From positions 2,108,001 through 2,172,000 of the forward strand of contig NZ_CP043329.1 in the NCBI RefSeq assembly GCF_008195825.1: a stretch of DNA of 64,000 nt, read 5' to 3'. Shown in pieces: positions 1 to 64,000 of this stretch. Within the stretch, counting starts at the first letter, position 1; every line of letters begins with the position of its first letter. The translations under genes and the position numbers were made by a program. The stretch comes from Pedobacter aquae. GTDB lineage: Bacteria; Bacteroidota; Bacteroidia; Sphingobacteriales; Sphingobacteriaceae. A model generated the notes under the pieces. That model searched no databases and was not told where the DNA came from. It worked only from the letters and a program-made list of their open reading frames with translations.

Positions 1-1227
1 CCTGGGCCGCAAAACTATGGAAGAACCCATGCCGATGGCGCAAATATGCTAGCCAAAGCACTTGAACCTTATGATGGAATAGTGATGTGGAGAGCTTTTG
101 TTTATGATAATGAAGTACCAGAAGATAGGGCAAAACAAGCTTTTAATGAGTTTAAACCTTTGGATGGTAGTTTCCATAAAAATGTAATTATACAAGTTAA
201 AAACGGAGCTATAGATTTTCAACCCCGCGAACCTTTTCATCCCTTATTTGGTGCTTTAACAAAAACACCTGTAATGGCAGAGTTTCAATTAACGCAAGAA
301 TATTTAGGTTTTGCTACACATTTGGCTTATTTAGCACCTTTGTTTAAAGAATGTTTAGATGCAGATACTTATGCAAAAGGTGAAAATTCATCGGTTGCTA
401 AGGTTATTGACGGTTCTTTATACAAAAATCAAATTACGGCTATTGCTGGTGTTGCCAATATTGGTAATGATGTTAACTGGTGCGGACATCCTTTTGCGCA
501 AGCAAATTGGTACGCTTACGGCAGGTTAGCTTGGAATCATCAATTATCTTCTTCGGCTATTGCCGATGAATGGCTCAATACTACGTTTACTGGTCTACAG
601 AAGACATCAAGTACTTTGTTAAAAGATATGATGCTAGAATCGAGAGAAACCGTAGTAAATTATATGACGCCACTAGGCTTGCATCATATCATGGGATGGG
701 ACCACCATTATGGACCCGGACCTTGGATAAAAGATAAACCTAGAGCAGATTGGACATCTGTTTACTATCATCAAGCAGATAACAATGGTATTGGTTTCAA
801 CAGAACATCAAGCGGTAGTAAAGCAACTTTACAGTATTTCTCTCCTGTTGCACAAAAATTTGATGATTTAAAAAGCTGTCCAGAAGAATATTTATTATGG
901 TTTCATCATTTACCTTGGGATTATAAGTTAAAATCTGGCGATAGTTTATGGGATGGAATCGTAAAAAAATATTATAAAGGTGCTGACGAAGTAAAAGAAA
1001 TGCAAAAAACTTGGGCTGCTGTTGAACATGATATCGATAAGCAGACCTATCAACAAGTAAAACAATTATTGACCATACAAAGTGAAGAAGCTTTATGGTG
1101 GCGAGATGCTTGTGTATTGTATTTTCAATCTTTTTCTGGTAAACCTATACCCATTGGCCTACCAAAACCTAAACACAACCTAAAATACTATCAAGATTTA
1201 GAATTTAAGTTTGTACCTGGCATATAA
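1..1227 (+). CDS. GH67 alpha-glucuronidase, 5' end cut off by window edge
   Basis: This enzyme removes 4-O-methyl-D-glucuronic acid from the non-reducing terminal xylose of xylo-oligosaccharides. The reading frame is open from base 1 (translating as PGPQNYGRTHADGAN before the first Met), so the gene starts outside the window and only about the last 408 residues are present. GH67 hallmarks include the stretch around GNDVNWCGHPFAQANWYAYGRL, the segment MTPLGLHHIMGWDHHYGPGP, and the C-terminal helical region with YLLWFHHLPWDYKL. It is the first visible gene of a + strand xylan set, 36 bp before a GH10 xylanase. GH67 enzymes usually act on imported or periplasmic oligomers; location cannot be judged because the N-terminus is missing. 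The family call is confident. Confidence 0.93.
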   Translation, partial: PGPQNYGRTHADGANMLAKALEPYDGIVMWRAFVYDNEVPEDRAKQAFNEFKPLDGSFHKNVIIQVKNGAIDFQPREPFHPLFGALTKTPVMAEFQLTQEYLGFATHLAYLAPLFKECLDADTYAKGENSSVAKVIDGSLYKNQITAIAGVANIGNDVNWCGHPFAQANWYAYGRLAWNHQLSSSAIADEWLNTTFTGLQKTSSTLLKDMMLESRETVVNYMTPLGLHHIMGWDHHYGPGPWIKDKPRADWTSVYYHQADNNGIGFNRTSSGSKATLQYFSPVAQKFDDLKSCPEEYLLWFHHLPWDYKLKSGDSLWDGIVKKYYKGADEVKEMQKTWAAVEHDIDKQTYQQVKQLLTIQSEEALWWRDACVLYFQSFSGKPIPIGLPKPKHNLKYYQDLEFKFVPGI

Positions 1228-1263
1228 TATCAAATCATACTCTCTTTTAAACGCTTATTAAAC

Positions 1264-2382
1264 ATGAACAAAAAATTATATCATCATTTAAAACCAGTGC
1301 TTTTTTTTAGCCTTTTTATGCTATCGATTGCATCATGTAAAATCACACCAAAACCAACTACATATCAGCAAGATAGCAAAGGATTAAAAGATTTTTATAA
1401 AGACTACTTTTCTATGGGAGTAGCTGTTGGCCCTAGAAACCTTAGTGGAGATGAAGCTACACTTATTAAAAGACACTATAATAGTATTACCGCAGAAAAT
1501 GCTATGAAAATGGGACCTCTACAACCTAGAGAAGGCTATTTCTTTTGGCGAGATGCAGATTCTATTGTAAACTTTGCCACCAGAAATAATATTAAAGTTA
1601 GAGGCCATAATTTATGCTGGCATGAGCAAACTCCAAACTGGATTTTTACCGGTAAAGATGGTAAACAAGTATCTAAAGAGGTTTTATTACAAAGGCTAAA
1701 AGATCACATTTTTGCCGTAGCGGGCAGATATAAAGGAAAAATTTATGCCTGGGATGTTGTAAATGAGGCTATTGATGATAACCCTAATAATTTCTTGAGA
1801 AACTCTAAATGGTTTGAAATATGCGGAATAGATTTTATTATAAAAGCTTTTGAATATGCCCATGAAGCAGACCCCAATGCTAAACTTTTTTATAACGATT
1901 ATAACACCGAAAGACCAGAAAAAAGAGAACGCATTTATAAACTTCTTAAATTACTTAAAGAACAAGGAGTACCCATCCATGGTGTTGGCCTACAAGCGCA
2001 TTGGTCTTTAGAAGAACCTACAGAACAAGAATTAAGAAAAGCCATTACGCAATATGCTTCTTTAGGTTTAGAAATACAGTTTACAGAGGTTGATCTATCT
2101 ATCTATAAATGGGAGAAAGAAAGAAGAGAAAAAAGAGTAGATGAATCTGATGCATTTACTGCCGAGTTAGAAGAACAACAAGCAAAGCAATATGAAATGG
2201 TTTTTAGGGTAATGCGTGAGTATAAAAACGTTGTTAGTAATGTTACTTTCTGGAATGTTTCTGACAGGTATACTTGGTTAGACCAATATCCAGTAAGAGG
2301 AAGAAAAAACTACCCTTTACTTTTTGATACTCAATTAAAACCAAAAAAAGCTTATTGGAGCGTTATCAACTTTAAGAAATAA
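1264..2382 (+). CDS. GH10 endo-1,4-beta-xylanase, lipoprotein
   Basis: This is an endo-xylanase cutting the beta-1,4-xylan backbone. The N-terminus has a lipoprotein signal peptide with lipobox SIASC (Cys25), so the enzyme is probably membrane anchored. The rest is one GH10 barrel of about 340 residues with no carbohydrate-binding module. The acid/base Glu lies in WDVVNEA (Glu168) and the nucleophile in FTEVDLS (Glu275). The active-site strand RGHNLCWHEQTPNW is also typical. It sits between GH67 and GH115 with a 2-bp gap to GH115, so the genes are almost certainly co-transcribed. The second GH10 of the locus (10103-11704) carries a CBM and probably has a different job, such as attacking polymeric xylan outside the cell; this split is inferred. 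Confidence 0.95.
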   Translation: MNKKLYHHLKPVLFFSLFMLSIASCKITPKPTTYQQDSKGLKDFYKDYFSMGVAVGPRNLSGDEATLIKRHYNSITAENAMKMGPLQPREGYFFWRDADSIVNFATRNNIKVRGHNLCWHEQTPNWIFTGKDGKQVSKEVLLQRLKDHIFAVAGRYKGKIYAWDVVNEAIDDNPNNFLRNSKWFEICGIDFIIKAFEYAHEADPNAKLFYNDYNTERPEKRERIYKLLKLLKEQGVPIHGVGLQAHWSLEEPTEQELRKAITQYASLGLEIQFTEVDLSIYKWEKERREKRVDESDAFTAELEEQQAKQYEMVFRVMREYKNVVSNVTFWNVSDRYTWLDQYPVRGRKNYPLLFDTQLKPKKAYWSVINFKK

Positions 2383-2384
2383 GT

Positions 2385-5240
2385 ATGAGAACAATTATTT
2401 TAACCATTGTATCTGTTCTTTCTGCTGTTGCTTGCTTAGCATCAGGCTTAGATAGAATTGTAACTAAGAATTATACCAAAGGGAGTTTTGCTATTGCTAA
2501 TAAAGATAAAATAGCCCCTATCATCATCAGTGAAAACGATTTTATTGGCGTTAAAAGAGCCGTAAAAGATTTACAAACCGATATTTTTAAGGTTACAAGA
2601 AAAACCCCTGAATTACTTATAGATAATAAAAGCGCACTACCCATTATTGTAGGAACAATTGGTAAAAGCACTATCATTGATGAAATGATTAAGCATAACA
2701 AAATAAATGTTGCTGGTATTGCAGGCAAATGGGAAAGCACTTTAATTGAAGTTGTTAAAAATCCTCTGCCCGGTATAGATAGCGCTTTGGTAATTGCCGG
2801 AAGTGATAAAAGAGGAACCATTTATGGTATCTATGAAATATCTTATCAAATTGGGGTTTCGCCTTGGTATTACTGGGCTGATGTTCCTGTAAAAACAAGT
2901 CAGCAGTTATTTGTAATAGCTGGTAGACATGTTATTTCTTCGCCAGCAGTACAATATAGAGGCATATTTTTAAATGATGAAGCACCAGCTTTAAGTGGTT
3001 GGAGTAAAAAACAATTTGGAGGCTTTAATCATCAGTTTTATGAAAAAGTATTTGAACTAATTTTACGATTAAAAGGCAACTACTTATGGCCTGCCATGTG
3101 GGGAAGTGCTTTTAACGATGATGACCCTATAAATCCTGTTAAAGCAGACGAATACGGTATTGTGATGGGTACATCGCATCATGAACCTTTAATGAGGGCA
3201 CATGATGAGTGGCGCAGATACGGCTCTGGCAAATGGAATTACGAAACCAATACCACAAAACTGAAAAGCTTTTGGGAGGATGGTTATAAAAGAACAGCAG
3301 GTAAGGAACAAATTGTTACTATTGGTATGCGTGGCGATGGTGATGAACCCATGACCGAAGGTACAGCTATAGATTTACTAGAACGTATTGTAAAAGACCA
3401 AAGAGCCATTATAGAAAAAGTTAGTGGTAAAGCAGCAGCAGAAACGCCACAATTATGGGCTTTGTATAAAGAAGTTCAAGATTATTATGATAAGGGGATG
3501 CGTGTACCAGATGATGTAACCTTGCTTTTATGCGATGATAATTGGGGTAACATTAGAAAATTACCTAAACTTAAAGAACAGCCAAGAAGCGGTGGATACG
3601 GCATTTATTACCATTTTGACTATGTAGGCGGACCAAGAAACTACAAATGGATAAACACCAATCCTATCCAAAAAATATGGGAGCAAATGAACCTAGCTTA
3701 TGAACACGATGCTAATAAAATTTGGATTGTAAATGTTGGCGATTTAAAACCTATGGAGTTCCCTATCGAGTTCTTTTTAGATTATGCTTGGGCACCTGAT
3801 GCTATTCCGGCAGAAAAACTTAAAGAATATGGTATAAAGTGGGCCACTAAACAATTTGGAGACTCTTATGCTACAGAAATTGCCGAATTGATAGAACTAT
3901 ATAGCAAATATAATGGTAGAGTTAAGCCAGAACTTTTAGATGCTAATACTTACAGCTTAACTCATTACAACGAATTTGAAACTGTTACTCAAGATTACCA
4001 AAACTTAGCAAACAGAGCTTTAGAGCTTTATAAAAACATACCCGAAAAGCAAAAAGATGCTTATTATCAATTGGTTTTACATCCGGTAACGGCAAGTGCA
4101 AATTTATACCAGTTATATTACAAGGTGGCTAAAAACAAATTATATGCAAAGCAAGGCAGAAACAGCGCCAACTCTTTAGCCACAGAAGCAAAAACATTAT
4201 TTGCGAAAGATGCTGCCATTAGTAAATTTTATAACGATACTTTGGCTGGTGGTAAATGGAAACACATGATGGACCAAACGCATATTGGTTATACTTACTG
4301 GCAGCAACCTCCGGTAGATAAAATGCCAGATACCCAAGAAATTGCCATCCAAGAAAAAGCACAATTAGGTGTAGCTATAGAAGGTAGTTTAAAATCTTGG
4401 ACAGGAAAAACCACCGTAGACGATAATTTTCCTATCTATAATTTCTATACTCAACAAAAACACTTTATAGAACTCTTTAACAAAGGTATAAAGAGCCTAA
4501 ATTATCAAATTAAAACACCACCTTTTATTAAAGCTAGTTTAGGAAATGGAAAGTTAGAAACACAAGAAAGAATTTATCTGGAGGTTGATTATACTAAACT
4601 AAGTCAAACAAAAAATAAGAGTGCTATCATCATATCTGGAAGTGATGGTTCTAAAATTACCCTACCCATTGTTATTGATAACACCCGATTTGCAGATGAA
4701 AAAATAACGGGTTTTGTTGAACAAGATGGTTATGTATCTATAGAAGCTGTGCATTTTACAAAAGCGGTAAATAAGCGCCCTATTTTTTGGAAAGAGATTA
4801 AAAACTATGGTAAAACTTCTGGCGGGATGATAGCAGTACCTGTAAGCAGCGAAACACAAACGCTAGATAAGAACACACCTCATTTACAATTTGATATTTA
4901 CTTGAAAAATACAGGAAATTTCACTTTAAACACTTACATATCTCCTACCATAGATTTTACCAATACAGATGGGCTAAAGTTTGCCTTGTCTATAGACGAT
5001 GGTGAGCCTGTTATTGTAAATATCAACAAAGATGATCAGGATAATAAAGCTTGGGAAAAATCAGTAGCAGAAAGTATTAAAATCTTTAAAACACCTTTTA
5101 ACATCAGCCAAAATGGGAAACACACTCTTAAGTATTGGATGATTAGCCCTGGCGTAGTCTTACAAAAACTTGTATTAGATACTGGTGGTTTAAAACCATC
5201 TTTCTTAGGACCAAAAGAAACATTTATTAACCATAAATAA
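2385..5240 (+). CDS. GH115 xylan alpha-1,2-glucuronidase
   Basis: GH115 enzymes release (4-O-methyl)glucuronic acid from internal as well as terminal xylose residues of glucuronoxylan, which complements the neighbouring GH67. The 951-residue length is usual for the family. A signal peptide covers about residues 1-20. The N-terminal domain is followed by the conserved core with YRGIFLNDEAPALSGW and LKGNYLWPAMWGSAF (about residues 227-242), then GTSHHEPLMRAHDEW and GMRGDGDEPM. The C-terminal beta-sandwich region ends at residue 951. The gene lies 2 bp after GH10 and 3 bp before GH43, so it is tightly packed in the operon. Confidence 0.95.
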   Translation: MRTIILTIVSVLSAVACLASGLDRIVTKNYTKGSFAIANKDKIAPIIISENDFIGVKRAVKDLQTDIFKVTRKTPELLIDNKSALPIIVGTIGKSTIIDEMIKHNKINVAGIAGKWESTLIEVVKNPLPGIDSALVIAGSDKRGTIYGIYEISYQIGVSPWYYWADVPVKTSQQLFVIAGRHVISSPAVQYRGIFLNDEAPALSGWSKKQFGGFNHQFYEKVFELILRLKGNYLWPAMWGSAFNDDDPINPVKADEYGIVMGTSHHEPLMRAHDEWRRYGSGKWNYETNTTKLKSFWEDGYKRTAGKEQIVTIGMRGDGDEPMTEGTAIDLLERIVKDQRAIIEKVSGKAAAETPQLWALYKEVQDYYDKGMRVPDDVTLLLCDDNWGNIRKLPKLKEQPRSGGYGIYYHFDYVGGPRNYKWINTNPIQKIWEQMNLAYEHDANKIWIVNVGDLKPMEFPIEFFLDYAWAPDAIPAEKLKEYGIKWATKQFGDSYATEIAELIELYSKYNGRVKPELLDANTYSLTHYNEFETVTQDYQNLANRALELYKNIPEKQKDAYYQLVLHPVTASANLYQLYYKVAKNKLYAKQGRNSANSLATEAKTLFAKDAAISKFYNDTLAGGKWKHMMDQTHIGYTYWQQPPVDKMPDTQEIAIQEKAQLGVAIEGSLKSWTGKTTVDDNFPIYNFYTQQKHFIELFNKGIKSLNYQIKTPPFIKASLGNGKLETQERIYLEVDYTKLSQTKNKSAIIISGSDGSKITLPIVIDNTRFADEKITGFVEQDGYVSIEAVHFTKAVNKRPIFWKEIKNYGKTSGGMIAVPVSSETQTLDKNTPHLQFDIYLKNTGNFTLNTYISPTIDFTNTDGLKFALSIDDGEPVIVNINKDDQDNKAWEKSVAESIKIFKTPFNISQNGKHTLKYWMISPGVVLQKLVLDTGGLKPSFLGPKETFINHK

Positions 5241-5243
5241 AAC

Positions 5244-6344
5244 ATGAAAAAGAATTTAAAACCCACTATTACAGCCTCTTTTTTAGCTATAGCTATAAGC
5301 GCCATAGCTTGCCAAAACAATTCGGGAAAAACGGCACAAACCGACAGTTTAAAACAAGATACTTCTAAGTTTTTAACGCAACCGCTTATATCAAATATTT
5401 ATACGGCAGACCCATCTGCCCATGTTTTTGAAGGTAAAATTTACATTTATCCTTCGCATGATATAGAAGCCGGTACACCAGAAAATGATAATGGAGACCA
5501 TTTTGACATGCGAGATTATCGTATCCTATCTATGGATAGTGTGAATGGCAAAGTAACAGACCACGGAGTTGCTTTAGACATTAAAGATATACCTTGGGCA
5601 GGCAGACAACTTTGGGCTCCTGATGCAGCTTATAAAAATGGAACTTACTATTTGTATTTCCCTGTTAAGGATAAAAATGATGTCTTTAGAATAGGCGTAG
5701 CTACATCAAAAACACCTGCCGGCCCCTTTAAGGCAGAACCACAACCTATTAAAGGAAGCTTTAGTATAGACCCTGCCGTTTTCACGGATGATGATGGCAC
5801 TTCTTACATGTACTTTGGTGGTATTTGGGGTGGCCAATTACAAAGATGGAAAGACGGAAAGTATGATGCTAATGGTTCTAAAACAGATTCACAAAAAGAA
5901 GATGAGCCAGCATTAACTGCGAAAATTGCAAAGCTGAGTAATGACATGTTAAGCTTTGCAGAACCCGTAAAAGATGTTATTATTTTAGATAAAGAAGGCA
6001 AACCACTGTTAACAAAAGACCATGATAGGAGATTTTTTGAGGGCGCTTGGATGCATAAATACAACGGAAAATATTATTTCACTTATTCTACAGGAGATAC
6101 GCACTTCTTAGCATCAGCGGTTAGCGATAACCCATACGGACCATTTACTTACCAAGGTACTTTTATGGAACCTGTACAAGGCTGGACCACCCACCACTCT
6201 ATTATTGAGGTTAAAGGTAAATGGTATATTTTTTACCATGACACACAATTATCTGGCAAAACACATTTAAGAAATGTTAAGGTTACAGAATTAACCCACA
6301 ATGCCGATGGTACTATAGGCTTAATAAAACCTTTAAAAAAATAA
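5244..6344 (+). CDS. GH43 beta-xylosidase/alpha-L-arabinofuranosidase, lipoprotein
   Basis: This is a five-bladed beta-propeller glycosidase that probably trims xylose or arabinose from xylo-oligosaccharides. The N-terminus is hydrophobic and ends in a lipobox-like AIAC (Cys23), so it is predicted to be lipid anchored. The three GH43 acidic residues are visible: base Asp56 in TADPSAHV, pKa-modulating Asp176 in SIDPAVF, and acid Glu266 in FFEGAWM. At 366 residues it has a single catalytic domain, without the C-terminal beta-sandwich found in the other GH43 of this locus (6421-8076). It is the last gene of the + strand xylan operon and is followed by a terminator. The exact subfamily and substrate are not readable from the sequence. 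Confidence 0.9.
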   Translation: MKKNLKPTITASFLAIAISAIACQNNSGKTAQTDSLKQDTSKFLTQPLISNIYTADPSAHVFEGKIYIYPSHDIEAGTPENDNGDHFDMRDYRILSMDSVNGKVTDHGVALDIKDIPWAGRQLWAPDAAYKNGTYYLYFPVKDKNDVFRIGVATSKTPAGPFKAEPQPIKGSFSIDPAVFTDDDGTSYMYFGGIWGGQLQRWKDGKYDANGSKTDSQKEDEPALTAKIAKLSNDMLSFAEPVKDVIILDKEGKPLLTKDHDRRFFEGAWMHKYNGKYYFTYSTGDTHFLASAVSDNPYGPFTYQGTFMEPVQGWTTHHSIIEVKGKWYIFYHDTQLSGKTHLRNVKVTELTHNADGTIGLIKPLKK

Positions 6345-6365
6345 GATTATTTTAGGTTTTATGCA

Positions 6366-6400
6366 TAAAAAAGCGGCAGTTTTTTCACTGTCGCTTTTTT
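6366..6400. terminator. Bidirectional rho-independent terminator between convergent xylan operons
   Basis: The stem GCGGCAGT/ACTGTCGC has one G-T mismatch and is flanked by A6 on the left and T6 on the right, so both strands read as a stem followed by a T-tract. It lies between the ends of two convergent GH43 genes. Confidence 0.85.
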
Positions 6401-6420
6401 GCTTTTATACAAATGTTATG

Positions 6421-8076
6421 CTATTGTTTTAAATCAACACCTTCATAATCTAAATATTTAAAAGAAGCTGTATTTGTTGATGTTTTACCGTTAGCACTAG
6501 CATATATTGCAAATAAAGCTCCTACAAAACCACCTGCTTGTTGCGTACTTAAATATTTTCCATCCAAATGAGGTGCTAAAACTTTCCAATTTTTAGGTTG
6601 CTCGGCGTAAGCCAAATTATAATTAGCGCCTTTTGCTTCTATTTTAAGCCAAACTTTAGTATTAGCTGTTGTAAGCTTCTGTTCTTGTAGTAAATCCATA
6701 CTTTTTGAAGCCTTATTGCCTTTAAAAACCTGAATTACAGGTATGCCACTAGCTATAGATTTACAGATATAGTAGAAATGGAATTCGTTTTGAAAAATCA
6801 GCAAACCAGCCTTTTCATTTTCCTTTGCAGCTTTAAAATCCATTTCTGTAACTACGGTTGCAAAAGCATGTTGCTGGCGTTTACCTACAAATGCCGGATT
6901 AGACAACTCCATACAGGTTTCTGGCTTTAACTGTAGGGTTAAACCTTTTTTGGCTGATAATTCTAACCAACTTTTATCATGAGACCTTAGAAACAAGAAA
7001 GAATAATCAAGCGTATCTTTAAACGTGTGGCGATACGTAAATGCACCACTTTGCGGTAAGGCATTTTGTTTAAGCTCTGGCCAATTCACCGTAAATTGAT
7101 ATTGAATTTCTTGATGATCTGGGTTGATGATTGGCCACCCATCGGCAGTCCATTTTACAGGCGCTAAAAAAGTTTCTCGGCCTGTATTGTAATAATTTCC
7201 TTCATAGGGTCTAACAGCCAAAAACACAGCATAAGTATTACCATCTGGGCCCTCAACTAAATCTGCATGACCTGCCGATGTGATTGGGTTTTTACGATTG
7301 GGGTCTAAATGCCTTTGCGTTAAAATAGGGTTTTTATCATAAGGGATATAAGGCCCTCTTACGTTTTTACTCCTCAAAATAACCTGAGAGTGATTTACAG
7401 AAGTCCCCCCCTCTGCGGCACATAGATAATAATAATCGTTTCTTTTATAAATATGAGGCCCTTCTATCCAAACAGGTTTGGTAGAAATATCAACCCCACC
7501 GTTAACCAAAATAGTTTCCTCGCCTTTTACAGAAAAATTTTCCTTATCCAGTTCATAAATTCTAATGGTACGATGCCCATCATACAGAGGTTTACGCTCT
7601 GGCGCATCGCTATTGTAAATGATATAAACCTTATCATCATCAAAAAACAAAGAAGGGTCTATACCTTTTACTTTGGGTAATAAAATAGGATTACTCCATG
7701 GCCCAGCCGGATTTTTTGCTGTCATGATGAAATTCCCATCCTGATCAATATCTGTACAGGTGATATAGAAAAGTCCATCGTGGTAACTTATAGCGGGTGC
7801 GAAAAGTCCACGAGAAACTTGCTCGCCCATAAAATCCATTTGTGTTGGGCGAGTAACAACACTGCCAATTTGCTTCCAATTTTTCAAGTCTTTGCTATGA
7901 AAAACTGGTATACCAGGCACATAAACAAAGGTAGAGTTCACTAAATAGTAATCTGTGTTTACTTTTACGATACTGGGGTCTGGATAAAAACCACCGAGTA
8001 TTGGATTGTGTATAGTAGTTTGGGCCTGAGTAGCAGTAAACCACATCAGGCTAACCAAAAAGAAATATTTACGCAT
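6421..8076 (-). CDS. GH43 family beta-xylosidase/arabinofuranosidase with C-terminal beta-sandwich
   Basis: This is the two-domain GH43 type, with a propeller at about residues 20-315 and a GH43_C2/concanavalin-like beta-sandwich to residue 551. Catalytic residues are Asp33 in GGFYPDPS, Asp140 in VKGIDPSLFFD and Glu205 in WIEGPHIY. I chose the ATG at 8076 because it begins a signal peptide (MRKYFFLVSLMWFTATQAQ). The frame is open upstream to 8178, but that stretch overlaps the preceding gene and gives no secretion signal. It starts 7 bp after the esterase stop codon and ends the - strand xylan operon. It likely releases xylose or arabinose from side-chain-cleared oligomers; the exact specificity is unknown. 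Confidence 0.92.
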   Translation of the reverse strand: MRKYFFLVSLMWFTATQAQTTIHNPILGGFYPDPSIVKVNTDYYLVNSTFVYVPGIPVFHSKDLKNWKQIGSVVTRPTQMDFMGEQVSRGLFAPAISYHDGLFYITCTDIDQDGNFIMTAKNPAGPWSNPILLPKVKGIDPSLFFDDDKVYIIYNSDAPERKPLYDGHRTIRIYELDKENFSVKGEETILVNGGVDISTKPVWIEGPHIYKRNDYYYLCAAEGGTSVNHSQVILRSKNVRGPYIPYDKNPILTQRHLDPNRKNPITSAGHADLVEGPDGNTYAVFLAVRPYEGNYYNTGRETFLAPVKWTADGWPIINPDHQEIQYQFTVNWPELKQNALPQSGAFTYRHTFKDTLDYSFLFLRSHDKSWLELSAKKGLTLQLKPETCMELSNPAFVGKRQQHAFATVVTEMDFKAAKENEKAGLLIFQNEFHFYYICKSIASGIPVIQVFKGNKASKSMDLLQEQKLTTANTKVWLKIEAKGANYNLAYAEQPKNWKVLAPHLDGKYLSTQQAGGFVGALFAIYASANGKTSTNTASFKYLDYEGVDLKQ

Positions 8077-8083
8077 GTTTTTT

Positions 8084-10027
8084 TTATTTATCTGTGGCAA
8101 AAGGTGAAGCTGGCAAACCTGCTTGGTTATATAAATTAGCTCCTTCCGGATTATCAGCCCAAGCATAACGTACCGCAACCGGGTTTTTAATTTGAGGATG
8201 TTTAACTACAATTTGTTTTCCTGAAATAACAGCCTCTGCTTTTAAAAAAACTTTATCAGCACCTGCCAGGTAAAACTCATTTAATTTAGCACCTTTAGCT
8301 AGCAAGCCGCCATTAACATGGTCAAAACTGAGGAGAATTTCATCATTTTTAACCTGCATACTTTTATATATGGGCCCGCTGTAGGCGATATTTTTTTCAT
8401 GATAGGCTAGCTTTCTAGCGGCTAAAGCTAAACGCTCTCCTACTGTTTTTTTATTTAGAGGATGAATATCATTCCATTCGCCAACATCAATGGTAACTGC
8501 CATGCCTGTATGATTTAAAGCTAATGTTTGCAATTGTGAATTTCTAAGCTCGGCCCAATTACTTTCTTTAAAAGTATCTTGAGCTTTCATAAAATTTGCG
8601 AGTTGCACATACAAAAAAGGCATATCAGCCTGTTTCCATCTTGCTCTCCATGTCTGGATTAGATCTCTAAAAAGCTGCTTATATTCTTGATATTTGCCTG
8701 TATTAGATTCTCCCTGATACCATATTACACCTTTTATGGGGAAGTTTAACATAGGCGCTATCATGGCGTTAAACAAACCTGCTGGCTGGTAGTGGAAAGT
8801 AGTTTGCCCCATTGGCATAGGCTCGCTGGCATAGCCTAAAGCAATTTTCCAATCTCCTTTTAAATCTATTTTATTGCTGCCTAATATTAAAGCGTATTCC
8901 TTATCTAAAACAAAACCGCCTTTTCCAATATTACTCACTACTCTTATAGCGATGGAGTTTTTGCCGGGTTTTAAAATCCCTTGCGGGATAGGATATCTTC
9001 TTGGAGGATATTGATAACCAGTTGTACCTACCTGCTTACCGTTTACATAAACTACATCTCTATCTACTATGGCGCCCAAAACTAATAAAGCCGAAGATTT
9101 AAGCATCTCATCGGTAACATAAATATCTCTTCTAAGCCATACTACACCATTTAAGTTTTGATTTTTATCTTGAGCTAGTTTGGTAAAGGTTTGTTTATCC
9201 CAAAAACCCGGTATAGAGAAATTAGTCCAGTGGGTATCATCATGTTCAGTTTCAAACCATTTATTTTTTAAGCCCTCATCATTTTTATCAATATTGTTGT
9301 TCCAGGTGTTAACAATGCTATTGTCTTTATTTCTAATACTATCTACCAAGCTGGTATTTTTATATTTTTGAGTGAGTTTTAGATAATGAGGATAAGCATG
9401 AAGCGCTTCTTCACTTAGCCAAGCCTCGGCCGGAGAGCCGCCCACACTAACCCGAATAAGCCCTATAGGGATTTGATATTTTGCATATAAAGATTGGGCA
9501 AAGAAGTAGCCAACGGCTGTAAAATCTAAGATATTTTCTGGTGTAACAGCCTTCCATTGGCCCGATGAAAAATCATCTTTTTCTTCAGTAAAAGCAAAAG
9601 AAGTTTGTACGCCAAACTGTCTAATTTTAGGGTTATTGGCATTTTTAACAACATCAGGATATAAAACTTCTACCCTACGCATAGGCAATTCCATATTAGA
9701 CTGGCCGGATGCTACCCAAACATCACCAACTAAAATATCTTTAATGATGATTTGGTTATTTCCTTTAATATCCATTTCATAAGGACCACCCGCTTTTAAA
9801 GGCTTTAGGTTAATATTCCACACCCCATTATCACTGGTTGTTACTTTATACGCTTTATTTTTGAACCTCAAGGTAACCTGTTCTCCAGCGCTAGCCCAAC
9901 CCCATATTTTAAGCGGAACGTTTCTTTGTAAAACCATCCCATCAGAAATTAAACGGGGCAGCTTAACATCAGCAAATGTTACCTTAACTGCTATTAATAA
10001 GAATATGATTAAACCTAAACGCTTCAT
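8084..10027 (-). CDS. SGNH acetylesterase (sialate O-acetylesterase family), probable acetylxylan esterase
   Basis: The protein belongs to the sialate O-acetylesterase/SASA superfamily, SGNH hydrolases that remove O-acetyl groups from sugars. A signal peptide (about residues 1-19) is followed by a beta-sandwich. Block I, ASGQSNMELP, holds the nucleophile Ser110, and a later block reads GVIWYQGESN. A jelly-roll-like insert (about residues 270-390, with NGKQVGTTGYQYPPRRY) splits the SGNH domain, as in other large members. The C-terminal HPLNKKTVGERLA carries the probable catalytic His after WNDIHP. Lying between GH10 and GH43 genes, it most likely deacetylates xylan rather than sialic acid; no sialic acid genes are nearby. 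The substrate is inferred from context. Confidence 0.88.
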   Translation of the reverse strand: MKRLGLIIFLLIAVKVTFADVKLPRLISDGMVLQRNVPLKIWGWASAGEQVTLRFKNKAYKVTTSDNGVWNINLKPLKAGGPYEMDIKGNNQIIIKDILVGDVWVASGQSNMELPMRRVEVLYPDVVKNANNPKIRQFGVQTSFAFTEEKDDFSSGQWKAVTPENILDFTAVGYFFAQSLYAKYQIPIGLIRVSVGGSPAEAWLSEEALHAYPHYLKLTQKYKNTSLVDSIRNKDNSIVNTWNNNIDKNDEGLKNKWFETEHDDTHWTNFSIPGFWDKQTFTKLAQDKNQNLNGVVWLRRDIYVTDEMLKSSALLVLGAIVDRDVVYVNGKQVGTTGYQYPPRRYPIPQGILKPGKNSIAIRVVSNIGKGGFVLDKEYALILGSNKIDLKGDWKIALGYASEPMPMGQTTFHYQPAGLFNAMIAPMLNFPIKGVIWYQGESNTGKYQEYKQLFRDLIQTWRARWKQADMPFLYVQLANFMKAQDTFKESNWAELRNSQLQTLALNHTGMAVTIDVGEWNDIHPLNKKTVGERLALAARKLAYHEKNIAYSGPIYKSMQVKNDEILLSFDHVNGGLLAKGAKLNEFYLAGADKVFLKAEAVISGKQIVVKHPQIKNPVAVRYAWADNPEGANLYNQAGLPASPFATDK

Positions 10028-10046
10028 AGAAATGTCTTTTAATAGG

Positions 10047-10078
10047 AACGGTAAGCCCTCTAAAGAGAACCTACCGTT
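10047..10078 (-). other. Intercistronic hairpin between GH10 and esterase genes
   Basis: Read on the - strand, this 32-nt segment can fold end to end into a 15-bp stem with a 2-nt loop, using AACGGTA/TACCGTT at the base and CTCT/AGAG at the top with three G-T wobbles. No T-tract follows, so it is not a canonical terminator. It may be an mRNA stability or processing element in the 75-bp gap. Confidence 0.6.
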
Positions 10079-10102
10079 GTAACCTAAACCAATAATAAAT
10101 AA

Positions 10103-11704
10103 TTATTTTCCTTGTAGTGCCATTTTTACCCCGGCGTAAGCTGGTTTTTTAGTAAAATTGGCATTAAAGAGCAATGCAAACTCCGGACGATCGGCTCTGT
10201 TTAGCCATCCTCTAGGGTCATCAACTCCCCAAATTGTAATTCCGCCTCTTTGTGCAGCAGGCACATATTTTAAGTAAGTTTCTACCACAAACTTATACAT
10301 CTCTGCTTGTAAAGCTAAAGTGAATTCATCTGGTGTAAATGCAGCTGCGTTACCTACATTAACTCTGATATCTAATTCGGTAATTTTAACTTTTAAACCC
10401 GTAGAAGCTAATTTTCTTAAAGAATTGATGATACCAGCTCTGGAAGAATTAGTGGTAATGTGCATTTGCGTACCAATACCTGTAATAGGCACATTTTGTG
10501 CTTTTAAGCGGTTGCAAAGTGCTACCATAGAGTCTACTTTTAATTGGTTACCTTGCTCTAAATTAAAATCGTTGATGTATAAATCTGCGTTAGGGTCTGC
10601 TTCTCTGGCATATCTGAAAGCATTAGCAATATAATCTCGACCAAGGAATTTTACCCAATAGTATTCTGTAGGGCTGTTTGTACCATCTCTTAAAGTTCCG
10701 TTTTCTGCCAAAATCTCATTTAATACATCCCAACTTACCACGCCTCTTGATTTATAACGGTTAATCATGCCTTGAATAAAGGCTTTCATAGCATTATCTA
10801 CACTTATTCTTACTTGAGTTAAATCTACACCCGGAACTGGCGTAGCATCAACCACTGTTACATCATCTACAAAATACGTATTTGCTCTTGCACCCATATC
10901 AAATAAAATACGTGTTTGTGCATCTCGAGCTCTAAAAGTCCAGCTAATAGGTGTCCAATCTGTCCCTACAGTTTGGTCTCCTTGAAATTGTGCTGAAGGG
11001 GCAGTTGATAATCTCATAGTACCTCCTGCTGTTGCTGCTCTAATGAAGAAAGTCACTCTATAATCAACACCAACTGTTGTAGGGAATAAATCACTAGCTA
11101 ACTGTACCCTCCATTGGCCTCCAGGATTATCTGTAGCAACTACAGCTTTCATAGAGCGAGTGCCGGTTCTAACCTCGCCACCAGAACCTGCTGAAAAAGA
11201 TGCTGCTCCGTTAAATTTAGACCAGTTGGTATAATCAGCACCGGTACCACTTTCAAAACCACCATTTAATAAAATATTTGGTCTTGGCGGTGGTGCAGTA
11301 CCTCCTAAACTACTTAAATAAGTGCCATTTTGTTGAGAATGCCATACTAAAGTGTGACCATGAATTTTTAAACCTGCCGCAGTTGCAGCAGTAGCTAAAG
11401 CATCGGCTCTTGTAAAATCAAATGTTCCATTATCTCTAACAATGGCATTATGCTTCATAGAGTTTTCAAAGGTTATCATAGATGCATTTGAAACTATAGC
11501 TCTTCTGTAAGCGGCATTACTTTCAAAAGTAGGATTATCGGCTGCAAAGCCAATTGGAAAATCTGCTACTGCTTGTAAAGAGCCAACGGTATCTGTAAAA
11601 TTACCTTTGTTTAAGCTATTAAATTCCACTTCTCTTTGGCAAGAGCTTAGTACTGTTGTACCTAAGGCAAACAGCACCATGGACTTTATAAATGTATTTT
11701 TCAT
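10103..11704 (-). CDS. GH10 endo-xylanase with an inserted CBM4/9-type module, lipoprotein
   Basis: This is an endo-1,4-beta-xylanase in which a carbohydrate-binding module interrupts the catalytic barrel. The lipobox VLSSC places the lipidated Cys at residue 22, consistent with surface or outer-membrane anchoring. The barrel begins with FPIGFAADN and HGHTLVWHSQ (to about residue 130). A linker TAPPPRPN then leads to a CBM4/9-like beta-sandwich (about 142-290, starting ILLNGGFESG and ending YFVDDVTVVDA). The barrel then resumes with acid/base Glu330 in WDVLNE and nucleophile Glu443 in ITELDI. This split architecture is known from xylan loci of gut Bacteroidales. It follows susD by 23 bp and is probably the surface enzyme that makes import-sized fragments. 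Confidence 0.94.
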   Translation of the reverse strand: MKNTFIKSMVLFALGTTVLSSCQREVEFNSLNKGNFTDTVGSLQAVADFPIGFAADNPTFESNAAYRRAIVSNASMITFENSMKHNAIVRDNGTFDFTRADALATAATAAGLKIHGHTLVWHSQQNGTYLSSLGGTAPPPRPNILLNGGFESGTGADYTNWSKFNGAASFSAGSGGEVRTGTRSMKAVVATDNPGGQWRVQLASDLFPTTVGVDYRVTFFIRAATAGGTMRLSTAPSAQFQGDQTVGTDWTPISWTFRARDAQTRILFDMGARANTYFVDDVTVVDATPVPGVDLTQVRISVDNAMKAFIQGMINRYKSRGVVSWDVLNEILAENGTLRDGTNSPTEYYWVKFLGRDYIANAFRYAREADPNADLYINDFNLEQGNQLKVDSMVALCNRLKAQNVPITGIGTQMHITTNSSRAGIINSLRKLASTGLKVKITELDIRVNVGNAAAFTPDEFTLALQAEMYKFVVETYLKYVPAAQRGGITIWGVDDPRGWLNRADRPEFALLFNANFTKKPAYAGVKMALQGK

Positions 11705-11727
11705 TTTTATGTCTTTATGATTAAAAA

Positions 11728-13475
11728 TTAATTATAACCTGGGTTTTGAGGGTAAGCAGGACCAGATGTTACCAAATCTATTTGTCTTTGCGGAATTGGT
11801 CTTAACATATGGAAATCTTGAATATTAGCTCCTGCTTCTGTATTAAAAGCTTTCACTCTGGTTACTAGAGAGCGGGTTCTTACTAAATCCCACCATCTGA
11901 TGTGCTCGCCATAAAACTCTCTGGTTCTTTCATTTAAGATAAAATCTAAGGTAATATCAGCAGCTGTTACTTGTAAAGCTGTAGCTGCGGCGGCATTTTG
12001 TGCTGGTGTTCTGGTTGGGTTAAAGGCAGCTCTTCTTCTTACCACATTAATCATATCAGCGGCTCTATCATTTCTATTAGACTTATGATAAGCTTCTGCT
12101 GCAATTAGATAAACATCAGAAAATCTGAACATGATGAAAGGACGAGTTGATGGGTCATTCACCGCTGGTCTGCTTGGATCATCATATTTTTTCATTGAAG
12201 GGAAAAATACATTGGTATAAGCATTACCGCCATTAGCGCCTGTTGGCGTAAAAATAACCCCTTTAAATGCTTGTCTTCTAGCGGCGGTAACTTCAAAAGG
12301 AGGCATCCAGATTGCAGTATCAACACCTACCGTTAAAGCACCTCTTGGTGTAGTTACATTTGCCGTGTTAGCTATCCAAGTAGTTTGAAAAGTTTTATCA
12401 AAACGAGTATCGTTAGCTCTATTTGTAAATGCTACGTTAACCACATAATTGGTATTTGGGCGCATGCGAATAAAAGGTCTTCCGTTTGCAACATCTCTTG
12501 TCATCACTGCCGCACCACCAGTACCTGGGAAATTAGCATTAACAGTTGGGTAGTTTGGCCTTTGAAAATAAGCCGTACCATTAATTCTACCACCAGCAGC
12601 TGTAGGTACAAACTCCCCAAAACGAGGATCTCTATTATAATCTACCACAAATAAAGTTTCTTTACCATACTCATTACCTAGTTTATGTGCATCGGCATAA
12701 TCTTCCCATAAATCAACCCCATAAGCTGCTTTATTATCTATTAAATTTTGAGCAATAGATGCCGCTGTTTGAAAATCATTGGGTTGAGCAACATCAGACC
12801 AACCTCTGGTAGCATAAACTTTAGCTAAAAGGTATAGTGCGGTTGCTTGTGTAGCTGGTTTACCGGTGAAAGGAGCGGTAGGTAAAACCTGTAATTCCGT
12901 TGAGGCTTCTGTTAAATCTTTAATAATAAGATTATAAATATCTGCTTTAGGGGCAGGGACTGCTGCAGTTGAAGGCTCTGTTATAAATGATGTACTAAGT
13001 GGAACATTACCAAAAGTAATTACCATATTATAATAAAGAAAAGCCCTCATAAATTTGGCTTGAGCTATTGCTCTAGTTTTCTCAGCTTCTGTAGCAAAAT
13101 TTGCTGCAGGACCAAATTGTAAAATACCATTCATGGCATTGATATCTTGATAAGATATTTGAAATATTGGAAGATAATCATTAGAAGTTACAGCAAGGTT
13201 ATTATAAGTTAAAGTATTGATAGACCCCCAGCACTAGCACCAGCTAAAACCTCATCCGTACCACCTTGTGTTTGGATAGAGAACCCTTCTGTTCCCCATA
13301 AAAAGCGCATATCTGAGTATGCTCCAGTAATTCCTGCTATAATACCTGCAGGTGTAGATAAATATTGCTGAGTTAAGCTTGTTCTTTGCTCTTCTACTAA
13401 CAATTTTTTACAGCCAGAACCTCCTAATACACCTAGGATAAGACCTGAAAATAATATTTTCTTATATAGTTTCAT
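11728..13475 (-). CDS. SusD/RagB-family xylan-binding lipoprotein, interrupted by a -1 frameshift
   Basis: This is the surface glycan-binding partner of the adjacent SusC. The first part (13475 down to about 13225) encodes a lipoprotein signal with Cys22 (GGSGCKKLL) and the SusD N-terminal helix. The remainder, to 11728, has TPR-like helices and the usual end (RPIPQRQIDL...NPGYN). The two parts are in different frames. At the five-C run 13225-13229 (five G on the coding strand), adding one base joins GASAGG to SINTLTYNNLAV and gives a continuous 582-residue protein of normal SusD size. As written, the frame stops shortly after the run. The gene follows susC by 11 bp. The break is more likely a sequencing error than decay, because the rest of the frame is intact. 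Confidence 0.85.
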
Positions 13476-13486
13476 ATGCTTGAAGA

Positions 13487-16400
13487 TTAAAATTTAAGAT
13501 TTACACCTAGTTGGAATGTACGGGTTGGCGGATTATTTAAGTTTACCGTAATTGCTCTTCCTGTAACGTTTTCACCCGCAGCGGTAGAAGTGGCTACTCC
13601 TCCATAACCATTTCCTTCAGGATCTATGGCTAGACCTTGTCTTACAATTGGAGACCAAAGTATAAATGGATTGACAACAGTAGCATAAACTCTTAATGAG
13701 CTAATACCAGCCTTAGCTAAAACATTAGCTGGAAGGTTATACCCTAAATTGATACTTCTTACTTTTATAAAAGAACCATCTCTATAGGCTAAAGTCGAAG
13801 AATATAGTACTCTGTCTGAACTAGCATCTGGTGCAGGAAAATCATTTGTTGGATTCAATGGTGTCCAGTAATTTATTTTGTACTGGTTGGCTCTAGAGTT
13901 ATTAAAGAATGGATATCCCCTATCGCTACCATCTGCAGTTAAATAAGGTAAAGCTACCGTTTGACCAATTCTTGCAAAAGTTACAATAGATAAATCAAAT
14001 GCTTTATAAGAAAATCTATTGGTAAAACCGGCATCAAAATCTGGTTGAAAGTTTCCAATTATTTGTAAATCGGCTGCACTAATAGCAAAATCGTTATTTA
14101 CATCTTCTACCCTTATCTGTCCGGGAAGCTGTCCGTATCTTGCAGCTAAATCAGCTTCATTAGTTTGCCATATACCTACTTTTCTAAAGTCTCTAATAAT
14201 ATTAAACGGTTGCCCTACTACCCAGCCTCTACCAAAGTCTTGTAATAATCCTTCTCTTAAAAAAGTAATTTTATTTCTTACAAAAGATATGTTAAAATCT
14301 GATGACCAGTTAAAACCACTCTTGCTTGTAATATTAGTACTGCTTAGACTGAACTCTAAACCTTTACCTTCAGTTCTACCTGAATTTACAGTAGTGCTAC
14401 CAGCACCGTTAGTTGGAGGAAGAGGAAGTACTTGTAAAATATCTCTAGTTTCTTGTTGGTAAACTTCTAAACTACCCGTAATACGATTATTTAAAAAACC
14501 AAAGTCTAAACCCAAATTAAAGTTTGAAGTCTTTTCCCACTCTAAAGCCCTGTTGGCTAATGTTGATACAATAGCACCAACCTGACCCACCTCACCAAAA
14601 TTATATACATAACCTTGTGGAGTAGATCCGCCACCAGTAGTTGTTAAATTACCTTGAGTAGCATATGCAGCAACTGACTGATTAGAAGTTAAGCCCCATC
14701 CTGCTCTTAATTTCAAAGCTGAGATAAAAGTTAGATCCTTTATAAAGTTTTCCTCAGCAATATTCCAACCTAAACCTAATGCTGGATAAGTAAAATATTG
14801 AAAGCCTGGAGATAATACAGAAGAACCATCACGTCTTACAGTGGCAGTTAATAAATATTTACCTGCAAATGAATAATTTAAACGGCCCATATAAGAAATC
14901 AATCCTCTTTCTACGAAGCCTCCACCATCAGCAGTTATAGAATTAGCTAAGCTTAAATTATAATTTTGTATATAATCTGCTGGTATACCTACACCTCTAA
15001 ATCCACTACTTTGGTTATGGTTTTTCTCCATTGAGAATAAACCTGTAAATGTTACATTATGCTTTTCAGCGAATGTTTTATTATAGGTAATAACGTTTTC
15101 CCATAAAGCCGCCCAATTTTGTGAATTTGAAACGGAAGCTGTTGATTGACTAGCTAGCCTACTATTATTGTAGAAAGTATTGGGACCTGTATAAGCACCA
15201 CCCTGTACTTGGTTAAAAGTTAAACCAATATTGGTACGGTACTTTAATCCTTTTATAATATCTACTTCTCCATACAAGCTATTAAATGTTGCTAACCTTC
15301 TGCTAGGATTAGTATGAGTATCTTCATCTCTTATAGTTAATGGATTTACAGACTCTACATCTAATGTACCAACTTGCGGTCTTAAATTAATACTTCCATC
15401 TTCATTATAAGGAGAGAATAAAGGACTAATTCTTAGAGAACCACCAACCGGGAAACGTCCACCGCCTTGGCTATTACCTAAACTATTTAAGGAATTGATA
15501 CCAACTTTTATACGCTTATTAATTCTATGGTCTATAGTTGTTCTTAAGGTGATACGATCATAATCTTGACCATAAACAATTCCTTCTTCCTTTCTGTATC
15601 CGGTACCAAATGAGAACTGAGTATTTTCATTTCCACCAATTACAGATAAAAAATGATCTGTATTATAACCTTGTCTAAAAACAATATCTTGCCAATCAGT
15701 ATCAACACCAGCTGCAAGATTTGCAGTTTCTACTGGAGTAAGTGCGTAAGGATTTGTCCCATTAAACCTTGTCGCTGCATCTTTGAATGCGGCAAATTCT
15801 TGGGCATTAAAAAAGTTATAATCATCCATTCTACGGTTAATGCCATAAAAAGAATCAAAACTTACAGTAGCTTTTCCTGATTTACCTCTTTTAGTAGTAA
15901 TTAAAATTACACCGCTTGAGCCCCTAGAACCATAAATAGCAGTTGCTGATGCATCTTTTAAAATATCTAAAGAGGCAATATCATTAGGATTAATTTCATT
16001 GATACTTCCCACAAATGGAATTCCATCTAATACAATTAAAGGCTGATTTTGTCTATCAGCATCCCCTGCACCAACAGCTAAAGAACGCTCACCTCTAATA
16101 CGTATCTGACCGCTAGCTCCAGGTTGCGTACTATTACTTTGAATATCCACACCGGCTGCTCTACCTTTTAATTGGTCTATTACGTTGGTTGTTGGCACTT
16201 CTCTTAAAGCGTCGCCACTAACAGATACTACAGAACCTGTCACATCACGTTTCTTTTGCGTACCGTAACCTACAACAATAACTTCTTCAAGACTTTTTGC
16301 ATCAGGCGCAAGACTTACGGTAATGTTATTCTTGTTTGCGATATTAACTTCTTGTTTAATGTAGCCTATAAAAGAAACTACAATAGTATTTTGCTGTGCA

Positions 16401-16615
16401 GGTACATTGATAGTAAAAGAACCATCAACAGAAGTTTGCGTACTTGCTGCACTACCTTTTACTTGTACTGCCGCACCTGGTAAGGGCTGCCCAGTTTCAT
16501 CAAGCACCTTTCCCTTAAGTGAGGTTTGCGCCAAAGACAGCAAGGGCACAAAGCTTAATAGCAACACCAATAGTGTAGCTACTCTTAAATAATTTTTAAA
16601 TTCAGGTTTATTCAT
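13487..16615 (-). CDS. SusC/RagA-family TonB-dependent outer-membrane transporter (xylan locus)
   Basis: This is an energy-dependent outer-membrane transporter for oligosaccharides, expected to pair with the SusD just downstream. The signal peptide (about residues 1-29, ending SLAQT) is followed by a carboxypeptidase-D-like beta-sandwich (GKVLDETGQPLPGAAVQVKG), then the SusC signature EEVIVVGYGTQKKRDVTGSV leading into the plug domain (LKGRAAGVDIQSNS, IYGSRGSSGVILITTKRG). The rest is a beta-barrel ending NPPTRTFQLGVNLKF with the terminal aromatic residue typical of barrel proteins. At 1042 residues it has normal length. It is the first gene of the - strand xylan operon, with a long regulatory gap upstream. 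Substrate specificity for xylo-oligosaccharides is inferred from the neighbours. Confidence 0.96.
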   Translation of the reverse strand: MNKPEFKNYLRVATLLVLLLSFVPLLSLAQTSLKGKVLDETGQPLPGAAVQVKGSAASTQTSVDGSFTINVPAQQNTIVVSFIGYIKQEVNIANKNNITVSLAPDAKSLEEVIVVGYGTQKKRDVTGSVVSVSGDALREVPTTNVIDQLKGRAAGVDIQSNSTQPGASGQIRIRGERSLAVGAGDADRQNQPLIVLDGIPFVGSINEINPNDIASLDILKDASATAIYGSRGSSGVILITTKRGKSGKATVSFDSFYGINRRMDDYNFFNAQEFAAFKDAATRFNGTNPYALTPVETANLAAGVDTDWQDIVFRQGYNTDHFLSVIGGNENTQFSFGTGYRKEEGIVYGQDYDRITLRTTIDHRINKRIKVGINSLNSLGNSQGGGRFPVGGSLRISPLFSPYNEDGSINLRPQVGTLDVESVNPLTIRDEDTHTNPSRRLATFNSLYGEVDIIKGLKYRTNIGLTFNQVQGGAYTGPNTFYNNSRLASQSTASVSNSQNWAALWENVITYNKTFAEKHNVTFTGLFSMEKNHNQSSGFRGVGIPADYIQNYNLSLANSITADGGGFVERGLISYMGRLNYSFAGKYLLTATVRRDGSSVLSPGFQYFTYPALGLGWNIAEENFIKDLTFISALKLRAGWGLTSNQSVAAYATQGNLTTTGGGSTPQGYVYNFGEVGQVGAIVSTLANRALEWEKTSNFNLGLDFGFLNNRITGSLEVYQQETRDILQVLPLPPTNGAGSTTVNSGRTEGKGLEFSLSSTNITSKSGFNWSSDFNISFVRNKITFLREGLLQDFGRGWVVGQPFNIIRDFRKVGIWQTNEADLAARYGQLPGQIRVEDVNNDFAISAADLQIIGNFQPDFDAGFTNRFSYKAFDLSIVTFARIGQTVALPYLTADGSDRGYPFFNNSRANQYKINYWTPLNPTNDFPAPDASSDRVLYSSTLAYRDGSFIKVRSINLGYNLPANVLAKAGISSLRVYATVVNPFILWSPIVRQGLAIDPEGNGYGGVATSTAAGENVTGRAITVNLNNPPTRTFQLGVNLKF

Positions 16616-16940
16616 AATTGAAATGAAATTTTTTAAAGCCCTAAAGCCTTTTGTAAAAAATGAGATTGTTTAACTGTTTTGAATAAGCTTAGGTATGGGG
16701 CTTGCCTGTTCTGCAAAATCAAAATGAATACTTGATAAAGCATGGCAGTAGCTTATAGATGACCATAATACAGAATTTAAATAACTGTATAATTTTTCAG
16801 CGTCATCTAATACATAAAATTGAAAGTAATTTTTGTACATATGATTTTTGTTAATTGGTTAAATAGCTCCTTAAGTTTTAGCCTTTGATTGTTAAGCTTT
16901 TCTTAATTGGTTAATCTAAAGTAGAAATTAAAAAATTAAT

Positions 16941-16956
16941 TTGCAACCGATTGCAT
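16941..16956. promoter_or_regulatory. Candidate operator upstream of xylan susC, copy 1
   Basis: TTGCAACCGATTGCAT contains the inverted repeat TGCAA-CCGA-TTGCA, a shape common for LacI-type or similar dimeric regulators. The ten bases TGCAACCGAT recur in reverse orientation at 17023-17032. It is about 330 bp upstream of the susC start codon. The cognate regulator is unknown. Confidence 0.45.
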
Positions 16957-17022
16957 AGTTTTTTTTTATTTTTTTATAAAAAGCTTATTTAAATACCTTG
17001 TAAGCTTATTTTGGTAATTGTT

Positions 17023-17033
17023 ATCGGTTGCAA
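17023..17033. promoter_or_regulatory. Candidate operator upstream of xylan susC, copy 2 (inverted)
   Basis: ATCGGTTGCAA is the reverse complement of the core of the site at 16942-16952, about 80 bp away. A pair of matching sites in a long promoter region suggests a shared regulator or looping; this is inferred from sequence alone. Confidence 0.4.
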
Positions 17034-17253
17034 TAAATAAAAAAAATATTTTATAAGAATGAATTGTATTGCAAAAGGGAGAAAATATAAAAAGGAAAAT
17101 TAGATAGGATTACCAAAAATTAAGACCTTTTTAGGCTTAATAAGCTACATTAAAAAGAGTTAATTGAAAGGTTTTATAATTAGGAGATAGTTATAGAAGA
17201 GCCATATATAAACGTAACAAAATTTAAAGGCAATTTAGGAAGAAAAGGCAATT

Positions 17254-17622
17254 TTAATCCTTTGCCAAGGTAGCCGTTATCAGCTTTACTACTTCAAAAG
17301 ATTTAAAAGGTTTGGTAATGAAATGGCGACAACCTAAATCTAGGCCCTTCTGTTTATCATCATGACTAGTTAAGGCAGAAAGAAAAATAAAAGGGACATC
17401 TTTGAATTGAGCTTGTATTTTTACTTGCTCCATCATTTCAAAGCCGGTCATGCCGGGCATTAAAACATCACTTAGTATCAAATCAGGAACTGTATCTTTT
17501 AAAATCTCCAATGCTTCTAAACCAGAGCTAGCGGTTATAACTTCAAAATCATTTAATTCTAAAATTTCTGCTAAGGTTTCTCTTAAAATGGTTTCATCCT
17601 CAACTAACAAAATCTTACTCAT
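17254..17622 (-). CDS. Single-domain response regulator (CheY-like receiver)
   Basis: This is a stand-alone receiver domain of 122 residues with no output domain. The acidic pair is Glu8/Asp9 (LLVEDE), the phospho-acceptor is Asp52 in LILSDVLMPG, and the conserved Lys lies in FITKPF near residue 104. It overlaps the upstream histidine kinase gene by 8 bp, so the two are translationally coupled and are very likely cognate. With no DNA-binding domain it cannot regulate transcription directly; it probably passes a signal by protein contact or as part of a phosphorelay. Confidence 0.93.
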   Translation of the reverse strand: MSKILLVEDETILRETLAEILELNDFEVITASSGLEALEILKDTVPDLILSDVLMPGMTGFEMMEQVKIQAQFKDVPFIFLSALTSHDDKQKGLDLGCRHFITKPFKSFEVVKLITATLAKD

Positions 17623-19630
17623 AGGTATTAGGCAAAGTTAAAGTTACTAAAGTTCCTTTATCTAATTCACTATCAATTTTTATTGTTCCTTGGTGAAGCT
17701 CAGTAAATTGCTTTGCAATAACTAAACCTAAACCAGAACCTTGTATGGTTGATGTGTTAGAAGCCCTATAGAAAGAACTAAAAAGTTTAGATTTTTCATC
17801 AGGAGGAACACCAATTCCGTAATCTTTTACTAAGATATCAATTTCATTCTCTTTATAAACAATTTCTAGCTCGGGATTTGGTTTACCTACAGAGTATTTA
17901 AATGCATTTGAAATAATATTGGTTAATATATATATGAATAGCAGCTCATCTAATGCCACAATCTTTCTGATACCTTTATTGTCAAAGTTGATTTTCCTTC
18001 CATCAGGCTGATTTGAAAAATAGGTTTCCAAAACACGGTCTATCAAAGCGGAAAGCTCAACAGGTTTAAGATTTACAGAAAGTTCCTGAGCGTTATAACG
18101 ACCAAAGAGCAAGATATTATTCATCAATTCTGTCATCCTATCTATTTCTCCTTTTATTCTGCTAGCAAAAATGGTAAAACGCTCTAATGATTTATCATCT
18201 AATTTACTAGCATAGGATTCTATAAGCTCTATGTTAGAGTAAATAACCGTTAATGGTGTCCTAAACTGATGAGAAGCCATAGAAACAAAGTTCGACTTTA
18301 GCTCGGTTAGTTCTTTCTCTCTTTCTTGTGCTTCTTTACGGTCATTAATATCTATGATACTACCTGCAAAAGCCGATGTATCTGAAAAAGAAGATTTAAA
18401 CTTACTAGCAATTACATTTACCCACCTGTAGTTTCCGTCTTTATGTTTTAACTTAACATCAATATTGATAGCATGATTGGCTTTACCTTCCAACAAAGAA
18501 AACTGTTTCTTCATGAACTCCACATCATCATCAGCCATAAAACTACAAATGGTTTTATGTGTAGATTCTTGTTGGGTATAGCCCGTCAGGTTATACCAAT
18601 AGTCATTTAAAAAAGTAAACTCATTAGCTGTATTAAGCCTAAATACAACTTCTGCAAGGTTATTTATTAAATAATCAAATTCGTTACGTTGCTCTTCAAG
18701 TTCTTGCTGCTGCGTTTTAAGTCTGGTTATATCTAAATGAGAACCTGCCAGATAAATTAGTTTCCCTTCATCATCCCATTTCCCTACGGCAGAACCTCTT
18801 ACCCAAACACAATGGCCTTCTTTGTGTACTTGTCTAAACTCTACAGAAAACTCTGGGATTCTTTTATGGATATAATCATCAAAGGCTTTAACAACATTTG
18901 ATTTATCATCAGGGTGTATGATGTTTACTGCAAATTCAAAAGTTTGCTCAAACTCTTGAGATGCATAACCCGCCATAGACATGTATATCTGGGAGAAATA
19001 CCACTTATTTTCAGCTACATCAAATTCCCATATCCCTTGTTGCGAGCCTAAAACAGAAAGATTAAACCTTTCTTGAGAGTGAAGAACTCTTTGTTCGCTT
19101 TTTTCACGAGAAAGCCTTATCCCGATATTTTTGGCTACCACATGTAAAGCCTCTACTTCCTCTGGCAGCCACTTTCTTTCTATCTGGCAATCGTCGTATC
19201 CCATCCAACCCCAAAATACTCCTTCGCAAAAAATTGGTGTAAATAAGAAAGCTTTAATGTCTTGAGACTCCATTACTTCCTTAAAAAGCTCATTTTGGCT
19301 TTCTTTAACTATACCATAATAAGCTTCTTGGTTAATTAAGGTTTCATACAAGCCTGGGAAAATAGCATATTCCAAGCCGCTTAAATCGGGATTACCTAAT
19401 TGAATTTCTATGTCTTTATTACACCACTCATGTGTATAATAAAGTTTTAAAATACCATCAGTATCTATCTTATTGGTAAAAATATAGCAACGGTCTACAT
19501 CTGTAGCCTTACCTAACTCCTCTACTACTTTTTGTAAAGACTCGTTAACGTTACTTTCTTGAAGGAGGACAGTGTTGGCATTTGAAATGCCTACTAGTAA
19601 ATGTAGCATTTGATTGTTATAGATTCTCAA
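17615..19630 (-). CDS. GAF-PAS-PAS sensor histidine kinase
   Basis: This is a cytoplasmic-looking hybrid-sensor-type kinase without obvious transmembrane helices. Domain order is a GAF domain (about 20-175, with DVDRCYIF), PAS 1 with PAC (about 185-305), PAS 2 with PAC (about 315-432), HisKA with the phospho-acceptor His444 in SMASHQFRTPL, and a HATPase_c domain (about 540-668) with NIISNAFKYS, DYGIGVPPDE and GSGLGLVIAKQF. All catalytic boxes are present. The gene reads into the receiver gene with an 8-bp overlap. Its location just upstream of the xylan susC, in the same orientation, raises the possibility of a link to glycan sensing, but nothing in the sequence proves this. Stimulus unknown. 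Confidence 0.93.
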   Translation of the reverse strand: MRIYNNQMLHLLVGISNANTVLLQESNVNESLQKVVEELGKATDVDRCYIFTNKIDTDGILKLYYTHEWCNKDIEIQLGNPDLSGLEYAIFPGLYETLINQEAYYGIVKESQNELFKEVMESQDIKAFLFTPIFCEGVFWGWMGYDDCQIERKWLPEEVEALHVVAKNIGIRLSREKSEQRVLHSQERFNLSVLGSQQGIWEFDVAENKWYFSQIYMSMAGYASQEFEQTFEFAVNIIHPDDKSNVVKAFDDYIHKRIPEFSVEFRQVHKEGHCVWVRGSAVGKWDDEGKLIYLAGSHLDITRLKTQQQELEEQRNEFDYLINNLAEVVFRLNTANEFTFLNDYWYNLTGYTQQESTHKTICSFMADDDVEFMKKQFSLLEGKANHAINIDVKLKHKDGNYRWVNVIASKFKSSFSDTSAFAGSIIDINDRKEAQEREKELTELKSNFVSMASHQFRTPLTVIYSNIELIESYASKLDDKSLERFTIFASRIKGEIDRMTELMNNILLFGRYNAQELSVNLKPVELSALIDRVLETYFSNQPDGRKINFDNKGIRKIVALDELLFIYILTNIISNAFKYSVGKPNPELEIVYKENEIDILVKDYGIGVPPDEKSKLFSSFYRASNTSTIQGSGLGLVIAKQFTELHQGTIKIDSELDKGTLVTLTLPNTYE

Positions 19631-19652
19631 AACTAAACATCCTCATTTATTT

Positions 19653-19678
19653 TTATATCCCTTAAATTAGGGATATAA
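19653..19678. promoter_or_regulatory. Inverted repeat upstream of the histidine kinase
   Basis: TTATATCCCT and AGGGATATAA form 10-bp perfect arms around a 6-bp spacer, 23 bp upstream of the kinase start codon. A related, less perfect copy lies at 19761-19783. It could be an operator for the two-component operon. Confidence 0.45.
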
Positions 19679-19760
19679 ATAATTTAAAAAATACTATGTA
19701 AAACACTGCTATTTAATTAATTCGCTGTAAATACAGATTAATGTTAAAAAAATATGGTAG

Positions 19761-19783
19761 TTATACCCCCTTTTTAGGGATAA
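19761..19783. promoter_or_regulatory. Second copy of the TTATaCCC/GGGATAA inverted repeat
   Basis: TTATACCCCC followed by TTTTTAGGGATAA shares the outer half-sites TTAT(A)CCC and GGGATAA with the repeat at 19653-19678. It lies just past the end of the DUF4202 gene. Two related sites 108 bp apart support a regulatory role. Confidence 0.35.
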
Positions 19784-19806
19784 CCAATAAATACACTATG
19801 AATAAA

Positions 19807-20397
19807 CTAAACATAAAGCTCTTCAAGAGCTCTAGCAACTAAAGCCTTAGCCTTTTCAGAGAAAGGTAGTTTTAAAGCATGTTCATGACCATGTTTATCC
19901 ATTTTAAGGAGAGATTTTCTTAAAATACCAATCATTTTTATATCGGGCTGCGTGTTTAAAAAGTCTTCGAACTGATATTGTAAAAAAACCAAACACAAAG
20001 CATTTTCCATAATTTGCACTTCGGCATCAATCTTAATTTTTTGTTTTAAGATGATTTGCTTAACGCGATAGCAAACAGTTTCATCAAAACCTGCATGACG
20101 TAAAATAGCCAAAGATTTATCTACATGAAAATTTGCCTGTTCTTTTCTCCATTTTAGATAACCTTCTCTTCCTTCTGGATATTGCTTACGCGGAGTTTCC
20201 CAACGCCCAATATGTTGGCATCTAGATGCTAACAAAAGCTCTAAACTAGCTTTTGGATTTAAAGTTAAAACCCATTCGTGTAGTTTTAAGGCTAAAAAAT
20301 ATTCTTGTGGATAAGTTAGCCCTTCGTATACAATCTGATTTGGATCTTGCTGATTATAGGCATCAAATGCTGCAAATGCAGCTTTCATATTTCTCAT
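19807..20397 (-). CDS. DUF4202 family protein
   Basis: This 196-residue soluble protein matches the DUF4202 family as I know it: an N-terminal FAAFDAYNQQDPN, then HEWVLTLNPKAS and the highly conserved RCQHIGRWETPRKQYPEGREGYLKWR block, with later KKQ-rich helices and an acidic stretch. His and Arg clusters in the conserved block suggest a ligand- or metal-binding site, but no reaction is established. No signal peptide or membrane segment is present. It is divergent from the DUF2652 gene across a 129-bp gap. Confidence 0.85.
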   Translation of the reverse strand: MRNMKAAFAAFDAYNQQDPNQIVYEGLTYPQEYFLALKLHEWVLTLNPKASLELLLASRCQHIGRWETPRKQYPEGREGYLKWRKEQANFHVDKSLAILRHAGFDETVCYRVKQIILKQKIKIDAEVQIMENALCLVFLQYQFEDFLNTQPDIKMIGILRKSLLKMDKHGHEHALKLPFSEKAKALVARALEELYV

Positions 20398-20526
20398 ACG
20401 GCACTAGGTTGATTTATTGCCTTAAAGGTAAATACTTTTTTTAAAAATCAAATTAGAACAGCATTAAAAATGGTTTATATTTTGCTATATAACTTCTAAA
20501 AAAAAGCAATCTTTCATACTTCATTC

Positions 20527-21159
20527 ATGGTTAAAACAAACTCTAAAATTCCTGTATTTTTTTGCATACCAGACATTACAGGTTTCACAAAATTCATGAT
20601 GTCTGCCAATCAGGATTTTGCGCATGAAGTAATACCCAATATTTTACAAACCATTATTAAAACCAATATATTAGAACTTAATGTAGCCGAAATTGAAGGC
20701 GATGCTATATTTTTTTACAAAACAGGCAGGCTACCATCTGTACAAAAAGTAGCTAGGCAATGTAAAGCTATTTACGATGCTTTTAACAACTTTATTGCAT
20801 CGTACAAAGAAATAGATATACAGAATTATGAAAAATACTTAGCTAATAACCAGCTTGGTATTAAAATCATCATCCATCATGGAAAGATATCTATTTCTAA
20901 TATAGAAGGGCATATTAAATTAATGGGCGAAGATGTTATTTTGGTGCATAAGCTACTTAAAAACAGCGTACAGCAGCATAATTACATCCTTTTATCACAA
21001 CAATATTTAGATAAGCTTAAAGACAAAAAAGTGGCTAAAAACTGGTTCAATTGGGATAAACTACAAAAAGGAAAAGACAGTTACGAACATTTTGGGTCTG
21101 TACCTTATCATTATATCGCTTTCGCTGATGTTAAGAAACTTAGTAAGACAAAAGCATAA
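20527..21159 (+). CDS. DUF2652 protein, class III nucleotidyl cyclase-like fold
   Basis: This 210-residue protein resembles DUF2652 proteins, which look like class III adenylate/guanylate cyclase catalytic domains. PDITGFTKFM (Asp16) fits the first metal-binding Asp motif, and EIEGDAIFFY (Asp59) fits the second. IKIIIHHGKISISNIEG and LMGEDVILVHKLL align in order with the cyclase GIHTG and G-VN-A-RL regions. The transition-state Asn and Arg of canonical cyclases appear to be replaced by Ile and Lys, so catalysis is uncertain. There is no membrane segment. It converges on the HD-PycTM gene with a 20-bp 3' overlap. It might make a cyclic nucleotide, bind one, or be an inactive relative. Confidence 0.8.
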   Translation: MVKTNSKIPVFFCIPDITGFTKFMMSANQDFAHEVIPNILQTIIKTNILELNVAEIEGDAIFFYKTGRLPSVQKVARQCKAIYDAFNNFIASYKEIDIQNYEKYLANNQLGIKIIIHHGKISISNIEGHIKLMGEDVILVHKLLKNSVQQHNYILLSQQYLDKLKDKKVAKNWFNWDKLQKGKDSYEHFGSVPYHYIAFADVKKLSKTKA

Positions 21160-22339
21160 TCAATAAAAAGCCTACAGCACACACAACTAAGCCTCCCATA
21201 AAAATATTATAAGAAGTAGTTAATAGCTTATATTTCCTTACCAGTACTACTCCCAAGTGGTAAATATCTACTGTCATACTATCATAAAGCTCTTCTTTTT
21301 CTTTTTTAAGTTCTTTAATATGACTTACAAATTCATTGATTTGTATTTGAGCAAAATTCCCAAAAAACAGGATACTACTGTTTTTATTATCGAGCTCGAA
21401 TTTTTCTTTGCTGGTAATATTTGGCCTGGCAGATAAAATAGCAAATACCACAGAAAGCAAACTACTGATAACTAAAAAAGCCATTGGAAATACAAATCTT
21501 ATACTGGCAAAAGTACCATCGCCTGTAAAGGTATAACCAGAACCAAATAGCGTAATAATTAAAGAAACTATAATGGTATTGATACTAATCATGATGTTGG
21601 CTTTATTATCAGCAATAGAGCTTAAATTGATATGATAATCATAAACAGAACGGTATAAAGTTTCTATCCCTCGGCCCTCTTTTTTAGATTTTACTTCAAT
21701 ACCTTTTTCTTTTAAATGTAGCTTAAACTGGTCGCTTTTTAGTTTTTCTATTTGCTTACGCTGCTTTTTTAAATTTTTCTCTTTGCCATCGCCATAGGTT
21801 TGTAAGGCATAAGCTGTTTTAAACTTTTTATTGATAAGAAAATGTAGCTGCCCCTCGGCCCATTGTAAATCCGTATAATTTTGTTTAAGGCTTTGCTCCC
21901 ACTCTACCCTTAGCAATTCTGCATTTTTGCAAAACTGCTTTTTACCCATGTTGATACAATCTGCATCATGTAAAATTTCCTCGTTTAAATTATTAACAGG
22001 AACATTTACATGCGTACTTTTTATCATTTCGGTGATGCTGCTTAAGCGCTTTTCATCTAGTTTACTTCTTAAAAAAGTTTCGGCAATTTTAACGCTTTCT
22101 TCTTCATGATCTTTGTATTTTACGGTATAGCCAGTATCATGAAACCATGCTGCTAGCATTAAATCTTCTTTCTCAATATCATTTAATTGATAATGATTTG
22201 CCATTTCTTCGCAAGCGTCTACCGTATCTTTAGTATGGTTAAAATTATGGTAAACCAACTCGTTGGGCAGTTTATCTTTTAATAAATCAAAAACATAAAC
22301 TTCTGCTGCTTTTAATAAACCAGATGGTGTTGTCATCAT
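21140..22339 (-). CDS. HD-domain protein fused to a PycTM-like (DUF5706) membrane module
   Basis: The N-terminal half is an HD phosphohydrolase domain: VYHNFNHTKDTV, then AAWFHDTGY with the His-Asp pair, KSTHVNVPV, and LHDADCINMG. HD enzymes often hydrolyse nucleotides or cyclic nucleotides. A Lys-rich linker follows. The C-terminal part has three hydrophobic segments (NIMISINTIIVSLIITLFGSG, FVFPMAFLVISSLLSVVFAIL, and FMGGLVVCAVGFLLIMLL) and resembles the Pycsar effector TM domain family, in which cyclic pyrimidine signals trigger membrane damage. I chose the start at 22339 (MMTTPSGLL); the frame is open to 22399, but that would overlap the divergent lipoprotein gene. The fusion recognition is from memory of the family pattern. 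Confidence 0.82.
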   Translation of the reverse strand: MMTTPSGLLKAAEVYVFDLLKDKLPNELVYHNFNHTKDTVDACEEMANHYQLNDIEKEDLMLAAWFHDTGYTVKYKDHEEESVKIAETFLRSKLDEKRLSSITEMIKSTHVNVPVNNLNEEILHDADCINMGKKQFCKNAELLRVEWEQSLKQNYTDLQWAEGQLHFLINKKFKTAYALQTYGDGKEKNLKKQRKQIEKLKSDQFKLHLKEKGIEVKSKKEGRGIETLYRSVYDYHINLSSIADNKANIMISINTIIVSLIITLFGSGYTFTGDGTFASIRFVFPMAFLVISSLLSVVFAILSARPNITSKEKFELDNKNSSILFFGNFAQIQINEFVSHIKELKKEKEELYDSMTVDIYHLGVVLVRKYKLLTTSYNIFMGGLVVCAVGFLLIMLLSY

Positions 22340-22391
22340 ATATGATTTTAGTGGTATAGGATTTGATTTGTGTGTGCTACAATTTATTTTT

Positions 22392-23297
22392 ATGCACAAG
22401 GTCTACATCATACCTTTTTTAATTTCATCAATACTTATCACATCCTGTACCAATTCTTCTTTAAAGAAAAAGAAAGCACAGGCTGTTAAGAAATCTTATA
22501 TCAAAAATTTCGAGACCATTAACCTCGATTATCAGCTTAAAGAAATTTCTGGAATCACCTTTATTAACGATAGTTTAATAGCTGCCGTAGAAGACGAAAA
22601 TGGTATAGTGTACTTTCTTGATCTTATTGAGAAAAAAGTTGTTAGAAAATTAATTTTTCAAGAGCCTGGAGATTTTGAAGACATCACCAAAGTTAAAAAC
22701 GACCTTTTTATCATCAACAGCAAAGGCAGTTTAACCCAAATTGTATCCTTTAAAGATAAAAGACCAGAAGTTATACAGCATAATACCGCTTTTAAGAAGA
22801 AAAACGATATTGAATCTGTTGTTTATGATGAAGCACAGCATCAATTATTAATTGCTGTAAAAGCAGAAGATTTGAAAGGTAATGAAGATAAAAAAGCTGT
22901 TTATACGTTCTCTTTAACAAATTTTAAGGTTGATGAAGAACCTTATCTAAATATCTCTCATCAAAAAATCTTAGCCATTTTTGAAGGAGACCGTTGGGAA
23001 GAGCTATCCAAGGCTTTTCTAAAAAAACTTGGGAACGAAAATCTAAACAAAGTTTTTAGTCCTACCGCAATGGCTATACATCCGCAAGACAAAGATTTAT
23101 ACATCCTATCATCAACAAATAACTTTATTGTAGTTATCCATCAACAAGAAATTAAACAGGTTATTTCCCTACTTGGAAATGCTTTTACCCAGCCAGAAGG
23201 CATGGCCTTTAATAGCAAAGGAGAGCTTTATATTTCTAACGAAGGAAAAAAACTGAGTGGCAACATCTTAAAAATCACATCTATACATGACAAATAA
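22392..23297 (+). CDS. SdiA-regulated domain lipoprotein (beta-propeller-like)
   Basis: This is a lipoprotein of about 301 residues related to SdiA-regulated/YjiK-type proteins, predicted beta-propellers of unclear function. The start at 22392 gives a clean signal peptide with lipobox LITSC (MHKVYIIPFLISSILITSC); the frame is open to 22368 but the extension adds nothing. Family-like features are the SGITFINDSLIAAVEDENGIVY motif, GDFEDITKV, and a C-terminal QPEGMAFNSKGELYISNEG. The stop codon overlaps the start of the metallophosphoesterase gene by 11 bp (ATGACAAATAA), so the two are co-translated. A shared role at the cell surface is inferred. Confidence 0.82.
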   Translation: MHKVYIIPFLISSILITSCTNSSLKKKKAQAVKKSYIKNFETINLDYQLKEISGITFINDSLIAAVEDENGIVYFLDLIEKKVVRKLIFQEPGDFEDITKVKNDLFIINSKGSLTQIVSFKDKRPEVIQHNTAFKKKNDIESVVYDEAQHQLLIAVKAEDLKGNEDKKAVYTFSLTNFKVDEEPYLNISHQKILAIFEGDRWEELSKAFLKKLGNENLNKVFSPTAMAIHPQDKDLYILSSTNNFIVVIHQQEIKQVISLLGNAFTQPEGMAFNSKGELYISNEGKKLSGNILKITSIHDK

Positions 23298-26200
23298 GTT
23301 TAAAATATCATTCATTGTTCTCAGTAGCTTTTTGTACGCTGCTTGTACAACTTATAAGCCTTTTTATGCTAAAAAGAAAAGGAATGGCAAACGGCAAACA
23401 ATCCCGATACCTTAAGTCTTAAATACACGGTTTTTTTAGTTGGCGATGTAGGCAACCCTGATTTAAGCAGGCAAGAACCTACATTGAAACTCATGGAATC
23501 GCAGATGTTTAGTTACGATACCGTGGTTTCTAAAACTGGTAGCGATACGCTTATCAAAAAATTATCTAACCCTAAAGACGTAGCTATATTTTTGGGAGAT
23601 AATATTTATGATAAGGGCTTACCAGAACCTGATGATTATGACCGTGAAGAGAAAGAAAAACGACTGGTAGAACAGCTGAAAATTGTAAAAGATTTTAAAG
23701 GCCGTAAAATATTTATTCCGGGTAACCACGATTGGAACCACAGCAGACCAGGCGGACTTGCTGCTGTAAAACGCCAAGAGCAATTTGTAGAGCAATACTT
23801 AGATAGTACCGATGTATTTATCCCTAGTAATGGTTGTGCCGGACCAGTAGAAGTTCGTATGAATAAAGATCTGGTTATTATTGTTTTAGATAGCGAGTGG
23901 TGGTTGCATAAGCACAGTAAATCTAACAGATACCAACAAGGCTGCACAGCGGTTTCTAAAGAACAAGTACTTACCCAAGTAAAAGACATTATTCTAAAAA
24001 ATAAAGGAAAAAACATACTATTTACCCAACATCATCCGCTATTTTCTAATGGTAAACATGGTGGTTATTTTACGCTGATAGATTACATATTTCCACTCAC
24101 CTTGGTTAAAGATAATTTATACATTCCGTTACCTATTTTGGGTTCTTTATATCCTTTATTGAGGCAATATGGTTTGTCCAGACAGGATATTTCTAACAAA
24201 GATTACCAGCAGCTCAAAAACGGTTTACTTTCTATACTAAACAATGCAGAAAATGTAGTTTTTGCTGCCGGGCATGAACATGCTTTACAGTTTACTAAAT
24301 ACCAAAACTTAAATCATATTATTAGTGGTGCAGGCAGTAAAAACAGTGCGCTTTTTAAAGGCAATAATGCGCTTTTTGGTCACGGAACAAAAGGCTTTGC
24401 CCGCTTAAACTATTATACCAACGGCCAATGCTGGGTAGAGTTTTGGGAGCCTGTTAAAGATGGCTCTACCGGTAAACTGATGTACAGAAAACCGCTCTAC
24501 GCAACAGCACCTAGCAAAGCAGAAATAAAAGAAGAAGACTTGTTAGATCTTCAAGATTCTATGAAATACGTAGCCGTAGGTAAACAGTACAGGGCTTCTA
24601 ATTTTAAAAAGAAAATTTTAGGCGAACATTACAGAAACGTTTGGGCTACACCAGTAGAAATTCCTTACCTAGATTTAACCAAATATGCCGGAGGTCTAAA
24701 ACCTTTACAACTTGGTGGCGGTAAACAAACTACTTCTTTACGGATGATTGGTAAAGACAGTATCCAATACCAATTTAGAACGGTTAATAAAGACCCATCA
24801 GATTTATTACCAAACGGTTTTGAAACCACTTTTGCTGATGATTTCTTGCAAGACCAAATATCATCTGCCCATCCTTTTGGCGCTTTAACCATCCCAGAAA
24901 TGGCTAGCGCAGCAGGAGTTTACCATACCAAACCACAATTGGTTTATATGCCTTATTCTAGGTTATTAGGCCCTTATTTAGCTGAAGTTGGTGGCAGGGT
25001 TGGTATCATAGAAATAAGACCCGATGAAAATTTATCTCTATATAAAAACTTCGGCAGAACCAAAAACGCCATCGGTACAGAAACCTTATACGAAAAACTA
25101 AAAGAAGATAACGATAACGAGGTTGACCAAAAAAGCTTCTTAAAAGCCCGTTTGTTTGATATGCTTATTGGCGATTGGGACAGGCATGAAGACCAATGGC
25201 GTTGGGCTGAGTTTGAAAAAGATAAAGGTGCTATTTACAGACCTATCCCTAGAGACCGCGACCAAGTTTATACTAAATTTGATGGCTTACTACCTTCGCT
25301 TTTTAAAAGTTTTGTGGCAGACATACAACATTTTGGATATGAAATTAAAGACCCCGCCGAACTCTCTATTGCCGCCAGAAACTTAGATAGAAATTTCTTG
25401 AACGAGCTTAACCTTAAAGATTGGCAAAAAATAGCCAAAGAACTGCAAACAGAGTTGACTGATAGTGTTATAACATCATCTATTAAGGCTATGCCCAAAG
25501 AAGCTTTTATGGTTTCTGGGAATGAGATTATCGAGAAATTAAAATCAAGACGTAACCAATTACATGATGTGGCGGTATCTTATTATAAAACTTTAGCTAA
25601 AGAAGTTACCATTGCTGGGTCTGATAAATATGAATATCTAGAAATTACTAGAGAGGCTGATAGCACCTTGGTTTGTCTATACAAAACCAGAAAAGAAGGG
25701 AATATCGATACCCTAATTTATTCTAGAAAGTTTGACAATAGCCTTACCAAAGAGCTTAATTTTTTCCTTTTGGATGAACGCGATAGCGCTATAGTGAAAG
25801 GAAAATCTAAGCATCCTTTAAAAATTAGAATTGTTGGCGGAGATGGGAAAGACCGTATAACAGACACTTCTAATACTGGTAAAATAGTTATTTATGATAC
25901 GCCAGAAAATAACATCAGCGGAAGCAAAAACACCAGAATTGTACTTTCTAACAAAGCTTGGATTAACCAGTATACTCCAAATTGGTTTAAGTACGATAAG
26001 GCAGGTATTGCACCTTCTGTAGATTATCCAAACGGTTTAGATGGCCCTTCTTTTGGCTTATCTCACCAAATAAAACGCTATGGTTTTAGAAAAGACCCTT
26101 ATGCTTTTGAGCAGAAAATAACTGCTTTATACGCCCCTAAAAACGGAGCATTTGAAGTAAAGTATAGAAGTATTTTCCACTCGCTATTTGCTAAAAAATA

Positions 26201-27026
26201 TGACTTGGTTTTTAGTGGCGATTTTGCCGGACCAGCCTATAGTTTTAATTATTACGGTATTGGTAATAGTACGCCTAATGAAAATCATGTTGATTTCTAC
26301 AGGGTACGTTCCAGAGCTTTACAGGCAAATGCATATTTCCAATACCGTTTATCTGAAAGGGCTAAGTTTGGTATTGGACCGGGGCTAGCTTACGTAGATA
26401 TTATGAAAAACAGACCCAATAGCTTTATTGGTAATTTAGCTGATGATTTTTCTAATACCGATAAATTTATCACGATAAAATCTTATGCTGATTTAGATTT
26501 GAGAGATAGAAAAATCAATCCGCAAACGGGGTTCAGATGGCTGAGTACCATCAACTATATTTGGCAAACCAATGCAGAGCAATATAAACATCTAAACTTA
26601 TACACCAGCTTTAGCGGTTATGCTACGCCTAATATTTCTTTCCCTGTAACTTTTGCTGTTAGATTAGGTGCAGAAACTAATATTGGTGATTATCAGTTTT
26701 ACCATGCCAGCTCTTTAGGTAACAATGAAAACTTAAGAGGCTTTAGAAATCAACGCTTTTCTGGAAAAACAGCCTATTTTGCTAATACCGAGGTGAGAAT
26801 ACCAGTTACCAAAATACGTGGCTATATCTTAACCGGAGATTTTGGCGTATTTGGTTTTTACGATACCGGCCGGGTACATTCTGCCCAAATTGAAAGTAAT
26901 ACTTGGCACCAAGGTTATGGGCCGGGTGTTTGGCTAAACCTTTTTGATAATATTTTTATAAGCTTAGGCTATGGCTTTTCTAGAGAAGATAAAGTGCTTT
27001 CTTTTAATACTGGGTTTAGATTTTAA
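23287..27026 (+). CDS. Metallophosphoesterase fused to outer-membrane beta-barrel, interrupted by a -1 frameshift
   Basis: The true start is the ATG at 23287, giving a lipoprotein-like leader (FLYAACTTYKPFY). About 30 codons in, the frame is lost at the A run 23371-23375. One added A joins it to the long frame and yields 1246 residues. The first phosphoesterase motif (VGDVGNPD, near 23442) lies upstream of the first Met of the long frame, which shows that region is coding. Further motifs are GDNIYDKG, FIPGNHDWNH, TQHHPLF and GHEHA. After a middle domain (RHEDQWRWAEF, RPIPRDRDQVYTKF) comes a D15/surface-antigen-like barrel ending in FNTGFRF. Members of this architecture occur across Bacteroidota; substrate unknown. 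Confidence 0.85.
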
Positions 27027-27030
27027 CAAA

Positions 27031-27058
27031 AAAGCAGAGCCTGGGAAGGCTCTGCTCT
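27031..27058. terminator. Terminator hairpin between convergent genes
   Basis: GCAGAGCC (27034-27041) and GGCTCTGC (27048-27055) pair perfectly around a 6-nt loop. On the - strand the stem is followed by T6, making a strong terminator for the starch operon. On the + strand the T-tract is poor, but the hairpin lies just after the metallophosphoesterase gene. Confidence 0.85.
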
Positions 27059-27079
27059 AAATATAAACGAACAAAAAAC

Positions 27080-29677
27080 TTACTGTATAAAACTACTTGT
27101 ACTATAAATATGGTACTCGCCAGGCGCTAAAGATTTGGTATAGTTACCTGTAATACTGATAGTTTCGCCACTAATAAAATCTTTCCATTGGCCTGTAGTT
27201 GGAAATTCTACATTGGCGCTTCTGGTAACAACATCAAAATTGCCTACTACTACAACTCTGTTATTTTGACCATTTAATACCACACTCTTAACTGCACCGC
27301 CAAGTGCGTATTGTGCGTTAGTAGTATTGAAGACATCGTTTTTAGTTTTCAATTTTATAAACTGTGCAAACCTGTTATATAAAGCTTTTCTTGGGGCATT
27401 ACTATTATAAGTCCATAAAACAGGCTTTTCTCCTGTTCTACCATTTTGGTTGATAGAGATATCGTAACCTAATTCGCCAAATTGCCAAAGCATTTTAGGT
27501 CCTGGTATAGCAAATAAAAATGCTGCTGCAAGTTCCTGCCTTTTTAAGGCAGTAGCTAAATCTTTCACGTTATACGTTCCTGATGTATTACCAAATTGCA
27601 GATTTTTATACATCATACGCTCTTCATCATGGCTTTCCATATAGGTTACCAAACCTGCCGTTTGCGTAAAGCCATGTGTGCTTGCAACTGCCCTGCTTAA
27701 ATCTGAAGTGGCCACAAAACCCATACTAGCCTCGGTAAAAGAATGGTTCATGTTGTTCCAGAACATCATACCTTCATCGGCAAGTTCTTTTTCTTCTAAA
27801 TCAACAGCAAAATGTTCTAGAATGACATAGAAGTTATTGGCATCTAGGCTCTTCATGTAATTGTTATAATTTTTCCAGATGGCAACTCTGCTAGCATCGT
27901 AAGCGCTCCACGCACCAACGCCAGTTTCTGCGGTACCCGAATTTTTCTGTGTAAATCCTTTAGATAAATCAAATCTGAAACCATCTACTTTAAACTCTTG
28001 CATCCAAAATTTCAGTACATTTTTAGAAAAATATTGGGTAGCCTCACTTTCATGGTTAAAATCATAACCTACATTAAAAGGATGACGAGCATCCGTATTA
28101 AACCAAGGATTATTTGCACTTGGTTTGCCCGCAGCTTGGTCAAAATATAGCTGTACCATTGGAGATTGCCCAAAAGAATGGTTTAATACCATATCTAAGA
28201 TAACGGCTATCCCACGACCATGACATTCATCAATTAAAGCTTTTAAAGCATTTTTAGTTCCGTAAAATTTATCAACGGCAAAGTAGAAAGATGGGTTGTA
28301 GCCCCAACTAGAATTTCCCTCAAACTCGTTTAAAGGCATAAATTCTATCGCGTTAACGCCTAATCTGCTTAAGTAATCTAGGGTATCTTTTAAGGTTTGA
28401 TAATCTCCTTGCTCTAAGAAATCTCTTAAATGTAGTTCGTAAATAACCAGTTTATTTTTATCAGGACGGGTGAAACTTGCATTTCTCCAAGCATAAGCCG
28501 TTTGGTTAGCTTTAAATACACTCACAATACCTGTTGTTTTACCTGTTGGATAGGTTTTAAGGTTAGGATAAGTGATAAAAGGTATTCCTGCATCTTGTTG
28601 CGGATCTAAAACTTTTTCGCAATAAGGGTCTGCAATACGTAAGTTTCCATCAACCAAAAATTGGTAAGCATACTCTACATTAGGATCTAAATTATCTACT
28701 TGTACCCACCACCTACTACCATCAGGTGTTTTTTTCATGAAATAAGTTTGCTCTGTTTGCCAGTTATTAAAATCGCCAATTAAATAGGCAAACTGTTTGT
28801 TAGGAGCAAATAAATTAAAAATGGCAGATCTACCACCGTTAATAAAAGTTATACCATCTTTTGCTCCTGCTGGTAATGCTGCTGTTTCTACGGCCCCGTT
28901 AATGATAAACTCAAAAGAAGCATTGGTAGTTTCTGCACCACTGCTAGCTGTTACTGTAATCAGTTGCTTTCCTGTAGCAGTAATTTTGGCTGTTGCCGAT
29001 ATTTTATTGGTGTTAGCTGCGTTTCCTAAAGGATTTCCATTTAGCTGTAGCGTTAAATTTGCAGCTTTAGAAGATACTGCCGTAACAGCTAATTCTTGCC
29101 CAACCATGGTAATTTTAACCGCTGGTGCTGGGGTATAAAAAGGCTCAAAAGCTGGATTTGAGAATTTAACATGAAGTTTATCAGCCTCGTAAAGAGGGAT
29201 ATAAATATCACTGTCATCGCTATTTCTGCCTACGCTGCTGCCATCGGTATTTCTAAAAACCATGGCTAGTTTTAGAATTTTCTCTCCGGCAGGTACAGTA
29301 TAAAACTCCCTTGGGTTTAAAGTAAATTTATACTTCCCACCGCCAATAGCAGTCATTTTAGTAGCCGCAACGGGCTGGGTAAAATTGCTGTTTTTCACAT
29401 ATTTCCAATCGGTAGCACTAGTACTTCTATCGGTAATGACACCGGTATGCACATAAACATCGCCGCTAAGACTTTTTAATCCGCCGTTACCTTTAGCAGC
29501 ATCGTAAATAAAAGTAAAAGCTTGGTTTTCTGAAGGAAAATCTGTCTCCAGACTTATTAAAGTAGCTTCTGTTATACCTACTGGAGGCTTTTCTTCTTTA
29601 TTACCGGTAACCATGTCCTTTTTACAAGCTGTAAAAAGAAAGGCCACAAACATCCCATAGAAAATAATATTTTTCAT
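27080..29677 (-). CDS. GH13 alpha-amylase-family lipoprotein with N-terminal binding domains
   Basis: This is a predicted surface or outer-membrane alpha-glucan hydrolase of 865 residues. Lipobox FTACKK gives Cys18. Residues of about 30-260 form Ig/SusE-like domains. A CBM48/E-set-like domain (about 270-370, with YLIGDFNNWQ and YAYQFLVDG) precedes the GH13 barrel, whose regions are VILDMVLNHSFG, GFRFDLSKGF (nucleophile Asp), YVILEHF (acid Glu) and MESHDEERM (third Asp). A C-terminal beta domain follows. It is the last gene of the starch operon, 78 bp after the MFS gene, and ends at a terminator. It likely plays the SusG-like role of cutting starch outside the cell; this is inferred. Confidence 0.9.
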   Translation of the reverse strand: MKNIIFYGMFVAFLFTACKKDMVTGNKEEKPPVGITEATLISLETDFPSENQAFTFIYDAAKGNGGLKSLSGDVYVHTGVITDRSTSATDWKYVKNSNFTQPVAATKMTAIGGGKYKFTLNPREFYTVPAGEKILKLAMVFRNTDGSSVGRNSDDSDIYIPLYEADKLHVKFSNPAFEPFYTPAPAVKITMVGQELAVTAVSSKAANLTLQLNGNPLGNAANTNKISATAKITATGKQLITVTASSGAETTNASFEFIINGAVETAALPAGAKDGITFINGGRSAIFNLFAPNKQFAYLIGDFNNWQTEQTYFMKKTPDGSRWWVQVDNLDPNVEYAYQFLVDGNLRIADPYCEKVLDPQQDAGIPFITYPNLKTYPTGKTTGIVSVFKANQTAYAWRNASFTRPDKNKLVIYELHLRDFLEQGDYQTLKDTLDYLSRLGVNAIEFMPLNEFEGNSSWGYNPSFYFAVDKFYGTKNALKALIDECHGRGIAVILDMVLNHSFGQSPMVQLYFDQAAGKPSANNPWFNTDARHPFNVGYDFNHESEATQYFSKNVLKFWMQEFKVDGFRFDLSKGFTQKNSGTAETGVGAWSAYDASRVAIWKNYNNYMKSLDANNFYVILEHFAVDLEEKELADEGMMFWNNMNHSFTEASMGFVATSDLSRAVASTHGFTQTAGLVTYMESHDEERMMYKNLQFGNTSGTYNVKDLATALKRQELAAAFLFAIPGPKMLWQFGELGYDISINQNGRTGEKPVLWTYNSNAPRKALYNRFAQFIKLKTKNDVFNTTNAQYALGGAVKSVVLNGQNNRVVVVGNFDVVTRSANVEFPTTGQWKDFISGETISITGNYTKSLAPGEYHIYSTSSFIQ

Positions 29678-29755
29678 TTGCTTTATTTTTGTTTTTATTG
29701 ATGATGAATCATCGTCATCTGCAGAACTCAGTTTATAAACTCAGTTAAACAAAGA

Positions 29756-31092
29756 TTAATGAGTATGACTCTTCTTATTATCTTGAATGTATAGGACAGA
29801 GACAGCGCCAAGAATCATGAAAATACCTGCCATGACGATGGCATAAATTGCCTCTCCGTTATAAAAATGTTTTACTATTAACCCGCCAAAAAAACCATTT
29901 ACAATTTGCGGCATGGTGATAAAAAAATTGAAGATACCCATGTAAACCCCCATTTTTCTGGCTGGTATAGACCCCGATAGTAAGGCATAAGGCATTGCTA
30001 AAATACTTCCCCAAGCCAAGCCTACGCCTACCATAGAGATGATAAGCATATTAGGATCTTGAATAAAATAGATAGATAAAAGTCCGGCACCACCAGCAAT
30101 TAAAGAAAAAGCATGAGCCATTTTTTTGCTGGTTAACCTTACTATGGCAGGTAAAAAAAGTGCATAAATAGCAGAAACGGCATTGTAGATACCAAATAAG
30201 ATACCTACCCAGTTTCCAGCATCAGCGAAAGCTACAGAATTGGTATCACCAGGTGCTACTTTATAAATATGATTGGCTATAGCCGGGGTAGAAAAAACCC
30301 ACATAGAAAACAAAGCAAACCAAGAAAAAAACTGCACCAAACCTAGCTGCCTCATGGTTAAAGGCATCTTAGAAAAATCGGTAAAAATAGAGCTGATACC
30401 TTTAGATTCTTCTACCTCTTCTTCATCTTTAGAAAAAGCAGCCATTTCTGCTGGAGAGTATTCTTTGGTACTTACTACTGTCCATAAAATAGAAGCTAAT
30501 AATACCAAAGCGCCCGCATAGAAAGCATAAATCACATTATCTGGTACAAAACCACTGGCAGCTGTTTTAGAAACCCCAAAGTATTCTGATAAAATATAAG
30601 GCAGCCAAGAACCGCTAACGGCACCAACACCTATCAAAAAGGTTTGCATAGAAAAGCCTAAACTTCTCTGGCTTTCTGGAAGCTTATCAGCCACTAAAGC
30701 TCTAAAAGGCTCCATAGCAACATTAATAGAGGCATCCATAATCATAAGCATACCGGCACCAATAAGTATTGGGGGCAGAAAGTAGGCAAGCAAAGCAGCG
30801 TTTGGCATTAAGGTTAAAGCCAAGGCAGTTAAAATAGCCCCTATTAAAAATAGGGTCTTCTACGGCCAAATCTATTCCAAGTTCTATCGCTATAATAACC
30901 AATAATGGGTTGTACCAACATACCTGTTACTGGGGCAGCCAACCAAAAAAGAGAAAGATGTTCCACATCGGCACCAAAGGTTTGTAAAATACGCGAAGCA
31001 TTACCGTTTTGTAAGGCAAAACCAAACTGGATTCCGAAGAAACCAGCACTCATGTTAAAAATTTGCGCAAAACTTAATTTAGGTCTTTCCAT
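29756..31092 (-). CDS. MFS sugar (maltose-type, SLC45-like) transporter, interrupted by a -1 frameshift
   Basis: This is an inner-membrane transporter of the type found in Bacteroidota maltodextrin loci, probably importing maltose for the phosphorylase. The first 82 residues hold two hydrophobic segments and the MFS loop motif YYSDRTWNRFGRRRPYF. The remaining ten or so helices are in another frame that begins after the A run 30846-30850. One added base turns TATTTTTAA into a continuous YFLIGAIL and gives 445 residues, normal for the family. The cytoplasmic loop EEEVEESKG sits mid-protein. It follows GH65 by 18 bp. The break coincides with a homopolymer and leaves all other codons intact. Confidence 0.87.
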
Positions 31093-31110
31093 TGGTTTTA
31101 TCTCTCTTGT

Positions 31111-33447
31111 TTAGGCAACAATGTTTACAATTTTTTCTTTATGAACAATGTAAATTACGGTTTCTGCTGCAATTGTATAGTCTTTATCAAACACTTTTAT
31201 CGTTATCGCTTCCGCTGATTTATTGCTAATTATAATTTGCTCATGCCCTATTTTTATATTTAAAACATACACCCTAAAGTTGATGGTGAAAGAGAAAGAC
31301 TCCCAACTATCCGGTAAAAAAGGGCTAAATTTTAATTGATTATCGCGGACACGCATACCAGCAAAACCTTCTACAACACTCATCCATGTACCTGCCATAG
31401 AGGTGATGTGTAAACCATCTTCGGTATCATTATTATAATCGTCTAAATCTAAACGGGCGGTTCTTAAATAAAATTGATATGCCCTTTCCTGATTGCCTAA
31501 ACGAGCGGCCAAAATACTATGAATACAAGGAGATAAAGAGCTTTCATGTACGGTACGGGGCTCGTAAAAATCAAAATTTCTTCTTAAAGTGTCTTTATCA
31601 TAATCATCCTCAAAGAAATATAAGCCTTGTAAAACATCGGCTTGTTTGATAAAACAAGAACGTAATATTCTATCCCAACTCCATTTTTGGTTTAGTGGCA
31701 AATGCTCTGAGGCAAGTTCTGACACCAAAGTTTGCTCTTTATCTAAATAACCATCTTGTTGTAAGAAAACCCCAAGCTCTGTACTAGCAGGATAATACAT
31801 GCCTTTTACAATGGCATTCCAACTGCTAAACTCTGCAAATTCATCTAGCTGTAGTTTTTGAACAAGCTTTTGATAAACATGAGGCTGATTATCTTTTACA
31901 TAAGTTGCCGCTTCTATTGCATATTTTAAGCACCAGGTGGCAATTGTATTTGTATACCAATTGTTATTAATGTTGTTTTCATACTCATTTGGCCCTGTTA
32001 CCCCCAGCATAACGTAAGCGTTTTTAGCAGCGCTCCAGTTAACACGTTGTTTCCAAAAACGAGCGATACCTATTAAAACTTCTAAGCCATATTCTGCTAA
32101 ATAATCAGCGTCTCCGGTATAACGGATATAATTATAAATTGCATAAGCGATGGCTCCATTTCTATGAATTTCTTCAAAGGTGATTTCCCATTCGTTATGG
32201 CATTCTTCGCCATTCATGGTAACCATAGGGAACAAAGCAGCACCATCTGTAAAGCCTAGTTTCTGAGCGTTTTCTATAGCTTTATCTAATTGCTTGTAGC
32301 GATAAATTAGCAAGTTACGTGTAACTTCTTGTGCCGATGTAGATAAGTAAAAAGGCACACAATAAGCCTCGGTATCCCAATACGTAGAACCTCCGTACTT
32401 CTCGCCAGTAAAACCTTTAGGACCAATATTTAAGCGAGCATCTTTACCCGTATAGGTTTGATTAAGTTGGAAAATATTAAAACGTATAGCTTGCTGTGCT
32501 TTCACATCTCCTTTAATCACGATATCGCTGGTTTCCCATTTTGCAGCCCAGGCAGCAGCCTGCTCCTCAAGCATATTATTGAAACCCTTAGCTACAATTT
32601 TATGCAGCAATTGCTCGCTAATGTGTTGTAATTTATCTTTTGGATGATTTTCTGAGGATACCTGTACAGCATATTTATGTAGAACAATACTATCTCCTGC
32701 TACAACATCTGTTACTGCCAAATGCGATACAAATTTCTCGCGATGGGTACTCGCTGGCTTTATAGCAACAGGCTTATTATTCTTCTGTATAAAAACTTGT
32801 GTGGCCGTACAAACTTCAAAAAAGGTTTTCTTGGTTTGCAAGGTTAAAAAAGCAATATTATCAGAAACAGCCCCTGAAACTTCGTTCCAAAATTTCTCAT
32901 CGTAATTAGCATCTTGGTTTTGGATATCGCCGTCTGTAAAACTGGTAATTTGGATAGTTCCAGCAAAGTTTAAAGCTTTTATGCTATACTGTAAAGCACC
33001 TGCTTCATCATCAACAATACTATAAAAGCGCTTTGCATGAACTTGTAACTGTTTGCCACTTGTTAATTTTGCTATAAAGCTTCGCTCCAGATAGCCTTCT
33101 TGCATGTTTAAAACACGCTTAAAATGGGTAACTGTACAAGTATTTAAATCCAGAATTTCATGATCTATTTTTATCTTTAAACCAATCCAGTTTGCAGCAT
33201 TTAATACTTTTGCAAAATACTCGGGATAACCATTTTTCCACCAGCCTACACGTGTTTTATCAGGATAATAAACCCCTGCGATGTAGTTACCTTGCAATGT
33301 TTCTCCGCTAAAAGTTTCTTCAAAATTGGCTCTTTGGCCCATACGGCCATTGCCAATACTAAAAATACTTTCAGATATTTTATTTAAATGAGGATCAAAA
33401 CCTTCCTCAATAATATTCCACTCGTTTGCTTTGATGTAATTTTTCAT
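31111..33447 (-). CDS. GH65 glycoside phosphorylase, probable maltose phosphorylase
   Basis: GH65 maltose phosphorylases split maltose with phosphate into glucose and beta-glucose-1-phosphate. The 778-residue protein has no signal peptide, so it is cytoplasmic. It has the N-terminal beta-sandwich, an (alpha/alpha)6 barrel with GGSTYWDTEAYCVPFYL, and the conserved HNEWEITFEEIHRNG block that carries the catalytic Glu region, followed by SPCIHSILAARLG and a small C-terminal beta domain. The adjacent beta-phosphoglucomutase (14 bp away) uses exactly the product of this reaction, which favours a phosphorylase over a hydrolase. Kojibiose, nigerose or trehalose phosphorylase cannot be excluded, but the alpha-glucan context supports maltose. 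Confidence 0.92.
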   Translation of the reverse strand: MKNYIKANEWNIIEEGFDPHLNKISESIFSIGNGRMGQRANFEETFSGETLQGNYIAGVYYPDKTRVGWWKNGYPEYFAKVLNAANWIGLKIKIDHEILDLNTCTVTHFKRVLNMQEGYLERSFIAKLTSGKQLQVHAKRFYSIVDDEAGALQYSIKALNFAGTIQITSFTDGDIQNQDANYDEKFWNEVSGAVSDNIAFLTLQTKKTFFEVCTATQVFIQKNNKPVAIKPASTHREKFVSHLAVTDVVAGDSIVLHKYAVQVSSENHPKDKLQHISEQLLHKIVAKGFNNMLEEQAAAWAAKWETSDIVIKGDVKAQQAIRFNIFQLNQTYTGKDARLNIGPKGFTGEKYGGSTYWDTEAYCVPFYLSTSAQEVTRNLLIYRYKQLDKAIENAQKLGFTDGAALFPMVTMNGEECHNEWEITFEEIHRNGAIAYAIYNYIRYTGDADYLAEYGLEVLIGIARFWKQRVNWSAAKNAYVMLGVTGPNEYENNINNNWYTNTIATWCLKYAIEAATYVKDNQPHVYQKLVQKLQLDEFAEFSSWNAIVKGMYYPASTELGVFLQQDGYLDKEQTLVSELASEHLPLNQKWSWDRILRSCFIKQADVLQGLYFFEDDYDKDTLRRNFDFYEPRTVHESSLSPCIHSILAARLGNQERAYQFYLRTARLDLDDYNNDTEDGLHITSMAGTWMSVVEGFAGMRVRDNQLKFSPFLPDSWESFSFTINFRVYVLNIKIGHEQIIISNKSAEAITIKVFDKDYTIAAETVIYIVHKEKIVNIVA

Positions 33448-33461
33448 AAACCCCTCTGTTC

Positions 33462-34133
33462 TTACAGGCTTCTACTCTTCTCTAACTTGTTTAAAATTTG
33501 TGCTGCGCTTTGGCCTTCTAAATTTGGCAGTACCCAATCGGCGTTTTTTAAAATGCTTTCTTCACCAATACCAATAACCCGCATATCTGCATTTTTTGCC
33601 GCTTCTATCCCGGCAAGGGCATCTTCAAAAACCACACATTGTTGTGGCGCTACTTGTAATAATTGTGCTCCTTTTAAAAAAACTTCGGGATTTGGTTTAG
33701 ATACTGAAACTTCATTTCCATCAACTATAACATCAAAAAATGAGGTTAAACCCGTACGTTCTAGAATTAAGCTTGCGTTTTTACTAGCCGAGCCTAAAGC
33801 ACATTTAATACCTGCTGATTTTAATGAACTTAATAAGCTTTGCACCCCAGGTAAAATTTCCTGAGCTGTCATCTTATTTATCATTTCTACATACCACTGG
33901 TTTTTTAAAGTGGCAAGTTCTTGCACTTCTTTAGCTGTTTTTTCTACACCACCCCAGCCTAAAATCAGGTTTAAAGAATCTATCCTACTGATGCCTTTTA
34001 ACTGCTCATTTTGGGCTTCAGTAAAATCAAAACCAAGTGTATTGGCTAGCTTTTTCCAGGCTTTAAAGTGATAAACTGCGGTATCTACAATAACGCCGTC
34101 TAAATCGAAAATAAAAGCTTTTATCGTACTCAT
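33462..34133 (-). CDS. pgmB: Beta-phosphoglucomutase
   Basis: This HAD-superfamily enzyme converts beta-D-glucose-1-phosphate to glucose-6-phosphate. Motif 1 is FIFDLDGVIVD with nucleophile Asp10 and acid/base Asp12. The cap has AWKKLANTLGFDF and LKGISRIDSL, motif 2 is LGSASKNA, and motif 4 is VVFEDALAGIEAAKNADM. The 223-residue length is normal. It overlaps the preceding GH13 gene by 4 bp and precedes GH65 by 14 bp. The pairing with a GH65 phosphorylase is a well-known maltose-phosphorolysis module. Confidence 0.94.
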   Translation of the reverse strand: MSTIKAFIFDLDGVIVDTAVYHFKAWKKLANTLGFDFTEAQNEQLKGISRIDSLNLILGWGGVEKTAKEVQELATLKNQWYVEMINKMTAQEILPGVQSLLSSLKSAGIKCALGSASKNASLILERTGLTSFFDVIVDGNEVSVSKPNPEVFLKGAQLLQVAPQQCVVFEDALAGIEAAKNADMRVIGIGEESILKNADWVLPNLEGQSAAQILNKLEKSRSL

Positions 34134-35970
34134 TGCAGCTCCATTACCAAAGTACTTATGCTCGGAATTTCCATGGCTACGCTTAAATCGTATACTTTTC
34201 CGCTTACAATATCCTTTGCCTTTTTAAAACCTTGAGTTCTTTCGCTAAAGCGTGATGTTTCTAACGACATAACTTTATCATTACTGTTTACCACCACCAT
34301 AACGGTTTTAGCATTATCGTATCTGAAATACACATAAACACCGTCTTGTGGTACAAATTGCATCAGTTTGCCAGTTTGTAAAGCTGTTGTTTGCTTGCGG
34401 TACTTAGCTATGGTTTTGATATAGTTGAAAACATCATTTTCTGCAGCTGTTCTACCCTCGCTGCTAAACTTATTTACTTTATCTTCTGCCCATCCGCCAG
34501 GGAAATCAGAACGTACCAAACCATCGGGATTAGAAAAGTTCTTCATCATGATTTCTGTACCATAATAAAGCTGTGGTATGCCTCTGGTGCTTAACAACAT
34601 CGCTAAACCAGATTTAAACTTCTTTACATCCTCGCCAACGATAGAGAAAAACCTGCTCATATCATGGTTATCTAAAAACACAACATTTCTACTGGCATCT
34701 TTATAAATAAAATCTTGTGATAAAACGGAGTATAAACGGTTTACACCTGTAGTCCAGTCGAACTTACCATTTAAAACATCAAAAATAGCATCCTTAACCT
34801 GTACATCTGTAACACCGGGTAAACCTGTATCAAAACCTTGTCCTATGGTATTGCCTTCCGTAAAATAAGCCTGACTTACTACTGAGTTCACCAAAGTTTC
34901 GCCAAAATACCTAGGTGCGGAAATTCGGCTTTCATTTGTGCAGCCCATTTAGCCATATAGTTTAGGTTATTATAAGGGTAAGTATCTAACCTTAAACCAT
35001 CTATCCCAGCATATTCTACCCACCAAATGATGTTTTGGGTGATGTAATTTTGTACAAACTCGTTCTCCTGATTTAAATCGGGCATGGTACGTACAAACCA
35101 ACCATCTAACATTTGCTTTTTATCTGCCGCAGCAGCATAAATATCCATTAAGGTTTGGTCTTTATAAGTGGTTTGAGTGTAAGTAGGCCATTGGTGTACC
35201 CAATCTTTCATGGGCATATCTTTGATAAACCAATGCTCGTTACCACTGTGGTTGTGTACCACATCTTTAATTACTTTAAGGCCTTTAGCATGTGCCTCAT
35301 CCACAAACTTTTTGTATAGCTCGTTAGAACCGAAACGAGGGTCTATTTGATAATGGTCTGTAACTGCATATCCATGGTAAGAAGCCAGTGGTTGGTCGTT
35401 CATTACCTCCGGAGTTAACCAAATAGCCGTAGCACCAAGTTCTTTGATATAATCTAAGTGATTGATGATGCCTTGAATATCGCCACCATGACGATAGTAC
35501 ATAGAATCTCTGTTTAGAGCAGTTTCTTTTAAGCCTTTAACAACATCATTATTTTTATCGCCATTGGCAAAGCGGTCTGGCATCAATTGATAAATAAAAT
35601 CTTTATTGGTAATGCCCTGAATTCTGTTTTTAGCGTCTCTTTCTCTTAATTCGTAATTGTATGCTAAAGTTTTAGCTCCTTTTTTAATAAACTGTATTAA
35701 GAATTTTCCCGCTTTCGCTGATGTAGAAACCTCTAAATCCAAAAACAAATAATTAGGATTTTCTACCTGATGCACCTTTTTTAAGCTAACACCCGGATAA
35801 TTGAGTTGTACTGTTCTTTCGGCAATTTTATCGCCATAGATGATGAGTTGCAGCTGCTGATTTTTCATCCCTACCCACCAAAACAAAGGCTCTACCCTTT
35901 CTAATGGTTTGGGAGCTGCAAATATTTGCTGACAAAACAGCAAGAAGAATATAGAGAGTAATTTTTTCAT
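34130..35970 (-). CDS. GH13 amylase/neopullulanase-like enzyme (SusA-like), interrupted by a -1 frameshift
   Basis: This is a secreted alpha-glucan hydrolase of cyclomaltodextrinase/neopullulanase type. A signal peptide (MKKLLSIFFLLFCQQIFAAP) and an N-terminal beta domain precede the barrel with FIYQLMPDRFANGD, VIKDVVHNHSG and nucleophile region GLRLDTYPY. The frame is lost at the A run 34904-34907; one more base makes HLGIFGETLVNS continuous, restoring the acid/base Glu in FGET and giving 613 residues. FLDNHDMSRF supplies the third catalytic Asp. Because nucleophile and acid/base fall in different fragments, neither piece could work alone. It probably acts in the periplasm on imported maltodextrins, as SusA does. 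Confidence 0.88.
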
Positions 35971-35992
35971 AACAATTGCTTTTTAATTTTTT

Positions 35993-38448
35993 TTACCACG
36001 ATAAGGATATTTTATCCGTATCATTTTTGATGATTAAGCTTTTAGCTTGATATCCTTCTGCCGGATTATTATTCCCCTGCGGATCAAACCTTGATATTGG
36101 CGTTAATAAAGACACAAATTCATTTTTAGTATTGATAGATTTCCCTGCATTTTTTAAAGCTTTTAAATCATCAAAACCTGTAAACACAACCTTGATATAG
36201 TTGAACTTAGATTTATAGTTACCTTCTACTTTATCAAAAACTAGGCTTTTAGTACTTGGGCTATATAAAATTACCCTTTTAAAGAACTCGCCTTTTTCAT
36301 AGTTATAGCTATCGCCATCATCTTCATAATAAACATAGTTATTGTTCAACTCGCCTTTATAAACATGGATAGTTAAAGTATCTGTAGGTTTTTCTGCGGT
36401 TGTTTGTATTAAAGACTGCATCGGGATGATACTGCTTTCTTTAACATAAACCGGTAGTTTGTGCATGTTTAGTTGTATAATTTTTTCTTGATTACCTTGC
36501 TCTTTATCAGCTGTATAAAGGTTATACCAAGTAGCTTTAGGGAAATATACCTTTCCGTATTTATCTGTACTTTCAAAAGGAGCTACCATAATGGCTTTAC
36601 CAAAGAAAAACTGATTTTGGAATTGCGTATCGTAAACTTTAGCATCATGCGTATAGTCAATAGCTAAACTCCTCATGATAGGTTGGCCACTTGTGCTTGC
36701 CTCATAAAATGCGCTGTATAAATAAGGAAGCATTTTATACCTTAAGCTAATGTAGTTTCTAGAGATTTCTAAAACTTCTTCGCCATAGCTCCACGGTTCT
36801 GATGATTTGGTATTTACCGCCGTATGATTTCTGAAATAAGGGTTAAAAGCACCAATCTGAATCCATCTGGCATAAAGTCCTACGGTTGGATTTCCTGTAA
36901 AACCGCCTATATCCATCCCTGTAAAGGCAACCCCACTTAAGCCTAGGCTATTCATTAATCTTACGCCTAAAAGCATATGATTATCTTCAGAACGGTTATC
37001 GCCTGTCCACTTTGCAGTATAACGCTGCATACCTGCATAGCCCGCTCTGGTTAAAATGAAAGGACGTTTATTTGGTACTTGCTCTGTAATTCCTTCAAAA
37101 CTAGCTCTTGCCATCTGCATACCATAAACATTATGTGCTTGCTTGTGAGATGCCTTCATCCCATCATAATCAAACAATACGTTTGAAGGCATTTTTTGAC
37201 CCCAAGTAGCTATCTCGTTCATATCATTCCAGATACCAGACACACCCGTTTCTGCAAAAAACTTCACTTCCTTTTTCCACCAATTTCTTGCTTTATCGCT
37301 TGTAAAATCTGGAAAATGACACCAGCCCGGCCAAACCTGCCCGCTGTAGTTTGTACTATCAGGATATTTTATGAAAATATTATCGGTTAAGCCACGCTCA
37401 TATGCACCATAATTTTTCTCTACTTTAATGCCTGGGTCTACAATAACTGTTGTTTTAAAACCCATTGACGATAGCTTTTTAGTCATCTCTAAAGGGTTTG
37501 CAAAACGCTGTTTATCCCAGGTAAATAACTTATAATTGTCCATATAATGGATATCTAAGGTGATACCATCAGCAGGGATTTTTTCTCTCTTAATGTTTGA
37601 GCTATACGATACACTTCTGTATCGGGATAATAGCTATAACGGTTTTGCTGGTAGCCTAAGCTCCATAGTGGAGGCATTTTCATGCGACCAGTTAAGGCCG
37701 TGTAGGAAGTAATAATATCTGCCAGATTTTTGTGGTAGATGAAATAATAATTCATTTCGCCACCTTGCGCACCAAAAGACGAAAAACGATTGTTAGAAGC
37801 ACCAAAATTGAAATCGCTTTGGTAGGTATTGTCTAAGAAAATACCATAATTTAAATTGTTGTGGATACCTATATAAAAAGGTATGGTAGAGTAAATGGGG
37901 TCTTGGTCGGTACGGTAGCCAAAAGCATCGGTATTCCAGTTGGTATAGCCATTCCCTTTACGGTCTAGGTTACCCGTTTTTTCGCCTAAGCCAATAAAAC
38001 GTTCACCTTCTTGCATTTTTTTGTAGGTAGTCACTTCCTCGCCAACCCAAGAGGTTGTTAAATCCGCTTCATCTTGATTGATGATTCTCCCATCAAGCGT
38101 TTGAAAACTTATGGCATATGGTTTTTTTTGGATAACAGCCTTTAAAGAATCTGTTTGGATGATGACTAAATCATCTGTTTGTGAGATATTAACTTTTGTA
38201 GTTTTTGGCTGCGAGATGACCGCATAAGAAAAATCTTTCTTTAAGCTTTTATCGATACGTACTCTCATAACATTAGCACTGTAAACAGTAATTTCTGTTT
38301 GTGCATGGTCTGTAGTTAAATTTACTTTTTGGTTGTTTACCACTACTGATTTTACATTACCAATAGGTAAAACCTGAGCATCAGCATTAACGAAGTTTAA
38401 GCCTAAAATGGTTAAGCTGGCTATCACTCCTCTAAAAGTCATCTTCAT
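35993..38448 (-). CDS. GH31 alpha-glucosidase, interrupted by a -1 frameshift
   Basis: This is an exo-acting alpha-glucosidase that releases glucose from maltodextrin ends. The signal peptide ends near VNADAQ. The first fragment (to about 37580) holds the N-terminal beta-sandwich (GEKTGNLDRKG, YGIFLDNTYQ) and the start of the barrel (PPLWSLGYQQNRYSYY). The frame is lost at the T run 37579-37584; one added base gives LREKKIPADGITLDIHYMDNYK and a continuous 818 residues. The second fragment has the nucleophile in GIWNDMNE and the acid region WTGDNRSED, then the C-terminal beta domains. It follows a hairpin/T-tract after susE/F, so its expression may be lower than that of the susCDE genes. Confidence 0.9.
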
Positions 38449-38471
38449 AAAAAAGCCTGTTATAGTTTAAA

Positions 38472-38502
38472 AAAAGCAGGGAGCATAAACTCTCCCTGCA
38501 AT
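38472..38502 (-). terminator. Rho-independent terminator/attenuator inside the starch operon
   Basis: On the - strand, GCAGGGAG and CTCCCTGC pair perfectly around an 8-nt loop and are followed by seven T. It lies between the end of susE/F and the GH31 start. In position it would let most transcripts stop after the binding/import genes, with some read-through into the enzymes. Confidence 0.85.
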
Positions 38503-38509
38503 AAGAATT

Positions 38510-39529
38510 TTATAATCTTGTGATGGTGTAAGTATTGGTTACAGTGCTAAAAGAAACACGGTAAGTTCCGGCTGTAGTAATATCTATATCTCCACCACCA
38601 GAAACAAGTTCACCGTTTGCACCACCATAATTTGTTCCCCAATCATCATTTTTTCTAAATTTAATAACCCCTACGGTAAGTGGCAAAGTTACACTCCAAG
38701 TTCTGGTACCGTTGTTATAGGTCATGTCTGTATCGGTAGTCCAACCACCTGGTGTTGCGTTGCCTATTACACCAAAAGAGAATGGTTCAAAAACAAGAGT
38801 ATTAGCATTTAAATTAGCAATTAAACGATAACTACCTGCTGCTGGTGCACTTAAATCGCCACCACCAATAGCTATTGACCCTGCTACTGAACCCGCACCA
38901 TACTCTGGCGGACCCCAAGATTTGTTGGTCAACATTTTAAAGCTTAAACCATTTGATGGGAAATTGATAATACCTTCATAAATGCCGTTACTGGTAGCAG
39001 AAATTAGACTTTCTGCCGTTGCCGGATTCCAGCCTTGATAAGCACCTGGCACATAAATGAAAGAAATTAGCGGATACGGAGTTACTTTTAAGGCTGTAAC
39101 ATTAGAAAATACAGGTGCAACATTCGAAGAAATGGAGGATTTAACCCTTACGTCAACATCTGAAAGTGCATTAAAAGGCAAGTTCATAGTTAATAATAAA
39201 GCATTAAGCTCTAAACCTGTATAAGCTTTCGAAGTAGCTCTTGTAGGTAAAGTAACTTCCTTTGCATTAGCAAAATTAGTACCCTTTAAACCAAATTGCA
39301 ATGTGTTTGTAACGGCTGCTTCATACCCAAAGTCTGGCGCAGTAAAGTTAAACTTAATGGCTTCCTGAGCTTCGGTTGCTTTTGTAAGTACTAAAGTGTT
39401 TCTTGTTACCGATAAATTGCCAGATGCATTAGATAAATTGGCTACTGCCATGTCTTGATCCTTTTCACAACTTATCAAAAACAATGACGTTAAGCTAAGT
39501 AGAAGGAAATTTGAAAATAATTTTTTCAT
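38510..39529 (-). CDS. SusE/SusF-like outer-membrane glucan-binding lipoprotein
   Basis: This is a 339-residue surface lipoprotein (lipobox LISCEK, Cys21). The N-terminal SusE-type domain (about 40-150) shows the usual TLVLTKATEAQEAIKFNFTAPDFGY pattern. Two repeated starch-binding beta-sandwiches follow: one with YVPGAYQGWNPATA (about 175-250) and one with IGNATPGGWTTDTDM (about 255-339). The paired motif FRKNDDWGTNYGG is typical of SusE/F glucan-binding domains. It lies 11 bp after susD. It likely helps hold starch at the surface. I cannot distinguish SusE from SusF by name. Confidence 0.9.
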   Translation of the reverse strand: MKKLFSNFLLLSLTSLFLISCEKDQDMAVANLSNASGNLSVTRNTLVLTKATEAQEAIKFNFTAPDFGYEAAVTNTLQFGLKGTNFANAKEVTLPTRATSKAYTGLELNALLLTMNLPFNALSDVDVRVKSSISSNVAPVFSNVTALKVTPYPLISFIYVPGAYQGWNPATAESLISATSNGIYEGIINFPSNGLSFKMLTNKSWGPPEYGAGSVAGSIAIGGGDLSAPAAGSYRLIANLNANTLVFEPFSFGVIGNATPGGWTTDTDMTYNNGTRTWSVTLPLTVGVIKFRKNDDWGTNYGGANGELVSGGGDIDITTAGTYRVSFSTVTNTYTITRL

Positions 39530-39540
39530 AATTATAATAT

Positions 39541-41124
39541 TTAATAACCTGGATTTTGAACTAAGTTTGGATTTGCAGTTACATCAGCTGCTGGAATCGG
39601 GAATACTTTTCTGAAATTTTCAACACTTCTTCCGTCTCTAATTCCACCTTTCCAAGGCCATAAGTAAGTAGCTTCTGTAAAACGATTGTATCTAATTAAA
39701 TCCGTTCTACGATGACCTTCCCAGTGTAATTCTCTTGCTCTTTCATCAAGAATTAAATCCAATGACAAAGCTGTTACCGCTCCGGTTGCGTTACCATAAG
39801 CTCTAGTTCTTAAATTATTGATATAAGTTAAAGCAGTTCCAGCAACTCCGTTTCCTCCTCTTAAAGTAGCTTCCGCATAAATAAGATACATCTCTGCTAG
39901 TCTGAATAATGGAAAGTCGGCATCAACGAATGTTAAATTCGTACCTGCCACACCAGCGCTAGTTTTGTTTTGGAACTTAGGTAGGGCATAACCATCAGTA
40001 AAGGTGGTTAAACTAGCTATTTCTAAATTTTGTCCGTTAGTGTAAAAATTAGCTCTACGATCTGGAGAACTGGTAGGATTAGGAAATAAATTTACTAATG
40101 CTTTAGTAGTTCTTATACCTCCCCATCCAAAATCAACACCATAATCACTTGCTTGCATACTGCCACCAATAGCGGCATGAGTTAAGAAAGTTGTACCACC
40201 AAATACTTGAGATCTCTGTCCGTCATAATTAATCGTAAAAATTAGCTCAGGACTGGTATTATTGTCATTTAAAGTTAGCTTACGGTAGTTTGGATCTAAA
40301 GTATAACCAGCATCAATTACCCTTTTAGAGTATTCTACAGCCTCGTTATTTTTTTGAGTACCAGTATAAACCTGAGCATTCAAATATAAACGAGCTAATA
40401 AAGCTTGAGCTGCTCCTCTAGTTGCTCTTCCGTAATAGTTCGCTGCTCTGGTAGCTATTAATTCAGGCTCAATAGCTTTTAACTCAGTTTCTATATAAGT
40501 AAATAAGGCTGCTCTCCCTATTTGTTTAGGGAGCGGTCCTCCAATAGGGTCGTTTTCTGTAACAAAAGGAGGATTACCAAATACATCCATAAGCGACCAA
40601 TATTGGTAAGCTCTTAAAAATCTAACTTCTGGTCTATAAGCTTTAATCCTATCAGCATCTGCCCCAGATATCCCGCGGCTTGCCAATTTAGCATCAGTAG
40701 ATTCTCTTAAAAACTCGTTAACTAAGGTTATTTGATACAAGCTTCTAAAATATAATCCCCTTAAAAATGAATTATCTGGTGTCCAGTTCATTTGATGGAA
40801 ATCCTGTAAACCAGCATCACCCCAAGCAATTACTGCCTCATCTGTGGTAAGTTCTTGTGCTTTCCAAAATGTTCTAAGATAATCTGCATTACCGCCTTCA
40901 TCCAAACCAACTACATCAGGTTGTCCAGTAGGACCTGCATTACCTGTTAACGCAAAGCTACCATAAACCTTAGCTAGTGATTGTTGGTAACCTAGAGGTG
41001 TTCTATAAACAATCTCAGAGGTTACATCATTCATAGGCTCCAAATTCAAAGAATCTTTACAAGAGCTTAAGCTCAAGGAAATCACTCCAATTATTAGCCC
41101 TGTTTTATAAAAAAGATTTTTCAT
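39541..41124 (-). CDS. SusD/RagB-family starch-binding lipoprotein
   Basis: This is the surface glycan-binding lid of the SusCD complex. The 527-residue protein starts with a lipoprotein signal (LSLSSCKD, Cys23) and shows the SusD hallmarks: LNLEPMNDVTSEIVY, the helical SusD-like N-terminal domain with RAYQYWSLMDVFGNPPFV, and the C-terminal RagB/SusD domain with ERARELHWEGHRRTDLIRYNRF and FPIPAADVTANPNLVQNPGY. Unlike the xylan SusD, its frame is intact. It follows susC by 17 bp and precedes susE/F by 11 bp. Confidence 0.95.
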   Translation of the reverse strand: MKNLFYKTGLIIGVISLSLSSCKDSLNLEPMNDVTSEIVYRTPLGYQQSLAKVYGSFALTGNAGPTGQPDVVGLDEGGNADYLRTFWKAQELTTDEAVIAWGDAGLQDFHQMNWTPDNSFLRGLYFRSLYQITLVNEFLRESTDAKLASRGISGADADRIKAYRPEVRFLRAYQYWSLMDVFGNPPFVTENDPIGGPLPKQIGRAALFTYIETELKAIEPELIATRAANYYGRATRGAAQALLARLYLNAQVYTGTQKNNEAVEYSKRVIDAGYTLDPNYRKLTLNDNNTSPELIFTINYDGQRSQVFGGTTFLTHAAIGGSMQASDYGVDFGWGGIRTTKALVNLFPNPTSSPDRRANFYTNGQNLEIASLTTFTDGYALPKFQNKTSAGVAGTNLTFVDADFPLFRLAEMYLIYAEATLRGGNGVAGTALTYINNLRTRAYGNATGAVTALSLDLILDERARELHWEGHRRTDLIRYNRFTEATYLWPWKGGIRDGRSVENFRKVFPIPAADVTANPNLVQNPGY

Positions 41125-41141
41125 TGTTGTAAGTTTTATTA

Positions 41142-44100
41142 TTAAAATCCAAGGTTTAAACCTAATGTAAATGTTCTAGGTCTTGGATAGAAGTTGTTAT
41201 CTATACCTCCACTTATTTCAGGATCAATTCCATCATATTTAGTAAGAACAAAAGCATTTTGGATATTTCCGCTGATGCTTAAATTTCCTGTCCCTTTAAA
41301 TACTTGGCCAAAATTATAACCTAGGTTAAAGTTATCCATTCTTAAGAATGATGCATTTTGTACATAGTAATCCGATAAAAAGTATTGGTCTCCAGCTCCC
41401 GAAAATTGGGTATTTAGAATATCTCTTGAGCCATTACTTAAGAACTCTAAAGGATTAAAGATATTTCTATAAGTACCTGTGCTAGAAGCTACGTTATTAT
41501 ATACGTAATTGTTAATGTTAGCTCTTAAAGTAAAACCACCAGTGAATTTTTTGTAATTAAAATTCGAAGTAAAACCTAAAAAAACATCAGCATCAGGATC
41601 TTTAAATCTGTAAAGATCTTTATCAGAAATTTGTCCATCACTATTTCTATCTACAAATACTCCATCAAGAGGTTTTCCATTAGCATCATAAACTTGTTGA
41701 TACACATAAAAAGAAGCTCTATTGAATCCTACAGAATTAATTTGGATATTATTACCAGTACCACCAGAAATACCGCCAAATCTGTTACCGATAAAGTTAG
41801 GATCATCTACCAATGTTAAGTTGGTAATAGTATTTTTATTGAAGGTAGCGTTAAAAGAAAGGCTTAATCTGAAATCAGTTTTATCAACCGCTAAACCTGT
41901 AATCATCATCTCGATACCTTTATTAGTCATGTTACCAACGTTGTAAGTAAATTCGTTAATAAAGTTTGTTCCAGCAGGTTGAGTGATATTACTCAATAAA
42001 TCGCTAGTGTTTTTGTAATAAGCATCTATGCTACCAGTAATTCTATTATTGGCGAAACCATAATCTAAACCAATGTTAGATGTAGCTGTCGTTTCCCATT
42101 TAAGGTTAGGATTAAAACCTAAAGGGCGATACATATTAAAAAACTCATTACCCAATTGGTATTGCGCAGTTGGTGTACTTAACGCATAGTTAGCTAAGTA
42201 AGAATAATTACCTATTCCTTCTTGCTGACCAGTAATACCATATCCAACTCTTAGTTTCAAATCAGAAAATACATTAGATGATTTCATGAATGATTCTTCT
42301 GAAATTCTCCATGCAAATGCTGCAGAAGGGAAAATACCTACTCTATCTTCAGGATTGATACGAGAAGAAGCATCTGATCTTACGGTAGTTGTTAAGGTAT
42401 ATTTATCACTTAAAGTATAGATCATCCTACCATAAATAGAAAATAATCTATTTTGAGGAACATCCAATGGGAAATTAGGCTCCGAATTTGGTCTTATCGT
42501 TCCATCAAAACTAAAATCAGCAAAAGAGTAATTTCTAGCTTCAAACGCCTGATAAGATGTACCACCTGTTATATCAATACGGCTATTAATTGATTTTATG
42601 TCCTTAACATAATTTAAATAGAAGTCAGAAACATAGTTAGAACGCTCTTGCTTGTATTGGTTATTTACACCACTTTTGTTTGCTCCGTTAGCATCTGCAA
42701 ATCTACGGAATGCAAAACCAGCACTTTCAGGAACAATTATAGTTCCTCGACCTTGTGCCACATCATAACCTAAATTTAAATTAGCTCTTAAATCTTTTAA
42801 GAAAGGAAGTGCATAATCTAATTGGATATTTCCTATGCTTCTGTAAACATCCGATGTATTGTTTCTTAAATCTAAAAATGAAACTGGGTTACGTGGTGCT
42901 AAACCTACTAATGGATTTACACCCGGTCCAGCTTGAGGATTTAAATATTCAAAAAATCCACCAAAGTTTTGGTTACCCGAAAATATAGGTTGAGTAGGGT
43001 TAAAGGTAGCAGCAGTACCAATAGCAGCGCCATCAGCAAAACGGCTATTACTTAAACTACCTTTTAAACTTACATTCACTTTTAAGCTATTATTAAATAG
43101 GGAAGGGTTTAGGTTTAAACCTACAGTTCCTCTATCTAAGGTTCCTGTTTTCAATAAACCATCCTGAGACAAGTATCCAAGTGATAATCTGTAAGGAAGT
43201 TTTTTATAAGTTCCTGCTACACTTAAATTATTATCGGAAGTAATGGCATTATCATAAATAGCATCCTGCCAATCGGTATCAACATTACCTAATTGAGTTA
43301 ATAATTTTGTTTTTAAGGCAGGAGTAACTGTAGTATTAGTAGGTGCATTGGTTACTAAATCTCGGAACTCCGCAGGTGATAAAATATCAGCCTCTCTAGC
43401 TAAAGTTGCTACCGAGAAATTGGTACCGAAATTAACTTTAGCTTGTCCGCTTTCACCTTTTTTGGTGGTGATTATAATTACACCATTAGATCCCCTGTTA
43501 CCATAAATTGCAGTTGCAGAAGCATCTTTTAATACGGTAAATGATTCAATATCATTAGGGTTAATTAAGGAAAGTGCATTTGGAGATCCCGCAATGCCAC
43601 CTTGGTCTAAAGGAACTCCATCTACCACAATTAGTGGATAATTATTTCCAAAAGAAGAACCACCTCTTATTAAGATGTTACTTCCACTTCCTGGCTCACC
43701 ACTACCCTGAGTGATTTGCACACCGGCAATTTTACCCGCAATTAATTGCTCTGGACTTGTAATTTGTCCTTTAGTAAAATCTTTTGTGGTTACAGTAGTA
43801 ATAGATCCAGTAATATCTGCTCTTCTGGTTGTACCATATCCCACAACTACCACTTCGTCTAGACCTCGGCTATCTGGAACAAGAGAGAAATTAAGCACTT
43901 GCGGAGTAGCAGAAACGGTAATTTGTTTCTTTTGTTCTACATAACCAACAAATCTTGCGGTTACGGAAACGTTCCCGGATTTAATTCCAGAAATTTGGTA
44001 ATTACCATTTACATCAGTTTGAGTGCCTAAAGATGTGCCATCTATAAACACCGCAGCACCTGGTAAAGGCTGGTTAGCTTCGTCAATGATTTTACCTGAA

Positions 44101-44189
44101 ATACTTCCGCTCTGAGCTTTTACAACTACAACGTTCAGGATTAAAAGTAACATCAAAAGACCACACTTTTTTAAGTAATAGAGTTTCAT
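41142..44189 (-). CDS. SusC/RagA-family TonB-dependent transporter (starch locus)
   Basis: This is the outer-membrane importer of maltodextrins. I chose the ATG at 44189 because it begins a good signal peptide (MKLYYLKKCGLLMLLLILNVVVVKAQ); the frame is open to 44246, but that adds 19 polar residues before it. A carboxypeptidase-D-like domain (GKIIDEANQPLPGAAVFIDG) is followed by the SusC signature DEVVVVGYGTTRRADITGSI, the plug (LIAGKIAGVQITQG, IYGNRGSNGVIIITTKKG) and a long barrel ending NFYPRPRTFTLGLNLGF. It is the first structural gene of the starch operon, behind a palindrome and a LacI gene. Specificity is inferred from the neighbours. Confidence 0.95.
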   Translation of the reverse strand: MKLYYLKKCGLLMLLLILNVVVVKAQSGSISGKIIDEANQPLPGAAVFIDGTSLGTQTDVNGNYQISGIKSGNVSVTARFVGYVEQKKQITVSATPQVLNFSLVPDSRGLDEVVVVGYGTTRRADITGSITTVTTKDFTKGQITSPEQLIAGKIAGVQITQGSGEPGSGSNILIRGGSSFGNNYPLIVVDGVPLDQGGIAGSPNALSLINPNDIESFTVLKDASATAIYGNRGSNGVIIITTKKGESGQAKVNFGTNFSVATLAREADILSPAEFRDLVTNAPTNTTVTPALKTKLLTQLGNVDTDWQDAIYDNAITSDNNLSVAGTYKKLPYRLSLGYLSQDGLLKTGTLDRGTVGLNLNPSLFNNSLKVNVSLKGSLSNSRFADGAAIGTAATFNPTQPIFSGNQNFGGFFEYLNPQAGPGVNPLVGLAPRNPVSFLDLRNNTSDVYRSIGNIQLDYALPFLKDLRANLNLGYDVAQGRGTIIVPESAGFAFRRFADANGANKSGVNNQYKQERSNYVSDFYLNYVKDIKSINSRIDITGGTSYQAFEARNYSFADFSFDGTIRPNSEPNFPLDVPQNRLFSIYGRMIYTLSDKYTLTTTVRSDASSRINPEDRVGIFPSAAFAWRISEESFMKSSNVFSDLKLRVGYGITGQQEGIGNYSYLANYALSTPTAQYQLGNEFFNMYRPLGFNPNLKWETTATSNIGLDYGFANNRITGSIDAYYKNTSDLLSNITQPAGTNFINEFTYNVGNMTNKGIEMMITGLAVDKTDFRLSLSFNATFNKNTITNLTLVDDPNFIGNRFGGISGGTGNNIQINSVGFNRASFYVYQQVYDANGKPLDGVFVDRNSDGQISDKDLYRFKDPDADVFLGFTSNFNYKKFTGGFTLRANINNYVYNNVASSTGTYRNIFNPLEFLSNGSRDILNTQFSGAGDQYFLSDYYVQNASFLRMDNFNLGYNFGQVFKGTGNLSISGNIQNAFVLTKYDGIDPEISGGIDNNFYPRPRTFTLGLNLGF

Positions 44190-44392
44190 TTTGATTAGTT
44201 TATTTTGGTATGAATAATTGGTTTCTAAATTGTCATTCACAGACAAAGACTAAGTTACTCTTCTATTTTAAAAAACAAAATTTTAAATAAAAAAATATTC
44301 CACACCTATTTTTGAAAAAATCAGAGTGTATTCTGACACAGAATCATTCAACAAAATGAAAATATAAAATATTGATTTACAAAACTTTAATA

Positions 44393-44400
44393 CAAATCTA
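44393..44400 (-). promoter_or_regulatory. Possible Bacteroidota -7 element for the starch susC
   Basis: TAGATTTG on the - strand fits the Bacteroidota -7 consensus TAnnTTTG, about 200 bp upstream of the susC start. The nearest TTG (44426-44428) is 25 bp away, a little too far for a standard -33 element, so this is a weak call. Confidence 0.35.
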
Positions 44401-44444
44401 TCATTACCTTATTGTATTTTTTACACAATATAATTTTTACTAAT

Positions 44445-44478
44445 TTTTCGGGAACGGTACCGGCACCGTTCCCGAAAA
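44445..44478. promoter_or_regulatory. Perfect 14-bp-arm palindrome, candidate LacI-family operator
   Basis: Arms TTTTCGGGAACGGT and ACCGTTCCCGAAAA are perfectly complementary around the spacer ACCGGC; the centre also contains CGGTACCG. It is between lacI and susC, about 255 bp upstream of the susC start, in an otherwise AT-rich 431-bp gap (44190-44620). The stem is followed by A rather than T on the lacI-coding strand, so it does not look like a terminator. A second small inverted repeat (TATTGT/ACAATA) lies at 44410-44430. Nothing else is seen in the gap. Confidence 0.6.
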
Positions 44479-44620
44479 TGTGAATAACTTTTATGTTACT
44501 CGAGTCAAAATTCTTCCTGATTTTACAATTTGTTTGAAAAAATTTAATTTTTTATCCTCTTAAAATGAGTAGAATTTATATAAATTTTGTGCTAATTTTT
44601 TTTAGGATTTTCACAAAATC

Positions 44621-45634
44621 TTACCCACCTCCGCTAGAGCGTCGCTCTATTAATTTTGAGTTGAGAGTCAAGTTATCTGATTCTGAAAAGTCTCCACCAG
44701 ATTCCATAGCTCTGAATAAAATTTTGGCCGACTTAACGCCCATTTCAAATGCGGGTTGGGTGATGGTAGATAAGGATGGATTTAGTAGTGGGGCAATCTC
44801 TAAACTAGAAAAACTGATAACTTTTAAATCTTCCGGGATTTTAATTCCTAGTTCATAAGAAACATAATAGGTAGAAAAAGCTAACCTTTCTACCGATGCG
44901 AAAACACCATCGGGCTTTAGGGTTTTAAAAGCCTCTTTTAATATGATACTATTGGCTTCGTAATCGTTACTACAATCTATTACATATTCATCAACATATG
45001 GTAAACCATGCTTTTTTAAAGCATCTACATAGCCATTCATACGGGTTTTGCCAATAGAAAGGTTTTTATTCACCACTAAATAAGCTATTTTTTTACAGCC
45101 GGCTTTTATCAAATGCTCGGTAGCATCAAAACTACTTTCGTAATCATTAGTAGTGATTTTTGCGGTATCAATATCCTCATAAACCCTATCAAAGAAAACC
45201 AAGGGCATTCTTTTACTCTTTAGCTTTTTCAGGTATTGATGATCGTTAGCTTCCCCAGAAACAGACATGATCACACCATCTGCCCTACCACTGTTGAGGT
45301 GCGTTATGTAAGCCACTTCCTTTTCGTAATTATCATCGGTAACGTAAATTAAAACATGATAATCTTTCTCTCTAGCCACACCCTCAATACCTCTAATAAC
45401 TTGTGAGAAAAAATTATTGGCTATCTCTGGAACAATAACAGCAATAGTTTTGCTTCTTTTCTCTCGCATATTACTAGCCAAATGGTTTGGCTGGTAATTA
45501 AGTTCTTTAGCCATAGCGAGGATACGCTCTTTTGTTTCTTTATTAATATCACTATGCCCCCTAAACGCTCTAGAAACTGTTGATGTAGATAAATTTAGTT
45601 TGGCAGCTAACTGTTTGATATTAATAGCATCCAT
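44621..45634 (-). CDS. LacI-family transcriptional regulator
   Basis: This is a one-component regulator of 337 residues. The N-terminal helix-turn-helix (INIKQLAAKLNLSTSTVSRAFRG) and hinge helix region (LNYQPNHLASNMREK) are followed by a periplasmic-binding-protein-like sensor domain with IAVIVPEIANNFFSQVIRG, DGVIMSVSGE, VFFDRVYED and a C-terminal MGVKSAKILFRAME. It is upstream of the starch susC in the same orientation, separated by 431 bp that contain a strong palindrome. It most likely controls the starch/maltodextrin operon in response to maltose or a derivative; whether it represses or activates cannot be read from the sequence. Confidence 0.92.
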   Translation of the reverse strand: MDAINIKQLAAKLNLSTSTVSRAFRGHSDINKETKERILAMAKELNYQPNHLASNMREKRSKTIAVIVPEIANNFFSQVIRGIEGVAREKDYHVLIYVTDDNYEKEVAYITHLNSGRADGVIMSVSGEANDHQYLKKLKSKRMPLVFFDRVYEDIDTAKITTNDYESSFDATEHLIKAGCKKIAYLVVNKNLSIGKTRMNGYVDALKKHGLPYVDEYVIDCSNDYEANSIILKEAFKTLKPDGVFASVERLAFSTYYVSYELGIKIPEDLKVISFSSLEIAPLLNPSLSTITQPAFEMGVKSAKILFRAMESGGDFSESDNLTLNSKLIERRSSGGG

Positions 45635-45736
45635 AATTTTATAAAATATAATGTAAAGCTAGCAATTTTGTATGAGTTGTATCTATTTTGAATCTAATCA
45701 AACATTCTTCAATATTATTCTTTTATTTTTATCATC

Positions 45737-46558
45737 ATGAAAAAAGAAAACTTCTCTCTAACTGGCAGTAATCAACATACTATCATAGGAGACATAACTT
45801 ATAGTGCAAAACCAACAAAGCAGGTTGCCATTTTTGTACATGGTTTTAAGGGATTTAAGGACTGGGGAGCTCATCATTTGGTGGCTCAGTATTTTGCTTC
45901 GTATGATATTCATTACGTAAAATTTAATTTTTCGCATAGCGGCGTCAATCCAGAAAACCCTGTAGATGTTAATGATTTAAATCTCTTTGCTGCTAATACA
46001 CCTAGTTTTGAACTTTTTGATTTAGACCTTATCATATCCTACACAAAACAAAAATTTCCTGATGCCGCACTCACTTTAATTGGGCACAGCCGTGGTGGCG
46101 GCTTAAGTATCTTAACAGCAGCAGAAAATAAGAGCATCCATAAATTAATTACTTGGGCCGCTATTGATAGTTTTAGCAGCTTATGGAAAAAAGAACAAGA
46201 GCCAGAATGGCGAGAAAAAGGCAAAATTGAAGTTTTTAACGCCCGAACCAAAGAATATATGCCTTTAAACTTATCTCTTTTACAGGATATTGAACAAAAT
46301 GCTGATAAACTAAACATCAAAACTGCTGCAGAAAACATTAAAAAACCTTGGCTTATTATCCATGGTAATGATGATATTAATGTCCCTTTAAGCGTAGCAC
46401 AAAACTTCTTAAAACTTAATCACGAAGCTAGTTTTATAGAGATAAACAAAGCTAATCATGTATTTGGCGCTAGTCATCCCTATAAAGAGGACCAACTACC
46501 AGAACAATTAATAAAAGTTTGTGATGCTAGTATTGATTTTATAAAGAAAACCGAATAA
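45737..46558 (+). CDS. Alpha/beta hydrolase family protein
   Basis: This is a 273-residue cytoplasmic serine hydrolase of the alpha/beta fold. The oxyanion region is AIFVHGFKGFKDWG, the nucleophile elbow is LIGHSRGGG, an Asp lies in IIHGNDDINVP, and the catalytic His is in NKANHVFG. The family includes dienelactone hydrolase-like and acyl-peptidase-like proteins; the substrate is unknown. It is divergent from lacI across a 102-bp gap and ends 2 bp from the end of the convergent ispG with no terminator visible between them. Confidence 0.88.
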   Translation: MKKENFSLTGSNQHTIIGDITYSAKPTKQVAIFVHGFKGFKDWGAHHLVAQYFASYDIHYVKFNFSHSGVNPENPVDVNDLNLFAANTPSFELFDLDLIISYTKQKFPDAALTLIGHSRGGGLSILTAAENKSIHKLITWAAIDSFSSLWKKEQEPEWREKGKIEVFNARTKEYMPLNLSLLQDIEQNADKLNIKTAAENIKKPWLIIHGNDDINVPLSVAQNFLKLNHEASFIEINKANHVFGASHPYKEDQLPEQLIKVCDASIDFIKKTE

Positions 46559-46560
46559 GC

Positions 46561-48546
46561 TTACTCTTTCTCTACCCAATTACCGTCTGCCCTGATGATT
46601 TCTATCAATTCATCTAGGGCATTTTCTGTATTTACATTTTTCTGGATAACTTCTTTTCCACGATACAAGGTTATCTTACCCGGACCAGTTCCTACATAGC
46701 CGTAATCGGCATCGGCCATTTCACCTGGGCCATTAACTATACAGCCCATAATACCAATCTTTATTCCTTTTAAATGATCGGTACGGCTGCGTATCATTTG
46801 GGTGGTTTCTTGCAAATCAAACAGGGTACGTCCGCAAGAAGGACAAGAAATATATTCTGTTTTAGAGATACGGCTGCGTGTTGCCTGTAAAATCCCAAAA
46901 GAGGTAGATACAATAAATTTAGATGACAGATGTGGAGCATCTATCCAAACGCCATCGCCAAAGCCATCTAATAACAAAGCACCTAGATCTGTAGCTGCAT
47001 AAAGCTGAGCTTTTAAAGCTATATCTTCTTGATTTTCATCATCAAATTGATAACTTCTTTTAATAATGACTGGCGTATCGATACCTGCTTGGGCTAGTTT
47101 AAAGAAAAACGCTCTTTGGTCTGCCATGCCATGTGTTTCATTAGTTTCTAATACAAAAACTAATGTTTTATCGAAAGGAATATCAGCGAAAGCGTCTGTA
47201 TCTAAATCCTCACGTTTAATTTTTACTAGATTAAGCGCAGTATCTCTTTCTGTTGCGCTTACATATTCTGTTAGGCTAAATAGCGGATGGCAATTGGTTT
47301 TATTTTTCAATTGCTGCCAAGTAGAATAATCAAAAAGCTGTTTTAAATTACCCGGAAAGCTAAAAGAAGGCAACTGACTACCCATATAGGCAAAATCAAT
47401 GGATTGATCGCCCATGTTGTATTTATCTAAAGCTGCCGAATAGATATATCCAGCATCAGCCAACACAAATGGATCTTTTAGGTTTTTATCAGATATATCT
47501 AAAATAACTCGTGGAACTTGATGTCCGCCAATAAAAGTATTTAGCTCCGCAGAAGGGCGTTTATTATACTCGAAAGGAGAAAAATATTCAGGAAGTTCAA
47601 CATCATCAGCATTTTTTAGTTGCGTTTGCTGATGTTTGCGCTCTTCATAACGTTGGGCTAACACTCTGGCAACTGGTATTTCAAACTCTGGTTCTTCTGT
47701 TAAGGAAACTCTAATGGTATCGCCCAAACCATCTTCTAGCAAAGTACCAATACCCACGGCAGATTTTATTCGGCCATCTTCACCATCACCAGCTTCGGTA
47801 ACACCTAAGTGTAAAGGATAATTCATCCCCTCTTTTACCATAGTTGCTACCAATAAACGGTAAGCTTGCACCATAACCTGTGGGTTGCTAGATTTCATAG
47901 AGATGACCAGCTGATGGTAATCTAAAGCATGGCATATACGAATAAACTCCATTGCCGACTCTACCATTCCCTTAGGTGTATCGCCATACCAGCTCATGAT
48001 ACGGTCTGATAGCGAGCCATGGTTAGTGCCTATACGCATAGCTGTACCATGTTCTTTACAGATTTGTACCAGTGGAGCAAATTTCTTTTTTATACGTTGA
48101 AGTTCTATTTCGTAAGCTTCTGGCGTATAATTAAGCTCTTCAAATTTCTTTTTATCGGCGTAGTTTCCCGGGTTTACCCTTACTTTTTCTACAATTTTTG
48201 CTGCAAGTTCTGCTGCATTGGGGGTAAAATGTATATCGGCAACAAGTGGTGCGTGGTATCCTTTTTCGTGTAAACCTTTTCTTATTTCTGCTAGGTTTTG
48301 AGCTTCTTTTATAGATGGTGCTGTAATTCTTACATACTCGCAACCCGCATCAATCATCCTGATACTTTGCGCTATAGAACCTTCGGTATCCATCGTATCA
48401 GTAGTAGTCATAGACTGTAACCTGATAGCATGATTTGCCCCCATAGGAACATTTCCTATATAAACTTCTAGCGTATTAAATCTGGAGTATTGGGTTAAAG
48501 AATTACAATAAATACCTTTTAAAGACATTGCCGCCTCTGCATCCAT
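46561..48546 (-). CDS. ispG: (E)-4-hydroxy-3-methylbut-2-enyl-diphosphate synthase, long form
   Basis: IspG (GcpE) makes HMBPP in the MEP isoprenoid pathway using a [4Fe-4S] cluster. The TIM-barrel part begins with PMGANHAIRLQSMTTTDTMDTEG and holds VADIHFTPNAA and VRVNPGNYADKKKF. A large inserted domain (about 270-540) separates it from the C-terminal domain with cluster ligands in SCPSCGRTLFDLQ and GIMGCIVNGPGEMADADYGYVG. This three-domain form, near 660 residues, is usual in Bacteroidota, Chlamydiae and plants. I placed the start at 48546 (MDAEAAMSLKG); the frame is open to 48564, and a later Met at residue 7 is also possible. Confidence 0.95.
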   Translation of the reverse strand: MDAEAAMSLKGIYCNSLTQYSRFNTLEVYIGNVPMGANHAIRLQSMTTTDTMDTEGSIAQSIRMIDAGCEYVRITAPSIKEAQNLAEIRKGLHEKGYHAPLVADIHFTPNAAELAAKIVEKVRVNPGNYADKKKFEELNYTPEAYEIELQRIKKKFAPLVQICKEHGTAMRIGTNHGSLSDRIMSWYGDTPKGMVESAMEFIRICHALDYHQLVISMKSSNPQVMVQAYRLLVATMVKEGMNYPLHLGVTEAGDGEDGRIKSAVGIGTLLEDGLGDTIRVSLTEEPEFEIPVARVLAQRYEERKHQQTQLKNADDVELPEYFSPFEYNKRPSAELNTFIGGHQVPRVILDISDKNLKDPFVLADAGYIYSAALDKYNMGDQSIDFAYMGSQLPSFSFPGNLKQLFDYSTWQQLKNKTNCHPLFSLTEYVSATERDTALNLVKIKREDLDTDAFADIPFDKTLVFVLETNETHGMADQRAFFFKLAQAGIDTPVIIKRSYQFDDENQEDIALKAQLYAATDLGALLLDGFGDGVWIDAPHLSSKFIVSTSFGILQATRSRISKTEYISCPSCGRTLFDLQETTQMIRSRTDHLKGIKIGIMGCIVNGPGEMADADYGYVGTGPGKITLYRGKEVIQKNVNTENALDELIEIIRADGNWVEKE

Positions 48547-48631
48547 AAAATAAAATTTAAACAAAAATAAAGGATTTTATTAAAAGCCGGCTTTTTAAAA
48601 TTTGTTTTAAAAAAGCAGAAAATTTATGCTT

Positions 48632-49240
48632 TTAAATTAAACGCTCTTTTATAACTAAAGTGCCAGCCCAAACATCGTGTAAACATTGCTGTTTTTTATT
48701 TAAGAAACTATACAAATAGCCTATAAAAAGAGTTAAAGTACTACCAATTTTACCAAGATTTCTAATGAATATCTGATGAAATGATGGTTTTAGGCCATCT
48801 AAATTGGTAACTTTTATATTTAACATACGCTTACCTACTGTAAACTGAGTTTTAGTTTCTGCAATAATTTGATAAACAAACTTCAGGAGTGGTAACGCTA
48901 CTAAATTGGATAATAAGATAAGTTGTACAGCATCTTCCTTATCAAAAGCTAGGATATAAGTAAACTCGGCAACAGCCACCACAAATAAAACTAAAAACCA
49001 ATCTATGGCAGCTGCTAAAAGTCGTAAATCAAAACCGGCGAAGTATTGCGGAGCTGTAAATTGTTGCTTAAAACCGAATAAACTTCTGAGCTCTTCAAAT
49101 TCATGGGCTTCTTTATAATCATCCATACCGGGCTTTCTAATGAAAGCATCGGGTTTAACATCCAAAGCTTTTAATTCTTCTAAACTAAAAGGTCCTTCGG
49201 GTTTACCCTTCATCACCAAGGTATAGATTTTGGTCTCCAT
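48632..49240 (-). CDS. GYF-like plus RDD family membrane protein
   Basis: The N-terminal 60 residues resemble the GYF_2 type domain (YTLVMKGKPEGPFSLEELKAL, IRKPGMDDYKEAHEFEEL). They are followed by an RDD domain with about three transmembrane helices (RLLAAAIDWFLVLFVVAVAEF, VQLILLSNLVALPLLKFVY, and a third near IRNLGKIGSTLTLFIGYLY). The RDD segment GKRMLNIKVTNLDG and HDVWAGTLVIKE are family typical. Transport and structural roles have been proposed for RDD proteins, but none is certain. It follows the OstA-like gene by 10 bp, so the two are probably co-transcribed. Confidence 0.85.
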   Translation of the reverse strand: METKIYTLVMKGKPEGPFSLEELKALDVKPDAFIRKPGMDDYKEAHEFEELRSLFGFKQQFTAPQYFAGFDLRLLAAAIDWFLVLFVVAVAEFTYILAFDKEDAVQLILLSNLVALPLLKFVYQIIAETKTQFTVGKRMLNIKVTNLDGLKPSFHQIFIRNLGKIGSTLTLFIGYLYSFLNKKQQCLHDVWAGTLVIKERLI

Positions 49241-49250
49241 TGTTATTTAA

Positions 49251-51359
49251 TTATTGACTGCTTATTTTCTTAGGTGGCGCTTCTTGCTTGGCTGGCGGAG
49301 CGTTTTCTTTCTTAACAGTTGGAGCCGCCTTAGGTTTAGCTTTACTAGCAGTTTTAGATTTTGACGTACTTGCTTTTGGCGTTGGCTTTTTACTCGTCGC
49401 TTTTTTAACTGCCTTTTTAGCAATAATTTCATCCTTAGATTTTGGCCTATCTTTGGGCTTCCAGCTAAAGTTTGGTAAGGTCTTTAGCTCTTCTGTAACA
49501 TCTTCTATAGGGTAATAAGTCATTTCTGGCTTCCTAATAAAAGTGATAGACATTAAGCTATCGTTGGTGAAATTAATCCGCATACGGGCGGCCAGCGTTC
49601 TAGACATGCTATTGTATGCTGTACTATCCTTAGGGAAATAAATACTCTCTGCATTACCATCCACAAAAACCCGGTCTAGCTGCTCGTTAACAAAATAACC
49701 TTTCATTATTTTACCAGCAACTTGGTTAAAATAGGCAGAATCTTGTTCTGTATTTACAACAATGGCATTTCTAATCATGTCCATATTGTCCATCTTCTTA
49801 TTGACCATTTGTAAGTACATAGTATCGGCAGAAATTTGGCTACCCTGTGCCCAAACCATAGGAGCTTGAAAAATTCTTAAGGTAGAATCTCCGTAACTAA
49901 AAAAAGCAGAATCAGACCTGGCCTGTAAATCAGATTTAAAAACTCTTACTTTACGCCAAGCACTTACAACCCTAATTTTTGTGGTATCGCTTTCCAAAGC
50001 GTAAATGCTATCTTTTCTAATACTATCTATCACAAACTGCTTTCGCAAATTGGCTTTTATCAAAACAGAATCTACTTTGGGCGGCATCAAGTTTTGCTCT
50101 TCTACAGGAGCTTTACTTTGCGTAGCAATTTCTTGTACAGGGGCTTCATTGCTCTTATTCTTTCGCTTTCTAGTTCGTTTAGGTGTCTTTTCATCCTCAG
50201 CAGCTTTAACTATGGCTGGTTGTTTTGGTGTATCTTCTAGGATGACTAAACTATTTTCTTTTAGTGTATCTATAACTAAAGAATCAGCCGGATTGAGACC
50301 TTCTTGTTTTGGTAAAGTTAAAGCTGCGCTATCTAAACTGGCTTTGGTACTATCTGCCGCTAAGCTATCTGCAAGTGCAGCCAAAGCCTTTGCTTTTTGT
50401 ATAGCGTAGAGTTCCTTTTTCATGTAAACTTTACTGTAAAGGGTATCTGCCGACATCCAGATGCTATCTTTTGAGACCGAATCTTTTTCTGTTACAAAAA
50501 CGATATAAGCATTTTGCGTAACGGTTATACTTTCATCCTTTTTAAGATAATTCCCCAAATCGCCTCTTAGCTCTACTTTTTGGGCGGTATCAACAAAAAG
50601 AATATTTTTAACCGCCCTGCCATAGCCCACCTTACCATCGTAAAACAAGCTATCGCCCTTTAAACTTTTAGAGTTCTGCGTATATAAATTTCTTTTACCA
50701 AAAGCAGCTTGCTCTGTAGCGGTATTGTATTGGCCGTTTTCTGTATATAAAGTATCGTCTTTACCGTAAATATGGGTTGGCCCATAGAAATAGGCAATTT
50801 TACTTAAAGAATTATAGCGTAAAGTATCAGATTTTATTAGAACCTCTGGCGTTTTAACTCTTACATTGTACCTAAAATAGGCATCGCTAGAGCTAGAAAA
50901 ATAATAACCATTGGTGCTGGTTAAAGTATTATCTCCGTTTACAATTTTACCGCCATTGGTATAGGTACCAACCTTGCTGGCCATGTTGTATGTTAAATTA
51001 TTGGTGGTTAAAACCGAGCCTCTATCAACCATTCTTACATTATTGGTTAATACCGCCATCTTGGTATTTCCGTTATAATTCAGTAAATCAGCAAAAATAT
51101 TAACGGTATCTGCTTGGTTAATATGTACATGTCCAAAAGCATCAAAGCTATTTTTTTCGATGTAGAAATAAGCGCTATCGCAAATTAATGTGGCGTTATC
51201 TTGCTGAAAAACAGGCCTAATAACTTTCTGAATATTTTGTCCGTTCCTTTTCATCCCGATAAAGGACTGCGATTGCAACAGTTCTACACGAGTGATTTTT
51301 TGTGCTTGTACCATTTGTACCAACACCAGGATAAACAATAAAAGGGAATACTTTTTCAC
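49251..51359 (-). CDS. OstA-like (LptA/LptD N-domain type) outer-membrane biogenesis protein
   Basis: This is a secreted protein of 702 residues with a signal peptide (to about MVQAQK) and repeated beta-jellyroll segments of the OstA type (NATLICDSAYFYIEKNSFDAFGHVHINQADTVNI is partly visible as two repeats; further repeats read SLSKIAYFYGPTHIYG and LKGDSLFYDGKVGYG). Such proteins are thought to take part in lipopolysaccharide transport. Two low-complexity regions stand out: a Lys/Arg/Ala-rich insert (about 385-425, with KRTRKRKNKS) and a Lys/Pro/Ala/Ser tail from about residue 645 to the end. The tail may be disordered or bind cell wall or polyanions; this is a guess. Confidence 0.83.
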   Translation of the reverse strand: MKKYSLLLFILVLVQMVQAQKITRVELLQSQSFIGMKRNGQNIQKVIRPVFQQDNATLICDSAYFYIEKNSFDAFGHVHINQADTVNIFADLLNYNGNTKMAVLTNNVRMVDRGSVLTTNNLTYNMASKVGTYTNGGKIVNGDNTLTSTNGYYFSSSSDAYFRYNVRVKTPEVLIKSDTLRYNSLSKIAYFYGPTHIYGKDDTLYTENGQYNTATEQAAFGKRNLYTQNSKSLKGDSLFYDGKVGYGRAVKNILFVDTAQKVELRGDLGNYLKKDESITVTQNAYIVFVTEKDSVSKDSIWMSADTLYSKVYMKKELYAIQKAKALAALADSLAADSTKASLDSAALTLPKQEGLNPADSLVIDTLKENSLVILEDTPKQPAIVKAAEDEKTPKRTRKRKNKSNEAPVQEIATQSKAPVEEQNLMPPKVDSVLIKANLRKQFVIDSIRKDSIYALESDTTKIRVVSAWRKVRVFKSDLQARSDSAFFSYGDSTLRIFQAPMVWAQGSQISADTMYLQMVNKKMDNMDMIRNAIVVNTEQDSAYFNQVAGKIMKGYFVNEQLDRVFVDGNAESIYFPKDSTAYNSMSRTLAARMRINFTNDSLMSITFIRKPEMTYYPIEDVTEELKTLPNFSWKPKDRPKSKDEIIAKKAVKKATSKKPTPKASTSKSKTASKAKPKAAPTVKKENAPPAKQEAPPKKISSQ

Positions 51360-51409
51360 AAAGCAAAATTAGTTTTTTGGTAACGATTTTAAACGGTTAA
51401 ATTTGATTG

Positions 51410-52747
51410 ATGTTATGGCAACTAAAATCTTTTCAGGATTTCATTAAATCCGAAGGCTTAATTGGGTCTAAAGATACTGTTTTGCTAGCTGTTAGCGGTG
51501 GTAAAGACTCTGTTGCGATGGCTCATTTATTTAAACAAGCCAACTTTTCTTTTGCTATTGCACACTGCAATTTCCAATTGAGAGGTACAGAATCTGACCG
51601 CGACGAGCAATTTGTAGCTCAATTAGCCAAAACTTTAGAAGTTCCTTTTCATGTAACCAGTTTTAATACTTTGGCTTACGCCGATGAGCATAAAATAAGC
51701 ACCCAAATGGCGGCTCGGGATTTAAGATATCGCTTTTTTGAGGAGCTTGTATCAACTTTTAATTATCAGAAAATAGCTGTAGCACAACATCAAAATGATG
51801 CTATTGAGACTGTTATTTTAAATTTAACTCGAGGTACGGGTATAGCCGGTTTACATGGCATTAAAACCGAGAGGCAAAATATCATCAGACCTTTAATGCT
51901 TTTTAAACGTGAGGATATTGATGCTTATATTTTAGCAAACCAGCTAGATTTTGTTGAAGATAGCTCTAACAGTTCTACCAAATACATCCGAAATAAAATC
52001 AGACATCAGATTATTCCGGTGATGAAAGAGATTAACCCCTCTTTAGAAGATACTTTTCAAAAAAACATTGCTTATTTTTCTGATTTAGAAGCCTTTTTAA
52101 AAGCAAGCATCCAAGAATACAAGCAAAAACTGTTTCAAAAACATCCGAAAGGCTATCTAATCAGCATCCAAAAATTAAAAGAAATACCCGCTTTACATTT
52201 TATTTTAACCGAGCTATTATTGCCTTATGGTTTTAATAGCACCACAGTAACTGATGTTATTTTGGGTTTAGATAAAGAGAGCGGCAAAACCTTTTTTGGT
52301 AAAGATGATGTTTTATTAATTGATAGAGATTTCATCTTCTTACAAAAAATACAGCAAGAGCACCGTACCGAGTTGACCTTAAATGAAGATGATTTGATGC
52401 TTTATTTTCAGGATTTCATCATCACCCAAGAAATTACAGAAACTACTTTTTCTAATAGCCAAACTACCGCATTTGTTGATACCGAGAAATTAAAATACCC
52501 TTTAGCGCTAAGAACATGGCAAGAAGGCGATAAATTTATGCCCTTAGGAATGAAAGGCTTTAAGAAGTTGAGCGATTTTTTCATCAGCTTAAAAATACCG
52601 CTTACGCAAAAACATCTGATTCCGGTTTTAGTTAATGCTGATGATCATATCATCTGGATTGCTGGTTACCGTTTAGATGAAAGATTTAAAATAACTGCCG
52701 ATACTAAAAAAATAACTAAATTCGAATTAAAGAATATAAAGCCATGA
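51410..52747 (+). CDS. tilS: tRNA(Ile)-lysidine synthase
   Basis: TilS attaches lysine to C34 of the tRNA-Ile with anticodon CAU, changing its decoding to AUA. The PP-loop ATP pyrophosphatase motif is LLAVSGGKDSVAMAHL, followed by HCNFQLRG, AARDLRYRFF, AQHQNDAIETVILNLTRGTG and EDSSNSSTKYIRNKIRH. The C-terminal domain with LRTWQEGDKFMPLGMKGFKKLSDFF is the usual TilS tail. I chose the ATG at 51410 (MLWQLKSF); a TTG codon precedes it at 51407. It is divergent from the OstA-like gene across about 50 bp and overlaps the next gene by 4 bp. Confidence 0.94.
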   Translation: MLWQLKSFQDFIKSEGLIGSKDTVLLAVSGGKDSVAMAHLFKQANFSFAIAHCNFQLRGTESDRDEQFVAQLAKTLEVPFHVTSFNTLAYADEHKISTQMAARDLRYRFFEELVSTFNYQKIAVAQHQNDAIETVILNLTRGTGIAGLHGIKTERQNIIRPLMLFKREDIDAYILANQLDFVEDSSNSSTKYIRNKIRHQIIPVMKEINPSLEDTFQKNIAYFSDLEAFLKASIQEYKQKLFQKHPKGYLISIQKLKEIPALHFILTELLLPYGFNSTTVTDVILGLDKESGKTFFGKDDVLLIDRDFIFLQKIQQEHRTELTLNEDDLMLYFQDFIITQEITETTFSNSQTTAFVDTEKLKYPLALRTWQEGDKFMPLGMKGFKKLSDFFISLKIPLTQKHLIPVLVNADDHIIWIAGYRLDERFKITADTKKITKFELKNIKP

Positions 52748-53226
52748 TTCATTATTACCCTTTTTATGAAAAACAATACCTTGGAAGAGACTACTCTTTT
52801 ATAAGCATTAGGTTGGTAATGGCTATTTTTTGTTTCTTGGCTTACTATTGGACAGAAAATAAAGATAAAAACGGCGATTTATTACTCTTAGTAGGATGCG
52901 GAATTTTAGCCGTTAGCGTGTTGATGTTGTTTTTACTTCATTACCGCACCATTGTAAACAACAAAGCTGTTTTAATTGATGGTTTATGGACCACCAGATT
53001 GGTTAAAATAGATTTAAATAGCATTGTTAAAGTTGAAAAAGGAGAATACAGCAAGTACTTTCTTAATAACCCCGTATATAATTTACATAGAAACGGTTCT
53101 ATTAAATTTTATGCTGGTGGTAAAGATGCCATCCGCTTAACAGACCGCGACGGCTTAATTTATGTAATTGGTACCCAAAGACCAGTAGAACTTTATCAGG
53201 CTATTATGGAAGAGATGAAGAAGTAG
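52744..53226 (+). CDS. Hypothetical small membrane protein
   Basis: This 160-residue protein has two predicted transmembrane helices (RLVMAIFCFLAYYW at about residues 22-36 and LLLVGCGILAVSVLMLFLLHY at about 46-66) and a soluble C-terminal part of about 90 residues that resembles PH-like membrane-anchored domains (ALIDGLWTTRLVKIDLNSIVKVE, IRLTDRDGLIYVIGTQRP). I do not assign a named family. The ATGA overlap with tilS indicates co-translation. Confidence 0.75.
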   Translation: MIHYYPFYEKQYLGRDYSFISIRLVMAIFCFLAYYWTENKDKNGDLLLLVGCGILAVSVLMLFLLHYRTIVNNKAVLIDGLWTTRLVKIDLNSIVKVEKGEYSKYFLNNPVYNLHRNGSIKFYAGGKDAIRLTDRDGLIYVIGTQRPVELYQAIMEEMKK

Positions 53227-53260
53227 TGATGGGAAAGGCCGAAGGCTGAATCTGGACCAA

Positions 53261-53277
53261 AGGTATTTTTTATACCT
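53261..53277. repeat. Small hairpin downstream of the membrane protein gene
   Basis: AGGTAT and ATACCT form 6-bp arms around T5. It lies 35 bp after the stop codon at 53226 and could act as a weak terminator together with the palindrome at 53299. Confidence 0.4.
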
Positions 53278-53298
53278 ATACTAGCATATAAAAATTAA

Positions 53299-53322
53299 AG
53301 CCCAAGGTTTAAACCTTGGGCT
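53299..53322. repeat. Perfect 24-bp palindrome between convergent genes
   Basis: AGCCCAAGGTTT and AAACCTTGGGCT are exact reverse complements with no spacer. It sits between the + strand membrane protein gene and the - strand hypothetical gene, as a bidirectional terminator would, but neither side has a long T-tract. It may be a terminator hairpin or a dimer-binding site. Confidence 0.6.
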
Positions 53323-53359
53323 GTTAAAATGCAAGTTTAATATTAGAATTATAGATTTT

Positions 53360-53644
53360 CTACTTTTTAGAACACCTTATATATAAATCAAAATTAGACT
53401 TACAAGGTTCGCCAAAATAACAATCATGATCTGCTTGACTCCAATAAACAGACTTCCTTTGAGGTAAACAATAAATAAGCTCTTCTAAAATGTATGTACA
53501 TCCATTATGATTGAAGTTCATCCCAATATAAAATTCTGATTCATGGAATACATTTTTATATAGCCAATCAAAATCTCCTGACATCAAAAACACGTCACTT
53601 TTATCCTTACTAAGAATAAAATTAAATAACACTTGTACGCTCAT
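53360..53644 (-). CDS. Hypothetical protein, 94 residues
   Basis: I do not recognise this protein. It has no clear signal peptide; the start is MSVQVLFNFILSKDKSDVF, and the sequence is rich in aromatic residues and Cys (CTYILEELIYCLPQ, HDCYFGEPCKSNF, RCSKK), giving five Cys in about 94 residues. It lies downstream of nrdA on the same strand across a 57-bp gap and ends next to the palindrome region. Its composition looks like a real protein rather than a shadow frame, but base composition is more AT-rich than its neighbours, so it could be an acquired or fast-evolving gene. Confidence 0.5.
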   Translation of the reverse strand: MSVQVLFNFILSKDKSDVFLMSGDFDWLYKNVFHESEFYIGMNFNHNGCTYILEELIYCLPQRKSVYWSQADHDCYFGEPCKSNFDLYIRCSKK

Positions 53645-53701
53645 AATCTAATTATTTATTTTCACGAGAAAATTTAATACAATAGCACTAATACCTATTA
53701 A

Positions 53702-56068
53702 TTAAGACCCGCAAGACAAGCAACCATCTTCCATACTACAACTTGCACCTTCTTCTATCACAACTTCTGGTGTTTGTACCAAAGGTTCCATCTCTTTTCC
53801 CGCCTGACTTTCTACCGAGAACTTGACTGCTTGTGTAGCTGCTTGTGTTCTTAAGTAATACATACCTGTTTTTAAGCCTTTTTTCCAGCTATAAAAATGC
53901 ATAGAGGTTAATTTTGAAGCGGTTGGAGAACTGATAAACAAGTTTAAAGACTGAGACTGACAAATAAATGCTCCTCTATCGGCAGCCATATCAATCACAT
54001 TTCTCATCTTAATTTCCCAAACCGTTCTATATAAATCTTTGATGCGTTGCGGTATAGCCTCTATATCTTGTACCGATCCGTTTGCCAAAATAATAGCATC
54101 CTTCATTTTACTATTCCAAAGATTGAGTTCTACTAAATCTTTTAATAAATGCTTATTTACCACTACAAACTCTCCGCTTAATACCCTTCTGGTATAAATA
54201 TTAGAGGTATAAGGCTCAAAACATTCGTTATTTCCAAGTATTTGTGAGGTTGATGCTGTTGGCATTGGCGCCATTAATAAAGAGTTTCTTACACCTTTTT
54301 TTATAACTTTCTTTCTTAAAGCATCCCAATCCCAACGTTTACTTTCTGGCTGTACTCCCCATAAATCAAACTGGAACTGTCCTTTAGAAAGTGGTGAACC
54401 TTTAAATGTTTCATAAGGTCCTTCTTTCTCTGCTAAATCAGCAGAAGCTGTCATAGCAGCAAAATAGATGGTTTCAAAAATATCTTTATTCAGTTGTTTT
54501 GCTTCTTCACTTTCAAAAGGCATTTTTAACAGAATAAAAGCATCGGCAAGACCTTGTACACCCAAACCAATTGGTCTGTGGCGCATGTTAGAATTTTTAG
54601 CCTCTTCTACCGGATAGTAGTTGTTATCTATAATTCTATTAAGGTTTAAAGTTGCCTGATAACTTACTTCGTAAAGCTTTTCGTGGTTAAAAGTACCATC
54701 TATAACATAACGAGGTAAAGAAAGTGAAGCCAAATTACATACCGCAACTTCATCTGGAGAAGTGTATTCTATAATCTCGGTACATAAATTAGAACTTTTT
54801 ATAGTGCCTAAATTTTGCTGATTTGATTTTTGATTGGCTGCATCTTTATACAATAAATATGGCGTACCTGTTTCTATTTGCGAATCAAGAATAGCGAACC
54901 ATAATTCTTGTGCTTTAATGGTCTTTCTGGCTCTTCCTTCTTGCTCATATTGCTGATAAAGCGCTTCAAACTCGGCACCAAAACAGTCGGCTAAGCCTGG
55001 TGCTTCATGTGGGCAAAACAAACTCCAATCGCCATTAGCTTCTACCCTTTTCATGAATAAATCAGACATCCACAGAGCGTAAAACAAATCGCGAGCTCTG
55101 TTTTCTTCCTTACCGTGATTTTTCTTTAAATCCAGGAAGTCAAAAATATCTGCATGCCAAGGCTCTAGATAAATAGCAAAAGCACCTTTTCTTTTACCAC
55201 CACCTTGGTCTACATAACGGGCAGTATCGTTAAACACTTTCAGCATAGGAACAATACCATTACTGGTTCCATTTGTACCACTAATGTAAGAACCGGTTGC
55301 CCTAACATTATGGATGCTTAAACCAATACCTCCTGCACTTTGCGAAATCTTGGCGGTTTGCATCAAGGTGCTATAGATACCTTCAATGCTATCATCTTTC
55401 ATGGCAACCAAGAAACAGCTAGACATTTGTGGCTTTGGTGTACCAGCGTTAAATAAGGTTGGTGTAGCATGAATAAACCAACGTTCGCTCATTAATTCAT
55501 AAGTTTTGATAGCGCTAGCTAAATCCTGCTTATGAATACCTACTGCAACACGCATAAATAAATGCTGCGGACGCTCTACAATACGACCGTTAAGTTTTAG
55601 CAAATAAGAGCGCTCTAAAGTTTTAAAACCGAAATAATCGAAACTAAAATCTCTATCGTAAATGATGGTACTATCTAAAATGTCGGCATTTTCTTCTATC
55701 ACCTGCCAAACATCATCAGCAATTAAAGAAGCTGGCTTTAATGTTTTTGGGTCTTTATATTCATGCAATAATCGCATGGTTTCTGAAAAAGACTTGATGG
55801 TATTCTTATGTAAATTAGATACCGCTATACGAGAAGCTAAAATGGCATAATCTGGATGACGGGTGGTTAAAGAAGCCGCGGTTTCTGCCGCCAAATTATC
55901 TAGTTCTGATGTTGTTACTCCGTCGTACAAGCCATCGATTACCTTTTTAGCAACCTCTACAGGGTCTACAAAATCTGCATTTAAGCTGTAGCTGAGTTTC
56001 TCTATTCTTGAGGTTATTTTATCAAATTTTACGGATTCTGTTCTTCCGTCTCTTTTTATTACGAACAT
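53702..56068 (-). CDS. nrdA: Class I ribonucleoside-diphosphate reductase, alpha subunit
   Basis: NrdA reduces ribonucleoside diphosphates to deoxy forms with the radical supplied by NrdB. An N-terminal ATP-cone (about 1-90, [17 protein letters not shown]) is the usual dATP activity switch. The catalytic barrel has [17 protein letters not shown] with an active-site Cys, [11 protein letters not shown] with the Asn-Cys-Glu triad, and [11 protein letters not shown]. The C-terminal CLSCGS provides the redox-shuttle Cys pair. The 788-residue length is normal. It lies 132 bp downstream of nrdB on the same strand, with an inverted repeat in between, and both genes are expected to be controlled by the cobalamin riboswitch ahead of nrdB. 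Confidence 0.96.
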
Positions 56069-56074
56069 TCTTTT

Positions 56075-56170
56075 TTAGTTTGTTAGATTGTTAGGTGATT
56101 AGTTTGTTAGGTTGTTAGTGGGTAGTTTGTCGGGATGGCGATTTCATAGCCTAATAAACTAACCAACTAG
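56075..56170. repeat. Tandem and inverted repeat in the nrdB-nrdA gap
   Basis: Two 24-bp direct units (56075-56098 and 56099-56122, both starting TTAGTTTGTTAG and differing at a few positions) are followed by a partial third. Bases 56151-56170 (CTAATAAACTAACCAACTAG) match the reverse complement of 56099-56118 at 16 of 20 positions, so the transcript can form a long hairpin. It resembles a REP-like intergenic element. It may modulate nrdA relative to nrdB. Confidence 0.6.
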
Positions 56171-56200
56171 CCCGATAATTCATCAGGACTAAGCATCTAA

Positions 56201-57169
56201 TTAAAAATCTTCTTCCAGTGAAAACGCTTGGTCTTCTTTGCTACTTAATACACCACTTTTTTGGTAATCGCCTACACGTTTTTCAAAGAAATTGGTTTTA
56301 CCTTGTAGGGATATCATTTCCATGAAATCAAAAGGATTTGTAGCATGATATTTTTTATCATAACCCAATTCTACTAGCCATCTATCAGCCACAAACTCGA
56401 TGTATTGCATCATTAAGCGAGCATTCATCCCGATTAAATTAACGGGTAATGCCTCAGAAATAAATTCTTTTTCTATCTCTACAGCTTCAGAAATAATTTC
56501 ATAAACCTCTTCTTTGCTCAACTTATTTTGAAGCATACCGTAAAGCAAGCAAGCAAATTCGCAATGTAAACCTTCGTCTCTTGAAATTAACTCGTTACTA
56601 AAAGTTAAACCAGGCATTAAGCCTCTTTTCTTTAACCAGAAAATAGAACAGAAACTACCGCTAAAGAAAATACCTTCTACGGCAGCAAAAGCTACCAAAC
56701 GTTGTGCAAAAGTGCCTTTTTCTATCCATCTTAGTGCCCATTGTGCTTTCTTCTGCACACATGGAACCGTATCTATGGCATGTAAAAGATGGTTTCTTTC
56801 TTTTACATCTTTGATATAAGTATCAATTAATAAAGCATAGGTTTCTGAGTGGATATTCTCCATCATGATTTGGAAACCATAAAAGCACCTAGCTTCTGGC
56901 ACCTGTACTTCGCTCATGAAATTAACCGCTAAGTTTTCATTCACAATACCATCGCTAGCGGCAAAAAAAGCTAAAATATGGCTAATGAAATGCCTTTCGC
57001 CATCATTAAGATTTTCCCAATCTTTTTGGTCGGCAGATAAATCTATCTCTTCTGCTGTCCAAAAACTAGCTTCGTGGCGTTTGTACATTTCCCAAATTGC
57101 GGGATAATTGATGGGCAGAATCACAAAACGATCCTTGTTTTCTTTAAGTAATACTTCTTCCTGTTGCAT
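56201..57169 (-). CDS. nrdB: Class I ribonucleoside-diphosphate reductase, beta subunit
   Basis: NrdB holds the dinuclear metal centre and radical that activate NrdA. The ligand helices are visible as [65 protein letters not shown] (Glu and His ligands with the Tyr that usually bears the radical) and [21 protein letters not shown] (Glu, Glu and His). The 322-residue length is normal, and the acidic end EEDF is typical of the tail that binds NrdA. It is the first gene after the cobalamin riboswitch. Start at 57169 gives [11 protein letters not shown], which suits the family. Confidence 0.96.
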
Positions 57170-57291
57170 GGTTCTAATTTTTAAATTTTACAAACAGGAA
57201 TTGACAAAAGACAACATAGACCCTGATAGGTATTGAGGGTTTAGAAGAGCTTCTATCAAAACCTTTTACGTGAAAGTCTTGACAAATCCTA

Positions 57292-57483
57292 ATCGGCAGG
57301 TCTCCTGGCTTATCTGTTTACTAAATGCCTTCCCATTTTGTTGAAAAACAAAACAGTGACCTGATATTTAGCAAATTTTTGATTTCAAATTTTAGTTGAA
57401 AAAACAGAAATACAGTTGCAACGTCAGCCCATGATTTTAACATGGTTCCCTTTTAATACCAAAACAAATTTGGTAACCTGAAT
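57292..57483 (-). ncRNA. Cobalamin (B12) riboswitch upstream of nrdB-nrdA
   Basis: On the - strand the B12 box AAGCCAGGAGACCTGCC lies at 57294-57310. Upstream are AAAAGGGAA, GTTAAAATC and GCAACTGTA, which match the conserved core of cobalamin riboswitches in the right order and spacing, and GGTCACTG in the internal region. A stem TACCAAA/TTTGGTA precedes the core. About 120 nt separate the B12 box from the nrdB start. B12 riboswitches ahead of B12-independent enzymes usually turn them off when B12 is plentiful, so a B12-dependent reductase (class II) is expected elsewhere in the genome. Ends are approximate. Confidence 0.9.
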
Positions 57484-57505
57484 AAGTGATGTTAAAGAAC
57501 TATTT

Positions 57506-57538
57506 CAAAAGTATGACTAATAAAGCGAGTATAGGCAA
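57506..57538 (-). promoter_or_regulatory. Possible promoter for the riboswitch-nrdBA transcript
   Basis: TACTTTTG (57506-57513 on the - strand) fits the Bacteroidota -7 consensus TAnnTTTG. A TTG at 57536-57538 lies 22 bp upstream, near the expected -33 distance. The implied start, near 57500, is just ahead of the riboswitch. Confidence 0.5.
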
Positions 57539-57585
57539 TGAAGTTTTGAACAATAAGGAAACTTATTCACAACCTTGCTATAAAA

Positions 57586-57612
57586 ACAAAAAAGCGCCTT
57601 TTTGGGGCGCTT
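57586..57612 (-). terminator. Rho-independent terminator after the 2OG-Fe(II) oxygenase gene
   Basis: On the - strand AAGCGCC and GGCGCTT pair around a 7-nt loop, followed by T6. It lies 26 bp after the stop codon at 57638. Confidence 0.85.
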
Positions 57613-57637
57613 CCTTCCTATTCTGAATTACTGATTT

Positions 57638-58603
57638 TTATTTTTTAAGACCTATTTCTCTTAAACGTTCGTCGAGATACTCGCCAGCCGTCATATCGCT
57701 ATAAGCTTTAGGGTTTTCTTCATCAATACAAGAAGTTAAAGAAGTTAAATCCATACCCGATTTTGGATGCAAGAAAAAGGGTACCGAGTACCTAGAGCTC
57801 TTCATCAATTCTCTTGGCGGATTTACCACACGATGAGTGGTCGATTTTAACTTGTTATTGGTTAAACGCTGTAACATATCGCCAACATTAACTACAATAT
57901 CTTCGCCATGGGCTTTAACGGCAAACCAATCTCCGTTTCTAGTCAAAACTTCTAAACCATCTGCGCTAGCACCAATTAATAAAGTAATGAGGTTGATATC
58001 TTCATGCGCCCCGGCTCTTACTGCATCGGCAGGTAAAGCATCTGGATTTTCAATCGGGAAATAATGTATAGCTCTTAATATGGAGTTTCCATTATGCACT
58101 TTATCCTCAAAATAATCCTCGGGTAAACCCAAATAAACTGCTATAGCTTTTAAAAGCTGCTTACCTGCATGCTCTAATTTTTGGTAGATTTCTTTGGTAA
58201 CGATGTTAAAAGCAGGTACTTCTTCTACAAGAACATTATCTGGATATTCTTCTTTGATGACATCTCCATCCTCAACATATTGCCCGGTTTGCCAAAACTC
58301 TTTTAAATCTGGTGTTTTAGAATCTTTAGCTTTTTCGCGACCTTTTGAGGTATAACCACGTTGCCCTGCAAGCTCTACTTTTTCGTATTTTAATTTAGTT
58401 TCTTCGGGTAAACTAAAAAACTCTTTTACTTGTGTGTAAAGGTTATCGATAAGCTCCTTACTTAAACCATGATTGGTGATGGTAACAAAACCTGTATCAT
58501 TAAAAGCTTTGCCAATATCATCAGAAAATTGTTTTCTCTGTACTGCTGTACCATTCACATAATCGTTTAAATCTAAACGCGGTATATTTATTGATGTAGC
58601 CAT
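57638..58603 (-). CDS. 2-oxoglutarate/Fe(II)-dependent oxygenase, isopenicillin N synthase-like
   Basis: This is a non-haem iron oxygenase of about 321 residues. The N-terminal DIOX_N part has IPRLDLNDYVNG and GFVTITNHGLSKELIDNLYTQVKEFFSLP. The double-stranded beta-helix core has iron ligands in GAHEDINLITLL (His and Asp) and KSTTHRVVNPP (His plus the Arg that binds 2-oxoglutarate). I placed the start at 58603 (MATSINIPRLD); the frame is open to 58639, but the extension is not family-like. Substrate is unknown; such proteins hydroxylate small molecules. It is divergent from the DUF421 gene. Confidence 0.88.
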   Translation of the reverse strand: MATSINIPRLDLNDYVNGTAVQRKQFSDDIGKAFNDTGFVTITNHGLSKELIDNLYTQVKEFFSLPEETKLKYEKVELAGQRGYTSKGREKAKDSKTPDLKEFWQTGQYVEDGDVIKEEYPDNVLVEEVPAFNIVTKEIYQKLEHAGKQLLKAIAVYLGLPEDYFEDKVHNGNSILRAIHYFPIENPDALPADAVRAGAHEDINLITLLIGASADGLEVLTRNGDWFAVKAHGEDIVVNVGDMLQRLTNNKLKSTTHRVVNPPRELMKSSRYSVPFFLHPKSGMDLTSLTSCIDEENPKAYSDMTAGEYLDERLREIGLKK

Positions 58604-58750
58604 GTTTTGTTGTTTGTAGTAAAACAAATGTAAGCTCAAAATGTGGATAAACCTATATTGTTTTTAAACATCACGCTTTAAAACTCTGATTTTCATTATT
58701 TTGAGTTTTACACATTTTTATAAAGATAAATAATTTCCTGAATTATAACT

Positions 58751-59443
58751 ATGAATGAAATTTTTGAATGGGAAAGAGTTTTAATGAATGATTTGCCTAT
58801 TATTTTCTTGTTGGAGGTGATATTCAGATGCTTAGTCATGTTTATCGTGGTCTTATTTTCTTTAAAACTTACAGGCAAGAGAGGCATTAAGCAATTATCT
58901 ATTTTTGAGTTGGTCATTATCATCACGCTAGGTTCTGCAGCCGGCGACCCTATGTTTTATGAAGATGTAGGTTTATTACCCGCTATTACTGTTTTTATTT
59001 GCGTTTTAGCTTTTTATAGAACTGTTACTTGGGCGCTTAAATTTAAAAAATTTGAGCATTGGATAGAAGGCAAACCGGCTTATTTAATTGTCGACGGGGA
59101 ATTTGTTATAGAAAGAATGAAAAAAGAAGACATAGCTGTTGACGAATTTTATGCAGAACTAAGAATGGAACACATAGACCATTTAGGCCAAGTAAAACTA
59201 GCTATTTTAGAAGTATCTGGAGATATAAGTGTATTTTTCTATAAAAACGAAGATGTAAAATACGGTTTACCTATACTGCCACAAGAAGTTAGAAATCCTG
59301 TAAAAGAGATTACAAAAAAAGGTTTATTTGCTTGTGTTTCTTGCGGTAAAGTTCATGAATTAGACATAGCAACAGAGGCGGTTTGCAGCAAGTGCGGCAA
59401 AAAGAAATGGTTAGAAGCTAGGAATAACTTTAGGGTAGTTTAG
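58751..59443 (+). CDS. DUF421 (YetF-like) membrane protein with a C-terminal Cys4 zinc-ribbon
   Basis: This is a 230-residue membrane protein of the YetF/DUF421 family. Three hydrophobic segments occupy about residues 15-100 (IIFLLEVIFRCLVMFIVVLFSL, FELVIIITLGSAAGDPMF, and ITVFICVLAFYRTVTWAL). The cytoplasmic YetF domain (GKPAYLIVDGEFVIERMKKEDI, QVKLAILEVSGDISVFFY) follows. The end carries CVSCGKVHEL and CSKCGKKKW, two CxxC knuckles that look like a zinc ribbon, which I do not expect in the usual short YetF protein. The function of the family is not established. Confidence 0.88.
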   Translation: MNEIFEWERVLMNDLPIIFLLEVIFRCLVMFIVVLFSLKLTGKRGIKQLSIFELVIIITLGSAAGDPMFYEDVGLLPAITVFICVLAFYRTVTWALKFKKFEHWIEGKPAYLIVDGEFVIERMKKEDIAVDEFYAELRMEHIDHLGQVKLAILEVSGDISVFFYKNEDVKYGLPILPQEVRNPVKEITKKGLFACVSCGKVHELDIATEAVCSKCGKKKWLEARNNFRVV

Positions 59444-59949
59444 TTTAGATAGACACCATCGGGCTCATTATTCTCGTCTAAAACTACTTCTACGTGTTCT
59501 TTTAATACGGTAGAAAGTTGTAGGCCTACAAAATCTGTAGCTACCGGAAATAGTTTATGACTTCTATCTATCAAAACAACAGATCTCAATTTTTTTAAAG
59601 GGATATTTAAGAATACTCCTAAACCATAAGCAATGGTTCTACCGCTATTTAAAACATCATCAACTAAAATAATAACTTTATTTTGGCAGGCTTCTATAGG
59701 GATATTGATAGATGATTCTAGCTTAGAGCTATCTTTATTTAACTCAATTTCTGCTAAGGTAATTTTAAAATGAGCAATTTCTTTTAATACTTTTTCTAGC
59801 CTTAAAGCAAACCTATAACCTCTAGAAACCACACCCGCAAGAATAATTTCTTGTTCTTCTATATTGTCTTCTAAAATTTGATAAGCAATACGGTTAATTT
59901 TCTGCTGTATTTGCGTATGGTTAAGAATAAGTACTCTTTTGGTTGGCAT
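59440..59949 (-). CDS. Phosphoribosyltransferase, PyrR-like
   Basis: This is a 169-residue type I phosphoribosyltransferase with the PRPP-binding motif VIILVDDVLNSGRTIAYGL and a preceding ILAGVVSRGYRFALRLEKVL. It resembles PyrR-type uracil phosphoribosyltransferase/regulator proteins (LIDRSHKLFPVATDFVGLQLST). It either makes UMP from uracil or binds nucleotide. No pyr genes are nearby. It overlaps the convergent DUF421 gene by 4 bp. Confidence 0.88.
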   Translation of the reverse strand: MPTKRVLILNHTQIQQKINRIAYQILEDNIEEQEIILAGVVSRGYRFALRLEKVLKEIAHFKITLAEIELNKDSSKLESSINIPIEACQNKVIILVDDVLNSGRTIAYGLGVFLNIPLKKLRSVVLIDRSHKLFPVATDFVGLQLSTVLKEHVEVVLDENNEPDGVYLN

Positions 59950-60142
59950 AGCTGCTATTTTTGGCTCAAATTAACTAATTATGTTTAAACCTGTAATCTT
60001 TTTTAAAAATTAATGTAACTAATGATGCTATGATAGCGTCTAAGTTTTAAAAGGTTTACAAATTTGTCTTAATAAATTTTTAGTGTGTGTTAATGCTAAG
60101 AGGTTATCAATAATCGAATCCACTTTATGTGGCTGGTTTCAA

Positions 60143-60204
60143 TTGTCATCCTGAGCAGGGTCGAAGGATGAATTAGGCTTCAACTCCGCTTCAGCCTGAC
60201 ACGA
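60143..60204. repeat. Intergenic inverted repeat with Bacteroidota-type TGTCATCCTGAGC motif
   Basis: The left part TGTCATCCTGAGC...GTCGAAGG and right part CTTCAACTCCGCTTCAGCCTGACA are imperfect reverse complements around a short AT loop. A motif of this type recurs in intergenic regions of many Pedobacter-like genomes as I recall. It falls between the phosphoribosyltransferase start and the 3' end of the hypothetical gene, in a 283-bp gap that otherwise shows nothing. Confidence 0.65.
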
Positions 60205-60232
60205 ATTATTTGATTTGACAGCCTCTTTTCTT

Positions 60233-60625
60233 TTAATAGGGGTAATAAACAAAATTTGCTCCTTCTGGCACCACAACAAAGACACAGGCAAAATCGTCGG
60301 CATTTTTATAGCTGCTTAAAAAAGCATCTTTCTTAGTCTCCTGAATAATGCCTCTTTCTATAAATTCTTCTAAAGTGGATGCTTGTATAGTCCAATCTGT
60401 AGCCAATTCTACCCTATCTAAAATAACTTCACCAATATGAACTTCATGCTGATGAGCAATAAATATAGGATGGGCCGATAAACCTTCTACCATAATTTCT
60501 ATGGCAACCTCCCTAATGGCATCTTTATAATTTGCTAAATCTTTTTTTAAAGAGAGTAAAGGACTTTCCTGAGGTTTTTGATTTTCCCCCGCAGCCGGAT
60601 TACCCATTAAATCTTCTTGATTCAT
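60233..60625 (-). CDS. Hypothetical protein downstream of rlmD
   Basis: I do not recognise a named family. The 130-residue protein has a low-complexity N-terminus (MNQEDLMGNPAAGENQKPQE), a helical middle (LKKDLANYKDAIREVAIEIMVEGLS), a possible metal- or ligand-contact segment HPIFIAHQHEVHIGE, and a C-terminal CVFVVVPEGANFVYYPY. There is no signal peptide or membrane helix. The ATGA overlap with rlmD (60622-60625) shows co-translation and supports a real gene. Confidence 0.75.
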   Translation of the reverse strand: MNQEDLMGNPAAGENQKPQESPLLSLKKDLANYKDAIREVAIEIMVEGLSAHPIFIAHQHEVHIGEVILDRVELATDWTIQASTLEEFIERGIIQETKKDAFLSSYKNADDFACVFVVVPEGANFVYYPY

Positions 60626-62019
60626 TTCTTCAATTCTAATAAAACCACATTTTCTACATGCTGCGTTTGAGGGAACATATCAACAGGTTTAATTCTGCTC
60701 ACTTCATATTTCTCTTTTAAACGCAGCAAATCTCTAGCCTGTGTAGCCGCATTACAGCTTACATAAACAATTTTATCAGCCTCCATCTCCATTAAGCGCT
60801 CTACAACATCAGGGTGCATACCCGCCCTTGGAGGGTCTGTAATCACCACATCGGGTTTGCCATGTTGGGCTATAAATTCGGCATTTAAAACGTCCTTCAT
60901 ATCGCCAGCATAAAACTTCGTATTGTTTATACCATTAATTTGTGAGTTTACCTTTGCATCTTCTATGGCCGTTGGCACATACTCTACCCCAACAACTTCT
61001 TTAGCATCTTTTGCTACAAAATTGGCAATGGTACCTGTACCGGTATACAAATCGTAAACCAATTCTTTACCTGTTAAACCTGCAAAATCACGCGTTATTT
61101 TATACAATTCATAAGCTTGTAAAGAGTTGGTTTGGTAAAATGATTTAGGCCCGATTCTGAACTTCAAGCCCTCCATTTCTTCATAAATAAAAGGCTGCCC
61201 GTGGTATAATAAAATATCTTGATCAAAAATGGTGTCATTTTTCTTTTGGTTGATGATGTACATAAGCGAATTTACCTGAGGAAAACTAGCTTTCACAAAA
61301 TCCATCAAAAGCTCTACTTGCCCTTCTTCCGGATAAGCAAAAACCATCACAATCATCAGTTCTCCTGTTGAAGAAGTTCTGATGATTAAATTTCTTAACG
61401 CACCTTCATGAGCTCTTAAATCGTAAAAAGAAATTTGATTAGCTAAAGCAAAATCGCGGATGCTGTTTCTAATTTCATTAGAAGGAGAAGCCTGAAGCCA
61501 GCAATGCTGAACATCTAAAATCTTATCAAAACGAAGAGGTACATGAAAACCTAAAGCATTCATTTCCATAGCTTCGCCAGAGGCAACATCTTCTTGGGTT
61601 AACCATCTTTTATTAGAAAATGTATATTCTAATTTGTTACGGTAATAAGTAGTTTCTGCCGATGCTAAAATAGGCTCGGTATGTGCAACATCTAAACCTG
61701 CAAGCCTTTGCAAAGCATCAGTAACAGATTTTTGCTTGTATTTTAACTGTGCGCTATAATCCATGTGCTGCCATTTGCAGCCTCCGCAAGTTCCAAAGTG
61801 TACACAAAAAGGTGTTACCCTATCTGCCGATGGTTGATGTAGCGTATGCACCTTGGCCTCAGCAAATTTTTTCTTCTTTTTATAAACTGCGGCATCTACA
61901 ACATCACCAGGGATAGCTTTTTCTATAAAAACCACCAAATCTTGATGTCTTGCTACACCTTTACCTTCTTCTGCAATGTCAAAAACTTCTAATTGCTCTA
62001 ATATCTTTTGTTCGCCCAA
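60622..62019 (-). CDS. rlmD: 23S rRNA (uracil-5-)-methyltransferase, RumA type
   Basis: This SAM-dependent methyltransferase converts a uridine in 23S rRNA to m5U. An N-terminal TRAM domain (VFDIAEEGKGVARHQDLVVFIEKAIPGD) is followed by the FGTCGGCKWQHMDY cluster-type Cys motif with an upstream Cys (TPFCVHFG), then the Rossmann fold with LVYDLYTGTGTIANF, DPPRAGMHPDVV and SCNAATQARDL containing the catalytic Cys. The 465-residue length is typical. The gene could equally be annotated rumA or trmA-like; RlmD is the best symbol. It starts 43 bp after the end of the T9SS-tail gene and overlaps the next gene by 4 bp. Confidence 0.92.
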   Translation of the reverse strand: MGEQKILEQLEVFDIAEEGKGVARHQDLVVFIEKAIPGDVVDAAVYKKKKKFAEAKVHTLHQPSADRVTPFCVHFGTCGGCKWQHMDYSAQLKYKQKSVTDALQRLAGLDVAHTEPILASAETTYYRNKLEYTFSNKRWLTQEDVASGEAMEMNALGFHVPLRFDKILDVQHCWLQASPSNEIRNSIRDFALANQISFYDLRAHEGALRNLIIRTSSTGELMIVMVFAYPEEGQVELLMDFVKASFPQVNSLMYIINQKKNDTIFDQDILLYHGQPFIYEEMEGLKFRIGPKSFYQTNSLQAYELYKITRDFAGLTGKELVYDLYTGTGTIANFVAKDAKEVVGVEYVPTAIEDAKVNSQINGINNTKFYAGDMKDVLNAEFIAQHGKPDVVITDPPRAGMHPDVVERLMEMEADKIVYVSCNAATQARDLLRLKEKYEVSRIKPVDMFPQTQHVENVVLLELKK

Positions 62020-62062
62020 AACTTATGCTGTTTAAGCTGGCAAAATTAAGGTTTTAAAAAGA

Positions 62063-64000
62063 TTATTCACCATGAATAAATTTCTTATGTACCTGTTTTG
62101 TGCCTACTTCAAGCTTCACTATATAAACGCCTTTTACTAAAGGTACTTTACTTAGGAAAACATGGTTTTCTCCTTTTGCAAAACTTAATAAAGAAGTTTG
62201 TACGCATTTACCAGAGATATCGTAAACATAAAGCTTAGCGTTTTCTTCTTTAGCCGTAAATGCTGAGAGCTTAAATTCTGAGGGTAAAACAATAATATCT
62301 AGCTCTTGCTGATTGGAGATACCCGTATTTACTGCAATAATTTTTAATTCTGTAGATTTTCCATCAAAATCTACTTGAACCAATTTATAGTAATTTGTTC
62401 CGCTTAAAGGCTTTGCATCAGTTAAGCTATAATTTTGAGGAACAGATGAATTACCTACACCAGCTATACTTTTTAATAAATGGAAGTTTTTACCATCATT
62501 AGACCTATAAATATGAAACTTCTGGTTATTGGTTTCTGTAGCTGTAGACCAAGCCAGCTTAACCTCATTATTTTGGTTAAACCCATTGAAAGAAAGCAAA
62601 CTTACCGGTAAAGTATAAATACCACTAGTAGCCAAAGTTTGGTTAAAATTTAACCATGGACTACCTAAAATAGAACTATCGTTAGATGATATGAATAAAA
62701 TTTGCTCATTTGCAGCTATACTGTATGACCTAGCAGTAAGGGTTTGTGGTGATGGTACAAAGTTATCTCCACGGGTAAAATGAATTTCATGCTGATTACC
62801 TGCTGGCATTAAAGTATCTAGATTTAGCGTTACATTTGTGTTGTTATCATTTCTAAATGATGCATAAACTGCTCCGTTTAACCTTACCACTAACCCTTTA
62901 ACACCGTTTACGGTAAGTCGGCTTACCGAAGCTTCCCCCGTTGCGTTTGCTCTTCTGATTTCTGTGATGAAGAATTTTCTGGTATTTGCCGGATATGTGA
63001 ATGGAGTTGTTCCTGTAGAAAGGTTAAATCTTAATCTAATTTCTGAGGCTAACCTAACGAAATCTCTTAAAGTACCGGCCATAGCAGTATCTACAGAAGT
63101 AAAATCATGCTGATGTATAATAGCTCTTAAGCCACCATAGGTATATCTTTTGCCAGGCTCATCTATGGTAAAAACTTTTGGGTTTAATAAGCCGAACCTT
63201 CCGTAAGTAAATCTGATACGGCCATCAATACTACCTGCTTGCGTAGCTACATTATCTTTAGGATAAACTTCTACCAAACCTACCATTCTATCTGGCAACA
63301 TGATCCATTGCTGAAAAGAAGCCCAGTTGGTATCAAAACCTCTAGGGCCGGATGTTTGGTATTGTAAAATAGAAGGAGTAGAAATTGTAGCAGCAGTTTT
63401 AGCTACATTACTTTTAGCATTCATTTTGGTACTCATATAGCCCCAATCTGTCCATTCTGTTGTTCTGGTACTAGTAGCAAAGTTTCTAACATGAACTTTA
63501 GCATGTACAGCCATTAAAGCAGCATCCATTTCATCTTGTCCGGCAAATCTTCCGGGCTGGGTTGTCATGGCGCCAACAATGGTTTGTGCACCTGGAAAAT
63601 CCTCATTACCAGAGACATTTCTACCAGATGCAGCATAAGAGAAACGGCCATATCTTGCTTTAGGTCCTTGGATATTTCTGTTATAAACAAAAAAATTATC
63701 GGGTACTGGTGAAGATGACAGATTCATCTTATGAAAAGTAACCGAAAGTGGGTCGCCATCAAAACCATAAACCTGATGGTATCTATCATAAACAGATTTC
63801 AGGTATGGATTTTCTGTGATGTATAAAATGGGCGCTAAAGAGGCAGACCTAGAAAACAAATGTGTTGCACCGTTCCACATCGTTTTCCAGGCGCCTGCCG
63901 TGTAATACTCTGGTACCTCTAAGGGTTCTATGTCTAAAATTTCATAATTGGCTGATTTTGAAATGATATCCCAAGCAGGCTGATACTCTATCATAGCCCA
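62063..64000 (-). CDS. Secreted protein with T9SS type A sorting domain, 5' end outside window
   Basis: The frame is open to the right edge, so the N-terminus and probably a signal peptide are missing; the visible part is about 645 residues. The last 75 residues (LPSEFKLSAFTAKEENAKLYVYD to FIHGE) are a Por-type C-terminal sorting tail, which directs export through the type IX system. Before it is a fibronectin-type-III-like domain (LPVSLLSFNGFNQNNEVKLAWSTATETNNQKFHIYRS, about 470-560). The larger N-terminal part is beta-rich (NVNLTLN-like repeats, IDGRIRFTYGRFGLL, QHEIHFTRGDNFVPS); it may be a polysaccharide lyase-type or other carbohydrate-active domain, but I cannot name a family. Confidence 0.78.
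   Translation of the reverse strand, partial: WAMIEYQPAWDIISKSANYEILDIEPLEVPEYYTAGAWKTMWNGATHLFSRSASLAPILYITENPYLKSVYDRYHQVYGFDGDPLSVTFHKMNLSSSPVPDNFFVYNRNIQGPKARYGRFSYAASGRNVSGNEDFPGAQTIVGAMTTQPGRFAGQDEMDAALMAVHAKVHVRNFATSTRTTEWTDWGYMSTKMNAKSNVAKTAATISTPSILQYQTSGPRGFDTNWASFQQWIMLPDRMVGLVEVYPKDNVATQAGSIDGRIRFTYGRFGLLNPKVFTIDEPGKRYTYGGLRAIIHQHDFTSVDTAMAGTLRDFVRLASEIRLRFNLSTGTTPFTYPANTRKFFITEIRRANATGEASVSRLTVNGVKGLVVRLNGAVYASFRNDNNTNVTLNLDTLMPAGNQHEIHFTRGDNFVPSPQTLTARSYSIAANEQILFISSNDSSILGSPWLNFNQTLATSGIYTLPVSLLSFNGFNQNNEVKLAWSTATETNNQKFHIYRSNDGKNFHLLKSIAGVGNSSVPQNYSLTDAKPLSGTNYYKLVQVDFDGKSTELKIIAVNTGISNQQELDIIVLPSEFKLSAFTAKEENAKLYVYDISGKCVQTSLLSFAKGENHVFLSKVPLVKGVYIVKLEVGTKQVHKKFIHGE

Follow-up and report, generated by a model that had tools for sequence, protein, structure and literature searches.

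A candidate LacI operator with two overlapping registers ahead of a starch-uptake operon in Pedobacter aquae

Between a gene for a LacI-family regulator and the susC gene that leads a starch operon, the Pedobacter aquae genome carries a long inverted repeat, which raises the question of what this element is for and what recognizes it. We examined it within a window of 64,000 nucleotides (the whole stretch of DNA analysed, to which all positions refer unless a genome coordinate is given) and in related genomes. The palindrome reads TTTTCGGGAACGGT-ACCGGC-ACCGTTCCCGAAAA, with perfect 14-bp arms located exactly where a preliminary description had placed them; with a zero spacer it can be read as 17+17 bp with one mismatched pair. 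No other inverted repeat in the window has arms of at least 14 bp and a loop of at most 10, and a comparable one appeared in 1 of 200 dinucleotide-preserving shuffles. The palindrome is thus real and beyond chance. The other descriptive points made earlier also hold: the 26-bp core is GC-rich (0.73) in AT-rich flanks (0.16 and 0.22 over 100 bp on either side), the element lies 142 bp past the lacI stop and 255 bp ahead of the susC ATG, and there is no T-tract, since TTTT precedes and AAAA trails the stem on both strands. A second copy was absent from the 3,854,044-bp genome with up to 3 mismatches allowed, and this uniqueness rules out a dispersed repeat. The window contains just one other perfect palindrome whose arms reach 12 bp, AGCCCAAGGTTTAAACCTTGGGCT, at 53299-53322. 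On the minus strand, TTATTCACA, which we take to be a DnaA-box-like word, abuts the operator at 44479-44487, and similar words occur near the operators of loci L043, L046, L049, L051, and L052.

The genes that follow susC, all on the minus strand, encode SusD-like and SusE-like proteins, GH31 and GH13 enzymes, a HAD-family enzyme, a GH65-family enzyme, a transporter-like protein, and an amylase-like protein. Each of the GH31, GH13, and transporter-like genes is divided between two reading frames close to short homopolymers, likely as a result of long-read sequencing errors. By sequence, the closest solved relatives of the P. aquae LacI are CcpA proteins. The genome has another LacI-family gene, whose product is 35% identical to this LacI, roughly 1 kb ahead of the window, at G000:C1:2106076-2107074.

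LacI-family operators are palindromes of about 14 to 20 bp centred on C/G (here and below, a slash marks the centre of a dyad). In many related genomes a simple dyad of this type, TCGGGAAC/GTTCCCGA, follows lacI. The P. aquae element departs from it in that its outer halves are 12 bp further apart, giving CGGGAACG-N10-CGTTCCCG, an arrangement shared with Pedobacter puniceum (L071), Hufsiella (L072), a Chitinophagales genome (L085), and others. Fusing two canonical operators with a 12-bp shift would be expected to leave this arrangement, the fused form being CGGGAACG-GTACCGGCAC-CGTTCCCG, in which two operators overlap with their centres 12 bp apart (Table 1). Both registers in P. aquae are centred on C/G and, together with the plain zero-spacer dyad of the relatives, fit the form of a LacI operator. 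Its outer half-sites are intact (CGGGAAC and GTTCCCG), and each register has 2 of 14 mismatches; because both are equally imperfect, the local copy resembles one long palindrome. The preliminary description had suggested two GGAACGGT half-sites here, which we correct: the repeat unit is TCGGGAAC/GTTCCCGA in two overlapping registers, with CGGGAAC as the half-site.

Table 1. Positions of the palindrome, its registers, and neighboring features in the window.
Feature	Position	Strand	Basis or remark
Whole palindrome, 34 bp, flanked by TTTT and AAAA	44445-44478	.	Sequence, inverted-repeat scan
Register 1, LacI-type operator TCGGGAAC/GGTACCGG, centre 44455/44456	44448-44463 (G000 2152448-2152463)	.	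3/16 mismatches to TCGGGAACGTTCCCGA
Register 2, LacI-type operator CCGGCACC/GTTCCCGA, centre 44467/44468	44460-44475 (G000 2152460-2152475)	.	3/16 mismatches
CCGG, self-complementary middle half-site common to both registers	44460-44463	.	Register overlap; CG invariant in 50/50 fused sites
Second dyad GTGT-N7-ACAA, 23 bp after operator core	44412-44426	-	P. aquae
AAATTTTG in promoter-like block ATATAAAATTTTGA	44276-44283	-	Block conserved among relatives; putative promoter
lacI, 337 aa, LacI-family regulator, proposed binder of the palindrome	44621-45634	-	PF00356, PF13377
susC, lead gene of the putative target operon (ATG at 44189)	41142-44189	-	TIGR04056
Split genes (GH31, GH13, transporter-like)	35993-38448, 34130-35970, 29756-31090	-	Frames

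We searched for the fused site in 400 genomes of the host order, using the reversed pattern as a control. The outer halves with a free 10-bp gap matched once in each of 50 genomes, from 5 of 22 genera, while the reversed control at this gap gave 15 matches in 11 genomes. When the gap was allowed to vary from 2 to 32 bp, 57 matches were found in 55 of the 400 genomes, with a gap of 10 in 50 matches, 11 in two, and 20, 21, 22, 30, and 31 in one each; since the reversed control then exceeds the pattern's own 57, with about 119 matches in about 82 genomes, the argument rests on the peak at a gap of 10 and not on the total. The inner decamer, which the search left free, has T at position 2, CG at positions 5-6, and A at position 9 in all 50 sites, and it has 1 to 4 differences from the ideal TTCCCGGGAA, a closeness that a random decamer would reach with a probability of about 0.015. 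The 50 sites represent 13 distinct sequences and, given that the genomes are related, are not independent events. One register is a perfect GGGAACGTTCCC in 43 sites, and neither is perfect in the remaining 7, which include those of P. aquae and P. puniceum; the inner halves show degeneracy at the second and fourth positions from each centre. With the inner bases fixed, the fused form was found in 43 of the 400 genomes, and no match to the reversed control was seen.

Shorter patterns behaved differently. The motif GGAACGGT proposed earlier did recur at up to 2 mismatches, with scattered matches in 24 of 60 genomes, but the reversed control also had many matches, so that only extended patterns are informative. 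Within the P. aquae genome there was no enrichment of the inner GGTRCCGGYACC alone (18 against 17 for the control) or of the single operator with 3 mismatches (5 places against 13).

If the palindrome is bound by the adjacent LacI, the site should accompany close relatives of that protein. A family search over 61 genomes supplied 30 LacI loci, in which the 600 bp after lacI were scanned for an operator, called at no more than 2 of 14 mismatches to CGGGAACGTTCCCG, with a permuted pattern as the control. An operator was present at 19 of the 21 loci with a LacI identity of at least 54% and at none of the 9 below, and the permuted control matched nowhere in these 30 loci. Most of the sited loci bear the plain dyad, and the gene downstream is susC in 14 and an amylase homologue in 5. 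The two close relatives with no operator adjoining lacI in the 600-bp scan are L050 (66%) and L057 (57%); the genome of L050 has sites ahead of susC and within a GH13 gene, so regulator and site are unlinked there. Among 80 named loci, a site followed lacI in 2 of 12 at an identity of at least 54% (L071 and L072) and in 1 of 68 below it (L085), against 1 for the control; the sets overlap, L072 being on the same contig as L042 and L071 matching G013. The LacI of P. puniceum (L071) is 98% identical to that of P. aquae. Loci L073-L079 and L144, whose LacI proteins are 63-67% identical, have no site after lacI, and susC falls outside the stretch fetched; the site is most probably missing there because lacI is not beside susC. 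We dropped recognition-helix residues as a sole discriminator, as L068-L070 share TSTVSRA-type residues and have no site nearby. At L058, about 90-125 bp past lacI, a single operator forms the middle of a perfect 40-bp palindrome.

We also asked which neighboring gene the fused site accompanies, using 30 loci fetched from the 43 with the fixed-inner-base form. A susC homologue (36-58% identity) stands on one side of the site in all 30 loci, and lacI stands on the other side in 25; in the remaining five genomes the LacI orthologue (65-67%) is located elsewhere, which indicates that the site goes with susC and not with the end of lacI. Each of six genomes, the five with unlinked lacI and G031, has an extra near-perfect site inside a GH13 gene, and in one fetched locus a further near-perfect site lies at the start of an amylase homologue or close to it. 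Weak matches mean little, as ten chosen genomes gave 30 matches at 2 mismatches against 18 for the control, and we therefore place weight on the near-perfect sites at starch genes. P. aquae also has an operator-like CCGGGAACGTTTCCGT inside susC (43963-43978, 1 of 14 mismatches), 491 bp from the palindrome centre. Lac-type looping would call for a second operator conserved inside the first gene; among 32 loci scanned, this candidate partner fits at 1 of 14 mismatches in P. aquae and P. puniceum and is absent from the other 30.

These comparisons bear on two readings in which LacI plays no part. The first is an RNA hairpin, such as an intrinsic terminator, that ends the lacI transcript. It would account for a palindrome that sits after a gene, and the RNA is predicted to form a stable stem-loop (-25.4 kcal/mol, z -6.25). 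However, a terminator scan of 42800-45200 omits the palindrome, and both the zero-spacer palindrome of single-operator relatives and the position of the single operator inside the promoter spacer in L046 and L052 speak against a hairpin. Together with the missing T-tract, the five genomes in which the site precedes susC with no adjoining lacI, and the lack of any Rfam match, this leads us to set the RNA reading aside as extremely improbable. That a regulator other than the adjacent LacI binds the palindrome might be suspected from the LacI orthologues with no site beside them, but the six checked genomes with unlinked or site-less lacI retain both the site and the orthologue, and the dyad is of LacI type: its centre is C/G and its core matches that of a published LacI-family consensus (in the accessible part of PMC9953190); we consider such a regulator very unlikely. 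Judged from sequence comparison, the palindrome is very probably the operator of the adjacent LacI-family starch/maltose regulator, with two overlapping registers 12 bp apart. The preliminary description had suggested a compound LacI operator heading the starch operon, and the comparison across genomes supports it as a candidate site.

How might LacI occupy such a site? The reading heads of LacI-family proteins touch about 4-8 bp from each operator centre, and at a 12-bp offset between centres two dimers would need one and the same CCGG for their inner heads. Two fully bound dimers should therefore clash under this geometry, and the most likely effect of having two registers is a higher occupancy. 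We propose that dimers would dock singly, in one register or the other, on one outer half together with the shared middle CCGG. Joint, cooperative binding of two dimers in the manner of CodY would agree with the exact 12-bp spacing retained in 50 genomes, and overlapping sites have precedents in CodY and Fur (in the accessible part of PMC10415144), but the demand of both inner heads for the same CCGG and the degeneracy of the inner halves make it a doubtful alternative.

Once bound, LacI would most likely repress the susC-led operon, and a maltose-type sugar would release it. Bacteroidota promoters are built on the boxes TTTG and TAnnTTTG. The single operator of L046 and L052 exactly fills a TTTG-N19/N20-TATnTTTG spacer, which favors repression, and the operators of L043, L049, and L051 overlap the core promoter similarly, with weaker boxes. 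Among the fused loci a larger distance separates operator and promoter-like block, and in P. aquae the operator ends 166 bp upstream of the promoter-like AAATTTTG, a distance at which an anti-activator or activator role is possible. LacI might thus activate susC, or block or help a factor at a second dyad, from far upstream and with no direct block of the polymerase. The operator-to-dyad spacing, fixed at 24 or 34 bp and thus differing by about one helical turn, would suit such an arrangement, whereas the operators lying over core promoters in relatives fit repression; we regard action from far upstream as somewhat unlikely.

The second dyad, GTGT-N7-ACAC in the relatives, lies 24 bp from the operator in 24 of 30 loci and 34 bp in 5, and it is missing in 1; in this alignment the P. 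aquae row was counted as gaps, and its offset was measured separately. Genome-wide, its excess over the control is small and uneven (pattern/control in eight genomes: 6/3, 9/3, 11/0, 6/6, 6/4, 6/5, 7/4, and 2/4). Similar dyads occur near putative glyceraldehyde-3-phosphate dehydrogenase and transketolase genes, neighbors that hint at a carbon regulator as the binder. A further dyad, GTGT-N6-ACAC, lies between operator and susC at 44326-44339, and in most rows of L156-L185 the word ACGCAGAATT recurs at a near-fixed distance (about 45-60 bp) upstream of the fused operator. We propose that LacI would act together with another factor, bound at the second dyad some 24 bp downstream. The broader reading takes the two-register LacI operator with its three half-sites as a regulatory design conserved in the order and as part of a composite starch-uptake switch replacing SusR; in our judgment it has about an even chance of being right. 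If so, one dimer would toggle between the two CCGG-sharing registers at their exact 12-bp offset, or two dimers would compete or cooperate there, and the element would be phased by whole helical turns to a second site, perhaps that of a global carbon regulator.

A search of open-licence papers turned up neither this site nor any fused double operator for LacI, and in the accessible part of a LacI regulon survey (PMC4052901) the words Flavobacter and Sphingobacter are absent. The published systems compared below are described from the accessible parts of their sources. CebR2 of Streptomyces scabiei, a LacI-family protein with the operator consensus TGGGAACGTTCCCA, shares the identical 12-bp core GGGAACGTTCCC with the fused site, but it belongs to a cello-oligosaccharide system and its sites are single 14-bp palindromes (PMC9953190). 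Two copies of the CodY motif likewise overlap at a fixed offset, and single copies may be weak, although CodY is of an unrelated protein family and its 15-nt sites overlap by 6 nt, for 24 nt in total (PMC10415144). MalR/AcrC of actinomycetes resemble the proposed regulator as LacI-family repressors at maltose and amylase genes, yet they use CTTGC-type half-sites in separate operators (PMC5526262). The BT4338 (Cur/Crp) site of Bacteroides, with the consensus wwwTATGTTnTAnAACATAwww, is like the second dyad a dyad near carbohydrate genes; by eye, GTGT-N7-ACAC differs from that consensus in half-site and spacing (PMC6989115). A LacI-type starch operator is therefore of a known kind, and its fused form with a 12-bp offset is new. 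The exact overlap with a shared half-site raises the question of whether LacI dimers compete, slide, or cooperate, for which relatives with single or well-separated operators provide natural controls. SusR of Bacteroides, in the same phylum, also controls a susC-led starch operon, but it is a membrane activator acting at direct repeats 67 or 77 bp apart, whereas P. aquae has a LacI protein and a palindrome (PMC3878776); our results thus offer a testable operator and regulator for the starch-uptake operons of Sphingobacteria-type Bacteroidota that use LacI and not the SusR of gut Bacteroides.
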